The position numbers and the translations under genes were made by a program. Shown here piece after piece: positions 1-64,000 of a stretch of 64,000 nucleotides of DNA. The stretch's first letter is position 1. Each line of letters begins with the position of its first letter. The DNA lies in NCBI RefSeq assembly GCF_001425665.1, contig NZ_LMCX01000001.1:310001-374000 (forward strand), given 5' to 3'. Under the pieces are notes generated by a model. It did no database searches and was not told the origin of the DNA. It was given only the letters and a program-made list of their open reading frames with translations. Source of the DNA: Yonghaparkia sp. Root332. Its GTDB lineage: Bacteria; Actinomycetota; Actinomycetes; Actinomycetales; Microbacteriaceae.

Positions 1-1
1 G

Positions 2-394
2 GAGGAGCCCGCGCGCTGGGGCGACTTCGCGTGGATCTTCCTGCTCGGCGTCATCACCTCCGCCATCCTCGGCATCGCGCTCTCGGCCGTGCCGCGCAGC
101 GGGGCCTCGGCGACGGCCGTCGTGATCCCGATCACCCTCGTGCTGCAGTTCATCTCGGGCGTCTACCTGCGCTTCAGCGACCTGCCCGACTGGCTGCAGA
201 GCGTCGCATCGATCTTCCCGCTCAAGTGGATGGCGCAGGGCATGCGCAGCGTCTTCCTGCCCGACGAGCTCGTCGTGCTCGAGCAGAACGAGAGCTGGGA
301 TCAGCCGGGAATCGCCCTCGCGCTCGCGGTGTGGCTCGTCGCGGGGCTGGTCCTGACGCGGCTGACGTTCCGCTGGATCCGGCGCGACTCGTAG
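2..394 (+). CDS. ABC-2 type exporter permease, 3' part
   Basis: The 5' end lies outside the window, so only about the last 130 residues are visible. They show three hydrophobic segments: WIFLLGVITSAILGIALSA, a central stretch around AVVIPITLVLQFISGVYL, and a last one near ALALAVWLVAGLVLTRL, followed by a short basic tail (RWIRRDS). The motif SGVYLRFSDLPDWLQ then FPLKWMAQGMR is typical of the C-terminal half of ABC-2 permeases of the drug or peptide export type. A histidine kinase starts 11 bases downstream and a response regulator follows. This is the arrangement known from LnrJK/LnrLMN-like antibiotic-sensing exporters, so induction by a membrane-active compound is a reasonable inference. 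The substrate cannot be read from the sequence. Confidence 0.85.
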   Translation, partial: EEPARWGDFAWIFLLGVITSAILGIALSAVPRSGASATAVVIPITLVLQFISGVYLRFSDLPDWLQSVASIFPLKWMAQGMRSVFLPDELVVLEQNESWDQPGIALALAVWLVAGLVLTRLTFRWIRRDS

Positions 395-405
395 GCGGGG
401 CGGTC

Positions 406-1608
406 ATGACCGACCGGTCGGATGCGCGGGGGCGCGTGACCTGGTGGGATGCGGCCGTCGTCGGGGTCGCCGCCCTCCTGGCCGTGCTGCTGCTCCTGCA
501 GTCCGCCGAGCCGTGGCGGCTCGCGACGGGCGGAGCAGGGCTCGCGCTGCTCGTCGCCTCCTGGATCTCCCTCGGCCGCCGCGGCCCCGAGGCGCCGACC
601 GCACCGTGGTTCGTCGCGCTCGCGACGGTCGCCGCTGGCGTCGCCGTCGCCGGGTATCCGACGCTCGCGATCGTCCAGGTCGTCGTCTACCCGATCGCCT
701 GGGTCTACGCGCCGACGGTGCGGCGCGCGATCGTGCAGAACATCGGCGTCGCGATCGCCGTCGGCATCGGATTCCTCGTCTCGCTCGGCACCTCGCCGGA
801 CGACCTCGCGCAGACGGCCTTCTCGATGGTGCTGTCGCTCGGCTTCAGCCTCGCGATGGGTCTGTGGATCTCGCGCGTCACCGAGCTCGGCGAGCGCAAC
901 GGCGCCCTGCTGCGCGAGCTGCAGGGCGCGCAGGAGCAGATCGCCGCGCTCAACCGCGACGCCGGCGCCGCCGCCGAGCGCGAGCGCCTCGCCCGCGAGC
1001 TGCACGACACCATCGCGCAGGACCTCACGGGCCTCGTGCTGCTCGCTCAGCGCGCCCGACGCTCGGGCGGCGACCCCGAGGTACTCGCCCTCATCGAGGA
1101 CGTCGCGCGCGAGACGCTCGGCGAGACCCGCGCGCTCGTCGCCGCGGGCGCCGCCGTCGCCGGGGCGACCGCGGCCAGGGACGCCGACGAGCGGCTCGAC
1201 CTCTCCGGCGCGCTCGACCGACTCGCCGAGCGCTTCGAGCGCGAGACCGGGGTCGTCGTGTCGATCGCCCGCGCTGAGCGCGACCCGCTCGACGGCTCGG
1301 TGCTGCCGCGCGACGTCGAGGTGGTCGTGCTGCGGTGCGCGCAGGAGGCTCTCGCCAATGCGCGGAAGCACGCGCGGGCATCCCGCATGGAGATCGCGAT
1401 CGGGCGCACGCCCGACGCGGTCACCCTCCGCGTCGCCGACGACGGCATCGGCTTCGACCCGGCCGCCGCGCGCGACGGCTTCGGGCTCGCCGGCATGCGC
1501 GATCGCCTCGCCCTCGTCGAGGGATCGCTCGACGTCGCGAGCGCCCCCGGCCGCGGCACCGTGCTCGGGGTGCGCGTGCCCGTCGCGACCGAGGGGGTGC
1601 GCGCGTGA
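406..1608 (+). CDS. DesK/NarX-type sensor histidine kinase
   Basis: 400-residue membrane histidine kinase. The N-terminal ~165 residues carry about five or six hydrophobic helices with almost no external domain, i.e. an intramembrane-sensing layout. A short coiled segment (ELQGAQEQIAALNRDAG) leads to the HisKA_3 box, where RELHDTIAQDL supplies the phospho-accepting His at about residue 200. The HATPase_c domain shows AQEALANARKHA (N box), DDGIGFD (G1) and GFGLAGMRDRL (G2). I take the ATG at 406, just after the permease stop, because the open frame upstream of it is a shadow of the permease gene. The last codons overlap the response-regulator start as GTGA, so the pair is translationally coupled. 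Confidence 0.93.
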   Translation: MTDRSDARGRVTWWDAAVVGVAALLAVLLLLQSAEPWRLATGGAGLALLVASWISLGRRGPEAPTAPWFVALATVAAGVAVAGYPTLAIVQVVVYPIAWVYAPTVRRAIVQNIGVAIAVGIGFLVSLGTSPDDLAQTAFSMVLSLGFSLAMGLWISRVTELGERNGALLRELQGAQEQIAALNRDAGAAAERERLARELHDTIAQDLTGLVLLAQRARRSGGDPEVLALIEDVARETLGETRALVAAGAAVAGATAARDADERLDLSGALDRLAERFERETGVVVSIARAERDPLDGSVLPRDVEVVVLRCAQEALANARKHARASRMEIAIGRTPDAVTLRVADDGIGFDPAAARDGFGLAGMRDRLALVEGSLDVASAPGRGTVLGVRVPVATEGVRA

Positions 1609-2222
1609 TCCGGGTGCTCGTCGCCGACGACCACGCCGTCGTGCGCGCCGGCATCGTCGCGCTGCTCGACGACGTCGACGGCATCGAGGTCGTCGGGCAG
1701 GCGGCCGACGGCCTCGCCGCCGTCGAGGAGGCGCGTCGCCTGCGCCCCGATCTCGTCGTCATGGACGTGCGGATGCCCGGCGCGACGGGCGATGTCGCGA
1801 CGGCGCGCATCCGCGCCGAGCTGCCCGGCACGCGCGTGCTCATCCTCACGACCTACGAGTCGGACTCCACGATCATCGCCGCGATCGAGGCGGGCGCGAG
1901 CGGCTACCTGCTCAAGGCCGCGCCCGCGGAGGAGCTCATCGAGGGCGTGCGGTCGGTCGCCCGCGGCGAGACGGCCCTCTCGCCCGCGATCGCCGCGCAG
2001 CTCGTCGCCCGCCTGCGGGCGCCCGCCCCGGCCGAGCTCACGCCGCGCGAGCTCGACGTGCTGCGCCTCGTCGCCGCGGGCTGCTCGAACCGCGTCATCG
2101 GCGAGCGCCTCTTCATCGGCGAGGCGACCGTGAAGAGCCACCTGCTGCGCGTGTTCGAGAAGCTCGGGGTGCACGACCGCACGCGCGCGGTGACCCTCGC
2201 GATGGAGCGCGGGCTGCTCTAG
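1605..2222 (+). CDS. NarL/FixJ-family response regulator
   Basis: 205-residue two-domain regulator. The receiver domain has the acidic pair DD at residues 8-9, the phospho-accepting Asp at residue 54 (VVMDVRMPG), a Thr at the switch position (LTTYESD) and the conserved Lys in GYLLKAAP. The C-terminal LuxR-type HTH reads LTPRELDVLRLVAAGCSNRVIGERLFIGEATVKSHLLRV, given here as one helix-turn-helix with the usual ATVKSHL recognition helix. It starts at a GTG that overlaps the kinase stop by four bases. The likely target is the exporter operon immediately upstream. Confidence 0.95.
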   Translation: MIRVLVADDHAVVRAGIVALLDDVDGIEVVGQAADGLAAVEEARRLRPDLVVMDVRMPGATGDVATARIRAELPGTRVLILTTYESDSTIIAAIEAGASGYLLKAAPAEELIEGVRSVARGETALSPAIAAQLVARLRAPAPAELTPRELDVLRLVAAGCSNRVIGERLFIGEATVKSHLLRVFEKLGVHDRTRAVTLAMERGLL

Positions 2223-2240
2223 GCGACGCCGACCGCCGGC

Positions 2241-3362
2241 CTACAGCTCGAGGTTCACGAACACCGGCTCGGGGTGCAGCACGACCCCGAACTCGCTCAT
2301 CACGCGCGTCTGGATGTACCGCGCGAGCTGCGCGACCTCCGCCGCCGTCGCGCCGCCGGTGTTGATGAGCGCGAGGGTGTGCTTCTTCGACACCGCCGCG
2401 CGCGAGCCCGGCAGGGCGAATCCGCGGGTGATGCCGGCGTGCTCGATGAGCCAGGCGGCGCTGAGCTTCACCTCGTCCGAGGCCGGCTCGGCGGGCGGCG
2501 CGGGCTCCGCGCCCAGCGGCATCGCGAGCGCAGGTGGTTCGGGGGCGAGCGGCCAGCGCGGGGCATCCGTCGGCAGCGTTCGCGCGAACGCCTCGCTCAC
2601 GATGGGATTGGTGAAGAACGAACCGGCGCTCACCGAATTGGGGTCGGCCGCGTCGAGCACCATGCCCTTGCCGGCGCGCAGCGCGAGCACCGCGGCCCGC
2701 ACGCCGACGAGGGGCGCGCGCTCGCCGATCGCGACGCCGAGCGCCTCGGCGAGCTGGGCGTACTGCACGGGCCGGCTGCGGGCATCCGCATTGTGCTCGA
2801 GGGCGAGGTCGACGCTCAGGACGACCGCGCGGGTTCCGCCGTGCTTGAGGACGCTCGTGCGGTAGCCGAGCTTGAGGTCGGGCGCCGGGATCACCCTCCG
2901 CTCGCCGTCGTCATCGAGCACCTCGACGGCGATGAGGTTCTCGGCGACCTCCTGCCCGTAGGCGCCGATGTTCTGGATCGGGGCTGCGCCCGTCGACCCG
3001 GGGATGCCCGACATCGCCTCGAGCCCCGCCCACCCGTTCTCGACGGTGAGGGCCACGAGCGCGTCCCAGCCCTCGCCCGCCTGCACGCGGAGGCGGATCG
3101 GGCGGCTCGAGCCGGGCGCATCGGGCAGCCGCTCGACGCCGCGAGTGGCGATGCGGATGACCGTGCCGTCGACGCCCTCGTCGCCGATGACGACGTTCGA
3201 GCCACCGCCGAGGACCCTCCAGTCGTCGAAACCGGCCTGCGCCTCGCGCACGGCGTCGACGAGCTCGTCGATCGTCGCGGCCTCGACGAAGCGCGCGGCC
3301 GGGCCGCCGACGCGCAGGGTCGTGTGCGCGGAGAGCGGCTCGTTCTCGCGGGTCGTCGTCAT
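2241..3362 (-). CDS. murB: UDP-N-acetylenolpyruvoylglucosamine reductase
   Basis: 373-residue FAD enzyme that reduces UDP-GlcNAc-enolpyruvate to UDP-MurNAc in peptidoglycan synthesis, using NADPH in the cytoplasm. Seen: the N-terminal TTLRVGGPA motif, the FAD-binding VLGGGSNVVIGDEG, the PGSTGAAPIQNIGAYGQEV loop, GYRTSVLK, and the catalytic-Ser motif SAGSFFTNP. The C-terminal substrate domain has SAAWLIEHAGITRGF and KHTLALINTGGATAAEV. Length fits the longer actinobacterial MurB. It is the last gene of a run with the two MaoC genes upstream, separated by 12 bases. Confidence 0.97.
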   Translation of the reverse strand: MTTTRENEPLSAHTTLRVGGPAARFVEAATIDELVDAVREAQAGFDDWRVLGGGSNVVIGDEGVDGTVIRIATRGVERLPDAPGSSRPIRLRVQAGEGWDALVALTVENGWAGLEAMSGIPGSTGAAPIQNIGAYGQEVAENLIAVEVLDDDGERRVIPAPDLKLGYRTSVLKHGGTRAVVLSVDLALEHNADARSRPVQYAQLAEALGVAIGERAPLVGVRAAVLALRAGKGMVLDAADPNSVSAGSFFTNPIVSEAFARTLPTDAPRWPLAPEPPALAMPLGAEPAPPAEPASDEVKLSAAWLIEHAGITRGFALPGSRAAVSKKHTLALINTGGATAAEVAQLARYIQTRVMSEFGVVLHPEPVFVNLEL

Positions 3363-3374
3363 GAGGGGCGTGGG

Positions 3375-3788
3375 CTAGAGCGCGGTGACGCGCACCTGCG
3401 CCTTGCCGAGCACGGTCTGCTCGCCGACCGTCGCGGTGAGGTCGATGCGGGCTCCGGCGTCATCCAGCGCTCCGACCTTGGCCGCGACCGTCACGACGGC
3501 GCCGACCTGCGGGTCGACGACGACGGGGCGCGTGAACCGCACCTGGTAGTCGCTGACCCAGCCACGGGCATCCAGCCAATCGACGACGGGCTGCACGGCG
3601 AAGCCCATCGTCAGCATTCCGTGGGCGAGCACGCCCGGCAGCCCGACGGCGGCCGCCACGTCGTCGCGATAGTGGATGGGGTTGAAGTCGCCGCTCGCCC
3701 CGGCGTAGCGCACGAGGGTGTCGCGCGTGAGCGGGAACGAGCGCTCGGCCACGACCTGGCCGACCTCGAGACCGTCGAGCAGGCTCAC
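3375..3788 (-). CDS. MaoC-family dehydratase, HadB-like
   Basis: 137-residue single hot-dog protein. The hydratase motif region reads YAGASGDFNPIHYRDDVAAAVGLPGVLAHGMLTMG, with Asp and His of the catalytic D-x(4)-H arrangement present in DFNPIHY. It begins with GTG and overlaps the stop of the upstream gene by four bases. The neighbour lacks this intact hydratase motif, so the two should form a heterodimer in which this subunit carries the active site, as in mycobacterial HadAB/HadBC of fatty acid synthase II. The physiological substrate here (a 3-hydroxyacyl thioester) is inferred, since this family of organisms makes no mycolic acids. Confidence 0.9.
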   Translation of the reverse strand: MSLLDGLEVGQVVAERSFPLTRDTLVRYAGASGDFNPIHYRDDVAAAVGLPGVLAHGMLTMGFAVQPVVDWLDARGWVSDYQVRFTRPVVVDPQVGAVVTVAAKVGALDDAGARIDLTATVGEQTVLGKAQVRVTAL

Positions 3789-4234
3789 GCGTCATCCCCC
3801 CGGACGACGAGCGTCGAGATGCTCGTGACGACGTGCGCTCCGTCGCCGTCGACCATGGCGGTCTCGCTCGTGATCATGCTGTTGCCGCCGAGCGTCTTAA
3901 TGCTCGTCACGCGCAGCGTCGCGGTGAGCTCGTCGCCCGCGACGACGGGGCGCGAGTAGCTGAAGCGCTGGTCGCCGTGCACGACGCGGCTGAAGTCGAT
4001 GCCCGCGTCCGGCTCGGCGAGCAGTTGCTGCAGCGTGGCCTCGGCGACGACGATTGGAAAGGTCGGGGGAGCCACGACGTCGGCGAAGCCCGCGGCGCGC
4101 GCGGCATCCGGGTCGAGGTGCAGCGGGGCCGTGGCGAGCACGGCGCGCGCGAACTCGCGCACCTTCTCGCGCCCCACGAGGTAGGGAGCGACGGGCGGGA
4201 AGTCGCGCTCGGTCAGAGCGGGGTTCACGGGCAC
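3785..4234 (-). CDS. MaoC N-terminal-domain protein, HadA-like
   Basis: 149-residue hot-dog protein of the FAS1-like dehydratase subunit type. Seen: YLVGREKVREFARAVL near the N-terminus, DVVAPPTFPIVV, HGDQRFSYSRPVVAGDELTATLRV, and a C-terminal strand VVTSISTLVVRG. The H/D dyad of the active hydratase is not obvious, which fits a structural partner subunit. GTG is the annotated start; a second in-frame GTG lies two codons later. It is the first gene of the hadA-hadB-murB run, a synteny repeatedly seen in Actinobacteria. Confidence 0.88.
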   Translation of the reverse strand: MPVNPALTERDFPPVAPYLVGREKVREFARAVLATAPLHLDPDAARAAGFADVVAPPTFPIVVAEATLQQLLAEPDAGIDFSRVVHGDQRFSYSRPVVAGDELTATLRVTSIKTLGGNSMITSETAMVDGDGAHVVTSISTLVVRGDDA

Positions 4235-4320
4235 CGGCCCAGTCTAGGCGGGGCGCGCGCGGCAGGCTCCGGTTCGCAGGCCGTCGATCAGGGGGCGGAT
4301 GCTCGGCGCGGGCCGAGCCG

Positions 4321-5205
4321 TCAGTAGAGCGTCTCGCCCAGCAGCCGGTCGAGCATCTCGCGCCCCTGCCCGGCGAAGACGAGGTCGTCGTGCTCGAGCG
4401 CCCACGCGATCGTCGCGATCGCCTGCACGGCGTGGAAGGCGTGCAGCACGGCGTGGTCGCGCTCGTCGGGGCGGCGACCGTAGCCGTCGAGGAAGGACTC
4501 GCGCAGCAGCGGGGCGTCGAGCCACTCGCGCTGCTCGAGGCGGAACAGGTCCACCGCCCACGGCTCGAACTCGACGGCGGCGAAATCGATGAGGCGCACG
4601 TGGCCGTCGGGGCCGAGCATCCAGTTGCGGGAGGAGTTGTCGCGATGCGCCGGAACCATCGGCAGCGGCCCCAGCTCGAGCGAGGTCGCCGCGATTCGCT
4701 GGGCGATCTCGAGCTCGGCCTCGCTCGCTGCGTCGCCGACGCGGTCGGCCCAGTAGGCGAACTTCGACATGACGGCGTCGCCGAAGTGGTCGTTCACGAC
4801 CGCGGGGGTCGAGTCGTGCAGGCGGCGCAGGACCTCGCCGGCGCGCACGTGCACGACCGGGTCGTGCTCGGCATCCGAGCCCTCGACGAGCTCGCCCGGC
4901 ACGCGCGACAGGATCAGCAGCTGCAGCCGGTCGTCGCTCGCGACCAGGCGCGGAGCGTCGCCGCCGAGCGCGGGCACGTAGAGCTGGTACGCCGAGAGCT
5001 CGCGGTGATAGTTGCGGCCGCCGCGGTGCCACTTCGCGATCGCGCGCTCTTCGCCGCGCGTGCGCACCTCGAGCACGCGCGCCTCGCCGTGCGCCCACGA
5101 GCGGTCGGCGACGACGTCGACGGGCCCGAGCACGCGGTGCACGTGGTCGAGGGCCTCGGCGTCTGAGGCGATCTCCTCGACGACGCTGTCAGGGGCGCGG
5201 TACAC
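4321..5205 (-). CDS. Aminoglycoside/choline-kinase-like phosphotransferase
   Basis: 294-residue APH-fold kinase. Catalytic-loop motif VPAHRDNSSRNWM supplies the H-x-D-x(4)-N signature, and the metal-binding Asp follows in VRLIDFAAVEFEPWAVDLFRL. The N-lobe Lys is probably that of AIAKWHRG, with Glu in YHRELSAYQLY. The start is a GTG with AAGGAG six bases upstream. The substrate is unknown: such proteins phosphorylate antibiotics, sugars, choline or small metabolites. It lies directly downstream of a 27-codon peptide gene and a strong hairpin on the same strand, so it may be expressed by read-through of that hairpin, and the peptide could be a leader or a substrate. Confidence 0.85.
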   Translation of the reverse strand: MYRAPDSVVEEIASDAEALDHVHRVLGPVDVVADRSWAHGEARVLEVRTRGEERAIAKWHRGGRNYHRELSAYQLYVPALGGDAPRLVASDDRLQLLILSRVPGELVEGSDAEHDPVVHVRAGEVLRRLHDSTPAVVNDHFGDAVMSKFAYWADRVGDAASEAELEIAQRIAATSLELGPLPMVPAHRDNSSRNWMLGPDGHVRLIDFAAVEFEPWAVDLFRLEQREWLDAPLLRESFLDGYGRRPDERDHAVLHAFHAVQAIATIAWALEHDDLVFAGQGREMLDRLLGETLY

Positions 5206-5224
5206 GGCGGGCTCCTTCGATACG

Positions 5225-5264
5225 ACGAAGCCCCGGTCACCGAAGTGGTGAGCCGGGGCTTCGT
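5225..5264 (-). terminator. Strong hairpin between peptide gene and phosphotransferase gene
   Basis: ACGAAGCCCCGG and CCGGGGCTTCGT form a perfect 12-bp stem, extended by TCACC/GGTGA across a one-base bulge, with a 5-nt loop. No long T-run follows on either strand. It begins 18 bases past the stop codon of the small peptide gene and ends about 20 bases before the phosphotransferase start. It can be a simple terminator, an mRNA-stabilising element, or an attenuator controlling the phosphotransferase. Confidence 0.8.
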
Positions 5265-5282
5265 GGAGTCAATGACCGATGA

Positions 5283-5366
5283 CTACTGGCAGCTCTCGCA
5301 CTGCAGCATGTCCATCGGGTCGACGGGCACCGCGTAGCCGCCGACGGTCTCGTTGTCGTTGTCCAT
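5283..5366 (-). CDS. 27-residue peptide ending CESCQ, unknown function
   Basis: A free-standing small gene: 27 codons starting MDNDNETVGGYAVPVDPMD and ending MLQCESCQ. The peptide is acidic, has a GGY turn, two cysteines spaced C-x2-C and no membrane segment. Support for it being real: a near-perfect ribosome binding site (AGGAGGT, seven bases before ATG), a promoter with -10 TATAGT and -35 ATGACA, a perfect palindrome over the -35, and a strong hairpin after the stop. The larger open frame to 5552 is an artefact because it runs through the promoter. I do not recognise the family with certainty. It could be a secreted or modified peptide (RiPP-like), a metal-binding mini-protein through CESC, or a leader peptide for the phosphotransferase. 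No radical-SAM, YcaO or LanM gene is nearby. Confidence 0.75.
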   Translation of the reverse strand: MDNDNETVGGYAVPVDPMDMLQCESCQ

Positions 5367-5417
5367 TGCGGACCTCCTGTCGAATCGTTCTCCGGCCTGA
5401 TCGGCCGGTGGAGTCAC

Positions 5418-5447
5418 ACTATATAACGGGAATGACAGGGATGTCAT
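5418..5447 (-). promoter_or_regulatory. Promoter of the small peptide gene
   Basis: On the minus strand, -35 ATGACA (5442-5447, five of six consensus bases) and -10 TATAGT (5418-5423) are separated by 18 bases. Start of transcription is predicted near 5411, giving a leader of about 44 nt that contains AGGAGGT. The -35 hexamer lies inside the palindrome at 5428-5451. Confidence 0.65.
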
Positions 5448-5451
5448 TCCC
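5428..5451. promoter_or_regulatory. Perfect 24-bp palindromic operator
   Basis: GGGAATGACA, spacer GGGA, then TGTCATTCCC: ten-base perfect arms. It covers the -35 box and most of the spacer of the peptide-gene promoter, the classical position for a dimeric repressor. No regulator gene adjoins it, and no second copy was noticed in the window. Confidence 0.7.
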
Positions 5452-5608
5452 CCATATCTAGTGTTTCGGCGTGTCGTGGGCGATTCCTCGGATGCCCGCC
5501 TCGCGGCGCACGCGCAGGCGGCGGCTCCGCGGTCGCCGTAGCCTGGATGCACCGCGGATGCTCCCCGCGGCTCCCCGGGCTGACGCCCCGACAGTCATGA
5601 AGGCCGCC

Positions 5609-6256
5609 ATGCGCTTCTGGTCCCGCCGCGCCGCGCGCGATGAGGCTCGACCGCGCCGCCCGCGCCCCTTCGAGACGCTCGACAACCTCGACCACCTCGT
5701 CGACGAGGGCCATCTCGTCGCCCTCGCGGCGGTGCGCCTGTCGACGAAGAACGAGATCGTCCTGCGCACCCTGCGCGACGGCGGCTCGTGGAACGAGGAG
5801 GACGGGGTCGCGATGGCGCAGCGCGCGGTCGACGCCCTGCTCGTCGAGCTCGGCCAGACGGCGCACCGGCTCGCGAAGGAGACCCAGCGCGCCACGCCGC
5901 TCCCCCTGCCCGACCCGGCCGCTCCCGGCGCGCGTCGACCGGGCCGCGCCGAGCGCGCCCGACTGGCCCGCCTGCGCAAGCACTTCGAGCGTCAGCGCGA
6001 GGAGTCGGAGCGCCTGAGCGCCCGCACCCGCACGATGCGCGGCGTCATGGACCGCCTCCGCACCACGCGACAGGACGACGAGACGCTCCGCGAGATCGCC
6101 CTCCGCGCGCGCGACGACACCCTCACCGAGCTCGTGCAGGCCCGGCTCATCCCCCGACGCGCAATCGTGCGCCAGACGGAGGAGGAGCAGCGCGAGGCGA
6201 TCGCCGGCGTCAAGGCCGACCTCGCGCGGCTGCTCGAGGAGCACGAGGGGTACTGA
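5609..6256 (+). CDS. Hypothetical basic, helical protein
   Basis: About 215 residues, Arg/Glu-rich and mostly helical. The conserved-looking part is PFETLDNLDHLVDEGHLVALAAVRLSTKNEIVLRTLRDGG, followed by a long charged coiled-coil-like half (LRKHFERQREESERLSA, then RTTRQDDETLREIALRARDD). No signal peptide or membrane segment. The start is uncertain: ATG 5609 has AAGG five bases upstream, ATG 5597 is four codons earlier, and the open frame extends further to 5471 without support. I do not recognise a catalytic family. Third-position GC is as high as in neighbours, so it is a real resident gene. Confidence 0.7.
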   Translation: MRFWSRRAARDEARPRRPRPFETLDNLDHLVDEGHLVALAAVRLSTKNEIVLRTLRDGGSWNEEDGVAMAQRAVDALLVELGQTAHRLAKETQRATPLPLPDPAAPGARRPGRAERARLARLRKHFERQREESERLSARTRTMRGVMDRLRTTRQDDETLREIALRARDDTLTELVQARLIPRRAIVRQTEEEQREAIAGVKADLARLLEEHEGY

Positions 6257-6319
6257 GCGACGCCCGTCGGCCCGCGCGCGTGACGGCTGCGCGGTCGCCG
6301 CGGCGCTAGCATCGCGATC

Positions 6320-6952
6320 GTGAGCGCGACCGAGGCCCTGTGGCAGTTCGCGATCGTCGCCGCCCTGCTGACGATCACCCCCGGCATGGACTCCGCCCTG
6401 GTCCTCCACGCCGCCATCCGGCACGGGCGCGGCCCGGCCTTCGCCGCCGGCGCGGGCATCTGCCTCGGCGCCCTCGTCTGGGGCATCGCCGCCGCCCTCG
6501 GGCTCTCGGCGCTCTTCGCCGTCTCGGCGCTCGCCTTCACGGTGCTCAAGGTCGTCGGCGCCGCGTACCTCGTCTTCCTGGGGGCGCGGATGCTGTGGTC
6601 GGCATTCCGCCCCGGCCACGCCGCCGACGCGACCGCGGCGATCGCGGCGCCGGGCATCCGCGCCGCGGCGACGAAGGGGCTGCTGACGACGCTGCTGAAC
6701 CCGAAGGTCGCGGTGTTCTACGTCGCCGTGCTGCCGGCGTTCCTGCCGGCGGACGTGCCGGCGGCGCTCTTCGGGGCGGCGCTCGCGAGCATCCACGCGC
6801 TCGAGAGCGCGGTGTGGTTCACGATCCTCATCCTCGGCGCGCAGGCGCTGCGGCGCTGGATGGCGCGGGAGTCGACGCAGCGCGGCATCGACGTCGTGAC
6901 GGGGCTCGCGTTCGTCGGCTTCGGCGCCGCGCTCGCGTTCACCGAGCAGTAG
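6320..6952 (+). CDS. LysE/RhtB-family amino-acid exporter
   Basis: 210-residue membrane protein with about six helices. Family marks: ITPGMDSALVLHAAIRHGRGPAFAAGAGICLG near the N-terminus, the LKVVGAAYLVFLGARML segment, and KGLLTTLLNPKVAVFYVAVLPAFL (the conserved NPK loop). Start GTG at 6320. Substrate (amino acid or metabolite) not predictable. It is a single gene with the tRNAs converging on it downstream. Confidence 0.92.
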   Translation: MSATEALWQFAIVAALLTITPGMDSALVLHAAIRHGRGPAFAAGAGICLGALVWGIAAALGLSALFAVSALAFTVLKVVGAAYLVFLGARMLWSAFRPGHAADATAAIAAPGIRAAATKGLLTTLLNPKVAVFYVAVLPAFLPADVPAALFGAALASIHALESAVWFTILILGAQALRRWMARESTQRGIDVVTGLAFVGFGAALAFTEQ

Positions 6953-6994
6953 ACCGCGCGCAGGAGGACCCGCGCAGAGCGAGTCGAGAAGAAG

Positions 6995-7068
6995 TAGCGA
7001 GGGCGGGACTCGAACCCGCGACACCACGATTATGAGCCGTGTGCTCTAACCACCTGAGCTACCCCGCC
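6995..7068 (-). tRNA. tRNA-Met (CAT)
   Basis: 74-nt cloverleaf: acceptor GGCGGGG pairing with CCTCGCT (two G-U), D arm AGCTCAGGTGGTTAGAGC, anticodon loop CTCATAA with anticodon CAT, T arm GCGGGTTCGAGTCCCGC. CCA is not encoded. The sequence resembles an elongator tRNA-Met rather than an initiator, which would lack the first base pair and carry GGG/CCC in the anticodon stem. Confidence 0.95.
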
Positions 7069-7114
7069 GGGCATGGCCCCCACCGCGACCCGAGGGCGAC
7101 GACGAGCGAACCAG

Positions 7115-7186
<72 letters not shown>

Positions 7187-7279
7187 GCTGCCGAGACCCT
7201 ACCGGGCTTCGGCACCAGAGAAGATTAGCACCCGTCGGCGCACCATCCGAAACGCGGTCGGGCCGCGTGCGGGAGCGCG

Positions 7280-9142
7280 TCAGCGGGGTGCGGCGACCTC
7301 CTTTGAGCCGAACGCCGGAAGGGCGACGCCGGGCAGGGACCACGCGGTGAAGGACATCCCTCGCGACCGGATGCGGGCATCCCCGATCTCGCCCGTGCCG
7401 GTCACGCGCACGGCGTCGCCCGCGATCGCGGAGGCCGGGAGCGCGATGTCGGCGTCGGCGCGCGCGGCGCAGACGAGGATGCTCTCTTCCGCCGTCTCGC
7501 GGACGAACACGAGCGCGTCGGCGGAGGCGTGCAGCCAGCGCATGCCGCCGTGGCTCAGCGCGGGGTGCGCGTGGCGCAGGGCGATGAGCTCGGCGTACAG
7601 GTCGATGGTGTCGGCGTGCTCGTCGACGCGGCTCCAGGGCATGGTCGTACGCGAGTGCTCGCCGTTCGTGCCCGTGTGCCCGAACTCGTCGCCCGCGAAC
7701 ACGACGGGGATGCCCGGCACCGTCATCGACAGGCCCACCGCGACGCGCACGGCTCCAGGTCGCGCCCACGTGGCGAAGCGCGCGGTGTCGTGAGTGTCGA
7801 GCGCGTTCATCGTGCACACGCGCGTGCGCCACGGGAAGGCGGCGGTGAAGCGGCGGTGCGACTCGTAGACCTGCTCGCCCGACCACTGCGGGATCTCGGG
7901 GTACGGCAGCCCGAAGAACCACTCGCTCGAGCCGGGCTCCGAGAGCCACGCCCAGACCGGCCGGGTGAAGCTCGGGTAGGTCATCGCGCCGTGCCACGCG
8001 TCGCCCGGGAAGTCGCTCGCGGCGTCGTTCGTCACCTCGGCGAACAGCACCGTGTCGGGGTTCGCCTCGATCATCGTGCGGCGGATCGTCTGCCGCACCT
8101 CGGCGTTGAGATCCTGCTCGCGGTAGCGGCCGGTCATGTTGGCGACGTCGATGCGCCAGCCGTCGAGCGAGAACGGCGGCTGCAGCCACTTCGCCACGAC
8201 CGAGCCCGCCCCCTCGATGAAGCGGCGGCGCAGCTCGGGCGAGGCCCAGTTGAACTTCGGCAGGCTCGGCACTCCGAGCCACGAGACGTAGTCGAGCTGG
8301 GCGTCGTCGAGCCACAGGTAGAAATCGCTCTCGGGGGCGCCGGGCCGACCGCGCGAGGCGACGAACCACTCGTGCGCGTCGCCCGAGTGATTGCTCGTGA
8401 GGTCTCCGATGACGCGGATGCCGCGCGCGTGCGCGGCCTCGACCAGGCGCACGAGCGCCTCATCGCCGCCCAGCACCGGGTCGACGTGGTGGAACGAGTG
8501 CGCGTCGTAGCGGTGGTTCGACCGGCCGGGGAAGAACGGCGTCAGGTACAGCAGCGTGACGCCGAGCCGCTCGAGGTGGTCGAGGTGCTCGGTCACGCCG
8601 TCGAGGTCTCCGCCGTGGTACTGCACGGGGGTCGAGGCGCCGCGCCCGATCGGCTCGTCGTCCCACTCCGCCGGCTCGGCCCACTCGGGCACGGGCCGCG
8701 CGTCGGCCGTCGCCGATCGCGCGAAGCGGTCGGGGAAGACCTGGTACATGATCTGCTCGGGGGCCCACGCCGGCGGCGGCGCGTGCGTCACGAGCCGGAA
8801 GTCGTCGTCGTCGCGCGGCTCGATGTCGCTGAGCCCCGCGCTCGTCAGCCACTGCACGGTGCCGTCGCCGCGGCCGATGAGCCAGCGGTAGCCGTGCACG
8901 GGGTTCTCGACGAGCAGCTCGGCCTCCCACCACTCGGCCTCGGGCGACGCGGCGACGCGCACGGCCTGCGACCAGCGCGGCTCGTGATCGGGATTGGAGC
9001 GCGCGGTCACCGCGGCGACCGGTCCGTATTCGTGGGGGATGCGCATCCGCACCCGCACGGTCTCGCCGAGCTCGGGAGCGGGCGTGGAGACGTAGAGCGA
9101 TGACCCGTCGTGATGGGGCTCGCTCGCGAGATCGCGGCTCAC
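7280..9142 (-). CDS. GH13 maltodextrin-degrading enzyme (neopullulanase / cyclomaltodextrinase type)
   Basis: 620 residues, no signal peptide, so cytoplasmic. The first ~115 residues form a beta-rich domain (CBM34-like position), followed by QIMYQVFPDRFARS, the usual opening of the GH13 barrel. Catalytic signatures: VIGDLTSNHSGDAHEWF (region I), DGWRIDVANMTG (nucleophile Asp), VLFAEVTND (acid/base Glu) and NALDTHDTARFATW (region IV). A C-terminal beta domain ends the protein. It is the last gene of the malE-malF-malG run, 10 bases after malG, and should hydrolyse imported maltodextrins. Confidence 0.9.
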   Translation of the reverse strand: MSRDLASEPHHDGSSLYVSTPAPELGETVRVRMRIPHEYGPVAAVTARSNPDHEPRWSQAVRVAASPEAEWWEAELLVENPVHGYRWLIGRGDGTVQWLTSAGLSDIEPRDDDDFRLVTHAPPPAWAPEQIMYQVFPDRFARSATADARPVPEWAEPAEWDDEPIGRGASTPVQYHGGDLDGVTEHLDHLERLGVTLLYLTPFFPGRSNHRYDAHSFHHVDPVLGGDEALVRLVEAAHARGIRVIGDLTSNHSGDAHEWFVASRGRPGAPESDFYLWLDDAQLDYVSWLGVPSLPKFNWASPELRRRFIEGAGSVVAKWLQPPFSLDGWRIDVANMTGRYREQDLNAEVRQTIRRTMIEANPDTVLFAEVTNDAASDFPGDAWHGAMTYPSFTRPVWAWLSEPGSSEWFFGLPYPEIPQWSGEQVYESHRRFTAAFPWRTRVCTMNALDTHDTARFATWARPGAVRVAVGLSMTVPGIPVVFAGDEFGHTGTNGEHSRTTMPWSRVDEHADTIDLYAELIALRHAHPALSHGGMRWLHASADALVFVRETAEESILVCAARADADIALPASAIAGDAVRVTGTGEIGDARIRSRGMSFTAWSLPGVALPAFGSKEVAAPR

Positions 9143-9152
9143 CGGATCGGGC

Positions 9153-10157
9153 TCACTTCACCGAGCCGGCCGTGAGGCCGCCGATGATGTACTTCTGCAG
9201 GTAGAGGAACAGGGCCATGACGGGGATCGCCGCGAGCACCGCACCGGCCGAGAAGATCGCCCAGTTGCGCGAGGTCTCCTGCGAGACGAACTGGTAGAGG
9301 CCGACCGCGAGGGTCTGCGTCTGCGGGTCGGTCAGCATGATCGAGGCGATCACGAACTCGCTGAACGTGCCGATGAACGACAGCAGGCCGACGACGGCGA
9401 GGATCGGCGCGACGAGCCGCAGGACGATGCCGAAGAAGATCTGCGCGTGGCTCGCGCCGTCGAGCTTCGCCGCCTCGTCGATCGACACCGGGATCGTGTT
9501 GAAGAACCCGTACATGAGGTACGTGTTCACGCCGAGCGCGCCGCCGAGGTAGACGAGGATCAGGCCCGACTGGGTTCCGATGCCGACCTGCGGGAAGATC
9601 TCGCCGATGCCCGACATGAGCAGGAAGATCGCGACGACGCCGAGCAGCTGCGGGAACATCTGCACGAGCAGGAGCGTCAGGAGGCCGACGCGGCGGCCCG
9701 TGAACCGCAGGCGCGAGAAGGCGTAGGCCGCGAGCGCACCGAGGAAGACCGTGCCGGCCGCGGTCACGAGGCCGATGACGAGCGAGTTGAGGAACCACGC
9801 GGCGTACGGCTGCTGCGGGCGCTGGAACAGCTCGACGTAGTTGCTGAAGTCGACGACCCGGAACAGCTGGTTCGAGCCGACGAGGGTGCCCGTCGGGTTG
9901 AGCGAGGCCGACAGCACGTAGAGCAGCGGGAACGCTGCGAAGACGAGCATGACGACGCCGATGAGGTGGCGCCAGCCGGTGTCGGCGAACCAGCGCGGGA
10001 ACGACCGGCGGCGGCGGGTCGGGAGGAGGCGGCCGTCCGCGGTCTGCACGGTGCGCGGAGCGCGAGCGGCGCGATCGGTCGGCCCGCTGCCGGCGACGAG
10101 CGGGTTGAGGCGGTCGCCGACCTGGGCGCCCTGCTCGGTGTTGAACGGGTTCGACAT
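9153..10157 (-). CDS. malG: Maltodextrin ABC transporter permease MalG
   Basis: 334-residue inner-membrane permease with six predicted helices. The cytoplasmic EAA loop, which contacts the ATPase, reads IPVSIDEAAKLDGASHAQIFFGIVLRL. A soluble N-terminal extension of ~60 residues precedes the first helix (RHLIGVVMLVFAAFPLLYVLSA). The loop ASLNPTGTLVG between helices 1 and 2 is typical of MalG. It begins one base after the malF stop, i.e. tightly coupled. Confidence 0.93.
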   Translation of the reverse strand: MSNPFNTEQGAQVGDRLNPLVAGSGPTDRAARAPRTVQTADGRLLPTRRRRSFPRWFADTGWRHLIGVVMLVFAAFPLLYVLSASLNPTGTLVGSNQLFRVVDFSNYVELFQRPQQPYAAWFLNSLVIGLVTAAGTVFLGALAAYAFSRLRFTGRRVGLLTLLLVQMFPQLLGVVAIFLLMSGIGEIFPQVGIGTQSGLILVYLGGALGVNTYLMYGFFNTIPVSIDEAAKLDGASHAQIFFGIVLRLVAPILAVVGLLSFIGTFSEFVIASIMLTDPQTQTLAVGLYQFVSQETSRNWAIFSAGAVLAAIPVMALFLYLQKYIIGGLTAGSVK

Positions 10158-10158
10158 G

Positions 10159-11781
10159 TCAGTTCAGCTCCTCGAGGGCCTTGGTCTGGCGGAAGGAGAC
10201 GATCGAGACGGTCGCCACGATCAGGAAGATGAGGATCGCGAACGCGCTCGCGAGCCCGTAGTCGCGCCCGGTCCCTTCGCCGAACGCCACCTTGTAGACG
10301 AGCGTGATGAGGATGTCCGTGGCTCCGGCGTCGACGCCCGCCGCGACATCGCGCGGCCCGCCCCCCGTGAGCATGTAGATGAGGTTGAAGTTGTTGAAGT
10401 TGAACGCGAAGCTCGAGATGAGCAGCGGGGCGACCGAGACGAGCAGCAGAGGGAACTTGATGAGGCGGAACACCGCCCACGGTCGTGCTCCGTCGACCGT
10501 CGCCGCCTCGCTGAGCTCCTCCGGGATCGACTGCAGCGCGCCCGTGCAGATGAGGAACATGTACGGGAAGCCGAGCCAGAGATTGACGAAGAGGATGCTG
10601 AACTTCGCCAACCACGGATCGGTCAGCCACGGGATGCTCGCCCCGCCCAGCAGGACCTGGTTGAAGAAGCCGAACTGCTCGTTGAAGAGGCCCAGGAAGA
10701 CGAGAGCGGAGAGGAATCCGGGGAAGGCGTACGGCAGCACCATGATGACGCGGTAGATCTTCTTGCCGCGCATGTGCGGGGCGTTGAAGACGATCGCGAG
10801 GAACAGGCCGAGGATGAAGGTCGAGGCGACCGACAGGATCGCGAACGCGAAGGTCCAGAGCGTCACGCTCAGGAGCGGCCCGCGGATGTCCTCGTTCGTG
10901 AACGCCCGCTGGAAGTTCTCGAATCCGACGTCGATCTTCCAGCCGGGCTGGAGCTCGCGGCCTGCGTCGTTGACGAAGGCGCCGTCGCCGCCGTCGACGT
11001 AGACCTCGCCTCCCGTGGTGTCGGTGAAGGAGTCGGCGGCCTCGTCGTAGACGAGGTCGGAGGTGTAGACGTAGGCGCTCGAGCCATCGGGCGTGCGCAG
11101 GGCCCCGTCGTTGGGGTCGTCGCTGAGGGGCACGCTGAGGTCGACGACGATGCTCTGGTTGGCGAGGAGGTCGCCGAACCCGAGGCTCGTCCAGCCCGTC
11201 ACCGCGACGGCCTTGCCGGTGCTGTCCTCCTCGGCGTCGACCTCCTCGAGCGGCTGGTCGGGGGTGCCGAGGAGGGTCTCGCCGTCGGGGTCGGTGACGA
11301 GGAAGCCGTACGTGCCGAACTGCTCGACGACGGTCACGCGGTAGGCCGGCGAGTCGGGCACGCGCGTGAGGGAGTTCGCGATGATCGACTCGATCGCGTC
11401 CTCCTTCGTGGAGTTGTGACCGTCGCCGTAGTTGGTGAACGCGATGTAGCCGCTGTAGCCGACGATGAAGATCTGGAAGACGGCGAGGAAGAAGACCCCG
11501 GGCGCGAGGTACTTGGCGGGGAGCCAGCCGGGCCGGAGGTAGATGACGTTGATGACCACCGTCACGACGGCGGCGATGGCGAAGATCAGCCATGACTCGC
11601 GCATCACGAGGACGAACATCGCGAAGAGGGCGACGGCGTCGACGAGACCGAGCAGCGCGATCTTGATGAGCAGCCCTCGCACGGTCTGGGCATGCGAGCG
11701 GGCGGCCGTCCGCGGCCGCGAGGGCGGGGCTGCGGGGGGCGCGAGGATGGGCTGCTGGGCGCCGGGGGTCGTGCTGGTCAT
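10159..11781 (-). CDS. malF: Maltodextrin ABC transporter permease MalF
   Basis: 540 residues from ATG 11781; the open frame upstream to 11865 runs through an intercistronic hairpin and is not coding. Three N-terminal helices, then a ~200-residue extracytoplasmic domain (roughly residues 115-315, rich in Asp/Gly), then the permease core. The EAA loop reads IPEELSEAATVDGARPWAVFRLIKFPLL in shortened form EELSEAATVDGA. The large P2-like loop distinguishes MalF from other sugar permeases and contacts the binding protein. Followed one base later by malG. Confidence 0.93.
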   Translation of the reverse strand: MTSTTPGAQQPILAPPAAPPSRPRTAARSHAQTVRGLLIKIALLGLVDAVALFAMFVLVMRESWLIFAIAAVVTVVINVIYLRPGWLPAKYLAPGVFFLAVFQIFIVGYSGYIAFTNYGDGHNSTKEDAIESIIANSLTRVPDSPAYRVTVVEQFGTYGFLVTDPDGETLLGTPDQPLEEVDAEEDSTGKAVAVTGWTSLGFGDLLANQSIVVDLSVPLSDDPNDGALRTPDGSSAYVYTSDLVYDEAADSFTDTTGGEVYVDGGDGAFVNDAGRELQPGWKIDVGFENFQRAFTNEDIRGPLLSVTLWTFAFAILSVASTFILGLFLAIVFNAPHMRGKKIYRVIMVLPYAFPGFLSALVFLGLFNEQFGFFNQVLLGGASIPWLTDPWLAKFSILFVNLWLGFPYMFLICTGALQSIPEELSEAATVDGARPWAVFRLIKFPLLLVSVAPLLISSFAFNFNNFNLIYMLTGGGPRDVAAGVDAGATDILITLVYKVAFGEGTGRDYGLASAFAILIFLIVATVSIVSFRQTKALEELN

Positions 11782-11813
11782 GAGGCTCCGAGAGGTCGGG
11801 GGTCCGATTCGCG

Positions 11814-11868
11814 GACGTGCCGGGAGCACGACTCCGACCCTCGCGGGGGGAGCGGCTCCCGGCACGTC
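11814..11868 (-). repeat. malE-malF intercistronic hairpin
   Basis: GACGTGCCGGGAGC at 11814-11827 and GCTCCCGGCACGTC at 11855-11868 are perfect 14-base inverted copies around a 27-nt loop. It sits in the 109-bp gap between malE and malF. In other bacteria such structures protect the malE message and partially stop transcription, giving more binding protein than permease; that role here is inferred. Confidence 0.75.
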
Positions 11869-11890
11869 ATGGTGCGGAAGAGGCGGGCGG

Positions 11891-13144
11891 TCAGCCCGTG
11901 ATCTTGCTCTGGATGCTCTCGACCATCGCGCGCCACAGCTCGACCGGGTCGCCCTGGCCGTTGATGATCGCGACCTCGGTCGAGCCCCAGTCGCTCCACA
12001 CGACGTCCATCGCGGGCACGTTCGGCATCGGCACGCCCTCGGCGCCCACGGCGCCGAACGCGGCGACGTCGGCGTCGGACTGCGCGGCCTCGAAGGCGCT
12101 CAGCAGCGCGGGAGCGCGGCCGCCGACCTCGTAGAGCGCGGTCTGGACCTCGTCGGTGCCGATGTAGTTCACGAGGAACTCGTTGGCCGCCAGCTGGTTC
12201 TCGCTCTCGCTCGAGACGTAGAAGCCCTGGACGCCCACGAACGGGGTGGCCGTCTCGCCGCCGGCCGTCGGGATCGGGTCGATGGCGTAGTTGATGCCGC
12301 CCTCGCTGATCGCGGGGATGTTCCACGGCCCGGTCAGGAAGTAGCCCGACTTGCCGGCGACGAACTCCTCGCGGGCGATGTCGCCCGAGATGTTGGTGTT
12401 GAGGATGCCGGCCTGGCCCCACTCGCGGAGCTTGACAGCGAAGGCCTCGCCGCCCTCGTTGCCGAGCGCGAGCGTGGTCGGGTCGTAGGTGCCGTCAGCG
12501 GTGATCTCGAAGACGGGAGCGCCGAACGAGGCCTGCAGCGGATACAGGTGGTACGGGTCGGCCGCGGTCGGGTCGAGCCCCACGAGGAAGGGGTACTCGG
12601 CGGCGCCCTCGGCGACGGCGGCCTGGCCGGCGGCGATGAGGTCGTCGAAGGTCTCGGGCGCCTCGGGGGCGATGTCGACGTTGCGGACCAGAGCGATGTT
12701 CTCGACCGAGTAGGGAAGACCGTAGGTCTGGCCCTCGTAGCTCATGGCCGTCACCGCGACGTCCTGGAACTCGGATGCCTTGTCGCCGAGCTCGAGCGGC
12801 GCGACGACGCCGTTCTGGACGAGCTTGCCGAGCCAGTCGTGCGCGCCGACGATGATGTCGGGGCCGTTGCCGGTCGGAGCCTGCGTGATGAACTCGTCGC
12901 GGATCGCGCCGAAGTCCTTCGTGACGAGCTCGACGGACACGCCGCGCTCGTCCTCGAACGCAGCGGCGACGTCCTCGAGGACGCCGGCGCGGTCTGCGTC
13001 GACCCAGACGGTGAGCGAGCCCTCGAACTGGGGCTCCTCCGAGCCTCCGCCCGGCTCGCCTGCGGGTGCCGTGCACCCGGCGAGGACGATGGCCGACATG
13101 GCCAGAGCCCCCGTGATCGTGAAGCTGCGTGAGGTCACCTTCAT
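11891..13144 (-). CDS. malE: Maltose/maltodextrin-binding lipoprotein MalE
   Basis: 417-residue extracellular solute-binding protein (family 1). The signal peptide ends in the lipobox VLAGC with the lipidated Cys at residue 24, followed by a Gly/Glu-rich tether. The mature part begins GSLTVWVDADRAGVLEDVAA, and PDIIVGAHDWLGKLVQNGVV is characteristic of maltose-binding proteins. The ribosome site is GAAAGGG ten bases before ATG. A LacI-type operator lies about 110 bases upstream. First gene of the malEFG-GH13 operon. Confidence 0.95.
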   Translation of the reverse strand: MKVTSRSFTITGALAMSAIVLAGCTAPAGEPGGGSEEPQFEGSLTVWVDADRAGVLEDVAAAFEDERGVSVELVTKDFGAIRDEFITQAPTGNGPDIIVGAHDWLGKLVQNGVVAPLELGDKASEFQDVAVTAMSYEGQTYGLPYSVENIALVRNVDIAPEAPETFDDLIAAGQAAVAEGAAEYPFLVGLDPTAADPYHLYPLQASFGAPVFEITADGTYDPTTLALGNEGGEAFAVKLREWGQAGILNTNISGDIAREEFVAGKSGYFLTGPWNIPAISEGGINYAIDPIPTAGGETATPFVGVQGFYVSSESENQLAANEFLVNYIGTDEVQTALYEVGGRAPALLSAFEAAQSDADVAAFGAVGAEGVPMPNVPAMDVVWSDWGSTEVAIINGQGDPVELWRAMVESIQSKITG

Positions 13145-13253
13145 CGGTGTTCACCCTTTCGTGTGCGGACGGCCTCATCGCCGGACGCGCTGCCGACACC
13201 CTCTGGGAAAGGGCACCTCGCCCAAGAGGCCATTCTCTTGATGTGCCTGCTTC

Positions 13254-13267
13254 TGCAAGCGCTTCCA
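13254..13267. promoter_or_regulatory. LacI-family operator upstream of malE
   Basis: TGCAAGCGCTTCCA: a 14-bp site with the central AAGCGCTT palindrome of LacI/GalR regulators. On the minus strand its TTGCAG end can act as -35 box for malE transcription. Confidence 0.8.
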
Positions 13268-13350
13268 TTAGAGCAGGAGTCCGGCGCTCCCACAACTCTC
13301 GACTTCTGCGCCGTCCTTCCGGAGATCACCCAGCGAACACCAGGATTGAG

Positions 13351-13364
13351 TGCAAACGCTTCCA
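13351..13364. promoter_or_regulatory. LacI-family operator upstream of the alpha-glucosidase
   Basis: TGCAAACGCTTCCA, one base different from the malE site and 97 bp from it. A plausible promoter uses its CTTCCA end as -35, a 17-base spacer and -10 TAAGGT (13383-13388). That places transcription start about at the ATG of 13395, so the message may be leaderless. Confidence 0.8.
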
Positions 13365-13394
13365 ATTCGGCGCCGGTGTCGTAAGGTCGTACCC

Positions 13395-15092
13395 ATGTCC
13401 ACCGACACCACCCCTACCACCACGCGCGCCGACGCGCGAGAAGCGTCCACACCGGGATCGGAGTGGTGGCGCTCAGCCGTCATCTACCAGATCTATCCGC
13501 GATCGTTCGCCGACGCATCCGGTGACGGCATCGGCGACCTCGCCGGCATCACCGAGCGCCTGCCCTCCCTCGCGGCCCTCGGCGTCGACGCCGTCTGGCT
13601 CTCGCCCTTCTTCCGATCGCCGCAGAAGGACGCCGGCTACGACGTCGCCGACTACTGCGACGTCGACCCGATCTTCGGCACCCTCGCCGACTTCGATCGG
13701 ATGCGCGACCGCGCGCACGAGCTCGGGCTGCGGGTCATCGTCGACCTCGTTCCCAACCACTCCTCCAGCGAGCACCCGTGGTTCCAGGAGGCCCTCGCGG
13801 CCGGCCCCGGCTCTCCCGAGCGAGACCGCTACATGTTCCGGGAGGGCACGGGCGAGAACGGCGAGCTGCCCCCGAACAACTGGCCCTCCGTCTTCGGCGG
13901 CGCGGCCTGGACCCGCGTGACCGAGGCCGACGGCCGGCCCGGCCAGTGGTACCTGCACATCTTCGACAGCTCGCAGCCCGACTTCAACTGGGAGAACCCG
14001 GTCGTCTGGGAGGAGTTCCGCCGGATCCTGCGCTTCTGGCTCGACCGCGGCGTCGACGGCTTCCGCGTCGACGTGGCCCACGGCCTCATGAAGAAGGACG
14101 GCCTGCCCGACATCGCCGAGAAGGCGACCGGCGACGGCATCGCGGATGCCCTCATGGCGCCTGAGGAGGTGCCCTACTGGGCGCAGCCCGCCGTGCACGA
14201 GGTCTACCGCGACTGGCACCGCGTGCTCGCCGAGTACCCCGGCGACCGCGTGCTCTGCGCCGAGGCCTGGGTCGAGCCGCTCGAGAAGGCCGCCCTCTGG
14301 GTGCGCTCCGACGAGATGCACCAGGCCTTCAACTTCAGCTACCTCAGCACGCCGTGGAGCGCGCCCCGGCTGCGGGCCGTCATCGACGAGTCGATCGCCG
14401 CCTTCACCGGGGTCGGCGCCCCGAGCACCTGGGTGCTCTCGAACCACGATGTCGTCCGTCACGCCAGCCGCTACGGCCTGCCGGAGCACGTCGCCGGCCC
14501 CAACGCCGGGATCGGCCCGAACTCGCCCGAGAAGCCCGACGCGGCGCTCGGCCTGCGCCGCGCCCGTGCGGCGAGCGCGCTCATGCTGAGTCTGCCGGGC
14601 AGCGCCTACCTCTACCAGGGCGAGGAGCTCGGTCTGCCCGAGGTCATCGAGCTCGACGATCACGTCCGCGAGGACCCGACCTTCCACCGCACCGGCGGCG
14701 AGGCCTACGGCCGCGACGGATGCCGCGTGCCGATCCCGTGGGAGGCCGACGCCCCGGCGTTCGGCTTCAACGATTCCGGCTCGAGCTGGCTCCCGCAGCC
14801 GGAGGTCTTCCGCGAGTACGCGCGCGACCAGCAGGAGGGCATGGCCGGCTCGACGCTCGAGCTCTACCGGTCGGCGCTCGAGCTGCGCGCGCGCCGCGAG
14901 CTCGGCCTCGGCTCGGTCGAGTGGCTCGACGGCTACGGCGACGAGGTCGTGGCGTTCCGCAACGGCGGGCTCACGATCATCGCGAACCTCGGCAGCACGC
15001 CCGTCGAGCTCCCCGCCGGCGACGTGGTGCTCGCGAGCGACGCCATCGACGGCCGCGCCGTGCCGACCGACACCACGGTCTGGATCGCGTAG
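13395..15092 (+). CDS. GH13 alpha-glucosidase / oligo-1,6-glucosidase
   Basis: 565 residues from ATG 13395 (MSTDTTPTTTRADAR), which follows the predicted -10 box by seven bases; the open frame to 13350 would run through the operator. Cytoplasmic. GH13 motifs: WWRSAVIYQIYPRSFADASGDGIGDLAGI, LRVIVDLVPNHSSSEHPWF (region I), GFRVDVAHG (nucleophile Asp), VLCAEAWVEP (acid/base Glu) and WVLSNHDVVRHASRY (region IV), each typical of subfamily 23/30-like alpha-glucosidases. It is divergent from malE and shares the operator region, so it should be co-induced by maltodextrins. Confidence 0.93.
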   Translation: MSTDTTPTTTRADAREASTPGSEWWRSAVIYQIYPRSFADASGDGIGDLAGITERLPSLAALGVDAVWLSPFFRSPQKDAGYDVADYCDVDPIFGTLADFDRMRDRAHELGLRVIVDLVPNHSSSEHPWFQEALAAGPGSPERDRYMFREGTGENGELPPNNWPSVFGGAAWTRVTEADGRPGQWYLHIFDSSQPDFNWENPVVWEEFRRILRFWLDRGVDGFRVDVAHGLMKKDGLPDIAEKATGDGIADALMAPEEVPYWAQPAVHEVYRDWHRVLAEYPGDRVLCAEAWVEPLEKAALWVRSDEMHQAFNFSYLSTPWSAPRLRAVIDESIAAFTGVGAPSTWVLSNHDVVRHASRYGLPEHVAGPNAGIGPNSPEKPDAALGLRRARAASALMLSLPGSAYLYQGEELGLPEVIELDDHVREDPTFHRTGGEAYGRDGCRVPIPWEADAPAFGFNDSGSSWLPQPEVFREYARDQQEGMAGSTLELYRSALELRARRELGLGSVEWLDGYGDEVVAFRNGGLTIIANLGSTPVELPAGDVVLASDAIDGRAVPTDTTVWIA

Positions 15093-15114
15093 CGGCCCGA
15101 CGTCCCGAACGAGA

Positions 15115-15142
15115 GAAGGCCCCGGAGCGATCCGGGGCCTTC
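15115..15142. terminator. Bidirectional terminator
   Basis: GAAGGCCCCGGA, loop GCGA, TCCGGGGCCTTC: a perfect 12-bp stem with a tetraloop, followed by TTCG. It lies between the converging alpha-glucosidase and M23 peptidase genes and can serve both. Confidence 0.88.
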
Positions 15143-15159
15143 TTCGTGCATGCGGGGTG

Positions 15160-16281
15160 CTAGCTCGCGTTCGTGGTGAGCCAGGCGAACGGGTCGACGG
15201 GGATCCCGTCGAGGCGCACCTCGAGGTGGAGGTGGGGGCCGGTCGACGCGCCCGTGCTGCCCACGAGTCCGACGAAGTCTCCCGCGGCGACCGTCTGACC
15301 CGGGACGAGCGGGGAGCTGCCGGTCTGCATGTGGGCGTAGAGGGTCGTGACCTTCTGGCCGTTGATGACGTGGTCGATGAACACGTGCGTGCCGTACGAC
15401 CAGCCCTCCTGCAGATCGGAGACGACGCCGTCGGCGACCGCCTGGATCGGGGTGCCGTAGCCGGGGGTGAAGTCGGTGCCGCGGTGGTAGCTCGAGCAGC
15501 CGCGGCAGGGGGCGACGCGGTCGCCGTAGCCGGAGCTGATCGTCGTCGCGAACGGGAACGGCCATCGCACCGCGCCCGTGCCCGAGGTCGTGTACGTGAA
15601 GTCGCGGTTGCCGTACTTCGCGCGGAGGATCTCGGCGTACGAGGTCACCGACCAGTCGTCGCGGCTGGCGACGGGGGCGGTCGCGGTCGCCGCCGCGTTC
15701 ATCTCGAGCACCTGCGCGGGCTCGGTCGACCGCTCGGCGGACGCGCCGGTCGCGATCGAGCTCAGGTTCGTCGACGCGGCGACGTCGCTCGGGCGGAAGA
15801 GCGCGTTCGCCGGCACCGTCGTGCCGATCAGGAGGCCGGCGACGGCGAGCATGACGGTCGGCGGGAGGGCGCGCTGAGCGATGCGGCGCATCATGGGCAC
15901 GCGAGAGGCCTGCACGCCGTGGCGCATCTGCGGACGGGGCGCGGGGCGCTCGACGGCGCGGTGCGCGCGACGACCGGCGGCCGCAGGAGCGGCGGCGGCG
16001 ATCGGCGCGACGGCCGGAGCGGGCGCGGCCTCGAAGGCGGGGGCGGAGAAAGCGGGGACCGAGGAGGCGGGAGCCGAGGGTCGCCCGGAACGGCGGGCCG
16101 AGGCCCGCTCGGCCTCGCGCAGCGCGCGGCGGCTGGTCAGGGCGACGTCGGCGGCGGGGAGCACGATCGCAGCGTTCGAGGGGGCCTCGCCGCTGGTGAA
16201 GCCCAGGGACTCGATGCTTCCGGTGAAGGCGGAGGGGCTCTCAGGGAGCTCCCCAGCCGGCCGCTGGAGCTCGTCAGTCAC
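15160..16281 (-). CDS. M23-family (LytM) peptidoglycan endopeptidase
   Basis: 373 residues. A long cytoplasmic N-terminal part rich in Ala/Pro/Arg (about residues 1-135) leads to one membrane segment (TVMLAVAGLLIGTTVPANA). An extracellular linker follows, then the LytM domain: FATTISSGYGDRVAPC, SSYHRGTDFTPGYGTPI (zinc His and Asp of HxxxD), and GASTGPHLHLEVRLDG (HxH). The domain cuts peptide cross-links in the wall. The cysteines around the first zinc His (APCRGCSSYH) are unusual but the metal ligands are intact. Starts at GTG with a weak ribosome site, so the true start could be internal. Confidence 0.9.
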   Translation of the reverse strand: MTDELQRPAGELPESPSAFTGSIESLGFTSGEAPSNAAIVLPAADVALTSRRALREAERASARRSGRPSAPASSVPAFSAPAFEAAPAPAVAPIAAAAPAAAGRRAHRAVERPAPRPQMRHGVQASRVPMMRRIAQRALPPTVMLAVAGLLIGTTVPANALFRPSDVAASTNLSSIATGASAERSTEPAQVLEMNAAATATAPVASRDDWSVTSYAEILRAKYGNRDFTYTTSGTGAVRWPFPFATTISSGYGDRVAPCRGCSSYHRGTDFTPGYGTPIQAVADGVVSDLQEGWSYGTHVFIDHVINGQKVTTLYAHMQTGSSPLVPGQTVAAGDFVGLVGSTGASTGPHLHLEVRLDGIPVDPFAWLTTNAS

Positions 16282-16503
16282 GTGTCAGATTGCCTTAATC
16301 GTCGGTCGCGGGCCGCACGGACCACCGGTGGTGAGGGTATGAGCCTCGACGGGGTGGGTCTCCGAGCATCCGCTCTGGAACGGGTTCACCCGCGATCGCC
16401 AGCGTCACTGATTATCACGGATTGGTAAAGCCTAACCCGCCCGGCGTGATTGAGCCAGTCGAGCCGGGAATCGGTGCGCCCCCGAACAGGGGGTGCGTCG
16501 AGG

Positions 16504-17337
16504 TCAGGCGCCGACCTCGACGAGCAGCCGTTCGAGCTCGTCGACGGCCTCCGGGTGCGCGGCGAGCAGGAACTCGCGGTCGGGTCGGCGATCGCCGAAG
16601 CCCTTGACGACGGCGCCGGCCTCGCGGGCGATGAGAGCGCCCGCGGCGTGGTCCCACGGGCTGAGCGTGCGCTCGAAGTAGGCGTTCGCGCGGCCCGCCG
16701 CGACGCTGCAGAGGTCGAGCGACGCCGTCCCCAACCGGCGCAGGTCGCGCACGCGCGGCAGGAGCTGCGCGATCGCGACCCCCTGCTCCGCGCGCGTCTG
16801 GGCCGAGTACGCGAACCCGGTGAAGACGAGCGCCTCCGCGAGGGGCACCGCGTCCGCGACGCGGATGGGGCGCCCGTCGAGGTGCGCGCCACCGCCGCGC
16901 CGAGCGGTGAAGAGCTCGCCCGTGACGGGGTTCAGCACGACGCCCGCGACGGCCTCCCACGACTGCGGGTCCGGCTCGCCCGCGACGACGCCGATGCTGA
17001 TGGCGTAGTGGGGGATGCCGTACAGGAAGTTGACCGTGCCGTCGATCGGGTCGACGACCCACGTGAGCCCGCTCTCGCTCGCGCCGCGGCCCCCCTCCTC
17101 GCCGAAGAAGCCGTCGAGCGGACGCGCCGCCCTCAGCCGCGCGCGGATCAGCGCCTCGCTGTCGCGGTCCACCTGCGTCACGACGTCGACGGGCGACGAC
17201 TTGCGGTCGGCGACCTCCACGCCCGAGCGCCGCGCGTCGACGACAAAGGCGCCGGCCTCGCGCGCGACGTCGATCGCGAGTCGGAGCAGGTCGTCGTCGG
17301 CCGAGGCGGCGGAGGCGGTGGGGACGCTCGGGGTCAT
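16504..17337 (-). CDS. Inositol monophosphatase family protein
   Basis: 277 residues. Metal-dependent phosphatase motifs: FFGEEGG (Glu ligand), WVVDPIDGTVNFLYGIPHYAISIGV (DPIDGT signature shortened here) and the C-terminal SPWDHAAGALIAREAGA (WDxAAG). The substrate is probably myo-inositol-1-phosphate or histidinol phosphate; the sequence alone does not decide. Stand-alone gene between the M23 peptidase and tRNA-Tyr. Confidence 0.93.
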   Translation of the reverse strand: MTPSVPTASAASADDDLLRLAIDVAREAGAFVVDARRSGVEVADRKSSPVDVVTQVDRDSEALIRARLRAARPLDGFFGEEGGRGASESGLTWVVDPIDGTVNFLYGIPHYAISIGVVAGEPDPQSWEAVAGVVLNPVTGELFTARRGGGAHLDGRPIRVADAVPLAEALVFTGFAYSAQTRAEQGVAIAQLLPRVRDLRRLGTASLDLCSVAAGRANAYFERTLSPWDHAAGALIAREAGAVVKGFGDRRPDREFLLAAHPEAVDELERLLVEVGA

Positions 17338-17365
17338 GCCCCGATTGTCGCAGGCGGCTCGGTGC

Positions 17366-17450
17366 TGGTGGCGAGTGAGGGATTCGAACCCCCGAAGGCT
17401 GAGCCGTCTGATTTACAGTCAGATCCCTTTGGCCGCTAGGGTAACTCGCC
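17366..17450 (-). tRNA. tRNA-Tyr (GTA)
   Basis: Acceptor GGCGAGT/ACTCGCC, anticodon stem CTGAC around TGTAAAT with anticodon GTA, a long variable arm typical of tRNA-Tyr, and T arm GGGGGTTCGAATCCCTC. CCA is encoded (17366-17368), unlike the two other tRNAs here. Confidence 0.95.
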
Positions 17451-17524
17451 GATCGCGCGGCGGCCGGGGCCGATCGCGCGAGAACCAGGATACAAGCTCC
17501 GGCGGCCGCGCGTGACCAGGCCGA

Positions 17525-17538
17525 CGCAAGCGCTTCCA
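17525..17538. promoter_or_regulatory. LacI-family operator, autoregulatory
   Basis: CGCAAGCGCTTCCA differs in one base from the malE operator. It lies 56 bases upstream of the LacI-family gene, with a possible -10 TATCCT at 17559-17564 between, so the regulator probably controls itself. Confidence 0.72.
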
Positions 17539-17593
17539 ATCGCCGCACCGCGTGCCGGTATCCTCGCGATAGGCGAGGGAATAGAGGAACCGC

Positions 17594-18625
17594 ATGGTGG
17601 GCATCGACGACGTCGCTCGACGCGCCGGCGTGTCGACCGCCACGGTCTCGCGCGCGCTGAGCGGGCGCGGGCACGTCGCCGCCGCCACGCGCGAGCGCGT
17701 CGAGGAGGCCGCGGCCGAGCTCGGCTACGTCGTCTCGGCGAGCGCCTCCAGCCTCGCGACCGGGCGCATGCGAAACATCGGGGTCGTCGTGCCCTTCCTC
17801 AACCGCTGGTTCTACACCTCCGTCCTCGAGGGGGCCCAGCGGCGCCTCATGCAGTACGGCTACGACCTCACGCTCTACAACCTCTCCGGGTCGAGCAACG
17901 AGCGCAGCACGGTGTTCGAGCAGTTCCTGCTCCGGCAGCGCGTCGACGCCGTGATCGCCGTGAGCCTCGAGCTCAGCGCCGAGGAGGTCGACTCGCTGCA
18001 CGCGCTCGGCAAGCCGCTCGTCGGCGTCGGCGGGCCGATCCGCGGCGTGCCGACCGTGTCGATCGACGACGTCGGCGTCACGCGGCTCGCGACCGAGCAC
18101 CTGCTCTCGCTCGGGCACACCGTGATCGGCCACATCGGCGGCGACGTCGACGCCGAGATGTCGTTCCACATGCCGACGAACCGCCGGCTCGGCTGGGAGG
18201 ACGCGCTGCGCGATGCTGGCGTCGAGCCGCGCCCCGAGCTCTACTTCCCGGCCGTCTTCACGATGGAGAGCGGCTACGTCGCCGCGAAGCAGATGCTCGG
18301 CGACCCGCGGCTGCGCCCCACCGCCGTCGTCGTCGCGAGCGACGAGATGGCGATCGGCGTCATCCTCGCCGCGCGCGACATGGGCCTCGACGTGCCGCGC
18401 GACCTGTCGGTCGTCGGCATCGACGACCACGAGCTCGCTTCCTTCTTCGGCCTCACCACGGTCGCGCAGTTCCCGGAGCAGCAGGGCGAGCGCGCCGTCG
18501 AGCTGCTCATGCGCGAGCTCGAGCAGTCGCGCGACGACGAGCCGAGCAACTTGCAGCTGCCGTTCGAGCTCGTCGTGCGCTCGTCGACCTCCCGGCCCCG
18601 GCCGGACCGCGAGTCGCGCGGCTGA
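17594..18625 (+). CDS. LacI-family regulator of maltodextrin genes
   Basis: 343 residues. N-terminal HTH reads IDDVARRAGVSTATVSRALSG, and the hinge region lies around SASASSLATGRMRNIGVVVP. The rest is a periplasmic-binding-protein-like sensor domain (GYDLTLYNLSGSS, VGIDDHELASFFGLTTV). A ribosome site GAGGAA precedes ATG. Four operator-like sites of the same type stand before malE, the alpha-glucosidase, this gene and the amylopullulanase. The inferred role is repressor released by maltose or a maltodextrin. Confidence 0.92.
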   Translation: MVGIDDVARRAGVSTATVSRALSGRGHVAAATRERVEEAAAELGYVVSASASSLATGRMRNIGVVVPFLNRWFYTSVLEGAQRRLMQYGYDLTLYNLSGSSNERSTVFEQFLLRQRVDAVIAVSLELSAEEVDSLHALGKPLVGVGGPIRGVPTVSIDDVGVTRLATEHLLSLGHTVIGHIGGDVDAEMSFHMPTNRRLGWEDALRDAGVEPRPELYFPAVFTMESGYVAAKQMLGDPRLRPTAVVVASDEMAIGVILAARDMGLDVPRDLSVVGIDDHELASFFGLTTVAQFPEQQGERAVELLMRELEQSRDDEPSNLQLPFELVVRSSTSRPRPDRESRG

Positions 18626-18677
18626 GATCCCGCGGTCGACCGCGTCACGGGCATCCGCCCCGACTACGATTGGCCGC

Positions 18678-19166
18678 ATGGCTGATTCCTCATTCGACAT
18701 CGTGAGCAAGGTCGACAAGATGGAGGCGGAGAACGCCGTCAACCAGGCGCAGAAGGAAGTCGCGCAGCGCTACGACTTCAAGAACGTCGGGGCGTCGATC
18801 GAGTGGAGCGGCGAGAAGCTGCTGCTCAAGGCGAGCGCCGAGGAGCGCGTCAAGGCCGTGCTCGAGGTCCTCGAGTCGAAGATGATCAAGCGCGGCATCG
18901 GGATCCGCAGCCTCGACACCGGTGCGCCGTACGCGAGCGGCAAGGAGTTCCGCATCGAGGTGGGGCTCAAGAACGGCATCTCGAGCGACGACGCGAAGAA
19001 GATCTCGAAGATCATCCGCGACGAGGGGCCCAAGAGCGTCAAGAGCCAGATCCAGGGCGACGAGCTGCGCGTGCAGTCGAAGAGCCGCGACGACCTGCAG
19101 GCGACGATGGCGCTGCTCAAGGGCAAGGACCTGGATGTTGCGCTGCAGTTCGTGAACTTCCGCTAG
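18678..19166 (+). CDS. YajQ-family nucleotide-binding protein
   Basis: 162 residues. Begins ADSSFDIVSKVDKMEAENAV and contains QRYDFKNVGASIEW, IRSLDTGAPYASGK and a C-terminal LLKGKDLDVALQFVNFR; these are the diagnostic ends of the YajQ/UPF0234 family. Members bind nucleotides, and c-di-GMP binding was reported for some proteobacterial ones. Function in Actinobacteria is not established. ATG 18678 is chosen because the open frame upstream overlaps the lacI gene. Confidence 0.95.
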   Translation: MADSSFDIVSKVDKMEAENAVNQAQKEVAQRYDFKNVGASIEWSGEKLLLKASAEERVKAVLEVLESKMIKRGIGIRSLDTGAPYASGKEFRIEVGLKNGISSDDAKKISKIIRDEGPKSVKSQIQGDELRVQSKSRDDLQATMALLKGKDLDVALQFVNFR

Positions 19167-19175
19167 CCGACCGCG

Positions 19176-20393
19176 GTGTCGGGCGCGGGCGCCGGGTCCT
19201 CCGGCTGGGCGGGCCACGCGCGCGGCAGCCGCGAGTACCGGCGTATGCTCGTCGCGCTCGCCTTCGCGGGCGTCGCGACCTTCACGCAGCTGTACTCGAC
19301 GCAGGGCATCCTGCCCCTCATCGCTCGCGACCTCGACGTCGACGCCGCGACGGCCGCGCTCACCGTGTCGGGGACGACGGCGGGGCTCGCGGCGGCGGTG
19401 ATCCCGTGGTCGTGGGTCGCCGACCGGATCGGACGCCTGCCCGCGATGCGCATCGCCCTCGCGAGCGCGACCGTGCTCGGCCTGCTCGCTCCGCTCGCGC
19501 CCGACATCGTGTCGCTCGTCGGCGTGCGCATCATCGAGGGCGTCGCGCTCGGCGGCCTCCCCGCGATCGCCCTCACCTACCTCGCCGAGGAGGTCGACCG
19601 GCGGCACGCCGCCGCGGCCGCCGCGACCTACGTCGCCGGGACGAGCCTCGGCGGGCTCCTCGGCCGGCTCGTCGCGGCCCCCGTCGCCGAGCAGACCGGC
19701 TGGCGGATCGGCGTCGCCACCGTCGCCGTCATCGCCGCGGTCGCCGCCGCCGTCTTCATGGTGCTCGCGCCGCGCGCGCGGGGCTTCGACCGCGGGCCGG
19801 TCGGCGGGGTCGCGCACGTCGCGCGGACCATCGCACGCCTCGCCCGCGACCGCGTGCTCGTGTCGCTGTGGGCGCAGGGCTTCCTGCTCATGGGCGGGTT
19901 CGTGACGGTCTACAACTACCTCGCCTTCCACCTCGAAGGCGCGCCCTTCCTGCTACCGCCGTCGCTCGCCTCGCTCCTGTTCGCCGCCTACCTCGCGGGA
20001 ACGGCCTCCTCGCGCGTCGCGGGCGCGATCGCCGAGCGCATCGGCATCCGGCCGGTGCTCATCGCATCCTCCGGGGTCATGCTGGCCGGCCTCGCCCTCA
20101 CGCTCGTCGAGCAGCTCGCGGTCGTGATCGTCGGCCTCGTCGTGCTCACCGCGGGGTTCTTCGCGGGGCACGCCAGCGCATCCGCCGCCATCGGCCAGCG
20201 CGCCGCCACGGGCCGCGCGCAGGCGACGAGCGTGTACACGCTCGGCTACTACGCGGGGTCGAGCCTGTTCGGCTGGCTCGGCGGCTACGCCTACCTCGCG
20301 GGCGACTGGACGGCCGTCGTCGGCCTCGTCGCGGCCCTCGCGGCGATCGCCGGCGCGGTCGCGGTCATCGGCACGCGCTCGCCGCGTCACTAG
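19176..20393 (+). CDS. MFS transporter
   Basis: 405 residues with about 12 helices. TQLYSTQGILPLIARDLDVDAATAALTVSGTTAGLA in the first helices and the loop WVADRIGRLPAMRIALA (the conserved D-R-x-G-R motif) place it among YgaY/YnfM-like efflux MFS proteins. It starts at GTG nine bases after yajQ; ATG at 19245 (MLVALAF) is an alternative. Substrate unknown. Confidence 0.88.
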   Translation: MSGAGAGSSGWAGHARGSREYRRMLVALAFAGVATFTQLYSTQGILPLIARDLDVDAATAALTVSGTTAGLAAAVIPWSWVADRIGRLPAMRIALASATVLGLLAPLAPDIVSLVGVRIIEGVALGGLPAIALTYLAEEVDRRHAAAAAATYVAGTSLGGLLGRLVAAPVAEQTGWRIGVATVAVIAAVAAAVFMVLAPRARGFDRGPVGGVAHVARTIARLARDRVLVSLWAQGFLLMGGFVTVYNYLAFHLEGAPFLLPPSLASLLFAAYLAGTASSRVAGAIAERIGIRPVLIASSGVMLAGLALTLVEQLAVVIVGLVVLTAGFFAGHASASAAIGQRAATGRAQATSVYTLGYYAGSSLFGWLGGYAYLAGDWTAVVGLVAALAAIAGAVAVIGTRSPRH

Positions 20394-20402
20394 ACTCCGC
20401 CC

Positions 20403-21890
20403 ATGACGACCATCGAGCTCGACACGGCCAGCGCATGGGTCGTGTTCATCATCGGTGTCGCCGCCGTCCTGGCGCAGGTCGTCATCGCGGTGACGTCGCT
20501 CGTGATGGTGCCGCGCAACCGGCGCCCGCAGACGGCGCTCGCCTGGCTGCTGCTCATCTACATCCTGCCGATCGTCGGCTTCCTGCTCTTCCTCCTGCTG
20601 GGGTCGAGGAGGCTGCCCAAGCGGCGCCGCGAGAAGCAGACCGAGATCAACGAGTACATCCTCAACACCACCGAGGGCATGGATCGCGTCCGGAAGGACC
20701 CGCCGTGGCCGCCGTGGCTCGAGCCGATCGTCGAGCTCAACCGCACGCTCGGGGCGATGCCTCTCGTCGGCGGCAACACGGCCGAGCTGTACACCGACTA
20801 CGCGGAGTCGATCGCGGCGATGACGGCGGCGGTGCGCGAGGCGGAGCGGATCGTGCACGTCGAGTTCTACATCCTGTCGCTCGACGAGGCGACCGCCGAC
20901 TTCTTCGACGCGCTCGAGGACGCCGTGCGTCGCGGCCTCACCGTGCGCGTGCTCTACGACCACGTCGCCTCGGTGCGAGTGCCCGGCTATCGCGTGACGA
21001 AGCGCCGGCTGATCGCGATGGGGGTCGAGTTCCGGGCGATGCTGCCGGTGCGTCCGTGGCGCGGGCAGTGGCAGCGGCCCGACCTGCGCAATCACCGCAA
21101 GTTCCTCATCCTGGACGGGACGACGGCCTTCACGGGCTCGCAGAACATGGTCGACCGCGGCTACCACCGCAAGCCGCTGCGCAGCGGCGATCGGCTCGCG
21201 TGGAAGGAGCTCGTGGTCCGCTTCGACGGGCCGATCGCGGCGGGCATCGAGGCGCTCTTCGCGACCGACTGGTACGCGGAGACGGACGAGCTGCTGCTGC
21301 GCGAGAGCGTCGTCGCCCCGGAGGTCGACCCGGAGGTCGGGCTCGACGCGCAGGTCGTCCCGAGCGGTCCCGCCTTCGAGGGGGAGAACAACCTGCGGCT
21401 GTTCAACTCGCTGCTGTACGCCGCGCAGGAGCAGATCCAGATCTGCTCGCCCTACTTCGTGCCCGACGAGTCGATGCTCTACGCCATCACGACGGCGGCG
21501 CAGAGCGGGCTCGACGTGCAGCTGTTCGTCTCGGAGATCGGCGATCAGACGCTCGTCTTCCACGCCCAGCGCTCGTACTACGAGGAGCTCCTGCGGGCCG
21601 GCGTGCGCATCTGGCTCTACCGTTCGCCGACGGTCCTCCACGCCAAGCACTTCACGATCGACGACCAGGTCGCCGTCATCGGCTCGAGCAACATGGACAT
21701 GCGCTCGTTCAGCCTCAACCTGGAGGTGTCGGTCATGGTGCGCGGGGCATCCATCATCAAGCGACTGCGCGAGGTGGAGCAGTCGTACCGCGACAACTCG
21801 ACCGAGCTGACGCTCGAGCAGTGGATGAACCGGCCGGCCCACATGCGCGCGTTCGACGACCTCGCCCGTGTGACGGCGACGGTGCAGTAG
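20403..21890 (+). CDS. cls: Cardiolipin synthase (PLD superfamily)
   Basis: 495 residues. Two N-terminal helices (PLDc_N region) are followed by two HKD catalytic motifs: NHRKFLILDGTTAFTGSQN and HAKHFTIDDQVAVIGSSNMD. It joins two phosphatidylglycerols, or a related donor, into cardiolipin at the membrane. Length and two-HKD layout match ClsA-type enzymes. Nine bases after the MFS gene; DUF1801 follows 11 bases later, so the three may be one transcript. Confidence 0.93.
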   Translation: MTTIELDTASAWVVFIIGVAAVLAQVVIAVTSLVMVPRNRRPQTALAWLLLIYILPIVGFLLFLLLGSRRLPKRRREKQTEINEYILNTTEGMDRVRKDPPWPPWLEPIVELNRTLGAMPLVGGNTAELYTDYAESIAAMTAAVREAERIVHVEFYILSLDEATADFFDALEDAVRRGLTVRVLYDHVASVRVPGYRVTKRRLIAMGVEFRAMLPVRPWRGQWQRPDLRNHRKFLILDGTTAFTGSQNMVDRGYHRKPLRSGDRLAWKELVVRFDGPIAAGIEALFATDWYAETDELLLRESVVAPEVDPEVGLDAQVVPSGPAFEGENNLRLFNSLLYAAQEQIQICSPYFVPDESMLYAITTAAQSGLDVQLFVSEIGDQTLVFHAQRSYYEELLRAGVRIWLYRSPTVLHAKHFTIDDQVAVIGSSNMDMRSFSLNLEVSVMVRGASIIKRLREVEQSYRDNSTELTLEQWMNRPAHMRAFDDLARVTATVQ

Positions 21891-21901
21891 GAGGTCTCGC
21901 G

Positions 21902-22312
21902 ATGACGCCGAAGACGATGCCGACAGATGTGCCGGTCGAGGAGTTCCTCGCCACCCTCGACGCGCGCCGCAGCGCGGAGGGGGCGCGGCTCGTGGAGCTG
22001 TTCCGGTCGGAGACGGGCGCCGACGCCGTGATGTGGGGCCCGACGATGATCGGGTTCGGGCAGTACGCGTACCGATACGCGAGCGGGCACGAGGGGGTGT
22101 GGCCTCGGGCGGCGTTCTCGCCGCGGAAGGCGAAGCTCTCGTTCTACGGCCTGCAGACGCACCCGGAGGCGGCGGCGCTGCTCGAACGGCTCGGGCCGCA
22201 CACGACCGGGGTCGACTGCGTGTATGTGAACCGACTCGACGCGATCGATGAGGACGTGCTGCGCGAGCTCGTTCGCCTCTCGTGGGCGACGACGGAGGAG
22301 CGCGCGGTCTGA
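21902..22312 (+). CDS. DUF1801 (YdhG-like) protein
   Basis: 136 residues. Typical opening VPVEEFLATLDARRSAEGARLVELF, then MWGPTMIGFGQYAYRY and FSPRKAKLSFYGL, which are the hallmarks of DUF1801. Structures of the family are small alpha/beta domains; the function is unknown. Preceded by GGAGGT as ribosome site. Confidence 0.9.
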   Translation: MTPKTMPTDVPVEEFLATLDARRSAEGARLVELFRSETGADAVMWGPTMIGFGQYAYRYASGHEGVWPRAAFSPRKAKLSFYGLQTHPEAAALLERLGPHTTGVDCVYVNRLDAIDEDVLRELVRLSWATTEERAV

Positions 22313-22426
22313 GCGCCGGCCCCGCCCCCGCGCCGGTCTCTGCGCGGCTTCCCTCGGGGTTCCCGGTATGACCGCGTTTCCGCCCACTCCCGCCCGTGGC
22401 CGCATCGGTAGTCGCATCCACATCCG

Positions 22427-22454
22427 CAGGCTGGCAGGCGCAGGCTGGCAGGCG
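22427..22454. repeat. Two tandem 14-bp units
   Basis: CAGGCTGGCAGGCG repeated exactly twice with no spacer, followed by a third partial copy (CAG). It lies in the 396-bp gap between DUF1801 and the AbiEi-like gene. Confidence 0.85.
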
Positions 22455-22478
22455 CAGAAGGCCGTCGCTCACACCAGG

Positions 22479-22533
22479 CTTCGATAAGTGCGGACTGCGT
22501 GACGCGGGTTCAGCTCGTCCGTACTTATCGAAG
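22479..22533. repeat. 17-bp inverted repeat
   Basis: CTTCGATAAGTGCGGAC (22479-22495) and GTCCGTACTTATCGAAG (22517-22533) are inverted copies with a single G/A difference, around a 21-nt loop. It is richer in A/T than its surroundings and not followed by a T-run. It could be a terminator for the upstream genes or the trace of a mobile repeat. The rest of 22313-22708 shows no gene. Confidence 0.75.
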
Positions 22534-22708
22534 CGTGCAGATCCGGACCGTCTGATGCTCCTACTGAAAGCGATGGTGCACGCAACGCGGGAGCCGACCC
22601 GACGAACGCTCGTTCGGTCCTCCTCCTCGAGTAGGCGTCGGGTTCGCCATTCCCCATGCGCCGCGCCTGGCCCTGCGGCGAAGCCCGGCGCGCGCAACAC
22701 TGGCCGAC

Positions 22709-23245
22709 ATGCTCGACCCTCAGGCACTCGATGACTACCTGTCGGCCTGCGGTGGCATCGTGTCGTTCGCCGAACTCCGGTCGCTGGGCTACGACGAGGA
22801 CCTTCTCCGCGTCGCGCTCGGACGACGACGACTCGTGCGATTGCGGCACGGCTGGTACGGAACGCCCGACCTCCCGCAGGACGTCCGGCGGGGCTGGGCC
22901 GCCGGGGGTCCGCTGGCCTGCATCAGCGCTCTCGTCCATCACGGGCTTGTCCGCGCCGATGACTCCCGCCACGATCCGCGGGTGGTTCACATCTCGATCC
23001 GGCGGCACGGACGGACACCGGCGACGATAGGCCGTGACGCCGTCGGACTCGGGATCGTTCGCCACTACGGCGAGGTCGGGCCCGATCGACGGGTGGTGAG
23101 CGACGCGATAGCTCGACGTCAGCTGGCTCGGTGCCGGCTCCCGAACGCTGAGGATCCCGACCTCCATCCGCCCGCGAGCGACAGTCCATCGAAACGGAGA
23201 TACGAACGCGCCCTCGCCAAGATGCCGCCGTGGGCCGAGAGCTAG
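22709..23245 (+). CDS. AbiEi-like antitoxin-domain protein, probably truncated
   Basis: 178 residues. The first ~90 (LDDYLSACGGIVSFAELRSLGYDEDLLR, then RRRLVRLRHGWYGTP and GGPLACISALVHHGL) match the winged-helix antitoxin domain and following segment of actinobacterial type IV TA AbiEi/DUF559 proteins. Those usually have ~280-300 residues and end in a Vsr-like nuclease domain. That domain is missing here: the protein stops after a short charged tail. No ribosome site is visible. Base composition is slightly lower in GC than neighbours. It converges on and overlaps by four bases the FprA gene. Likely a remnant or a reduced regulator. Confidence 0.6.
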   Translation: MLDPQALDDYLSACGGIVSFAELRSLGYDEDLLRVALGRRRLVRLRHGWYGTPDLPQDVRRGWAAGGPLACISALVHHGLVRADDSRHDPRVVHISIRRHGRTPATIGRDAVGLGIVRHYGEVGPDRRVVSDAIARRQLARCRLPNAEDPDLHPPASDSPSKRRYERALAKMPPWAES

Positions 23246-24591
23246 TCGCGCGAGATGCGCACCATCTCGTCGCGCGGCACGACCTTGATGCGGGCGCGGC
23301 CGCGAGCGGCGCCGAGCTCCTGCTCGTGGGCGTCGAGGCGTCGCCATCCGTCGAGGTCCGTGTAGAGGACCCCTCGACTGCGGAGCAGCTCGACGACAGC
23401 GCCCTCGTCCGGCTCGGACGGGCTCCACCAGCCGGCCTGACCGTTGAGCACGTGCTGGATGGTCTCCATCGCGTCGCTCTTCGTGTGGCCGATGAGGCCG
23501 ACGGGGCCGCGCTTGATCCAGCCCGTCGCGTAGACGCCGGGGAGGACGGCGTTGTCGTCGCCGAGCACTCGGCCCTCGTGGTTCGGGATGACGCCGTGGC
23601 GGTCGTCGAAGGGGATGCCGTCGAGCGGCGAGCCGAAGTAGCCGACCGCGCGGTAGACCGCCTGCACGGGCACCTCGCGGAGCTCCCCCGTTCCGACGAC
23701 CCCGCCGGCGCCGTCCGGGCGCGTGCGCTCGTACCGGAAGCCCACGACCCGGCCGTCCTCGCCGAGCACCTCGACGGGCTTCGCGTAGAAGTGCAGGTGC
23801 AGGCGCCGCGACGCCTGGCCGGTCTCGCGGGCGCGCCACTGGCTGAAGACCTTGTCGATCACGAAGAGCTGCTTGTTCGACGCGATCGCCGCGCGCGCGG
23901 CGTCGTCGTACTCGAAGTCCTCGTCGTGCACGATCATGTCGACGTCGCGCAGCTCGCCGAGCTCGCGCAGCTCCAGCGGCGTGAACTTCACCTGCATGGG
24001 GCCGCGGCGGCCGAAGACGTGCACGTCGGTGACGGGCGACGCCTCGAGGCCCGCGTGGACGTTGTCGGGGATCTCCGTCGGCAGCAGATCCTCCGGGTGC
24101 TTCGCGAGCACGCGCGCGACGTCGAGCGCGACGTTGCCGTTGCCGATCACCGCCACCGACTGCGCGGTCAGCGGCCACTCTCGCGGGACGTCGGGGTGGC
24201 CGTCGTACCAGCTGACGAAGTCGGCGGCGCCGTACGAGCCCTCCAGGTCGATGCCGGGGATGCTCAGCTCGGCATCGCGCACCGCCCCCGTCGCGAAGAT
24301 CACGGCGTTGTAGTGCCGCTTCAGATCGTCGAGCGTGATGTCGGTGCCGTACCGGACGTTGCCGAAGATGCGGATGTCGCCGGAGTCGAGCACGTCGCGC
24401 AGGGCGTTGATGATGCCCTTGATGCGCGGGTGATCGGGGGCGACGCCGTACCGGACCAGACCGTACGGCGCGGGCAGCTGGTCGAACAGGTCGATCGAGA
24501 CCTCGAACGAGCGCTCGTGCTTGAGCAGGATGTCGGCGGCGTAGATGCCGGCGGGGCCTGCTCCGACGATGGCGAGCCTGAGCTTGGTCAT
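23242..24591 (-). CDS. fprA: Ferredoxin/adrenodoxin-type NADP+ reductase FprA
   Basis: 449 residues. N-terminal FAD fingerprint RLAIVGAGPAGIYAADILL, then LPAPYGLVRYGVAPDHPRIK (family signature), NADP fingerprint VAVIGNGNVALDVARVL, and C-terminal YATGWIKRGPVGLIGHTKSDA. It transfers electrons between NADPH and ferredoxin for P450s, desaturases or Fe-S assembly. It is the last gene of the run menG - polyprenyl synthase - fprA. Confidence 0.93.
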   Translation of the reverse strand: MTKLRLAIVGAGPAGIYAADILLKHERSFEVSIDLFDQLPAPYGLVRYGVAPDHPRIKGIINALRDVLDSGDIRIFGNVRYGTDITLDDLKRHYNAVIFATGAVRDAELSIPGIDLEGSYGAADFVSWYDGHPDVPREWPLTAQSVAVIGNGNVALDVARVLAKHPEDLLPTEIPDNVHAGLEASPVTDVHVFGRRGPMQVKFTPLELRELGELRDVDMIVHDEDFEYDDAARAAIASNKQLFVIDKVFSQWRARETGQASRRLHLHFYAKPVEVLGEDGRVVGFRYERTRPDGAGGVVGTGELREVPVQAVYRAVGYFGSPLDGIPFDDRHGVIPNHEGRVLGDDNAVLPGVYATGWIKRGPVGLIGHTKSDAMETIQHVLNGQAGWWSPSEPDEGAVVELLRSRGVLYTDLDGWRRLDAHEQELGAARGRARIKVVPRDEMVRISRD

Positions 24592-24661
24592 GCGGGTGGT
24601 TCCGTTCCTCGATCGTGCGGGGGTCGTGGGGGCTCGCGGCGCGCGCGGGACGCTCGCGGCC

Positions 24662-25759
24662 CTACTTGCTGCGGTCGACGACCGCCTCGGCGAACTTCGT
24701 CAGAGCCTTCTTCACCGGCCCGTCGGGCAGCGGCGCGAGCGCGGCGACCGCGTCGTCGGCCCAGCGGCGGGCCTCGAGCAGGGTCTCCTCCGTCACCGGG
24801 TGGCCGCGCAGCTCCGCGATCGCCGCGGCCAGCTCGGCCTCGTCGGCCGCGCGGTCCTCCGCGGAGGTCGCCGCGTCGTCGAGCTCGTCGACGTTGCGCT
24901 CGATGCGACCCAGCAGCTCGGCGGCGCTCGCGTCCGTCGCCGCGGCCCGGCGAAGGAAGAGCAGGGGGAGCGTCGCGACGCCGCTGCGCAGGTCGGTGCC
25001 CTGCGCCTTGCCCGTCTCGGCGTCTGCCTCCGCGAGATCGATCACGTCGTCGATGAGCTGGAAGGCGACGCCGATCCTCTCGCCGAAGGCGACGACCGGC
25101 TCCTCGAACTCCGTCGGGGCGTTGGAGAAGATGACGCCCATCTGCGCGGCGGCCGCGATGAGCGAGCCCGTCTTGTCGGCGAGCACCTGCAGGTAGTGCT
25201 CGATCGGGTCGTCGCTCGCCCGCGGGCCGAGGGTCTCGTGCAGCTGCCCGAGGCACAGGCGCTCGAACGTGTCGGCCTGAAGCTTGATGGCGCCCTCGCC
25301 GAGGCTCGCGACGAGCTTGGAGGCCCGGGCGAAGAGCAGGTCGCCGGTCAGGATCGCCACCGAGTTGCCCCACACGTGCTGCGCGGTCGGGACGCCGCGG
25401 CGAAGCTCCGCCTCGTCCATGACGTCGTCGTGGTACAGCGAGGCGAGGTGCGTGATCTCGATGGCCTGCGCGGCGGTGACGACGGCGGGGGTCGCCCCGT
25501 CGCCGAGCTGCGCGGTGAGGAGCGTGAGCACGGGTCGGATGCGCTTGCCGCCGGCCTCGAGAAGGTAGCGGGACGTGACATCCGCCATGTCGTCGGCGAA
25601 GGCGACCTCCTTCAGCAGGCCCGCCTCGACGGTCTCGAGGCCCGACTCGATGGCGTCCGCGAAGCGGCGCTCCTCGCTCGAGGCGAAGAGCTTCTCGCCG
25701 AGCCCGAGCGACGCGCTGAGCGTCTTGCTGCGGCGAGCGAGAGGAGTGCTCCAGGTCAC
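24662..25759 (-). CDS. Long-chain polyprenyl diphosphate synthase (menaquinone side chain)
   Basis: 365 residues from GTG 25759 (VTWSTPLARRSKTL); longer frames would overlap menG. First Asp-rich motif in LASLYHDDVMDEAELRRG, second in FQLIDDVIDLAEAD, and GGKRIRPVLTLL near the N-terminus. It extends FPP/GGPP to the C40-C50 chain used by MenA. Adjacent to menG, 22 bases downstream of its stop, which supports the quinone assignment. Chain length cannot be read reliably. Confidence 0.92.
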   Translation of the reverse strand: MTWSTPLARRSKTLSASLGLGEKLFASSEERRFADAIESGLETVEAGLLKEVAFADDMADVTSRYLLEAGGKRIRPVLTLLTAQLGDGATPAVVTAAQAIEITHLASLYHDDVMDEAELRRGVPTAQHVWGNSVAILTGDLLFARASKLVASLGEGAIKLQADTFERLCLGQLHETLGPRASDDPIEHYLQVLADKTGSLIAAAAQMGVIFSNAPTEFEEPVVAFGERIGVAFQLIDDVIDLAEADAETGKAQGTDLRSGVATLPLLFLRRAAATDASAAELLGRIERNVDELDDAATSAEDRAADEAELAAAIAELRGHPVTEETLLEARRWADDAVAALAPLPDGPVKKALTKFAEAVVDRSK

Positions 25760-25781
25760 GGTGTGCCGATCTGTCAGGGGG

Positions 25782-26552
25782 TCACTCGGCCGCGGCCGAC
25801 GAGGTGGGGCGCCGGCGGGCGACGCGCTTCTTGGCGGCGGATGCCCGGATCGCCGCATCGATCGGCTTGCGTCCGCGGTGCAGGGCCACGACCCCGACCG
25901 TGAGGTTGCGGTAGGCCACGCGCGTGAAGCCGGCGGCGCGCATCCACTGGCACAGGATGCCCTGCTCGGGCCAGTCCGCGATCGACTCGAACAGGTACCG
26001 GTAGGCGTCGGGGTTCGTGCTCGCGGCGCCCGCGATGAAGGGCATGACCTTCTGCAGGTAGGCGAAGTAGCCGCGGCGGATGATGCCGATCGGCGGGCGC
26101 GAGAATTCGCAGATGAGGAGGCGTCCGCCGGGCTTCAGGACGCGGTACATCTCGCTCAGAGCGAGGCGCGGGTCCTCCACGTTTCGCAGGCCGAAGCTGA
26201 TCGTGACGGCGTCGAACTCGTCGTCGCCGAAGGGCAGCCTCTGCGCGTCGCCCTCGACGAACTCGAGCTCGGGGTGGCGCTTGCGCCCCTCCTCGATCAT
26301 GCCGGCGGAGAAGTCGAACGCGATGACGCGGGCGCCCGACCTCGCGATCGCGGCCGAGCTCGTGCCCGTGCCCGCGGCGATGTCGAGGATGCGCTCGCCC
26401 GGCTGCGGATCGATCGCGCGCACCGTGTGCAGGCGCCAGAGCGAGGCGTTGCCGACGGAGAGCACGGCGTTGGTGCGGTCGTAGCCGCGGGCGACGCCGT
26501 CGAACATTGCCGCGACGTCGCGCGACTTCTTGCTCAGGTCGGCCCTCGTCAC
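25782..26552 (-). CDS. menG: Demethylmenaquinone methyltransferase
   Basis: 256 residues. SAM-binding motif ILDIAAGTGTSSAAIA, UbiE/MenG signatures FDGVARGYDRTNAVLS near the N-terminus and FDAVTISFGLRNVEDP, and post-motif LKPGGRLLICEFSRP. Performs the last C-methylation in menaquinone synthesis. A basic Ala/Lys tail (AAKKRVARRRP) may help membrane association. Divergent from menF, with an 82-bp shared upstream region. Confidence 0.95.
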   Translation of the reverse strand: MTRADLSKKSRDVAAMFDGVARGYDRTNAVLSVGNASLWRLHTVRAIDPQPGERILDIAAGTGTSSAAIARSGARVIAFDFSAGMIEEGRKRHPELEFVEGDAQRLPFGDDEFDAVTISFGLRNVEDPRLALSEMYRVLKPGGRLLICEFSRPPIGIIRRGYFAYLQKVMPFIAGAASTNPDAYRYLFESIADWPEQGILCQWMRAAGFTRVAYRNLTVGVVALHRGRKPIDAAIRASAAKKRVARRRPTSSAAAE

Positions 26553-26634
26553 GCCGCTCAGTCTAGTGAGTGCTCACTGCGCGTTGTCCGCGAGCGGCCT
26601 GGGCGCTCGGGGTCCCGGCGGTACGCTTCCCTAC

Positions 26635-27888
26635 GTGCCCTCCTCCGCGTCGCCGGGAGCCGCCCTGCGCGCGGTCTCCGAACCCGTCGATGACGCGACG
26701 GCCCTGCTCGAGTACGCCTCGGCCGCGCATCCCCTCGTCGCCCTCCGGCGCGGCGACGGCATCGTCGGCATCGGCGAGATCGCCCGCATCACCGTCACCG
26801 GCCCCGACCGCCTCGCGCGCGCCGCGGCCGCGTGGCGCGAGCTCGCCGCGGCCGCCCGCGTCGACGACGCCGTGCACCAGCCCGGGTCGGGGCTCGTCGC
26901 CTTCGGGGCCTTCGCGTTCGCCGACACCTCGGCGGTCGAGAGCGTGCTCATCGTGCCCGAGATCGTCGTGGGCCGGCGCGGGCCGGTCACCTGGGTGACG
27001 CGCATCACCTCCGACGACGGCGGGCGCGACCTCGAGCTCGCCCCTCCCGTGGCGACGCGGCTCGGGGCCCGGCCGCGGGCGACGCTCGCGGCGGCATCCC
27101 TCACGCGCCAGGAGTACGTGGCGCTCGTGCGCGACGTCGTGACTCGGATCCGCTCGGGCGAGGTCGAGAAGGTCGTCATGGCGCGCGACGCGCGCGCGAG
27201 CATCCCCGCCGATGCCGACCGGAGGGCGCTGCTGCAGGAGCTCGCCGAGGCCTACCCCGACACGCTCACCTTCGCCGTCGACGGGCTCGTCGGCGCGAGC
27301 CCCGAGACGCTCGTGAGCGTGCACGCCCGCGAGGCCTCGGCGCGCGTGCTCGCCGGGTCGCGCGCCCGGGGCGCCGGCGCGACCGACGACGCCGCCGCCG
27401 CGACGGCCCTCGCGACGAGCACGAAGGATCTCGACGAGCACGCCTTCGCGGTGCAGAGCGTGCTGCGCGCGCTCCGCCCCCACGCGCGCGCGGTGACCGC
27501 GAGCGAGTCTCCCTTCACCCTCAAGCTCGCCAACCTCTGGCACCTGGCGACGGATGTCGAGGTCGAGCTCTCGGAGGACGCCTCGGGCCTCGATCTCGTG
27601 GCCGCCCTGCACCCCACGGCCGCGGTCGCCGGCAGCCCGACGGCGGACGCCCTGCGGCTCATCGCCGAGCTGGAGCCCTTCGATCGCGGCCGCTACGCCG
27701 GCCCGGTCGGCTGGATCGACCAGGACGGCGACGGCGAGTGGGTCATCGCGCTGCGCTGCGCGCGCATCGACGACGACGGCACGCTCACGGCGTACGCGGG
27801 GGCGGGCATCGTCGCGGACTCCGACCCGGAGTCGGAGCTCGCCGAGACGCGCATGAAGTTCCGTCCGATCGCGGATGCCCTGCGCTAG
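26635..27888 (+). CDS. menF: Isochorismate synthase
   Basis: 417 residues from GTG 26635 (VPSSASPGAALRAV). Earlier starts would overlap menG on the other strand. Chorismate-binding fold motifs: GEVEKVVMARDARA, VGASPETLVSVH, LAGSRARGAGA, HPTAAVAGSPTADALRLIAELEPFDRGRYAGPVGW (given in parts HPTAAVAGSP and GRYAGPVGWID) and the final ALRCARIDDDGTLTAYAGAGIVADSDPE. It converts chorismate to isochorismate, the first committed step. Confidence 0.93.
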   Translation: MPSSASPGAALRAVSEPVDDATALLEYASAAHPLVALRRGDGIVGIGEIARITVTGPDRLARAAAAWRELAAAARVDDAVHQPGSGLVAFGAFAFADTSAVESVLIVPEIVVGRRGPVTWVTRITSDDGGRDLELAPPVATRLGARPRATLAAASLTRQEYVALVRDVVTRIRSGEVEKVVMARDARASIPADADRRALLQELAEAYPDTLTFAVDGLVGASPETLVSVHAREASARVLAGSRARGAGATDDAAAATALATSTKDLDEHAFAVQSVLRALRPHARAVTASESPFTLKLANLWHLATDVEVELSEDASGLDLVAALHPTAAVAGSPTADALRLIAELEPFDRGRYAGPVGWIDQDGDGEWVIALRCARIDDDGTLTAYAGAGIVADSDPESELAETRMKFRPIADALR

Positions 27889-27915
27889 TCGCCCGCTCGA
27901 CCGGCCCGCGCGGTC

Positions 27916-28740
27916 CTAGCTCGCCGCGAGCCGCCGCTTCTCGAGCTCGACGTCGAAGTCGGCGGCCGGCCACTGCGGGTCGAGCTCGCGCAGCTCGCGC
28001 AGCAGGAGGTGCTGCACGGCGAGGCGGGCGAACCACTTGCGGTCGGCGGGCACGACGAACCACGGGGCGTGATCGGCGTCGGTCTCGGCGATGGCGCGCT
28101 CGTAGGCCTCCATGTACTGCGGCCAGAGCATCCGCTCGTCGACGTCGCCGGGGTTGTACTTCCAGTGCTTATCGGCGCGATCGAGGCGCTCCTGCAGGCG
28201 CTCCTTCTGCTCATCGGGCGAGATGTGGAGCATGACCTTGATGACGCGCGTGCCGTCGTCGACGAGTCGCCGCTCGAAGTCGCGGATCTCGCCGTAGCGG
28301 CGCTCGATCTCGTCGGCCGGGGCGAGCTCGCGGACGCGCGCGATGAGGACGTCCTCGTAGTGCGAGCGGTCGAAGACGCCGATCATGCCGGGGCCGGGGA
28401 GGCGGCGCGCGATGCGGGCGAGGAAGTGCTCGGCGAGCTCCTCCGGCGTGGGCTTCTTGAAGGCGGCGAGCGCGACGCCCTGCGGGTCGACGGCGCCGAC
28501 GACGTGGCGGAGGATTCCACCCTTGCCGGCGGTGTCCATGGCCTGGAGGACGAGGAGGATGCGCCGCTCGTCGCCCGCGCGACTCGCGGCGAAGAGCTTC
28601 TCCTGCAGGGCGCTGAGCTCGTCGGCGCCGGCCGCGAGGGCCGCCTGCCCGTCCTTCTTGTCGCCGTCGAAGCCGGGGGTGGCGCGGGTGTCGATGTCGG
28701 CGAGGCGCACGTCGGCGCCGGCTCGCAGCAGCTGGTCCAT
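27916..28740 (-). CDS. Polyphosphate kinase 2 family protein (first copy)
   Basis: 274 residues. Walker A in LVLQAMDTAGKGGILRHVV, Walker B-like FDRSHYEDVLIARV, and lid region KERLQERLDRADKHWKYNPGDVDER. The KHWKYNPGD motif points to the class of PPK2 enzymes that phosphorylate nucleoside mono- or diphosphates from polyphosphate. Single gene converging on menF. A second, more distant PPK2 lies at 60024. Confidence 0.9.
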   Translation of the reverse strand: MDQLLRAGADVRLADIDTRATPGFDGDKKDGQAALAAGADELSALQEKLFAASRAGDERRILLVLQAMDTAGKGGILRHVVGAVDPQGVALAAFKKPTPEELAEHFLARIARRLPGPGMIGVFDRSHYEDVLIARVRELAPADEIERRYGEIRDFERRLVDDGTRVIKVMLHISPDEQKERLQERLDRADKHWKYNPGDVDERMLWPQYMEAYERAIAETDADHAPWFVVPADRKWFARLAVQHLLLRELRELDPQWPAADFDVELEKRRLAAS

Positions 28741-28790
28741 GGGGCGACGCTACGCGGCGCGCGGCCTGCGCGTCGAGTGCGCTCACGGGC

Positions 28791-30509
28791 CTACGGCTCG
28801 AGGGGCACGTGCACGAGCAGCAGGCGCTCGCGCGCGGTGAGGGCGTCGTCGAGCTCGGCGCGCGTCGTGACGCGACGGTGCTCCCACCCGCCGGCCGCGG
28901 CGAGCGCCGCGAAGTCGACCGCGACGGGTGTGCGCATGACGCGGGTGAAGTCGTCGGCATCGGCGGTCGCGGCGACCTCGAGCGAGTCGAAGATCGTCCC
29001 GCCGCCGTCGTCGCCGACGAACACGTGCAGCGAGACGTCCTCCGGCAGCGGAGCCAGGAGCGCCCCGGCGTCGTGGACCGCGGCGAGGTCGCCGAGCAGC
29101 ACGCGGACGACGCCGCGGCGCTCGGCTCGACGGGCGGCGAGCGCGATGCCGGCGGCCGTCGAGATCGTGCCGTCGATGCCGGCGAGACCGCGGTTGGCGT
29201 GGACGGGGATCCTCTTGCCGGGAACGATGCGGTCGGCCTCCCGGATGAGGCGCGAGGCCCCCAGCACGAGGCGATCGTGCGGCCAGGTGGATGCCCAGAG
29301 CGCGCGGGCGAGCATCCGCCGGTCGACGGGGGCGCGCAGGATCGCCATCTCGGCGCGGGCGAAGGCGGCTCGCACGCTCGGCTCCTCCGAGACGGCCGCA
29401 CCGAGATCGGGCGCGGGGTCGTCGGGCGCCTCCGACTCGAGCACGGCGCGCGACATCGCGACCCAGCCGCCCACCCAGCGCCGCACGACCGCCGGGTCGG
29501 GGATGCCGTGCACGCGGACGCCGTCGACGATGCGCGCGCGGCGACCCGGGTCGTACGCCTCGACCCCGGGCGTGCGGATGACGATCGCCTCGACGTCCGC
29601 GCGCTGCAGCAGCGCCGGCACCTCGCGGCTCAGCGTCGGATGGCCGACGACGATCGCGCGCGCGACCGCGTCGCCGTGGGGCCCGCGCAGCACGTCGCGG
29701 TAGGCCGCGACGACGTGCCGACCGAAGCGCGACTCGCTCGCGACCTCGGCGATGAGCGGGGCGCCGAGCTTCTCGGCGAGCTCCGTCGCGAGCGGCCCGG
29801 CCCCGGTGCCCGCGATGACGACGGTCGCGTCGTCGGGCTCCAGGTCGAGCACGATGCGGTCGCGGCGATCGCCCGGCGCGGTCGTGCCGCGCTCGTCGTC
29901 ACCGGCGGCGGGATGCTCGCCCGCACCGAGGTCGGCGGGAAGCTCCACGGCTCCGCTGAGCGGCTCGCGGTAGGCGAGGTTCACGTGCACCGGGCCCTCC
30001 GCCGCGGCGCGGACGGCGAGCTCGGCCAGGTCGCCCGCGTCGTCGACCTCGTGGGCAGCGCCGACGGGAGCCGCGACGTCCCAGTCGGCGCGCACGAGGT
30101 CGCCGAAGATGCCCGGCTGCACGGTCGTCTGATTGCTGCCGATTCCCCGCAGCTCGGCGGGCCGGTCGGCCGAGAGCACGATGATGCCGACTCCCGAGTG
30201 GTGGGCCTCGAGGACGGCCGGGTGCAGGTTCGCGACGGCGGTCCCCGAGGTGCAGATGACGGGCACGGGCAGGCCCGACTCGGCGGCGAGGCCGAGGGCG
30301 GTGAACCCCGCGACCCGCTCGTCCACGCGGACGTGCAGCTCGATCGCGCCGGCGCGGGCGGCGGCCGCGACGGCGAGCGCGAGGGCCTGCGAGCGGGAGC
30401 CGGGGCTCAGGACGACGTCGCGCACGCCGTGGCGGATCAGCCCGACGACGAGGGCGGTCGCGGCGCGCTGCGCCGGCGACTCAGCGGGCGGAGTCGTCGC
30501 GGGTGTCAT
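28791..30509 (-). CDS. menD: SEPHCHC synthase
   Basis: 572 residues. ThDP-enzyme: LIRHGVRDVVLSPGSRSQAL at the N-terminus, the ThDP Glu motif in VPVICTSGTAVANLHPAVLEAHHS, DRPAELRGIGSNQTTVQPGIFG, and the C-terminal pyrophosphate/Mg loop LLGDLAAVHDAGALL and VGDDGGGTIFDSL. It couples isochorismate with 2-oxoglutarate. Its start codon overlaps the end of the upstream small membrane gene by 29 bases. Confidence 0.95.
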   Translation of the reverse strand: MTPATTPPAESPAQRAATALVVGLIRHGVRDVVLSPGSRSQALALAVAAAARAGAIELHVRVDERVAGFTALGLAAESGLPVPVICTSGTAVANLHPAVLEAHHSGVGIIVLSADRPAELRGIGSNQTTVQPGIFGDLVRADWDVAAPVGAAHEVDDAGDLAELAVRAAAEGPVHVNLAYREPLSGAVELPADLGAGEHPAAGDDERGTTAPGDRRDRIVLDLEPDDATVVIAGTGAGPLATELAEKLGAPLIAEVASESRFGRHVVAAYRDVLRGPHGDAVARAIVVGHPTLSREVPALLQRADVEAIVIRTPGVEAYDPGRRARIVDGVRVHGIPDPAVVRRWVGGWVAMSRAVLESEAPDDPAPDLGAAVSEEPSVRAAFARAEMAILRAPVDRRMLARALWASTWPHDRLVLGASRLIREADRIVPGKRIPVHANRGLAGIDGTISTAAGIALAARRAERRGVVRVLLGDLAAVHDAGALLAPLPEDVSLHVFVGDDGGGTIFDSLEVAATADADDFTRVMRTPVAVDFAALAAAGGWEHRRVTTRAELDDALTARERLLLVHVPLEP

Positions 30510-30834
30510 CGTCGAGGTCGGCGAGTTCCTGCTCGAGACGGCGGAGGCGCTCGTCCTGCTCCGCGCGGCGCGCGACGTCCTCCCGGTTGATGGAGCCGAG
30601 GAAGTCGGGGTCGTCGTCGGGGGCGATGATGCGCGTGCCGCCGGACGTGCGGCGGGCCTTGCCGATGACGAGCCAGAGGATGCCGCCGATGACCGGCAGG
30701 AGAACGACGAGGATGGCCCAGACGGGCTTCTGCAGGCCGCGCACGCGGGAGCGGTCGGTGAGCAGGACGTCGACGAGCGTGTAGATCGTGAACGCGACCG
30801 CGACCACGGCGAGCACGACGAGGAACCTGGCCAT
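30481..30834 (-). CDS. Small PLDc_N-domain membrane protein
   Basis: 117 residues. First helix FLVVLAVVAVAFTIYTLVDVLL, then KPVWAILVVLLPVIGGILWLVIG, the PLDase N-terminal pair found alone or on cardiolipin synthases. A charged C-terminal tail (INREDVARRAEQDERLRRLEQEL) is probably coiled coil. No HKD motif, so not itself a phospholipase. Coupled to menD by a 29-base overlap; functional link unknown. Confidence 0.85.
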   Translation of the reverse strand: MARFLVVLAVVAVAFTIYTLVDVLLTDRSRVRGLQKPVWAILVVLLPVIGGILWLVIGKARRTSGGTRIIAPDDDPDFLGSINREDVARRAEQDERLRRLEQELADLDDDTRDDSAR

Positions 30835-30924
30835 GGGGCGAGTGTACGCCGGACCCCTGGGCCCGCGCCGGGTGCGGTCGGGGAGCGGAGCGGGTGCTCG
30901 GACGGCCGCTCCTAGACTGGGGGC

Positions 30925-31200
30925 GTGAACCCCTGGATCCAGTACAGCCTCGTGCGTCTCGGCATCTTCGGAGCGGCGTTCGCCCTGCTCTTCCTGGTGC
31001 TGCCGGCCCCGCTGGAGTCGATCGGCGTCGTCGGGTTCGCCGTCATCGTGATCGCCGCCGTCATCGCGGCCGTCGTCGCCCTCACGGTCTCGTACATCTT
31101 CTTCGGCCGGCTCCGCGACGCGGTGGCCGCCGACCTCGCCGAGCGCCGGGCGAAGCCCGCCGTCGACCCGGACGCCGCGGCCGAGGACGCCGCGAGCTGA
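30925..31200 (+). CDS. DUF4229 membrane protein
   Basis: 91 residues with two helices (LGIFGAAFALLFLVL and VVGFAVIVIAAVIAAVVALTVSYIFFG), a short loop and an acidic tail. Matches the small DUF4229 family that commonly neighbours menA/menD in Actinobacteria. Starts at GTG. Function unknown. Confidence 0.82.
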   Translation: MNPWIQYSLVRLGIFGAAFALLFLVLPAPLESIGVVGFAVIVIAAVIAAVVALTVSYIFFGRLRDAVAADLAERRAKPAVDPDAAAEDAAS

Positions 31201-31210
31201 CCGAGTACGA

Positions 31211-32218
31211 CTAGAAGGCGATCGCGGCAGCGAGCCCGAGCCCGGTCGCGAGCGCCGCGAGCGAGGTGAGCTTGAGCGCGAGCACGAGCTCGGCCGCCGT
31301 GCGCGCGAGCACCACGATGAGGATGACGGGCGCACTGATCAGCAGAGTGAAGTACACGTACGGCGCCCACACGTAGAGCGCCGCGTACCAGCCGAGCACG
31401 CCGTAGGCGCCGACGATGAGCACCGAGAAGAGGATGCGGGCCGCCCGATCGCCCAGCCGCACGGCCAGCGTGCGCTTGCCGGCCAGGGCATCCTGACCGC
31501 GATCGCGGATGTTGTTGACGAGCATGACGGCCGCCGCGAAGAGACCTGCGATGACGCCCGCGAGCCAGGCGTCGAGCGGAGCGTCGACGATCTGCACGTA
31601 GGTCGTGCCGACGGTCGCGACGAGGCCGAAGAACACGAACGCGACGAGCTCGCCGAGGCCCGAGTAGCCGTAGGGGCGGCGGCCGCCGGTGTAGAACCAC
31701 GCGGCGGCGAGCGCGACGGCTCCGATCAGCAGCAGCCAGTACTGGCCGCTCAGCACGACCACGGCGAGGCCGGCGAGCGCACCGAGGCCGAAGAAGACGA
31801 GCGCGACGGTGAGCACGGTGCGCGCCGGCGCGGCACCCGAGCCGGTGAGGCGCCGCGGGCCGACGCGCTGGGCGTCGGTGCCGCGCACGCCGTCGGAGTA
31901 GTCGTTGGCGTAGTTGACCCCGATCTGCAGGAGCACCGCGGTCGCGAGGCAGAGCACCGCGATGAGGATGTCCGCGCCGGCGTTCACGTGCGCGACGGCC
32001 GTCCCGAGGGCGACGGGCGCGATCGCGAGGCTCAGGGTGCGCAGGCGGGCGCCGGCGATCCAGTCGCGCGCGGTCGCGCGCGACGCCGCCGCCGGGTTGC
32101 CCGAACGCGCGGCCGAGGCCGGTCGTCCGCCGGGTCGCCCCGAGCGCTTCTTCGCCGAGGAGGAGCCTGAGGTCTTCTGGGGTGCCCTGGTCGCAGGTCG
32201 CTTCGTCGCCACGAGCAT
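31211..32218 (-). CDS. menA: 1,4-dihydroxy-2-naphthoate polyprenyltransferase
   Basis: 335 residues from ATG 32218. About nine helices; Asp-rich motif IGVNYANDYSDGVRGTDAQRVGPRRL is shortened here to NYANDYSDG, and the second is NNIRDRGQDALAGKRTLAVRLG. It attaches the polyprenyl chain and decarboxylates DHNA in the membrane. An unusual ~50-residue N-terminal extension rich in Lys, Arg, Ser and Pro precedes the first helix (RDWIAGARLRTLSLA). The start lies five bases after the menE stop. Confidence 0.93.
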   Translation of the reverse strand: MLVATKRPATRAPQKTSGSSSAKKRSGRPGGRPASAARSGNPAAASRATARDWIAGARLRTLSLAIAPVALGTAVAHVNAGADILIAVLCLATAVLLQIGVNYANDYSDGVRGTDAQRVGPRRLTGSGAAPARTVLTVALVFFGLGALAGLAVVVLSGQYWLLLIGAVALAAAWFYTGGRRPYGYSGLGELVAFVFFGLVATVGTTYVQIVDAPLDAWLAGVIAGLFAAAVMLVNNIRDRGQDALAGKRTLAVRLGDRAARILFSVLIVGAYGVLGWYAALYVWAPYVYFTLLISAPVILIVVLARTAAELVLALKLTSLAALATGLGLAAAIAF

Positions 32219-32222
32219 GATC

Positions 32223-33353
32223 CTAGGGGCGGGCGCGCTCCGCGATGGCGAGGCGGTCGGGCTTGCCGGAGGGCAGCGTCGGCAGAGCATCCACCGTGAT
32301 GACGCGGTCGGGGCGCGCCTCGGGCGGGAGGACGGCGCCCACCGCGCGCCGCAGCGCCGCGAGGTCGGGGCGCGCGGTCGTCACGACGACGGGGACCTCG
32401 CCCCACTCGGGGTGGTGGCCCGCGACGACGACGGCGTCGGAGAGCCCGGGCTGCTCGCGGACGACGCGCTCGACGTCGCCGAGCCTCACTTTGAGGCCGC
32501 CCGTCACGATCGTGTCGTCGAGGCGGCCGGTGACGCGCAGCACGCCGTCGACGAGCTCGCCGGCGTCGTCGGTGCGGTACCAGCGGTGCTCGTCGTGCTC
32601 GACGAACGTGCGCTCGGTGCGCTCGGGGTCGCCGAGGTAGTACTCGGCGATCGTCGGGCCGCCGAGCTCGATGCGACCGTCGACGATGCGCACCATCGCC
32701 TGCCCGATCGGGCGGCCGTCGTACACGAAGCCGCCGCACGTCTCGCTCGAGCCGTACGTGCGGGTGACGCGCCAGCCGTGCGCGCGGGCGCGGTCGACGA
32801 GCGCGGCGGGCGTCGACTGGCCGCCGACGAGGATGCGCGAGAACCCGGCGATCGCCTCGCGCAGCTCGTCGTTCGCGTCGGCCTCGTCGAGCAGGCGCCC
32901 GAGCTGGGCCGGGACGAGTGCGGTGTACCGCACCTTCTCGGTCATTCGGCCGGTCGCGGCGAGGACGGTCGCGGCGTCCATACGGCCGGGCGCGACCGCA
33001 ACAGGGGGGATGCCCGCCGCGAGCGAGCGCGCGAGCACGTTGATGCCGGCGATGTAGTGCACGGGCAGCGCGAGCAGCCACTGGCCGGGCTCGCCGAGCG
33101 CGCCGTTGGAGGCGGCGGCGCTCGCGAGCACGGCGTCGGCGCTCAGGGCGACGCGCTTGGGCGTGCCGGTCGACCCGCTCGTCTCCACGACGAGGGCGAT
33201 GCGCTTCTCGACCTCGAGCGGGGCGGTCTGGACGGGGTTCACTCCGCCGCCGCGGAAGAGGACCGCGGGCCCATCGCCGCTCAGCGCGTCGCGCAGGTGC
33301 GCGAGGCACGCAAGAGGGTCGGAAGTGTCGATGACGGCGAGCGGACGGGTCAC
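32223..33353 (-). CDS. menE: o-succinylbenzoate-CoA ligase
   Basis: 376 residues, shorter than the usual ~450-500 but with all core motifs: phosphate loop ALVVETSGSTGTPKRVAL, YGSSETCGGFVYDG, YRTDDAGEL, VTGRLDDTIVTGGLKVRLGDVER and the catalytic Lys in LPSGKPDRLAI. The N-terminal region is reduced, which is common in actinobacterial MenE. Part of menB-menE-menA, all on the minus strand. Confidence 0.93.
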   Translation of the reverse strand: MTRPLAVIDTSDPLACLAHLRDALSGDGPAVLFRGGGVNPVQTAPLEVEKRIALVVETSGSTGTPKRVALSADAVLASAAASNGALGEPGQWLLALPVHYIAGINVLARSLAAGIPPVAVAPGRMDAATVLAATGRMTEKVRYTALVPAQLGRLLDEADANDELREAIAGFSRILVGGQSTPAALVDRARAHGWRVTRTYGSSETCGGFVYDGRPIGQAMVRIVDGRIELGGPTIAEYYLGDPERTERTFVEHDEHRWYRTDDAGELVDGVLRVTGRLDDTIVTGGLKVRLGDVERVVREQPGLSDAVVVAGHHPEWGEVPVVVTTARPDLAALRRAVGAVLPPEARPDRVITVDALPTLPSGKPDRLAIAERARP

Positions 33354-33381
33354 CCGTTCACGCTAGCGCGCAGGGCTGTCA

Positions 33382-33428
33382 GTACTGCCAGGGGCCCCGT
33401 GCTGCCAGGGGCCTAGTACTGCCAGGGG
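33382..33428. repeat. Three 13-bp direct repeats at 17-bp spacing
   Basis: GTACTGCCAGGGG, GTGCTGCCAGGGG and GTACTGCCAGGGG start at 33382, 33399 and 33416. The last copy contains the final codons and stop of menB; the others are downstream duplicates. This looks like slippage duplication of the gene end. Confidence 0.9.
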
Positions 33429-34372
33429 AACGGCGACCAGTCGGGCGCGCGCTTCTCGAGGAAGCTGTCGCGGCCCTCGACGGCCTCGTCGGTGCCGTAT
33501 GCGAGCCGCGTGGCCTCGCCCGCGAAGAGCTGCTGCCCCACCATCCCGTCGTCGGTGAGGTTCATCGCGTACTTGAGCATGCGGATCGCCGTGGGGCTCT
33601 TGGTGAGGATCGTCTCGGCCCAGTCGAGCGCCGTGGCCTCGAGCTCGGCGTGCGGCACGACGGCGTTCACGGTGCCCATCGCGTAGGCGCGGTCGGCGTC
33701 GTATTCGCGGGCGAGGAAGAAGATCTCGCGCGCGATCTTCTGCCCGACCTGCTTGGCGAGGTAGGCGCTGCCGTACCCGGCGTCGAAGCTGCCGACATCG
33801 GCGTCGGTCTGCTTGAAGCGCGCGTGCTCGCGGCTCGCGATCGTGAGGTCGCACACGACGTGCAGCGAGTGCCCGCCGCCCGCCGCCCACCCGGGCACGA
33901 CGGCGATGACGACCTTGGGCATGAAGCGGATGAGGCGCTGCACCTCGAGGATGTGGAGCCGCGGCGCGCTGGAGCTGGGGCGGAGGCCATTTCTGGCCTC
34001 CGCTGCGACGCCAGCGCCGACGCCCGTCTCGGGCGTCGGTTCGTACTCATAACCAAAGCGGCCGCGGATGCGCTGGTCCCCACCCGAGCAGAACGCCCAC
34101 CCCGCATCCTTCGGGCTCGGCCCATTGCCGGTCAGCAGCACGACGCCGACGCGCGGGTTCTGGCGGGCGTCGTCGAGCGCGCGGTAGAGCTCGTCGACCG
34201 TGTGCGGGCGGAACGCGTTGCGCACCTCGGGCCGGTCGAACGCGATGCGCGCGATGCGCCCGCTCGTGTCGAGGTGGTACGTGATGTCGGTGAGGGCGTC
34301 GAAGCCGTCGACGGGGCGCCAGCGCTCGGGGTCGAACAGCTCGGAGACGTGCGGGGCTGCGGGCTCGGCCAT
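33413..34372 (-). CDS. menB: 1,4-dihydroxy-2-naphthoyl-CoA synthase
   Basis: 319 residues, crotonase fold. Matches MenB throughout: VVLLTGNGPSPKDAGWAFCSGGDQ, LHILEVQRLIRFMPKVVIAVV, PGWAAGGGHSLHVVCDL, FKQTDADVGSFDAGYGSAYL, and the C-terminal GRDSFLEKRAPDWSPFPW. Between GRFGYEYE and RLHILEVQ, where relatives such as the mycobacterial enzyme have ~15 residues, there are ~27 with no similarity (TPETGVGAGVAAEARNGLRP region). They are encoded by two DNA hairpins. The reading frame is preserved and the surrounding active-site segments are intact, so it should be functional. Confidence 0.94.
   Translation of the reverse strand: MAEPAAPHVSELFDPERWRPVDGFDALTDITYHLDTSGRIARIAFDRPEVRNAFRPHTVDELYRALDDARQNPRVGVVLLTGNGPSPKDAGWAFCSGGDQRIRGRFGYEYEPTPETGVGAGVAAEARNGLRPSSSAPRLHILEVQRLIRFMPKVVIAVVPGWAAGGGHSLHVVCDLTIASREHARFKQTDADVGSFDAGYGSAYLAKQVGQKIAREIFFLAREYDADRAYAMGTVNAVVPHAELEATALDWAETILTKSPTAIRMLKYAMNLTDDGMVGQQLFAGEATRLAYGTDEAVEGRDSFLEKRAPDWSPFPWQY
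33980..34039. repeat. Double palindrome inside menB
   Basis: GCGGAGGCCA-TTTC-TGGCCTCCGC (33980-34003) and CCGACGCCCG-TCT-CGGGCGTCGG (34017-34039): two perfect 10-bp hairpins 13 bases apart, exactly at the divergent loop of MenB. Suggests an in-frame palindromic insertion. Confidence 0.85.
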
Positions 34373-34438
34373 GCCGCCAGCCTACGCGCGGGGGCGCGCG
34401 GCCGACCTGCGCGACAGGGCAGTGCCAGACTGGGGCGC

Positions 34439-35452
34439 ATGACGGCCCTCGGTGCGGATGCCCTGCCCACGCTCGACGAGGTGCTGAGCGGCTCCGCGGT
34501 GGTGTCGGTGCAGCTGACGACGCGGTTCCGCGGCGTCGAGCATCGCGAGGCCGTGCTGCTGCGCGGCCCGGCCGGGTGGAGCGAGTTCAGCCCGTTCGCC
34601 GAGTACGGAGACGCCGAGGCCGCGACGTGGCTCGCCGCGGCCCTCGACTTCGGCTGGCGCGACTCGGGGGCGGCGGTGCTTCGACGGAGCATCCCCGTCA
34701 ATGCGACGCTGCCGGCGGTCGCGCCCGACCGCATCGAAGCGGTTCTCGCGCGCTACGACGGCTGCCGCACCGTGAAGATCAAGGTCGCCGAGCGCGGTCA
34801 GACGCTCGCCGACGACGTCGAGCGGGTGCGCGAGACGCGCCGGCTGATCGGCGCCGAGGGGCGGATCCGGCTCGACGCGAACGGCGCGTGGAACCTGGAC
34901 GAGGCGGAGCACGCGGTGCGCGAGCTCGAGCAGTTCGACCTCGAGTACGTCGAGCAGCCGTGCGCCTCGGTCGAGGAGCTCGCGGAGCTGCGACGGCGCA
35001 TCCACCGCATCGACGTGCTCGTCGCGGCCGACGAGAGCGTGCGGAAGGCGGCCGATCCGCTCGCGGTCGCGCGCGCGGGGGCGGCCGACGTGCTCGTGAT
35101 CAAGGCCGCACCGCTCGGCGGCGTCGACCGCGCGCTCGCGATCGTCGAGGCGGCGGGGCTTCCGGCGGTGGTCTCGAGCGCGCTCGACACGAGCGTCGGG
35201 CTCGCGATGGGCGCGGCCCTCGCGGCCCGGCTGCCCGCGCTCGAGTTCGACTGCGGGCTCGGCACGGGCGCGCTCCTGGCCGACGACGTCGCGGTCGCGC
35301 CCGTCGTGCCCGTCACGGGGGCCATCGGCACGGGTCGCGCGACGGTCGACGAGGATGCCCTGCGCCGGCTCGCCGCCCCCGACGAGCGCGCGCAGTGGTG
35401 GAGGGCGCGGCTCGAGCGCTGCTACGCGCTGCTCGCCGCACCCCCCGCCTGA
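34439..35452 (+). CDS. menC: o-succinylbenzoate synthase
   Basis: 337 residues from ATG 34439; the long open frame upstream is antisense to menB. Enolase superfamily: CRTVKIKVAERG (KxK with the catalytic Lys), IRLDANGAWNLDEA, YVEQPCASVEEL, LVAADESVR and VLVIKAAPLGGV (second catalytic Lys). It dehydrates SHCHC to o-succinylbenzoate. Divergent from menB with a 66-bp gap. Confidence 0.94.
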   Translation: MTALGADALPTLDEVLSGSAVVSVQLTTRFRGVEHREAVLLRGPAGWSEFSPFAEYGDAEAATWLAAALDFGWRDSGAAVLRRSIPVNATLPAVAPDRIEAVLARYDGCRTVKIKVAERGQTLADDVERVRETRRLIGAEGRIRLDANGAWNLDEAEHAVRELEQFDLEYVEQPCASVEELAELRRRIHRIDVLVAADESVRKAADPLAVARAGAADVLVIKAAPLGGVDRALAIVEAAGLPAVVSSALDTSVGLAMGAALAARLPALEFDCGLGTGALLADDVAVAPVVPVTGAIGTGRATVDEDALRRLAAPDERAQWWRARLERCYALLAAPPA

Positions 35453-35459
35453 CCCCCGG

Positions 35460-41705
<6,246 letters not shown>

Positions 41706-41780
41706 CGTCGACTCCGGTTTCTGCGGCACAGCGAGGTGCCAGGGGTGGTCGGGCCGACGCTAGCAACTGGCTGAGAATTG

Positions 41781-41794
41781 TGCAAGCGTTTGCA
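41781..41794. promoter_or_regulatory. LacI-family operator of the amylopullulanase gene
   Basis: TGCAAGCGTTTGCA, a perfect palindrome apart from the central CG pair symmetry, 76 bases upstream of the start codon. On the minus strand its TTGCAC end is followed after 17 bases by TAGCGT, a possible promoter with the operator over the -35. Confidence 0.8.
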
Positions 41795-41903
41795 CCTCTA
41801 CCCCCCGAGTGCGGGGCCGGATGCCCGGAATGACGGGGCAGGAGTCTGCCCTGAATCCGGTTCACGCCCTGTGGAACCGGGCTGGAACTCGACGACCATC
41901 GAC

Positions 41904-41917
41904 TGGAACCGCTTGCA
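41904..41917. promoter_or_regulatory. Second, weaker LacI-family site
   Basis: TGGAACCGCTTGCA; its complement TGCAAGCGGTTCCA differs by one base from the malE operator. It lies 123 bp upstream of the first site, a distance compatible with looping. Could also be chance. Confidence 0.5.
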
Positions 41918-41948
41918 ACCACGGGCCGTGCCAACCAGAGCTCAGAGA

Positions 41949-41996
41949 GCGCCGACCACGGATCGGGGCGCGCCGACCACGGATCAGAGCGCGCCG
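41949..41996. repeat. 21-bp tandem repeat, 2.3 copies
   Basis: GCGCCGACCACGGATC opens each unit (41949 and 41970), followed by GGGGC or AGAGC, and a third copy begins at 41991 (GCGCCG). It occupies the gap between the amylopullulanase promoter and the ccsB stop. No gene is visible in 41730-42060. Confidence 0.85.
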
Positions 41997-42060
41997 GTTC
42001 CCGGCGAGACCGGCGCCGTGGCGGCGGAGCCGAGCGGGCCGGCACCGCCGGCCGCGCGGA

Positions 42061-43071
42061 CTAGAGCCCGCTGTACGAGTGCAGGCCCTTGAAGAAGAGG
42101 TTGACGACCGTGTAGTTGAAGATGACCGCGCTGAAGCCGATGATCGCGAGCCACGCCGAGCGGTCGCCGCGCCAGCCGCGCGTCGCGCGGGCGTGGATGT
42201 AGCCGGCGAAGAGGGTCCAGATGATGAAGGTCCAGACCTCCTTGGTGTCCCAGCCCCAGTAGCGGCCCCACGCGCGCTCGGCCCAGATGGCGCCGGCGAT
42301 GAGCGTGAAGGTCCAGAACACGAAGCCGACGACGTTCACGCGGTAGGCGAGCGACTCGAGGGCGGATGCTCCGGGCAGGGTCTGCACGAAGCGCAGCCCC
42401 TCGGCCTTCGACGCGGCGGCGCGCGATCGCAGCAGCTGCATGATCGAGAGCCCGGCGCCGATCGCGAAGAAGCCGGTCGCGAGCGTGGCGACGAGCACGT
42501 GGATCACGAGCCAGCCGGACTGCAGCGGCGGCGGGGTCGGCACGACGTCGACGTAGAAGTTCGTCGTCACGATGCCGAGGGCGAGCAGAGAGAAGCCCGT
42601 GATGTAGGCGCCGAGGTAGCGGATGTCCTTCCAGAGCAGGGCGCCGAGGAACGTGCCCATCCCGAGCGCCGTCGCCGTGAGCCCGAACTCGAACATGTTG
42701 GCCCACGGCACCCGTTCGGCCGCGATGCCGCGGGTGAGGACGGCGGCGAGGTGCAGCAGCCAGCCGAGCGCGGCGAGGGCGACCGCGACCTTCTGGAAGC
42801 GGGTCGCGCCGATCGGCGCGTCGACGGGGGTGCCGGATGCCCGGGCCGTCGTCGTCCGCTCGATCGTCGATGTTCCGCCGCGGGCCGACCCTGCGGCCGC
42901 CTCGGCGGTGAGGGAGGAGGCGGGGGCGACCTGAGCGGGCGCGACCCGTGCGGCATCCGTCGACGCCGCCGAACGCGTGGCGAGGTCGATCGTGAACAGC
43001 ACGAACGCGATGGTGTAGACGCCCATGGCCGAGTAGACGGCGACGAGCGAGTAGGCGACGAGGTTCTCCAT
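42061..43071 (-). CDS. ccsB: Cytochrome c biogenesis protein CcsB/ResC
   Basis: 336 residues from ATG 43071. Eight or so helices with the heme-handling tryptophan-rich loop RYWGWDTKEVWTFIIW and flanking His residues (LVIHVLVATL, HARATRG). An extra ~50-residue Ala/Thr-rich cytoplasmic loop follows the first helix. With ResB it exports heme and ligates it to apocytochrome c. ResB's stop and this start share one base (TGATG). Confidence 0.93.
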   Translation of the reverse strand: MENLVAYSLVAVYSAMGVYTIAFVLFTIDLATRSAASTDAARVAPAQVAPASSLTAEAAAGSARGGTSTIERTTTARASGTPVDAPIGATRFQKVAVALAALGWLLHLAAVLTRGIAAERVPWANMFEFGLTATALGMGTFLGALLWKDIRYLGAYITGFSLLALGIVTTNFYVDVVPTPPPLQSGWLVIHVLVATLATGFFAIGAGLSIMQLLRSRAAASKAEGLRFVQTLPGASALESLAYRVNVVGFVFWTFTLIAGAIWAERAWGRYWGWDTKEVWTFIIWTLFAGYIHARATRGWRGDRSAWLAIIGFSAVIFNYTVVNLFFKGLHSYSGL

Positions 43072-44738
43072 CAGGTCTCCAGAGTAGGCGCGAGTCGCTG
43101 GGAATGCGCATCGGCGAGGTCGGCGACCGCCGCCTCGAGCCCGGGGTCGTCGCCGCGGGCGAGGCCGGCGTACTCCAGGCGCACGCCGTCGTCGGTCGCG
43201 GTGGCCACGACCCACAGCCGTCGACGCGGCACGAAGAGGCTGACGACGAGCCCGCCGAGCACGAGCAGCGCCGAGATGAGCACGCCGGTCTGCGTCGGGT
43301 CGTGGTGCACATCGACGCTCACGAAGCGCTGCAGGCCGCTGAACTCGACGGACCCGAGCCCATCGGGCAGCTCGGCCGTCTGCCCGAGCCCGATCACGAG
43401 CGGATCGGCCGGCGCTTCGCGGCCCGCGATCTGGGTGAGTCCGTCGGTGTCGAGCGCGTAGGCGTTCCGCGGCACGCCGTCGTTCAAGCCGAGGTCGCCG
43501 GTGAAGGCGTTGAAGGTGAGGACGGGCTGGTCGGGCTCCGGGTACACCGACGAGAGCGCCCGCGACTCGAGCTGGATCGCCGAGGGGTAGAAGAAGCCGA
43601 TCATGCCGAGCTGCTCCTCCAGGCCGTCGGGCACCTTGATGACGCCGATGCTCGTCAGGTTCGCGTCCTGCGGGAGGAAGGGGACGGCCTCGCTGAAGAC
43701 GATGTCGCCGTCGCCGTCGCGCACGGTGATCTCGGGGGCGAATCCGTTGCCGAGGAGGTAGAGGTTCGTGCCGCCGACGGTGAGCGGGTCGTTGACCTTC
43801 AGCGTGCGCTGCGCCTCGCGGCCGTTCTCGACGACCGTCATGCTCGCGGTGAAGTCGAGCGGCTGCACCTGCCCGGTCGTCGTGTCGAGCCCGTACTCGG
43901 CCTCGAAGTCGTCGAGCCGCACGCCGTAGGGGTCGAGCAGGGCGTCGTCGAAGAAGCGGCCGGGGTTGAACGAGTCGTAGCTGCCGAGCTGGTTGACGAA
44001 GGTCTCGCCCTGCACGATGACCTTCTGGCCGTTGTAGCCGAAGCCGCCGGCGAAGCCGATGGTCGCGAGCACTCCGACGAGAGCCATGTGGAAGATGAGG
44101 TTGCCGGTCTCGCGCAGGTATCCCCGCTCGGCCGAGAGCGAGTCGCCGTAGCGCTCGACGCGGTACCGGCGGCGGCGCAGCTCGGCGCGCGCGGCCTCGA
44201 GCGCGGTCTCGACGTCGCCGGGAGCATCCGTCGCCCGGTACCCGACCAGGCGGTTCAGGCGGGCCGGCGTCTTCGGCGGAGCCGAGCGCAGCGCGCGCGC
44301 GTGGTGCAGCGTGCGCGGGATGATGCAGCCGATGAGCGAGACGAACAGCAGCAGGTAGATGGCCGAGAACCACACCGAGGTGTAGGTGTCGAACACCTGC
44401 AGGGCATCGAGCACGTCGAAGAGCTCGGGGTTGTCGACGCGGTACTGGGAGACGCCGTTCGGGTCGGCCGAGCGCTGCGGCACGAGCGACCCGGGGATCG
44501 CCGCGACGGCGAGCAGCAGCAGGAGGACGAGCGCCGTGCGCATGCTCGTCAGCTGCCGCCACGCGAAGCGCAGCCAGCCGACCGGGCCGAGCGACGGCTG
44601 GGCGATGGGCGCGGATGCCCCGCGCGCGTCGCCGCCGTCGGCGCCGTCGGCCGCCGCGCGGGCATCGATCGCGGCTTCGCGCTGCTCGGCGGCGAGCGCG
44701 TCGGCATCGATGTGGTCAGAGGGGCGTAACGGTTCCAC
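43071..44738 (-). CDS. resB: Cytochrome c biogenesis protein ResB/Ccs1
   Basis: 555 residues. ResB signatures: WRQLTSMRTALVLLLLLAVAAIPGSLVPQ, YTSVWFSAIYLLLFVSLIGCIIPRT, RGYLRETGNLIFHMALVG, a large extracytoplasmic domain and a last helix near TGVLISALLVLGGLVVSLFVPRRRLWV. A ~50-residue cytoplasmic N-terminus precedes helix 1. GTG start overlapping ccdA by 23 bases. Confidence 0.94.
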   Translation of the reverse strand: MEPLRPSDHIDADALAAEQREAAIDARAAADGADGGDARGASAPIAQPSLGPVGWLRFAWRQLTSMRTALVLLLLLAVAAIPGSLVPQRSADPNGVSQYRVDNPELFDVLDALQVFDTYTSVWFSAIYLLLFVSLIGCIIPRTLHHARALRSAPPKTPARLNRLVGYRATDAPGDVETALEAARAELRRRRYRVERYGDSLSAERGYLRETGNLIFHMALVGVLATIGFAGGFGYNGQKVIVQGETFVNQLGSYDSFNPGRFFDDALLDPYGVRLDDFEAEYGLDTTTGQVQPLDFTASMTVVENGREAQRTLKVNDPLTVGGTNLYLLGNGFAPEITVRDGDGDIVFSEAVPFLPQDANLTSIGVIKVPDGLEEQLGMIGFFYPSAIQLESRALSSVYPEPDQPVLTFNAFTGDLGLNDGVPRNAYALDTDGLTQIAGREAPADPLVIGLGQTAELPDGLGSVEFSGLQRFVSVDVHHDPTQTGVLISALLVLGGLVVSLFVPRRRLWVVATATDDGVRLEYAGLARGDDPGLEAAVADLADAHSQRLAPTLET

Positions 44739-45462
44739 CGATCACCGCCCCGAGGCTCGAGACGAAGAGCTGCCAGAGGCCGGTGACCATGGCGAGGCCG
44801 ATGACGATGAGCAGGAGCCCCCCGATGATGTTGAGGACGCGGATGTTCCTCCGCAGCCACGCGGTCGCACCCGCGACCCAGCGGAAGCCCAGCGCGATGA
44901 GCAGGAAGGGCACTCCGAGGCCCAGGCAGTAGACGAGGCCGATGAGGGCCGCGCGCCCCACGTCGCCCTCGTTGAGGATGAGCGCGTTGACGGCGACGAG
45001 GGTGGGGCCGATGCACGGCGCCCAGCCGAGGCCGAACACGATGCCGAGCACGGGCGCCCCCGCGAGGCCCGTGCGGGCCGCGATGCGCGGCTTCATCGTG
45101 CGCTGAAGGAACGACACCTGCCCGATGAAGACGAGCCCCATGACCACGACGACGACGCCCGCGACGCGCGTGATGACGTCGAGGTACTGCTGCAGGAGGA
45201 ACCCGGCGGTCGCGAAGACGATCGAGAAGGCGACGAAGACGACGCTGAAGCCGAGGACGAACAGCAGGACGCCGAGCAGGAGGCGCCCGCGCTCGCGGCG
45301 GTTCTCGGCGGGGCGCGTGATGCCGCCGACGTAGGCGAGGTAGCCGGGCACGAGCGGCAGCACGCACGGCGAGGCGAAGGCGAGGAAGCCCGCCGCGAGC
45401 GCGATCGGCAGTGCGAGCAGCAGGTTGCCGCTCAGCACGATCTCGCCGATCGGGTTCACCAC
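44716..45462 (-). CDS. ccdA: Thiol-disulfide transmembrane carrier CcdA
   Basis: 248 residues from GTG 45462 (a second GTG follows directly). Six helices; the two redox cysteines are in LAFASPCVLPLVPGYLAYVGG and VFGLGWAPCIGPTLVAVNA. Passes reducing power from cytoplasmic thioredoxin to the outside, here to the TlpA-like lipoprotein. Starts five bases after that gene's stop. Confidence 0.93.
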   Translation of the reverse strand: MVNPIGEIVLSGNLLLALPIALAAGFLAFASPCVLPLVPGYLAYVGGITRPAENRRERGRLLLGVLLFVLGFSVVFVAFSIVFATAGFLLQQYLDVITRVAGVVVVVMGLVFIGQVSFLQRTMKPRIAARTGLAGAPVLGIVFGLGWAPCIGPTLVAVNALILNEGDVGRAALIGLVYCLGLGVPFLLIALGFRWVAGATAWLRRNIRVLNIIGGLLLIVIGLAMVTGLWQLFVSSLGAVIGGTVTPL

Positions 45463-45467
45463 GCCGA

Positions 45468-46115
45468 TCAGCTCGACTCGGCGAGGGCGTCGGCGATCAT
45501 GGCCCGCAGCGTCGACGGCTCGGAGACCAACCCTGAGATGCGGGCGGCGACCCGGCCCTGAGCATCCACCACGAGGGTCGTCGGCGTGGCCGTCGGCGCG
45601 ACCTGCCCCGCGAAGGCGAGCCGGACGATGCCGGTCTTCGCGTCGAGCACGGAGGGGTAGGTGACGCCGAACTCGTCGGCGAAGGCGAGCGACTGCGCCG
45701 CGGCATCGCGCGTGTTGACGCCGATGAAGGGCACGCCCGCTCCACCCTGCTCGTCGGCGAACTCCTGGTGCAGCGCCTCGAGGTCGGGCGCCTCGACGCG
45801 GCACGGCGGGCAGCCGGCATACCAGAAGTTGACGACGTACACCTGGCCGGCGAGGTCATCGCTCGAGAGTTCGCCGCCCTCATCGAGCGGAGCCCCCTCC
45901 CAGGCGACGGGCGCCGAGCGCTCGTCCGCGGCGATGACCGTGTAGGCGCCGTCGCCCGAGATGTAGCCCTGCCCGGAACCCGAGCGGTACTGCTCGGCGA
46001 GCGGGTCGCTCGAGCAGCCCGTGAGGGCGATCGCGGCGACGGCGAGGGTCGCGGCGAGACGCGCGCGGGCGGTCGCGCGGCGTGCGGGCGTGCGGGCTGC
46101 GGAGAGGCGGGTCAC
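45468..46115 (-). CDS. ResA/TlpA-like thiol-disulfide oxidoreductase lipoprotein
   Basis: 215 residues. Signal peptide with lipobox ALTGC (Cys 34). Thioredoxin fold with YVVNFWYAGCPPCRVEAPDLEAL (CPPC at 102-105), GVNTRDAAAQSLAF and the cis-Pro region TPTTLVVDAQGRV. It reduces apocytochrome c before heme attachment, fed by CcdA. Starts with GTG overlapping the phosphatase stop as GTGA. Confidence 0.93.
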   Translation of the reverse strand: MTRLSAARTPARRATARARLAATLAVAAIALTGCSSDPLAEQYRSGSGQGYISGDGAYTVIAADERSAPVAWEGAPLDEGGELSSDDLAGQVYVVNFWYAGCPPCRVEAPDLEALHQEFADEQGGAGVPFIGVNTRDAAAQSLAFADEFGVTYPSVLDAKTGIVRLAFAGQVAPTATPTTLVVDAQGRVAARISGLVSEPSTLRAMIADALAESS

Positions 46116-46744
46116 ACGGCTCCCAGATCGATGGACTGCGCGAGCAAGTCTGCCGCGGGATCCTGATAGCCGATCTCAGTGAAGGCGCCGTCGCGCCAGG
46201 CGAAGCTCGTGACGCTCGAGAGCGAGCAGCGGCGCTTGCGCGGGTCGTGCGCGAGCCTCTTGCCGGCGACGGCGCGGTGGGCCATCCAGATCGGCAGCTG
46301 GTGGCTGACCATGACGACCTCACCGGAGTCGGTGCGCTCGTGGGCGTCGCGCATGGCGATGAGCATCCGCGCCGCGATGTCGGCGAACGGCTCGCCCCAG
46401 CTCGGCGTCGACGGGTCGCGCATGAGGTGCCAGTGCTTCGGGTGCAGCAGCGTCCGCCGGTTCATCCGCTTGCCCTCGAACCGGTTCGTCGGCTCGATGA
46501 TGCGCTCGTCGGTGCGGATCGGGAGCCCGAACGCGTCGGCCCACGGCTGCGCGCTCTCCTGGGCGCGCTGCAGGGGGCTCGCGTAGAGCGCGGTGACCGG
46601 ATGCCCGGCGAGGGCCTGGACCGCCGAGGACGCCATGCGGTGCCCGAGCTCGCTGAGCCCGAACCCCTCGAGCCGCCCGTAGAGCACCCGCTTGGGGTTG
46701 TGCACCTCGCCGTGGCGCACGAGATGGACGATGTCGGCGGGCAT
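46112..46744 (-). CDS. Histidine phosphatase family protein
   Basis: 210 residues. Catalytic motif IVHLVRHGEVHNPKRV, YASPLQRAQESAQPW, and the second His in VVMVSHQLPIWMAHRAV. Small-molecule phosphatase or mutase; substrate unknown. First gene of the cytochrome c run, an actinobacterial synteny. Confidence 0.92.
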   Translation of the reverse strand: MPADIVHLVRHGEVHNPKRVLYGRLEGFGLSELGHRMASSAVQALAGHPVTALYASPLQRAQESAQPWADAFGLPIRTDERIIEPTNRFEGKRMNRRTLLHPKHWHLMRDPSTPSWGEPFADIAARMLIAMRDAHERTDSGEVVMVSHQLPIWMAHRAVAGKRLAHDPRKRRCSLSSVTSFAWRDGAFTEIGYQDPAADLLAQSIDLGAV

Positions 46745-46834
46745 GAGCCCAGTCTACGAGCGGGCGGATGCCCGGATTCGCGCCCGGTCGCGGCCCGAGC
46801 CCGGGTATCCCGCCCGCCGGTAGGCTGTTCTCTC

Positions 46835-48175
46835 GTGACTCGCACCCTCATCAAGAACCTCGCCCCCCTGCCCGACGGAACCGTGACCGTGGCCGGGTGG
46901 GTCGATACGGTGCGCGATCAGAAGAAGGTGCAGTTCGTCATCCTGCGCGACGAGTCGGGGGCCGTTCAGCTGGTCAACCCTGCGACGCGCGAGCCGGGTG
47001 ACGACGCTGACGACGCCACGCGGTCGGCGCTCGCGCTCACCGAGTCGATCTCGGGCCTCGCGCACGGCTCGATGGTGCGCGTCACGGGCGAGCTCAAGCA
47101 CGACGAGCGCGTCAAGCTCGGCGGGATCGAGGTGAAGATCGCGAGCCTCGAGGTCGTGAGCGAGGCGCTGCCCGAGACCCCCATCGCCGACGACTCGAGC
47201 CTCGACAAGCGGCTCGACTGGCGCTTCCTCGACCTGCGCCGCCCCGAGGCGAACCTCATCTTCCGCGTGCAGACGACGTTCGAGCACGCGCTGCGCACGT
47301 GGTGGGTCGAGAACGACTTCGTCGAGATCCACACCCCGAAGCTCATGGCGAGCGCGTCGGAGTCGCGCGCCGAGCTGTTCGAGCTCGAGTACTTCGAGGG
47401 CAAGGCCTACCTGTCGCAGAGCCCGCAGTTCTTCAAGCAGATGGCGCAGCCGGCGGGCTTCGGCCGCGTGTTCGAGATCGCGCCGGCCTTCCGCGCCGAC
47501 CCCTCGTTCACGTCGCGCCACGCGACCGAGTTCACCTCGATCGACGCCGAGTTCAGCTGGGTCGACTCGCACGAGGACGTCATGCAGATGCACGAGCAGC
47601 TGCTCGTGGCCGGGTTCACCGCGGTCGTCGAGAAGCACGGCGCCGAGATCGAGGCCGCGTTCGGTGTCACCGTGACGGTGCCCGCCGTGCCGTTCCCGCG
47701 CATCCCTCTCGCGGAGGCCCTCGAGCTCGTGAAGGCCCGCGGCTACGAGGTGCCCCGCACCGACGGCGACCTCGACCCGGAGGGCGAGCGCCAGCTGTCG
47801 GCCCACGTGCGCGAGGCGTTCGGCCACGACTTCGTGTTCGTCACCGACTACGCGAGCGGGATCCGGCCGTTCTACCACATGCGCCATGAGGGGGATGCGG
47901 GGCTCACGAAGAGCTACGACCTCCTGTACAACGGCACCGAGATCTCCACCGGAGCCCAGCGCGAGCACCGGGTCGAGGTCCTCATCGCGCAGGCGCAGGA
48001 GAAGGGGCTCGAGCCCGAGGAGCTCGAGTTCTACCTCGACTTCTTCCGCTACGGCGTGCCCCCGCACGGCGGGTTCGGCATGGGCCTCGCGCGCGTACTC
48101 ATGCTCATGCTCGGGCTCGGGTCGATCCGCGAGACGACGTACCTGTTCCGCGGGCCTACGCGCCTGCTGCCGTAG
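46835..48175 (+). CDS. Aspartate-tRNA ligase, archaeal/eukaryal type (probably non-discriminating)
   Basis: 446 residues from GTG 46835 (VTRTLIKNLAPLPDG). N-terminal OB fold (TVAGWVDTVRDQKKVQFVILRDESG), flipping-loop ESRAELFELEYFEGKAYLSQSPQFFKQ, class II motif 2 FEIAPAFRADPSFTSRHATEF, and motif 3 GGFGMGLARVLMLMLGL. There is no GAD insertion, so it is the short archaeal form, not the ~590-residue bacterial AspS. Such enzymes often charge tRNA-Asn as well, serving the GatCAB amidation route. Single gene, divergent from the phosphatase. Confidence 0.92.
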   Translation: MTRTLIKNLAPLPDGTVTVAGWVDTVRDQKKVQFVILRDESGAVQLVNPATREPGDDADDATRSALALTESISGLAHGSMVRVTGELKHDERVKLGGIEVKIASLEVVSEALPETPIADDSSLDKRLDWRFLDLRRPEANLIFRVQTTFEHALRTWWVENDFVEIHTPKLMASASESRAELFELEYFEGKAYLSQSPQFFKQMAQPAGFGRVFEIAPAFRADPSFTSRHATEFTSIDAEFSWVDSHEDVMQMHEQLLVAGFTAVVEKHGAEIEAAFGVTVTVPAVPFPRIPLAEALELVKARGYEVPRTDGDLDPEGERQLSAHVREAFGHDFVFVTDYASGIRPFYHMRHEGDAGLTKSYDLLYNGTEISTGAQREHRVEVLIAQAQEKGLEPEELEFYLDFFRYGVPPHGGFGMGLARVLMLMLGLGSIRETTYLFRGPTRLLP

Positions 48176-48204
48176 TGCTGCCTGCGCGGCCAGCGCCTCC
48201 GGCC

Positions 48205-48272
48205 CGAGTGAGCCGCGATGTCGCAGTTGAGCCTGAACTTTTCAACCCAACGGCGACTTTCGGGCTCACTCG
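48205..48272. repeat. 68-bp palindromic intergenic element
   Basis: Ends are perfect inverted 10-mers CGAGTGAGCC and GGCTCACTCG. Inside, the arms continue as an imperfect inverted pair (GTCGCAGTTGAG...TGAA against TTCAACCCAACGGCGAC) around CTTTTCAA. About 30 bp of stem in all. It lies 29 bases past the AspRS stop and 25 before the stop of the convergent hypothetical gene. Confidence 0.75.
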
Positions 48273-48296
48273 CTCGCGGAGCAGGGGGCGGGTCGG

Positions 48297-48665
48297 CTAG
48301 ACCTCGAAGTCGGGGCGGATGCTCCAGCCGGTGTACGTCTCGAGGGCGGCCATGAGGCGCAGGGCCTCGAGCGCGGCGTGCTCGTGGCTGACCGTCGAGT
48401 AGACGTCGATCGCGAGGGGCGGCGGCTCGCCGAACTTCGGGATCTCGATCTCGGCGCGGGCCCCGCCGGCGAGCTCGACGTAGGGCCGCATGGTCCGCGC
48501 TTCGCGCACGGGGCTGTCGACGGCGAGGGCGACGATCGCGAGCGCGTCGATCTTGGTCACCGGGCTGCGGACGACGATGGTCGCGCACCACTCGGGCTGC
48601 TCGGCTCCCGAGCGACCGATTCGGGGCAGGAGGCGGCCGACGAGGTCGCGGACGGGCTCGATCAC
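48297..48665 (-). CDS. Hypothetical protein
   Basis: 122 residues, soluble, no signal peptide. Seen: ATIVVRSPVTKIDALAIVALAVDSPVRE near the middle and a C-terminal YSTVSHEHAALEALRLMAALETYTGW. No family recognised. The ATG is preceded by no clear ribosome site. Reading frame composition is normal for the genome. Confidence 0.65.
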   Translation of the reverse strand: MIEPVRDLVGRLLPRIGRSGAEQPEWCATIVVRSPVTKIDALAIVALAVDSPVREARTMRPYVELAGGARAEIEIPKFGEPPPLAIDVYSTVSHEHAALEALRLMAALETYTGWSIRPDFEV

Positions 48666-48776
48666 ACCGTCACGATAGGCACGCCGGCTGGGCGGCCGCT
48701 CGGCGGCGGTCGGGAATATCCCTGGCGTCTATGCGTTTGCATCGATATCATCGGCGCGACAACCTCAGGAGCTGAC

Positions 48777-49745
48777 ATGACCGCGACCACCCAGGGCCTG
48801 CACCACGTCACCGCGATCGCGGGCGACCCCCAGAAGAACATCGACTTCTACATCACCGGCCTCGGGCTGCGGCTCGTGAAGAAGACCGTCAACTTCGACG
48901 ACCCCGGCACGTACCACCTCTACTACGGCGACGAGTCGGGGCGCCCCGGCACGCTCATGACGTTCTTCCCGTGGCGCGGCATCCAGCCCGGCCGCATCGG
49001 CGCGGGCCAGTCGACCTCGACCGCCTTCTCGGTGCCGGCCGGCTCGCTCGGCTGGTGGGTCGACCACTTCGCCTCCGTCGGCGCCGAGGCGCGCATCACC
49101 TCGACCTCCTCGAGCGAGGAGCGCCTGCTCGTCCACGACCCCGACGGCCTGCAGATCGAGCTCGTCGCGACGCACGAGCACGACCCGCGTGACCCGTGGG
49201 ACTCCGCGAGCGTCCCCGCCGAGCACGCCATCCGCGGCCAGCACTCGAGCGTCCTCACCGTGCGTGACGCCGAGAGCACCGTCGCGCTCATGGTGAACGA
49301 CCTCGGGATGCGCGTGGTCGAGCAGGAGGGCAACCGCACCCGCCTCGCCGCGGGCGACGGCATGCCCGGCGCCCTCGTCGACGTCCACGCCTCGTCCCTC
49401 GCCCCCGCCGGCCTCACCGCGGGCGGCACCGTGCACCACATCGCGTTCCGCGTGCCCGACCAGGCGACGCAGCAGCAGTGGCGCGACGAGCTCGCGAGCA
49501 AGGGCCACCGCGTCACCGAGATCCTCGACCGCCAGTACTTCACGAGCATCTACTTCCGCGAGCCGGGCGGCGTGCTGTTCGAGATCGCGACCGACACCCC
49601 CGGATTCGACATCGACGAGCCGCTGCTCGAGCTCGGCCGCGCGCTCAAGCTGCCGCCGTGGCTAGAGCCCTCGCGCGAGGCGATCGAGGCGCGCGTGATC
49701 CCCGTCACCCTGCCGGAGGAGAACAACCCCGAGGTCGCCGCGTGA
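48777..49745 (+). CDS. VOC-family ring-cleaving dioxygenase, MhqO-like
   Basis: 322 residues from ATG 48777 with AGGAG nine bases upstream. Two glyoxalase/VOC halves: LHHVTAIAGDPQKNIDFYITGLGLRLVKKTVNFDD in the first (metal His in LHHVT) and VHHIAFRVPDQATQQQW in the second, with the Glu of GGVLFEIATDTPGFDIDEP near the end. The LVKKTVNFDD motif is typical of MhqO/YkcA. These enzymes act on hydroquinone-type compounds. Coupled by GTGA to an MhqD-like esterase. Confidence 0.9.
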   Translation: MTATTQGLHHVTAIAGDPQKNIDFYITGLGLRLVKKTVNFDDPGTYHLYYGDESGRPGTLMTFFPWRGIQPGRIGAGQSTSTAFSVPAGSLGWWVDHFASVGAEARITSTSSSEERLLVHDPDGLQIELVATHEHDPRDPWDSASVPAEHAIRGQHSSVLTVRDAESTVALMVNDLGMRVVEQEGNRTRLAAGDGMPGALVDVHASSLAPAGLTAGGTVHHIAFRVPDQATQQQWRDELASKGHRVTEILDRQYFTSIYFREPGGVLFEIATDTPGFDIDEPLLELGRALKLPPWLEPSREAIEARVIPVTLPEENNPEVAA

Positions 49746-50410
49746 CCGGCGCGGCCGAGCCGGGCGGCGCGGCCGCGGGTGTCGCCCTCGACGCCTGGCC
49801 GCACCTGTTCCAGCCCGGACGGGAGGGCGCCCCCGTTCTCCTCACGCTGCACGGGACGGGCGGCGACGAGCGCGACATCGCGCAGATCGCGCCGCACCTG
49901 CTCGATGGGGCGGGCATCCTCTCGCCGCGCGGTCGCGTGAGTGAGCACGGCATGAACCGCTGGTTCCGGCGCATCGCCGAGGGCGTGTTCGACGTCGACG
50001 ACGTGATCGTGCGCGCCGGCGAGCTCGCCGCGTTCATCGCGCTCGCCCGCGAGCACTACGGCATCCAGGATGCCCGGCTCATCGCCGTCGGATTCTCGAA
50101 CGGCGCCAACATCGCGCTCGCGACCGCGCTGCTGCACCCCGAGGCGATCGACCGGGTCATCGCGTTCAGCGGCATGTATCCGTTCGGCGATCGCGACCCG
50201 ATCGGCGACGTCTCGGGGGTGAGGCTGCTGCTCGCGAACGGCGCGGCCGACCCGATGGCCCCCGCCGAGAGCGCCGCGCACCTCGCGCGGGTCGCGGCCG
50301 AGCACGGCGCGGAGGTCGAGCGGCACATCCGCGCAGGCGGCCACGGCATCGACGGCAGCGACATCGCGGCCGCGCGGACGTGGGTCGCTGACGTGGTCGC
50401 GACCGTCTGA
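49742..50410 (+). CDS. Alpha/beta-hydrolase, MhqD-like carboxylesterase
   Basis: 222 residues. VLLTLHGTGGDERDIAQIAPHL (oxyanion region), nucleophile elbow LIAVGFSNGANIALATALL (Ser), Asp in LLANGAADPMAP and His in RAGGHGIDGSDI. Length and motifs match phospholipase/carboxylesterase MhqD. With the upstream dioxygenase it mirrors the mhqOD pair of Firmicutes, which detoxifies quinones and hydroquinones. Confidence 0.88.
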   Translation: MTGAAEPGGAAAGVALDAWPHLFQPGREGAPVLLTLHGTGGDERDIAQIAPHLLDGAGILSPRGRVSEHGMNRWFRRIAEGVFDVDDVIVRAGELAAFIALAREHYGIQDARLIAVGFSNGANIALATALLHPEAIDRVIAFSGMYPFGDRDPIGDVSGVRLLLANGAADPMAPAESAAHLARVAAEHGAEVERHIRAGGHGIDGSDIAAARTWVADVVATV

Positions 50411-50503
50411 TCGTGCGCTCGTGCCAGCACGTGCGGGCGCGCAGCTCGGGCTCGGCCCGACCTGCTCGCACGGGCGCGGGCTGAGCCCGCCCCAGCCCCG
50501 GGC

Positions 50504-51289
50504 TCAGGCCTGGTGGGCGACCGCGTCGACGAAGTCGAGCAGGGCCGCGGCGGTGGCGCGCGCATCCTCCGCGGGCGGCAGGTGAGCGACCCCGGGCACC
50601 ATGACCGCCCGGCCGTCGACGACGCCGTGGGCGATCTCGGCGGCCCTCGCCTGGGGCGCGACGAGGTCGTGCTCGCCCCAGAGCGCGAGCACGGGCATCC
50701 CGATCTCGCCGAGTCGTGCCCGCACGTCGTAGTCGGCGAGCGCCTCGCAGCAGCGGGCGTAGCTCTCGTCGTCGGCGTCCTGCAGCACCCGTAGCAGGCG
50801 GTCGGTGAGGTCGGGCTCGCGCTCCCTGGATCCGGGGGCGAACCAGCGCTCCGCCGATGCCACCATGACCGCCGTGGTCGACCGCTCGCGCACGATCGCG
50901 GCGCGCTCGTGCCAGGACTCCGGCGTGCCGAGCCGGGCGCCCGAGGCGACGATCGCGGCTGCGACCACGAGGTCGGGGTGTCGCAGCGCGAGCTCGAGGC
51001 CCGTCGCCCCGCCGAGGGAGACGCCGGCGGACAGGATGCGGTGCTCGCCCCGAGCGCGGAGAGCGGCGGCCAGTCCGTCGGCGATCGCGCCGACCGTGAC
51101 GGGCCCGTCGGCGGCGGGGCCGGCGCCGTGCCCGGGCAGATCCCACGCGCACACCCGGTAGCGCTCCTGGAGGAGCGGGGCCACCGCCTCCCACAGGATC
51201 GTCGACGTTCCGAGCGAGGGACCGAGCACGACGAGAAGCGCGTCCGCCGGGCCGACCGTCTCCGTGAGGCGGATGCTCGGGGTCGTCAT
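50504..51289 (-). CDS. Alpha/beta-hydrolase, enol-lactonase (PcaD)-like
   Basis: 261 residues. VLGPSLGTSTILWEAVAPLL, YRVCAWDLPGHGAGP, nucleophile elbow RILSAGVSLGGATGLELAL, Asp in LALWGEHDLVAP and His in VPGVAHLPPAED. The GPSLGTS opening is that of 3-oxoadipate enol-lactonases. No other beta-ketoadipate genes are nearby, so the real substrate is uncertain; MenH-like activity cannot be excluded but the motifs do not point there. Confidence 0.82.
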   Translation of the reverse strand: MTTPSIRLTETVGPADALLVVLGPSLGTSTILWEAVAPLLQERYRVCAWDLPGHGAGPAADGPVTVGAIADGLAAALRARGEHRILSAGVSLGGATGLELALRHPDLVVAAAIVASGARLGTPESWHERAAIVRERSTTAVMVASAERWFAPGSREREPDLTDRLLRVLQDADDESYARCCEALADYDVRARLGEIGMPVLALWGEHDLVAPQARAAEIAHGVVDGRAVMVPGVAHLPPAEDARATAAALLDFVDAVAHQA

Positions 51290-51432
51290 CGTCCGTCGCC
51301 CTCGTCGGCGACGCCGCCGATCGACATTCCCGCGATCCGTCCGTCCATGGCGCGAGCGTAGCGCCCGTTCGCCCGCACCGGCTGGCCGTCGTCTGCCGCG
51401 TCGCGCGCCGCTCTCGCCCGTAGGCTGACGTC

Positions 51433-52086
51433 GTGACGCGAGCCGCCGCCCTGACCCGCGCGTCCGCCCAGCGCTGGCCGACGAGCGCCGTGCTCTGGGT
51501 GGTCGCGCTGGCGATCATGGCGGGGTTCCAGTTCTGGCGCGGCGCCCCGATCGACGGCGTGATCTTCGCTGTCATCACGTCCGGCCTCCTCATCGAGCGG
51601 TCGGTGCGGATGCGCCGCCCCGCCGCCGACCCCGCTCCCGCCCCGAGGAGGTCGCCCTTCACGCCCCGCCTCTCCGTCGTCGTCGGCGTCGCGCTCGCCG
51701 CCGGGCTCGCGCTCGTGCTCGCCCCGCGGACGGGCGCGATGAGCATCGCGCTCGTCGCGGCCCTCGGGCTCGCGGCCGTCGCGCTGGTGTGGGATCACGC
51801 GCCGGGCTCCCGCCCGAGCTCGCCCGCCTCGCGCCGCCGCTCGCGCATCGCGTGGGGCTCGATCGGCATCGCGCTGTGCCTGTGGGAGGCGGCGGCGTAC
51901 ATCCTCTCGGTCGCCGTGCCGCGCGGCTGGATCGGCTTCCCGACGGTCTCGCTGCTGCTCGAACCCGCCGTCGACTTCGACCCGACCCGCGCGCTGCTCG
52001 CCGCGGCCTGGCTCGCCGTCGGCGTCTGGCTCGTCGCCGGCGCGGCCGCGCGGCGAGCGACCCCCCGAGCGGGAGCGCGCTCGTGA
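51433..52086 (+). CDS. Hypothetical multi-pass membrane protein
   Basis: 217 residues, GTG start. About six hydrophobic segments (VLWVVALAIMAGFQFW, GVIFAVITSGLLIE, LSVVVGVALAAGLALVLAP, MSIALVAALGLAAVALVW, GSIGIALCLWEAAAYILSVAV, LLAAAWLAVGVWLVAGAAA) with two Arg/Pro-rich loops. No family known to me. Overlaps the next small membrane gene as GTGA, suggesting joint function. Confidence 0.75.
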   Translation: MTRAAALTRASAQRWPTSAVLWVVALAIMAGFQFWRGAPIDGVIFAVITSGLLIERSVRMRRPAADPAPAPRRSPFTPRLSVVVGVALAAGLALVLAPRTGAMSIALVAALGLAAVALVWDHAPGSRPSSPASRRRSRIAWGSIGIALCLWEAAAYILSVAVPRGWIGFPTVSLLLEPAVDFDPTRALLAAAWLAVGVWLVAGAAARRATPRAGARS

Positions 52087-52328
52087 TCGACGTGGTCATC
52101 GACGTCGAGCTCACGCGGACGATCACGATCGCCGGCTACCTCGCCGTGATCGTCGCGGCCGTCGCGATCGACGTCGCCGCCCGTCGCGGGGTCGGCCGGC
52201 TCGAGCCGCTCGGCGACACGATCGCCGCCGCGATGGGCGACCGGACCATCCGGATCGCGGTGGTCGCCACGTGGTGGTGGATCGGCTGGCACTTCCTCGC
52301 CGACCCGACGCGCAGCTACGGTCTCTGA
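52083..52328 (+). CDS. Small membrane protein (DUF6186-like)
   Basis: 81 residues. Helix 1 TITIAGYLAVIVAAVAIDVAA, a short loop with EPLGDTIAAAM, and helix 2 IRIAVVATWWWIGWHFLA. The WWWIGWHF(L/F) ending is typical of the DUF6186 group. Translationally coupled to the preceding membrane protein. Confidence 0.75.
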   Translation: MIDVVIDVELTRTITIAGYLAVIVAAVAIDVAARRGVGRLEPLGDTIAAAMGDRTIRIAVVATWWWIGWHFLADPTRSYGL

Positions 52329-52350
52329 GGCGCGGCCGTCGCGCGAGCCG

Positions 52351-53310
52351 TCAGAGTCGGGCGGCGCGGTCGGTCGAGAGGAGCATCCCCTCAATGACGC
52401 CCGCGCACGCCGCGGGGTCGGCGAGCGGCAGGTCGTGGCGACCGGGCAGGCTGCGGGCCGAGACGCTCGGGAAGCGCTCGGCGAGCTCGACCGCGCGTCC
52501 GGTGACGGGGACCGGGTCGCGGTCGCCGTCGACGAGCAGGACGGGGATGCCGCGCTCGTCGAGGTGGGTGAGCGCGCCCTCCCAGGTCTGGCCGGCGACG
52601 AGGGCGTCGAAGCTGCGGGTGTAGGCCTCCCAGGTGTGGCGCACGCCCGCGCGGGCGATCGGCGCCGGGAGGTCGGGGTTGAGGGCGACGGCGAGGCGCG
52701 CGGCGCTGTCGCGGTTCTCGCACACCCACGCGCACGTGCGCTCGGCGACCGGTCCGCTCGCCATGAGCGCCTCGAACCAGCCCATGCCCGCGACGCGCTC
52801 GTCGGCCTCGGCCCGCGTGCGGTACAGCGGAGCGTCGAACGCGACGACCGCGCGCACGGTCGACGCCGTCGCCGCCCACTGGATGGCGAGGCTCGCGCCC
52901 ATCGAGTGCCCGACCGCGATCGTCGGGCGGTCGCCGAGCCCGAGCTCGTCGAGGGCCGCATCGAGCGCGGCGAGGTGGGCCGCGAGCGAGACGGACTCGC
53001 CCGCGGTGCCGTGCACCATCGAGTCGCCGAAGCCGAGCGGGTCGGCGACGACGACCGTGGCGTGGGCGCCGAGCCGGTCGTAGACATCGCCGTAGAAGAC
53101 CTGCGTGGCCGCGATGCCCGGCAGCAGAAGCACGACCGTGTCGCCCTCGCCGAAGACCCGCACCCCGAGCGGTCCGGCGACCCGTACGTCGCCCGCCCCC
53201 GGACGCCACGAGCGGACCGCGGGCGACGCGGCGCGGGCCGCGAACCAGCCCGCCGCGGTGAGGCCCGCGCCGAGGGCGAGGCCCGTGATGATGCGGAGGG
53301 CTGCGGTCAT
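52351..53310 (-). CDS. Membrane-anchored alpha/beta-hydrolase
   Basis: 319 residues. An N-terminal helix (IITGLALGAGLTAAGWFAARA) may anchor or export it. Hydrolase motifs: VVLLLPGIAATQVFYGDVYD, VVVADPLGFGDSM, nucleophile elbow TIAVGHSMGASLAIQWA, Asp in VLLVDGDRDPVPV and His in LPGRHDLPLAD. Substrate unknown. Ten bases after the stop of the DUF7882 gene's upstream region, same strand. Confidence 0.85.
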   Translation of the reverse strand: MTAALRIITGLALGAGLTAAGWFAARAASPAVRSWRPGAGDVRVAGPLGVRVFGEGDTVVLLLPGIAATQVFYGDVYDRLGAHATVVVADPLGFGDSMVHGTAGESVSLAAHLAALDAALDELGLGDRPTIAVGHSMGASLAIQWAATASTVRAVVAFDAPLYRTRAEADERVAGMGWFEALMASGPVAERTCAWVCENRDSAARLAVALNPDLPAPIARAGVRHTWEAYTRSFDALVAGQTWEGALTHLDERGIPVLLVDGDRDPVPVTGRAVELAERFPSVSARSLPGRHDLPLADPAACAGVIEGMLLSTDRAARL

Positions 53311-53319
53311 CGCAGGGCC

Positions 53320-53673
53320 CTAGTGGGCATCCTTGCGCTTGACGCTGTTGCCCTTGGCGGTGACCTGGCGCTTCATGCGCGGGTCGTCCGAGAGGTCGAG
53401 GCCCTGCGGGCCGAGAGCGGCGACCGCCATCTCCTCGAGCCACTCGCGGTCGAGCGGGCCGTGCGCGGCGCTCGAGTACTTGAAGTAGATCGGCACGGAG
53501 GTGTCGATCCAGATGGCGCTGCGCCCGTCGCCGACGCTCTGCGGGTCGCGCCAGTTGAGGAAGAAGTTCTCGCCGCGGCGCAGCTTGGCCGAGAACAGCG
53601 CCTGCAGGTGCGCGAGCACGCGGTCGTCGAACTCGAACTGCTGGCCGACCGAGCCGTAGATCAGGGTCCCCAT
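53320..53673 (-). CDS. DUF7882-type protein, copy 1
   Basis: 117 residues. MGTLIYGSVGQQFEFDDRVL, then KLRRGENFFLNWRDPQSVGDGRSAIWID and PIYFKYSSA. Small family of Microbacteriaceae, sometimes labelled ATP-dependent DNA ligase without any ligase motif visible here. ATG 53673 chosen because it matches the paralogue's start. Function unknown. Paralogue lies 127 bases upstream. Confidence 0.78.
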   Translation of the reverse strand: MGTLIYGSVGQQFEFDDRVLAHLQALFSAKLRRGENFFLNWRDPQSVGDGRSAIWIDTSVPIYFKYSSAAHGPLDREWLEEMAVAALGPQGLDLSDDPRMKRQVTAKGNSVKRKDAH

Positions 53674-53800
53674 CGTGCAGAATCCTTCCGGTGTCGCCGC
53701 CATCGCGGCGAAAGCGCATGATGGGGGCATGCTACCCGGGTGACCTGGACTCCATGCGGATGGATGATTCCTCATGCGGCCACCGGCCCCGACCCGGCGC

Positions 53801-54163
53801 TCAGACCGTCATCGGGAGGTCGTGCCTCTTCACGGTGTTGTGGGCCGGCATCGCGGTGCGGCTGAGGTGCACCTCGTCGGAGAGATCGAGACCCCCGGCG
53901 CCGTGCGCGGCGATGGCCATCTCCTCGAGCAGCTGCCGGTCGAGAGACGGCCGCTCGACGCTGTCGTAGTGGAAGCCCAGCGGGATCGCCGGGTGGAGCC
54001 AGATCGCACTGCGCCCTCCCCCGACGACCTGCGGATCGCGCCAGGACAGGAAGAAGCACTCGCCCCTGCGGAGCTTCGCCGTGACGACCGCCTGCACGTG
54101 CGCGAGCACGGCGTCGTCGAAGTGGAAGCTCATGCGCTCCGCGCTGTACGCGAGAACGCCCAT
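53801..54163 (-). CDS. DUF7882-type protein, copy 2
   Basis: 120 residues. MGVLAYSAERMSFHFDDAVL, KLRRGECFFLSWRDPQVVGGG, RSAIWLHPAIPLGFHYDS. Aligns end to end with copy 1 (shared LAH-Q, AKLRRGE-FFL-WRDPQ-VG-GRSAIW, GLDLSD), so the two arose by tandem duplication and have diverged considerably. The gap between them holds no gene. Confidence 0.78.
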   Translation of the reverse strand: MGVLAYSAERMSFHFDDAVLAHVQAVVTAKLRRGECFFLSWRDPQVVGGGRSAIWLHPAIPLGFHYDSVERPSLDRQLLEEMAIAAHGAGGLDLSDEVHLSRTAMPAHNTVKRHDLPMTV

Positions 54164-54263
54164 GGTGCACCTCCCGATCCGAGGTAACCGAACGGCCACA
54201 GTATGGCCCTCTCCGCGGGCGCGCGCCAGAGGCTCTCGACACCCGTTCGCGCGACGGCGCGGC

Positions 54264-56387
54264 CTACCGCCCGAGGCGGTCGGGGCGCAGGTCGAGGCGG
54301 CGCAGCAGCTGCGCGTTGAGAGCGACGACGACCGTCGACGCCGACATCAGCAGGGCGCCGACCGACATCGGCAGGATGAACCCGATCGGGGCGAGCACGC
54401 CCGCCGCGAGGGGCACCGAGATGAGGTTGTAGCCGGCCGCCCACCAGAGGTTCTGCGTCATCTTGCGGTAGCTCGCGCGCGACAGCTCGATCACCGAGAG
54501 CACCGATCGCGGGTCGTCGCTCGCGAGGATCACTCCGGCCGAGCCGATCGCGACGTCGGTGCCGGCGCCGATCGCGATGCCGACGTCGGCCTGCGCGAGC
54601 GCCGGGGCGTCGTTGACGCCGTCACCGACCATCGCGACGCGGAAGCCCTCGCCCTGCAGCTCGGCGACCTTCGCCGCCTTGTCCTCCGGCCGCACCCCGG
54701 CGAAGACGCGGTCGATGCCGAGCTCGGCGGCGACGGACTGCGCAACGGCCTCGGCGTCGCCCGTGATCATGACGACCGTCAGCCCGCGCTCGTGCAGCGC
54801 GTCGACCGCCTGGCGCGACTCGGCGCGGATCTCGTCGGCGAGCGCGAGCGCCCCGACGACCTCGTCGTCGACGAGCACGTGCAGGATGATCGAGCCCTGC
54901 TCGCGCCACGCGTCGGCCGCCGGCAGCTCGGTCGCGCCGTGGCGCTGCAGCATGCTCGGGCCGCCGACGCTCACGGTGCGGCCCTCGACCCTCGCCGTCA
55001 CGCCCGTCGCCGGACTCGAGGTGAAGCCCGAGGCCGCCGGCACGGCGATGCCGCGCTCGGCGGCCGCGCGCACGATCGCCGCGGCGAGGGGATGCTCGCT
55101 GTCGCCCTCCGCGGCGGCGGCCAGACCCAGCAGCTCGTCCTCGCCGATCGGGCCGGCGCTGCGCGCGCCCGCGGTCTCGACGGCCGTCACGGTCGGGGCG
55201 CCCTTCGTCAGGGTGCCGGTCTTGTCGAAGAGCACGGCGCTGACGGTGCGCATGCTCTCGAGCGCGAGGCGGTCCTTCACGAGCACGCCGCCGCGGGCCG
55301 CGCGCTCGGTCGCGATCGACACGACGAGCGGGATCGCGAGGCCGAGAGCGTGGGGGCACGCGATGACGAGCACGGTGATGGTGCGGACGATCGCGTCGCC
55401 GGGCATCCCGAGGGCGAACCAGACGATCGCGGTGATCGCGGCGGCGCCGAGCGCGAACCAGAACAGCCAGGCCGCGGCTGTGTCGGCGAGGCGCTGCGCG
55501 CGCGACGACGAGCTCTGCGCCGTCTCGACCAGGCGACGGATGCCCGCGAGCGCCGTGTCGTCGCCGACCGCCGTGATCTCGATGCGCACGCCCGAGTCGG
55601 TGGCCACGGTCCCGGCGACGACCGGGTCGCCGACCTCGCGCTGCACGGCCCGCGACTCGCCCGTGATCATCGACTCGTCGAAGGCGGCCGAGCCCTCGAC
55701 GATGCGGCCGTCGGCGGGAACCCGCGCGCCCGGCCGCACGATGACGCGGTCGCCGAGGCGCAGCTCGCTCGGGGCGACCGTCTCGGTGCCGGAGTCGGTG
55801 ATGCGCTCGGCTTCATCGGGCAGCAGGGCGGCGAGCGAGTCGAGGGCGCTCGTGGTCTGCGCGAGCGAGCGCATCTCGATCCAGTGCCCGAGCAGCATGA
55901 TGACGACGAGCAGGGCGAGCTCCCACCAGAAGTCGAGCTCGTGCGGCAGCAGGCCGAGGCTCGCGCCCATGCTGGAGAGGAAGGCGGTCGTGATCGCGAG
56001 CGCGATCAGCAGCATCATGCCCGGCTTGCGGGCCTTCAGCTCGTCGACGGCGCCGGTGAGGAACGGCCGGCCGCCCCAGACGTAGATGACGGTTCCGAGT
56101 GCGGGCGAGATCCATTCGATGCCGGGGATGCCCGGGAGCTCGTAGCCCAGGATCATCGCGAACATCGTGCTGAAGCCGATGACCGGGAGGGCGAGGAGGA
56201 GGTTCCACCAGAAGAGGCGGCGGAACTGGCCGACGTGGTCGGCGTGGCCGCCGTGGCCGCCGTGGCCGCCGTGGCCCGCGTGCGCTCCAGCGCCCTGTGG
56301 GGCGTCATGGGCCTCGTGGCCCCCGTGCTCGGGCGTCGGCGCGGGCTCGTGCATCTGCTCCTGCGTGTGCTCAGCGTGCGTGCTCAT
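54264..56387 (-). CDS. copB: CopB-type (P1B-3) heavy-metal translocating ATPase
   Basis: 707 residues. A His-rich cytoplasmic N-terminus (GGHEAHDAP, then HAGHGGHGGHGGHADH) replaces the CxxC domain. Transport motif VLVIACPHALGLAIPLV carries CPH, which defines the Cu/Ag-type P1B-3 class. Other motifs: MITGESRAVQ (phosphatase loop), LFDKTGTLTKG (phosphorylated Asp), GDGVNDAPALAQADVGIAIG. Exports copper or silver. Transcript is probably leaderless and starts beside a CsoR-like operator. Confidence 0.95.
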   Translation of the reverse strand: MSTHAEHTQEQMHEPAPTPEHGGHEAHDAPQGAGAHAGHGGHGGHGGHADHVGQFRRLFWWNLLLALPVIGFSTMFAMILGYELPGIPGIEWISPALGTVIYVWGGRPFLTGAVDELKARKPGMMLLIALAITTAFLSSMGASLGLLPHELDFWWELALLVVIMLLGHWIEMRSLAQTTSALDSLAALLPDEAERITDSGTETVAPSELRLGDRVIVRPGARVPADGRIVEGSAAFDESMITGESRAVQREVGDPVVAGTVATDSGVRIEITAVGDDTALAGIRRLVETAQSSSSRAQRLADTAAAWLFWFALGAAAITAIVWFALGMPGDAIVRTITVLVIACPHALGLAIPLVVSIATERAARGGVLVKDRLALESMRTVSAVLFDKTGTLTKGAPTVTAVETAGARSAGPIGEDELLGLAAAAEGDSEHPLAAAIVRAAAERGIAVPAASGFTSSPATGVTARVEGRTVSVGGPSMLQRHGATELPAADAWREQGSIILHVLVDDEVVGALALADEIRAESRQAVDALHERGLTVVMITGDAEAVAQSVAAELGIDRVFAGVRPEDKAAKVAELQGEGFRVAMVGDGVNDAPALAQADVGIAIGAGTDVAIGSAGVILASDDPRSVLSVIELSRASYRKMTQNLWWAAGYNLISVPLAAGVLAPIGFILPMSVGALLMSASTVVVALNAQLLRRLDLRPDRLGR

Positions 56388-56398
56388 GCCGGCACTGT

Positions 56399-56415
56399 AT
56401 ACCCCCCTGGGGTAT
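56399..56415. promoter_or_regulatory. CsoR-type copper operator and copB promoter
   Basis: ATACCCC-CCT-GGGGTAT: 7-base perfect arms, the form known for actinobacterial CsoR sites. On the minus strand it lies between -35 TCGACA and -10 TACAGT (17-base spacer), and only six bases separate TACAGT from the copB ATG, so the start of transcription falls on the start codon. No csoR gene is in the window. Confidence 0.8.
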
Positions 56416-56426
56416 GTGTCGAGGGT

Positions 56427-57053
56427 CTAGGAGGAAGTTGTCAGGACCCGGCGGACGAGCACGATGGAGTTCTCGATGAGCTCGCGCACCGTCCGGTCGA
56501 AGCCCGGCTCGTACCACTTCGCCGCCGTGTAGGTGAGGACGCCGCGTGAGAGCGCGATGACCATGTGGGCCTCGTCGTCGAGCTCGGCATCCGTCGCCTC
56601 GGTTCGCCCCGCGGCGCGGAACCGCTCGACGACGACGGCACGATAGCGCGCCTCCATCTCCCCGTCGATCGCGAGCCGCTTCGCCGAGAGCTCCGGCGTC
56701 GTGTAGATCACGCGCTGCCGCAGCCGGTAGAGCGCCGGGTCGACGGCGACCTCGGTGAGCGAGTCGATCACCATCGTCAGGAAGTCGACCAGCACGTCAT
56801 CCGTCGGCTCGTGCACGAACCGCCGCACCTGCTCCTCCGACGCGAAGGGGGTGCGCGGCCCGAGGATGGCCGCCTCCTTCGAGCCGAGGTAGTTGTAGAA
56901 GGTGCGCGGCGAGGTCATGCACGCCTCGCAGATCATCTCGACGGTGACGGCGTCGTAGCCGTGCTCGGCGGCGAGCTCGACGGCCGTGCGCTCGAGCTGC
57001 TCGAGCATCGCCGCGCGCTTGCGTTCCCGCAGCGGCGGCGATGACGAGGTCAC
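56427..57053 (-). CDS. TetR-family regulator
   Basis: 208 residues from GTG 57053. HTH: AAEHGYDAVTVEMICEACMTSPRTFYNYLGSKEAAIL is the usual TetR segment (shown by VTVEMICEA and TFYNYLGSKE). The C-terminal ligand domain has RQRVIYTTPELSAKRLAID. Coupled to a 74-codon upstream gene by GTGA. It sits 39 bases before copB on the same strand, but the copper operator is of CsoR type, so its target may be elsewhere. Confidence 0.88.
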   Translation of the reverse strand: MTSSSPPLRERKRAAMLEQLERTAVELAAEHGYDAVTVEMICEACMTSPRTFYNYLGSKEAAILGPRTPFASEEQVRRFVHEPTDDVLVDFLTMVIDSLTEVAVDPALYRLRQRVIYTTPELSAKRLAIDGEMEARYRAVVVERFRAAGRTEATDAELDDEAHMVIALSRGVLTYTAAKWYEPGFDRTVRELIENSIVLVRRVLTTSS

Positions 57054-57274
57054 GAGCCGATCGCAGTCCGAATCGGCACCGCGGCCTCGTCGTCGAAGTA
57101 GCCGGCGCCGTGGGAGGGGAGGTCGAAGTCCCACTCGGCGAAGTACGGCGAGTGCACGCGCGGCTGCACCGGCTGCGGGTGCGCCGCCAGGTCGAAGTCG
57201 GGGTCGCTCTCCAGGCCGAGCGACGCAGCGACGCGAATCAGTCGCGCGGTGTCGAGTGAGTAGGTGAAAGGCAC
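57050..57274 (-). CDS. 74-residue hypothetical protein coupled to TetR
   Basis: GTG 57274 with GGAG seven bases upstream. Residues include FTYSLDTARLIRVAASLGL, then an acidic, aromatic, Pro-rich part HPQPVQPRVHSPYFAEWDFD and GAGYFDDEAAVPIRT. No signal or membrane segment. I do not recognise the family. Evidence for being real: good ribosome site and four-base GTGA overlap with the TetR gene. Confidence 0.55.
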   Translation of the reverse strand: MPFTYSLDTARLIRVAASLGLESDPDFDLAAHPQPVQPRVHSPYFAEWDFDLPSHGAGYFDDEAAVPIRTAIGS

Positions 57275-57327
57275 GTGTGCGCTCCGTTCCGACTGGGCGA
57301 TATCCCGAGCCGGATGGTGCAGGCAAG

Positions 57328-57346
57328 GCATATTTGCAGGGTATGC
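57328..57346. promoter_or_regulatory. Possible operator of the small gene-tetR unit
   Basis: GCATA-TTTGCAGGG-TATGC: 5-base arms with a 9-base spacer in the A/T-richer stretch upstream of the 74-codon gene. Position suits autoregulation; the arms are short, so this is tentative. Confidence 0.3.
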
Positions 57347-57498
57347 AGAAGTGTAGGCATGCACCTTTCGCCACCGCCAGCATCGATCCGCCGTCAGGAA
57401 CGCTCGAGGAACGAATGAGCCGCCCTCGCCAGCGCCGCGAGAGCCCCGCGACATCCGGGCTCCCGACCCGGGCGAGCGTTTGCTACTCTCGACGCATC

Positions 57499-57546
57499 AT
57501 GAGTCGCCTCCTGTGTCGTCGCTGCTGTTGTCGCTCGTCTCTCTGA
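57499..57546 (+). CDS. Cysteine-rich leader peptide MSRLLCRRCCCRSSL
   Basis: 15 codons, ending TGA, with four Cys including a CCC run. A -10-like TACTCT (57484-57489) lies nine bases before the ATG, so the message is leaderless or nearly so. Poly-cysteine leaders of this form act in mycobacteria as cysteine-responsive attenuators of downstream genes: ribosomes stall at Cys codons when cysteine is scarce. The regulated gene here would be the oxygenase at 57658, 111 bases downstream. A small hairpin GCATCC/GGATGC (57603-57623) lies between. Confidence 0.8.
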   Translation: MSRLLCRRCCCRSSL

Positions 57547-57657
57547 CCGACCAGCACCCTCCGCGCATCCCCGCGCTCCCTCGACGACACTCGCGGCCGA
57601 CCGCATCCTGACAGAACGGATGCCCGTCGCCGCCCGCTGCGAAAGGCACCGCTCATC

Positions 57658-58677
57658 ATGTCCACGACCCCCGCTTCCGCCCTCACCCTCCCCGTGCTCG
57701 ACCTGTCCCTCCTCGACGGGACGGACGCCGACGCCGCGCGCTTCCGCGACGAGCTGCGCCGCGCGACGCACGAGGTCGGCTTCTTCTACCTCGTCGGCCA
57801 CGGGGTCCCGGCCGAGCTCATCGCCCGCGCGTTCGACACGGCTCGCGCCTTCTTCGCCCTCCCGGAGGAGGACAAGCTCGCGATCGAGAACGTCACGAGC
57901 CCGCACTTCCGCGGCTACACGCGCATGGGCGGCGAGCAGACGCTCGGGCAGACCGACTGGCGCGAGCAGATCGACATCGGCGCCGAGCGCCCCGCGGTGC
58001 CGCTCACCGAGGGCGTCGAGCGCTACTGGGCCCTGGAGGGACCGAACCTGTGGCCCGAGGCGCTGCCCGAGCTGCGCGAGGTGTCGGAGGAGTGGATCGC
58101 CCGCCTCGACGCGATCGGCACGCGCCTGCTGCGCGCCTGGGCGGAGGCCCTCGGCGCTCCGGCCGACACCTTCGACGCGGCCTTCGCGAACTCCTCCCCG
58201 CACCTGAAGATCGCCCGCTACCCCGGCGTCGACGCGCCCGAGCCGGCCCAGGGCGTCGGCGCCCACAAGGACCTCGGCGTGCTCACCCTCCTCTACGTCG
58301 AGGAGGGCCGCGGCGGCCTGCAGGTCGAGAAGGACGGCGCCTGGATCGACGCGCCCCCGATCGACGGCGCCTTCGTCGTCAACATCGGCGAGCTTCTCGA
58401 GATCGCCACCGACGGCTACCTCAAGGCCACCAAGCACCGCGTGCTCTCCCCCGCGCCGGGCACCGAGCGCATCTCGATCCCGTACTTCCACGGCCCGGCC
58501 CTCGACGCCGAGGTGCCCACGATCACTCTGCCCCCGGGGCTCGCCGCCGAGGCCCCCGGAGTCGACCGCGACCCGGCGAACCCGCTGCACCCCGTCTTCG
58601 GCCGCAACTGGCTCAAGAGCCGCGTGCGCGCGCACCGCAACGTCGTCGAGACGCAGTACCCCGACTGGCTCCAGTGA
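57658..58677 (+). CDS. Isopenicillin-N-synthase-like 2-oxoglutarate/Fe(II) oxygenase
   Basis: 339 residues. N-terminal DIOX_N domain (VGFFYLVGHGVPAELIARAF), then the jelly-roll with iron ligands HKD in VGAHKDLGVLTLLYVEE and the second His in YLKATKHRVLSPAPGTERISIPYF, where RIS provides the 2-oxoglutarate-binding Arg. Family members in bacteria are not antibiotic synthases by default. A cysteine-attenuation leader in front suggests a role in sulfur supply, e.g. oxidation of an organosulfur compound; that is inference. Confidence 0.9.
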   Translation: MSTTPASALTLPVLDLSLLDGTDADAARFRDELRRATHEVGFFYLVGHGVPAELIARAFDTARAFFALPEEDKLAIENVTSPHFRGYTRMGGEQTLGQTDWREQIDIGAERPAVPLTEGVERYWALEGPNLWPEALPELREVSEEWIARLDAIGTRLLRAWAEALGAPADTFDAAFANSSPHLKIARYPGVDAPEPAQGVGAHKDLGVLTLLYVEEGRGGLQVEKDGAWIDAPPIDGAFVVNIGELLEIATDGYLKATKHRVLSPAPGTERISIPYFHGPALDAEVPTITLPPGLAAEAPGVDRDPANPLHPVFGRNWLKSRVRAHRNVVETQYPDWLQ

Positions 58678-58849
58678 GCGGGTCGAGAGGTCGCTGACCC
58701 CCCTGTCGGGTGCCCCCCGAACGTAGGCTCCCCCTAGTGGGGGATGACCGCTCCCGGGCCGGCCACTACCGTCGTGGTAGCGGCACAGATCCGGGGGGAT
58801 CGTACGTGACGCTTCACTGGGGGGCACGACTTCGGTCGGTGCACACTGC

Positions 58850-58875
58850 TTCCCCGGCTCGGGGGAGCCGGGGAG
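58850..58875. terminator. GC-rich hairpin downstream of the oxygenase
   Basis: TTCCCCGGCTC-GGGG-GAGCCGGGGAG: 11-bp stem (one G-T pair), no T-run. It lies 173 bases after the oxygenase stop and 76 before the next gene. A smaller hairpin TCCCCC-TAGT-GGGGGA is at 58729-58744. No gene is seen in 58678-58951. Confidence 0.5.
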
Positions 58876-58951
58876 CAGGGCCCGCCTCTTCGGCCCGCTC
58901 TCGTCGGGCATCCTGGCTAGGCTCGTTCCGCACCCCGCGGAGAGGACGAGC

Positions 58952-59914
58952 ATGCGCGCGATCGTGATGACCGAGACCGGCGGCCCCGAGGTCCTGCAGG
59001 CGACGGATGCTCCGCCTCCCGCCCCGGCGCCTGGCGAGGTGCTCGTCCGAACGCACGCCTCCGGGGTCAACTTCATCGAGATCTACCAGCGCTCCGGCGG
59101 CTACCCGGTGGGTCGGCCCTTCACTCCGGGCTCGGAGGCCTCCGGCGTCGTCGAGCAGCTCGGCGAGGGCGTCACGACCCTGCGCGTCGGCGACCGCGTG
59201 ACGACGTGCGAGGCGCGCGGCACCTACGCCGAGCGCTTCACGGTCGCGGCCGACCGCGCGGTCGTCGTGCCCGACGGGGTCGACCTCGACACCGCGGCCG
59301 CGCTGCCGCTGCAGGGCATCACTGCCCACTACCTGTCGACGTCGGTCGCGCATCCCGGCCCGGGCGAGACGGTGCTGCTGCACGCGGGCGCCGGCGGCGT
59401 CGGGCTGCTGCTCACGCAGCTGCTCGCCGCGCGCGACGTGCGCGTCATCACGACGACATCCGACGACGAGAAGGCCGCGCTCAGCCGCGCGGCCGGCGCG
59501 TGGCGGACGATCCCGTACGAGGGCTTCACCGAGACCGTGCGCGAGCTCACCGACGGCGACGGCGTGCCGGTCGTCTACGACGGCGTCGGCCGCGCGAGCT
59601 TCGACGGCTCGCTCGCGGCGCTCGCCGTGCGCGGCCTGCTCGTGCTGTTCGGCGCCGCGAGCGGGCCGGTGCCGCCGTTCGAGCTCCAGCGCCTGAACTC
59701 GGGCGGCTCGCTGAGCGTGACCCGCCCGACGATCGGGCACTTCCTCCGCACCGCCGACGAGCGCGCCTGGCGCTACCGCGACCTGTTCGCCTCGCTCGCG
59801 GCGGGCGAGCTCGACGTGCGCGTCGGCGCCCGCTTCCCGCTCGCCGAGGCCGGGGCGGCGCAGGCCGCGCTCGCGAGCCGCAGCACGACGGGGAAAGTGC
59901 TGCTCACGCCGTAG
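58952..59914 (+). CDS. Zinc-less quinone oxidoreductase (MDR family)
   Basis: 320 residues. Opens MRAIVMTETGGPEVLQ; GVNFIEIYQRSGGYPV and PFTPGSEASGVVEQLGEGV are the QOR signature; NADPH fold VLLHAGAGGVGLLLTQLLAARD. Ends AALASRSTTGKVLL. No zinc ligands. Reduces quinones or enones with NADPH. Probably monocistronic. Confidence 0.92.
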   Translation: MRAIVMTETGGPEVLQATDAPPPAPAPGEVLVRTHASGVNFIEIYQRSGGYPVGRPFTPGSEASGVVEQLGEGVTTLRVGDRVTTCEARGTYAERFTVAADRAVVVPDGVDLDTAAALPLQGITAHYLSTSVAHPGPGETVLLHAGAGGVGLLLTQLLAARDVRVITTTSDDEKAALSRAAGAWRTIPYEGFTETVRELTDGDGVPVVYDGVGRASFDGSLAALAVRGLLVLFGAASGPVPPFELQRLNSGGSLSVTRPTIGHFLRTADERAWRYRDLFASLAAGELDVRVGARFPLAEAGAAQAALASRSTTGKVLLTP

Positions 59915-60023
59915 CGGCGGCTGGCTCGTGATGCCCTCGGGGCTTACATGCTGCTGATGGGCCGACCATAACGATTCCTCGATTCCGCGCGGGGGCTAGG
60001 GTGAGGCGACCGAGAGGCGACGC

Positions 60024-60884
60024 ATGTCGAAGAAGACGAAGAAGCACGGCACGAATGTGAAGCGCGTGCCGAAGAAGCTCTACGAGGCGGAGCTCGAGCG
60101 CCTGCAGATCGAGCTCGTCGAGATGCAGCAGTGGGTCATCGCGACCGGCGCCCGCATCCTCGTCATCTTCGAGGGCCGCGACGCCGCCGGCAAGGGCGGC
60201 GCGATCAAGCGCGTCATGCAGTACCTCAACCCGCGGCACGCCCGCGTCGTCGCGCTGCCGCAGCCCTCCGAGCGTGAGAAGGGGCAGTGGTACTTCCAGC
60301 GCTACGTCGAGCGGTTGCCGACCAAGGGCGAGATCGTGCTCATGGATCGCTCCTGGTACAACCGCGCCGGCGTCGAGCGCGTCATGGGGTACTGCACCGA
60401 TGAGGAGTACCACCGGTTCCTCCACCAGGTGCCCGTCGTCGAGCGGATGCTCGTGGAGGACGGCATCACCCTCATCAAGTACTGGTTCTCGGTGTCGGAC
60501 GAGGTGCAGCAGGAGCGCTTCACGTCTCGACTCGAGGACCCGATGCGGCGGTGGAAGCTGTCGCCGACCGACCTCGAGTCGATCCATCGCTGGGAGGACT
60601 ACTCGCGGGCGAAGGATGCCATGTTCGACGCCACGGACATCCCCGAAGCGCCCTGGTGGACGATCGAGAGTGACGACAAGCGGGCCTCGCGCCTCAATTC
60701 GATCGCCCATCTGCTCAGCCAGATCGACTACCACCGCACCGAGCCGGAGCCGGTGGAGATCCCCGACCGGCCGGAGGCCACCGACTACGAGCGCCCGCCC
60801 CGCGATGACCATCAGTTCGTGCCGGACATCGCGGCGAAGCTCGTGAAGAAGGCGAAGAAGAGCAAGAAGGGGGAGGCGTCATGA
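60024..60884 (+). CDS. ppk2: Polyphosphate kinase 2 (class I), second copy
   Basis: 286 residues. EMQQWVIATGARILVIFEGRDAAGKGGAIKR contains Walker A (GRDAAGKGG); also LPQPSEREKGQWYFQRYV, MDRSWYNRAGVERVMGYC and SPTDLESIHRWEDYSRAKD, the one-domain class I pattern. Lys-rich at both ends. Makes NTP from NDP and polyphosphate or the reverse. Overlaps the lipid-kinase gene as ATGA. Confidence 0.93.
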   Translation: MSKKTKKHGTNVKRVPKKLYEAELERLQIELVEMQQWVIATGARILVIFEGRDAAGKGGAIKRVMQYLNPRHARVVALPQPSEREKGQWYFQRYVERLPTKGEIVLMDRSWYNRAGVERVMGYCTDEEYHRFLHQVPVVERMLVEDGITLIKYWFSVSDEVQQERFTSRLEDPMRRWKLSPTDLESIHRWEDYSRAKDAMFDATDIPEAPWWTIESDDKRASRLNSIAHLLSQIDYHRTEPEPVEIPDRPEATDYERPPRDDHQFVPDIAAKLVKKAKKSKKGEAS

Positions 60885-61882
60885 CAGCCGATTCGACGAA
60901 CGGGCCCGCCGACCGCCGCCGCGTCGCCGCTGTCGTGTACAACCCCATCAAGGTCGACCTGCCGGCCATCAAGGCCGTGGTGGCAGAGGAGGAGTCCGCC
61001 GCAGGGTGGGGGACCACGCTGTGGTTCGAGACCTCGGAGGAGGATCCGGGCCAGGGCGCCACCGAAGCGGCCCTCGCCGAGGGCGCGGAGATGATCATCG
61101 TCGCAGGCGGCGACGGCACCGTGCGCGCCGTCGCCGAGGCGGTGCACGAGCACGGAGTGACGCTCGCCCTGCTCCCCTCGGGCACGGGCAACCTGCTCGC
61201 GCGCAACCTCAAGCTCACGCTCGACGACCTCGAGCACTCCATCCACTCCGCCTTCACCGGCGACGATCGCGCGATCGACCTCGGGATGATCGAGATCCGC
61301 CGTGCGGACTCCTCTGTCGACCGGCATGCGTACCTGGTGATGGCGGGGCTCGGGCTCGACGCTCAGATGCTCGCCAACACCGACGAGGAGCTCAAGGCGA
61401 AGGTCGGTTGGCTGGCTTACGTCAAAGCGATCGCCATCGCGTTGAAGGACGACAACCAGCTGCGCATCCGCTACAAGCTCGACGGCGGCCGATCGAAGTC
61501 GATGCGCGCGCACACCGTCATCGTCGGCAACTGCGGCACTCTGCAGGCCAACGTGCTGCTCATGCCCGACGCCGCCGTCGATGACGGAAAACTGGACATC
61601 GTGCTCCTGCGCCCCGAGGGCTTCGTCAACTGGGTGCAGGTGTTCACCAAGATCGTGTGGGAGAACGGAGTGCTCAGCCGCACGAGACTCGGTCGGAAGC
61701 TGCGCACCGACGAGGTCAAGGCCCTCAACTACCTCAAGGGCTCCCGTTTCACGCTCACGGTCGAGAAGCCCGAGCTGATCGAGCTCGACGGCGATGAGTT
61801 CGGCGAGGCGGTGGCGTTCCGCACCTGGGTGGAGGCCGGGGGCCTCACCGTGAAGGTGCCCGCCGAGTCATCGGAGGACTGA
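60881..61882 (+). CDS. Diacylglycerol/lipid kinase family protein
   Basis: 333 residues. DAGK catalytic motifs: AEMIIVAGGDGTVRAVAEAV (GGDGT), LALLPSGTGNLLARNL (GTGN), and YLVMAGLGLDAQML. A C-terminal beta domain (RIRYKLDGG, HTVIVGNCGT, LMPDAAVDDGKLDIVLL) completes the YegS-like fold. Phosphorylates diacylglycerol or a related lipid with ATP. Coupled to ppk2. Confidence 0.92.
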   Translation: MTADSTNGPADRRRVAAVVYNPIKVDLPAIKAVVAEEESAAGWGTTLWFETSEEDPGQGATEAALAEGAEMIIVAGGDGTVRAVAEAVHEHGVTLALLPSGTGNLLARNLKLTLDDLEHSIHSAFTGDDRAIDLGMIEIRRADSSVDRHAYLVMAGLGLDAQMLANTDEELKAKVGWLAYVKAIAIALKDDNQLRIRYKLDGGRSKSMRAHTVIVGNCGTLQANVLLMPDAAVDDGKLDIVLLRPEGFVNWVQVFTKIVWENGVLSRTRLGRKLRTDEVKALNYLKGSRFTLTVEKPELIELDGDEFGEAVAFRTWVEAGGLTVKVPAESSED

Positions 61883-61895
61883 GGAGCCGCCGCCA

Positions 61896-62803
61896 TCAGG
61901 GCCGCCGCACCACCTCGCGGAGAGCCGCGACGATTACCCGCCGCGCCCTCGCACCCTCGCGGGTGGGCAGCAGCGGGTAGACGTGCAGTTGTCCGGCGAT
62001 CTCCGTGAACGCGACCTCGACGCCGGCCGCGCGGGCCTTCGCCACGAGCAGATGGGCGTCGGGATTGAGTACGTCGCGGGTTCCGGTGAGCACGGTCAAC
62101 GGCCCGAGCCCGGCGAAATCGCCGAACAGCGGGCTGACGACGGGGTCGGTGAGCTCACGGTCGCCTCGCCAGAGGTCGGAGAGCACCTGGCCGCCCGGCA
62201 CGCCGAGCCATGGGTCGGTGGGCTGCACCTCGGGGATGCGCGGGTTGCTCCAGCTCAGATCGACGGCCGGCGAGATCAGCACCGTCACGGGCAGTGCGAT
62301 GCCGTCGTCGCGCAGGGCCAGCGCCGTGCTGAGTCCGATCTGACCACCCGCGGAGTCTCCGGCGAGGCAGGTCGGGCCGTAGCGCTCCCGGTTCTCGACG
62401 ACGAGGGCCGCGACCCGCTCGGTGACCTCGGCCGCCGTGCCGAACGGCACCAGCGGGGAGATCGGAAGCGAGACGACCGTGGCGGATTCTGCCGCGATCT
62501 GGGCCGCCAGCTGCCAGTGCTGCAGTGCGATCTCGTTCACCCAGCCGCCGCCGTGGGCGTACACGACGCTGCCCACCGGGCTGCTGAGAGTCGGCGTGAT
62601 CGTGTAGATCGGCCGTCCGCCGTCGGTGCGCACGTCGATGCGCACGTCGGGTCGCAGCCGCGCCGGCGGGCCGTAGCGCGCCGGCCGCAACGCCCGCTCG
62701 CGCACGCGGCGGCGAGCGCCCGCGGCGGTGATGAAGGTGCGGTGCCCAGTCGCCCGCAGGCGACGGCAGCGGCAACCTTCAGCGCAAGAGTCGCGCGAGC
62801 CAT
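61896..62803 (-). pseudogene. Alpha/beta-hydrolase (esterase/lipase), frameshifted
   Basis: The C-terminal ~240 residues are intact: SVVYAHGGGWVNEIALQHW (HGGG oxyanion), nucleophile elbow CLAGDSAGGQIGLSTALAL, Asp in VLTGTRDVLNPDAHLL, His in GQLHVYPLLP. Upstream, the natural N-terminus (MARATLALKVAAAVACGRLG at 62803 downward) is in another frame; a one-base loss near 62740 would join LGTAP to FITAAGARRRV. An ATG in the esterase fragment's last codons opens it. A restart at an internal GTG before RERALRPARYGPP is possible, so some product may survive; an assembly error is the alternative. Confidence 0.7.
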
Positions 62804-63396
62804 CGGTACTTCTCGACCTGGTGAAACTCCTGCCCGCCCTCGTGGTCATTGAACGGGTAGACCGCCATCGACTTGGGGCCCCCGTACCGGTTGTAGGCGG
62901 CATACACGGTCGAGGGCGGACACGTGGCGTCCATGAGGGCGACGGAGAACAAGGCTGACGCCGTGGCGCGCGAGGCGAGAGACGCGCCATCGACATGAGA
63001 CAGCGTGCGCAAGATCCGCTCGGCGTGGTCGCGGTTCACGCTGAGGTAGCGCGAAATCTCGCGGTACGGGTCGCGGTCACTGACCGTGATCGCTCGGCCG
63101 AAGTGGCACAGGAACGGCACGTCGATGAGCGCCCCAACGGGCACGTCGCTGAGGCTCGCAGCAGCCAGCGCCAGCCCGCCCCCCTGGCTGCCCCCGGCCA
63201 CAACGATGCGAGCCGGGTCGACGTGCACCGATTCGGCGACCGCGGTGATCGCCCGCACCGCATCCACGTAGACCCGGCGGTAGTAATACCGCTCCGGGTC
63301 GAGAATTCCCTCGGTCGTTTGGCCGGGCACCGCGTTCGAGAGCGACGAGTGATGAGGGTCGGGGGTCGCTCCCGGCGTGTTCGTGCCCGTCGTCAT
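62779..63396 (-). pseudogene. Acetylxylan esterase / cephalosporin-C deacetylase fragment (AXE1 C-terminal part)
   Basis: About 205 residues: GTNTPGATPDPHHSSLSN, YYYRRVYVDAVRAITAVAES, nucleophile elbow IVVAGGSQGGGLALAAA, VPFLCHFGRAI, YLSVNRDHAERILRTLSHVDG, ALMDATCPPSTVYAAYN and PFNDHEGGQEFHQ. These are the second half of AXE1 enzymes of ~320 residues. The first ~110 residues, with the lid and oxyanion region, are missing. ATG 63396 opens just before the homology; the open frame continues upstream into unrelated sequence up to the terC stub. Confidence 0.8.
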
Positions 63397-63600
63397 AGGA
63401 CGCCCGGGGTTGACGCGGATCGAGGACGCGTCCCTGGGTGGGTTCCGCCTACGCCGCGGCACATCAAGCTTCGGGGATCGTTGGGGTCGTGCATCGATCA
63501 GGAACCGGAGAACTACAGGCCTGACCGACACCCGAACGTGATGGCTAACCGACATGCGCCGTAGGGCAACCCTTGTGTTACTGAGCCCGCCGGATCTAGC
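63397..63600. other. Joining segment of unknown origin
   Basis: About 200 bases between the esterase fragment and the terC stub. No gene, tRNA or complete insertion sequence is recognised. GC is clearly lower than in the rest of the window, and the frame translates to low-complexity Arg/Val/Pro text. It is probably what remains of an inserted or rearranged piece. Confidence 0.5.
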
Positions 63601-63663
63601 GACGAAGAACGCGATCGTGACCGCGATGGTGATGATCCAGATGAGGGGCGTGACGCCCTCAGG
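63601..63663 (-). pseudogene. 5' stub of a terC gene
   Basis: Codons read EGVTPLIWIITIAVTIAFFV, matching the first helix of TerC/Alx membrane proteins, which normally continue YEFFAHVRKPHEP. Here the similarity stops after FFV and becomes unrelated sequence. No proper start codon remains, though AAGGAG lies just upstream. Confidence 0.6.
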
Positions 63664-63672
63664 GGTGCTCCT

Positions 63673-63786
63673 TGGTCAGTCAATGAATGACCAGGGTCAC
63701 TTCCACCCCGGCGAACCAGGGCAAGCCGCCCGGGGCACGAAGGCGTGCTCGTAGTGACGAGTCCGCTTCGAAGGAGTACTCCCCTT
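63673..63786 (-). ncRNA. yybP-ykoY-like manganese riboswitch
   Basis: Minus strand begins AAGGGGAGTACTCC, close to the conserved AAGGGGAGUAG of the family. It has CTCGTCACTACGAG (second helix/loop), a GC-rich third stem, and ends TGGAAGTGACCCT, where CCCT (63693-63696) can pair with AGGG (63782-63785) to close P1. A hairpin TGGTCA...TGACCA (63673-63693) next to AAGGAG can act as the expression platform, competing with P1. Such RNAs control terC-type and Mn-export genes. Identified by eye only. Confidence 0.65.
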
Positions 63787-63863
63787 GATTCGCCGATCGT
63801 AGCGTGCCGAGTGCCGCACGGCGGAGTCGTTCCGTCGTGCGACACTCGGGTCAGTTCGTCGAA

Positions 63864-64000
63864 TTACTTCCGCACGGTCGGGATCGAGCCGGTGCGACGG
63901 TTGATCTCGTCAGCCACCGCGATCGCGTCACCCGCCGGCGCAGTCGACTTAGCATCGGGCCGCGCCGCGAACAGGTAGATCGCGCCCGTGCCCAGCACGA
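63864..64000 (-). CDS. C-terminus of a hypothetical membrane-associated protein
   Basis: 5' end lies beyond the window. About 45 residues: LGTGAIYLFAARPDAK, then APAGDAIAVADEINRRTGSI, ending PTVRK and TAA. The start of the visible part is hydrophobic and may be the end of a membrane helix. Codon third positions are GC-rich, so this is real coding sequence. Family not recognised. Confidence 0.65.
   Translation of the reverse strand, partial: VLGTGAIYLFAARPDAKSTAPAGDAIAVADEINRRTGSIPTVRK

Follow-up and report, generated by a model that had tools for sequence, protein, structure and literature searches.

The small gene on the minus strand of the window (the whole stretch of 64,000 nucleotides analysed here) at positions 5283..5366 most probably encodes the detached C-terminal redox tail of NrdA from a class Ic-like ribonucleotide reductase (RNR), acting in trans, a reading to which we give a probability of about 0.88. 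According to this reading NrdA itself would lack the CxxC arm that re-reduces the active-site disulfide after each turnover, and the arm would be supplied as free peptides, mostly of 21-35 aa. One peptide would come from an ORF overlapping the nrdA stop and a second one from the unlinked window gene, which would be under apparently the same NrdR-type control as nrdA. The peptide would dock on NrdA via the conserved YxVPxDPMDxL segment, the CxxC dithiol of the docked peptide would swap with the active-site disulfide of NrdA, and the oxidised peptide would then be recharged by thioredoxin or a redoxin. Moreover, an arm that is not tethered would have to be abundant, and a second gene with a strong ribosome site could keep the peptide in excess. 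The trans-acting arm is supported by the position of the sole paralogue detected, between nrdA and nrdB, and by the existence of a separately encoded cysteine domain, NrdJb, that serves an RNR in trans. Against it stands the fact that a free peptide has no tether, which bears on its effective concentration at the active site.

The peptide gene and its relation to NrdA

The gene runs from an ATG (5366-5364) over 27 codons, MDNDNETVGGYAVPVDPMDMLQCESCQ, to a stop codon (5285-5283), as read on the minus strand. The initial annotation had described it as a real gene with its own promoter, an operator-like palindrome and a strong ribosome site, and the ATG, the 27 codons, the stop, the Shine-Dalgarno AGGAGGT (5372..5378, minus strand), the -10, the -35 and the 10+10 palindrome were all confirmed in the sequence of that strand. 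Conservation at the peptide level, which it had named as support, is seen within the genus, taken here to be Microcella: the peptide is 89-100% identical in 25 of its 26 genomes. The 26th genome (G014) is 75% complete and the only copy seen in it adjoins nrdB. The 16 distinct coding sequences gave a pN/pS of 0.21, with 14 invariant codons, six showing only synonymous variation and seven with non-synonymous changes, and judging from these substitutions the gene is under purifying selection.

No match was found in Pfam or NCBIfam for either of the two peptides tried, and the homology of the tail therefore rests on synteny and on a motif of 15-20 residues. In an order-wide sample of 297 genomes searched with the peptide profile (E<=0.001), 24 genomes matched, namely the source genome, a weak match from the same family (G153) and 22 genomes outside the family. 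Each of these 22 has a single match, and it always forms the C-terminal end, in frame, of a long NrdA (...DPMERLQCESCQ), these fused proteins ending ...GVACPVDPMERLQCESCQ* and the like. The window peptide, homologous to the NrdA C-terminus of the sister families, ends CESCQ* and has its cysteine pair close to the C-terminus, at the same end as in the fused NrdA. On the strength of this comparison the tail peptide is homologous to the C-terminal redox tail of NrdA and was once part of it. In class I RNR the electrons of redoxins reach the active site by way of a C-terminal cysteine pair, according to the available part of PMC5704485.

The genome from which the window comes contains one other copy of the peptide at E<=10, MMDPRDSTVDTVGGYYVPTDPMDDLHCESCQ. 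It is located between the genes for NrdA (824 aa) and NrdB (327 aa), and the nrdA stop overlaps the GTGATG start of this paralogue. The NrdA has ATP-cone, RNR alpha and barrel domains and ends ...RKGFGFGG..., without a CxxC arm. Its nearest solved chain is 5im3, which we take to be the NrdA of P. aeruginosa, and the cysteines of the NCFVM, NLCTE and VCNL stretches, presumably the catalytic ones, are aligned. The nearest solved chain of NrdB is 1syy, which we take to be the class Ic NrdB of C. trachomatis, and a Phe is found where the variant chain 2ani has Tyr, presumably the position of the radical tyrosine. With this trait of class Ic, a Phe instead of the radical Tyr in the alignment to 1syy and 2ani, the RNR of the source can be described as class Ic-like. 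With PF02867 as with TIGR02506, this NrdA is the only catalytic subunit detected in the genome. Both models are silent in three of 14 control genomes, including that of Corynebacterium glutamicum, a species with a class Ib RNR, and a second RNR of divergent sequence might therefore have escaped detection.

The small size of the product and its CxxC end would agree with a RiPP precursor, a metal-binding peptide or a leader peptide, the roles offered by the initial annotation. It was right in pointing to this end as the important one. Nevertheless there is homology between the CxxC end and the NrdA redox tail, the peptide is linked almost perfectly to one type of NrdA (see below) and the adjoining phosphotransferase is not kept beside the peptide gene outside the genus, with one exception, which makes these roles extremely unlikely. 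This phosphotransferase-like gene (294 aa, 4321..5205, minus strand), which the initial annotation had brought in as a neighbour that might bear on the role of the peptide, has no curated family match above cut-off. It is matched at 36 of 79 loci: 35 are of the genus, ten of these being second records of the same loci, and locus L136 is the only one among 42 loci from outside the genus, some of which have short flanks. We regard it as a neighbour outside the system; the search for a RiPP partner covered this one neighbour, kept within the genus and at L136 only. A GC-rich stem-loop with a 12-bp stem (5225..5264, minus strand), predicted by folding, separates the two genes. It is terminator- or attenuator-like and has no T-run, and no canonical terminator was found. 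A similar copy of this stem-loop (5222-5263) is present in the same genome at about 1501-1541 of L003, with 83% identity over approximately 42 bases.

Separation of the tail from NrdA in many Microbacteriaceae

The C-terminal region of NrdA was read at 140 loci, 116 from the family sample and 24 from the genus; that of G252 is cut by the contig end before reaching the stop codon, and the base for NrdA is therefore 139 loci. No cysteine occurs in the last 40 residues of NrdA at any of the 139 loci read to the stop, and at none of them is the tail fused to NrdA, a stop codon being placed between the two. A separate tail ORF is found directly after nrdA at 134 of these loci and is missing at five. 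The catalytic and the thiol-exchange parts are thus on separate ORFs, from which NrdA and the tail are predicted to be separate polypeptides.

Programmed frameshifting or stop readthrough could join the nrd-linked tail to NrdA, in which case the tail would work in cis and the window gene would be a redundant spare. One type of frameshift could serve most loci, since 114 of the 134 tail ORFs are in the +2 frame. However, 13 are in the same frame beyond the stop and seven in the third frame, hence no single event serves all. Moreover 132 of the 134 tails have a start codon in their own frame (ATG, GTG or TTG) between -6 and +30 relative to the nrdA stop, 60 of them at -1 and 40 at +2 (100 of 134 for these two positions), as in translational coupling, and in five genomes nrdA is not followed by any tail. 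The presence of three tail frames therefore speaks for re-initiation by coupling rather than for a single recoding event, and a tail joined to NrdA in this way seems to us very unlikely.

A tail acting in trans on this NrdA also fits the distribution of the two genes. In the family sample of 299 genomes, this NrdA was called in 123 (E<=1e-100) and the peptide in 125 (E<1e-8); the tail is present in all 123 genomes that have this NrdA and in two of the 176 that do not. Both of the latter are draft assemblies, 93-94% complete and split into 120-130 contigs. A further 26 genomes with weak peptide matches (E 1.9e-5 to about 1), none of which has this NrdA, were dropped. In the 176 genomes that lack this NrdA its place is presumably taken by another RNR.

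The five genomes without a tail directly after nrdA (G038, G074, G136, G150 and G298) have nrdB 6-199 nt after nrdA, with no tail in any frame between the two genes, and encode a tail of 27-28 aa elsewhere in the genome. In G038, G074, G150 and G298 this unlinked tail is the only match at E<=1e-4, so far as sequence similarity goes the sole visible source of the tail. Two or more copies of the peptide are found in 117 of the 125 genomes at E<=1, a count that includes weak matches and is not relied on, the copy numbers dropping at E<=1e-4 from four to two in G136 and from two to one in G298. At L127 and L140 (MAG ACE_ACT14) tail genes come in oppositely oriented pairs, with 4-5 kb between the two members. 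Genome G062, likely the same genome as this MAG, has seven tail matches at E<=1, a number suggestive of amplification by a mobile element that carries them. In another Microcella genome (G015) an extra tail forms the C-terminus of an ORF of about 90 residues of unknown function (L058, 2697-3041).

The NrdA of E. coli has a covalent C-terminal redox tail. The class Ic RNR of Chlamydia trachomatis resembles the present one in its NrdB, 1syy being the nearest solved chain, with a Phe at the same place, and to our knowledge no detached tail is known for it. The split NrdA of Aeromonas phage Aeh1 is similar in that a class I catalytic subunit is made in two chains; reportedly a homing endonuclease interrupts it within the catalytic part, and the second chain is not a free tail peptide.

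The closest precedent appears to be the split class II enzyme NrdJa/NrdJb. According to the available part of PMC4520616, the thiol-exchange part of this enzyme in Pseudomonas aeruginosa also has a gene of its own, which adjoins the catalytic gene, and acts in trans, NrdJb being required in vivo; this 2015 paper describes the NrdJ of some Proteobacteria as the only split RNR in a non-viral organism. The available part of PMC5704485 likewise bears on a separately encoded cysteine domain serving an RNR in trans. NrdJa/NrdJb is nevertheless a class II (B12) enzyme encoded in one operon, and NrdJb is a cysteine-rich domain of 229 residues (PMC4520616, available part), whereas here a class I RNR, with NrdB beside NrdA and without a cysteine-rich zinc domain, is accompanied by a 27-aa peptide with two cysteines, by a second, unlinked gene bearing a promoter and by phage and plasmid copies. 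The tails of class I alpha subunits share the C-terminal cysteine pair, and as described in the available text of PMC5704485 they are flexible, fed by redoxins and re-reduce the active site, but they are covalently part of NrdA whereas the tail described here is separate. No prior report of a free class I RNR tail peptide was found in the literature searched, whose coverage leaves out most subscription papers, and the available parts of PMC9669993 and PMC9531940 make no mention of such a tail. RNR is an essential enzyme, and a central question about its mechanism is whether the flexible arm has to be tethered. Bacteria that naturally have a free-peptide arm would offer a clean two-component system in which docking, thiol exchange and arm stoichiometry can be studied.

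Promoter and putative operators of the tail gene

The -10 hexamer TATAGT (5418-5423) and the -35 hexamer ATGACA (5442..5447) of the window gene, both on the minus strand, are separated by a spacer of 18 nt and match the sigma-70 consensus at 10 of 12 positions. This is the only promoter-like site found between 4300 and 6300, the mean in shuffled sequence being 0.1. The promoter elements sit between two sites that resemble NrdR boxes, box 1, CACTAGATATGGGG (5450..5463, minus strand), and box 2, CCCGTTATATAGTG (5417..5430, minus strand), which is placed 33 nt from box 1, overlaps the -10 and is also present in the nrdA promoter. The sites CACTASATRTRGGG and TATATAGTG are common to the window and nrdA promoters, and a pattern drawn from these two promoters had only two matches in 2.63 Mb, namely the promoters themselves. 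When variation was allowed, the pair of boxes was found in 31 of 32 nrdA promoters, the one missed (L034) being one base off, and in 56 of 72 distinct unlinked tail genes. The other 16 have no boxes by the pattern used, and several of them look mobile.

In each window box a C and a G stand at a distance of nine bases, and the offsets between boxes are of 31-33 nt (32 nt at the nrdA of the same genome and 33 nt in the window). In published NrdR boxes GC pairs at a distance of nine are conserved and the two boxes are separated by about three turns, according to the available part of PMC9110341, and the available part of PMC12051234 reports binding of NrdRs to spacers of 14-17 and 24-27 bp. The window offset of 33 nt corresponds to a spacer of about 17 bp, at the edge of the tight NrdR range, and the layout, with two boxes approximately three helix turns apart and upstream of or overlapping the transcription start, matches that of NrdR regulons. 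In addition, the genome has an nrdR gene scoring above the curated cut-off. Because the paired boxes fit the published ones and an nrdR gene is present, we infer that the window tail gene is under NrdR control, with NrdR binding to the two boxes.

The perfect 10+10 palindrome GGGAATGACA-N4-TGTCATTCCC (5428..5451, minus strand) lies over the -35 and is a putative extra operator. Of 56 tail promoters 53 have its AATGACA arm between the boxes, vs none of 31 nrdA promoters, and the tail gene therefore seems to have an additional operator. In its conserved form, GAATGACA-N4-TGTCATTC, this palindrome is observed between the NrdR-like boxes of tail promoters and is absent from nrdA promoters; it is perhaps the site for a second regulator. 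A regulation that is partly different from that of nrdA, to which this palindrome points, would also suit a free copy that acts as a regulator or decoy, competing for thioredoxin or NrdA or sensing redox, with the nrd-linked peptide as the catalytic one. However, the docking-like segment and the CxxC are alike in the window copy and the nrd-linked copy, and in the four genomes mentioned above no tail other than the unlinked copy is seen at E<=1e-4. A regulator or decoy is in our opinion very unlikely, and an arm that acts catalytically in trans from both genes is preferred.

Directly after the promoter the 5'UTR can form a hairpin, CCGGCC/GGCCGG (5392..5408, minus strand, predicted by folding). 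The first 45 nt past box 2 fold below -6 kcal/mol in 54 of the 56 box-bearing tail genes, a count made without a shuffled control that may reflect the G+C content. A motif resembling a Shine-Dalgarno sequence (lax pattern) is found upstream of 53 of the 56 box-bearing unlinked tail genes.

Tails on phages and plasmids

Judging from sequence matches, tail genes are apparently carried by phages and plasmids too. In a scan of viral contigs a tail was found in 63, in most cases encoded by an ORF of 21-35 aa; a few of these tails end a longer small protein or have no ATG or GTG start nearby. No nrdA was found in the stretches examined around the 63 viral tails, and one stretch (L312) has nrdB. Whole records were searched as well, and no RNR catalytic subunit was detected with PF02867 in 50 of them (48 viral contigs and the phages CMP1 and CN1A) or with TIGR02506 in 19 (15 contigs, phage phiPsal1 and three plasmids), many contigs among these 69 records being fragments and the models missing three of 14 controls. 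A PHROG match was obtained for 14 of 20 chosen genes neighbouring the viral tails, and these include three terminases, exonucleases, metallophosphoesterases, an endolysin and an HNH nuclease.

Weak tblastn matches (E 0.02-0.7) placed tails in the Clavibacter phages CMP1 and CN1A and in the Pontimonas phage phiPsal1, at positions without an annotated gene. Their in-frame translations have the ends DPMDEFQCDSCQ, DPMDELICEGCQ and DPMDLLQCTSCQ before a stop codon, and both Clavibacter and Pontimonas belong to Microbacteriaceae. Moreover 19 plasmid records of Clavibacter, Leifsonia and Gryllotalpicola matched (E 5e-5 to 3e-2), and the three plasmid tails that were read all end in C-x2-CQ. A match in a Pseudanabaena phage (46% identity, E 0.3) is probably due to chance.

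These copies can be explained if the RNR arm is a diffusible, shareable redox part, and the phages and plasmids of the family use tails of their own to raise or seize the dNTP production of the host, a proposal to which we give even odds. They would carry tail genes because the host enzyme needs a loose peptide. If this is true, the viral or plasmid tail would be the smallest auxiliary metabolic gene of its kind, and phages could tune the nucleotide supply of the host with a gene of 25 residues. The detached tail would also explain a class of tiny ORFs that are unannotated or misnamed.

One plasmid ORF of 33 aa encoding a tail (L377, 3977-4078, NZ_CP065038.1) is annotated as ribonucleotide-diphosphate reductase subunit beta (WP_223361114.1); this name is probably wrong and the ORF an alpha-tail peptide. 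In L312, a viral contig of 120 kb, positions 5001-7103 contain a free tail, then a gene of unknown function and then nrdB, without nrdA, and this nrdB is about 81% identical to the nrdB of Microcella. At L345 (3400-3771), L362 (130-480) and L372 (4700-5054) two successive small proteins both have tail-like CxxCQ ends (DPANAFACESCQ / DPMDDLQCESCQ and similar), which suggests tails fused to other small phage proteins.
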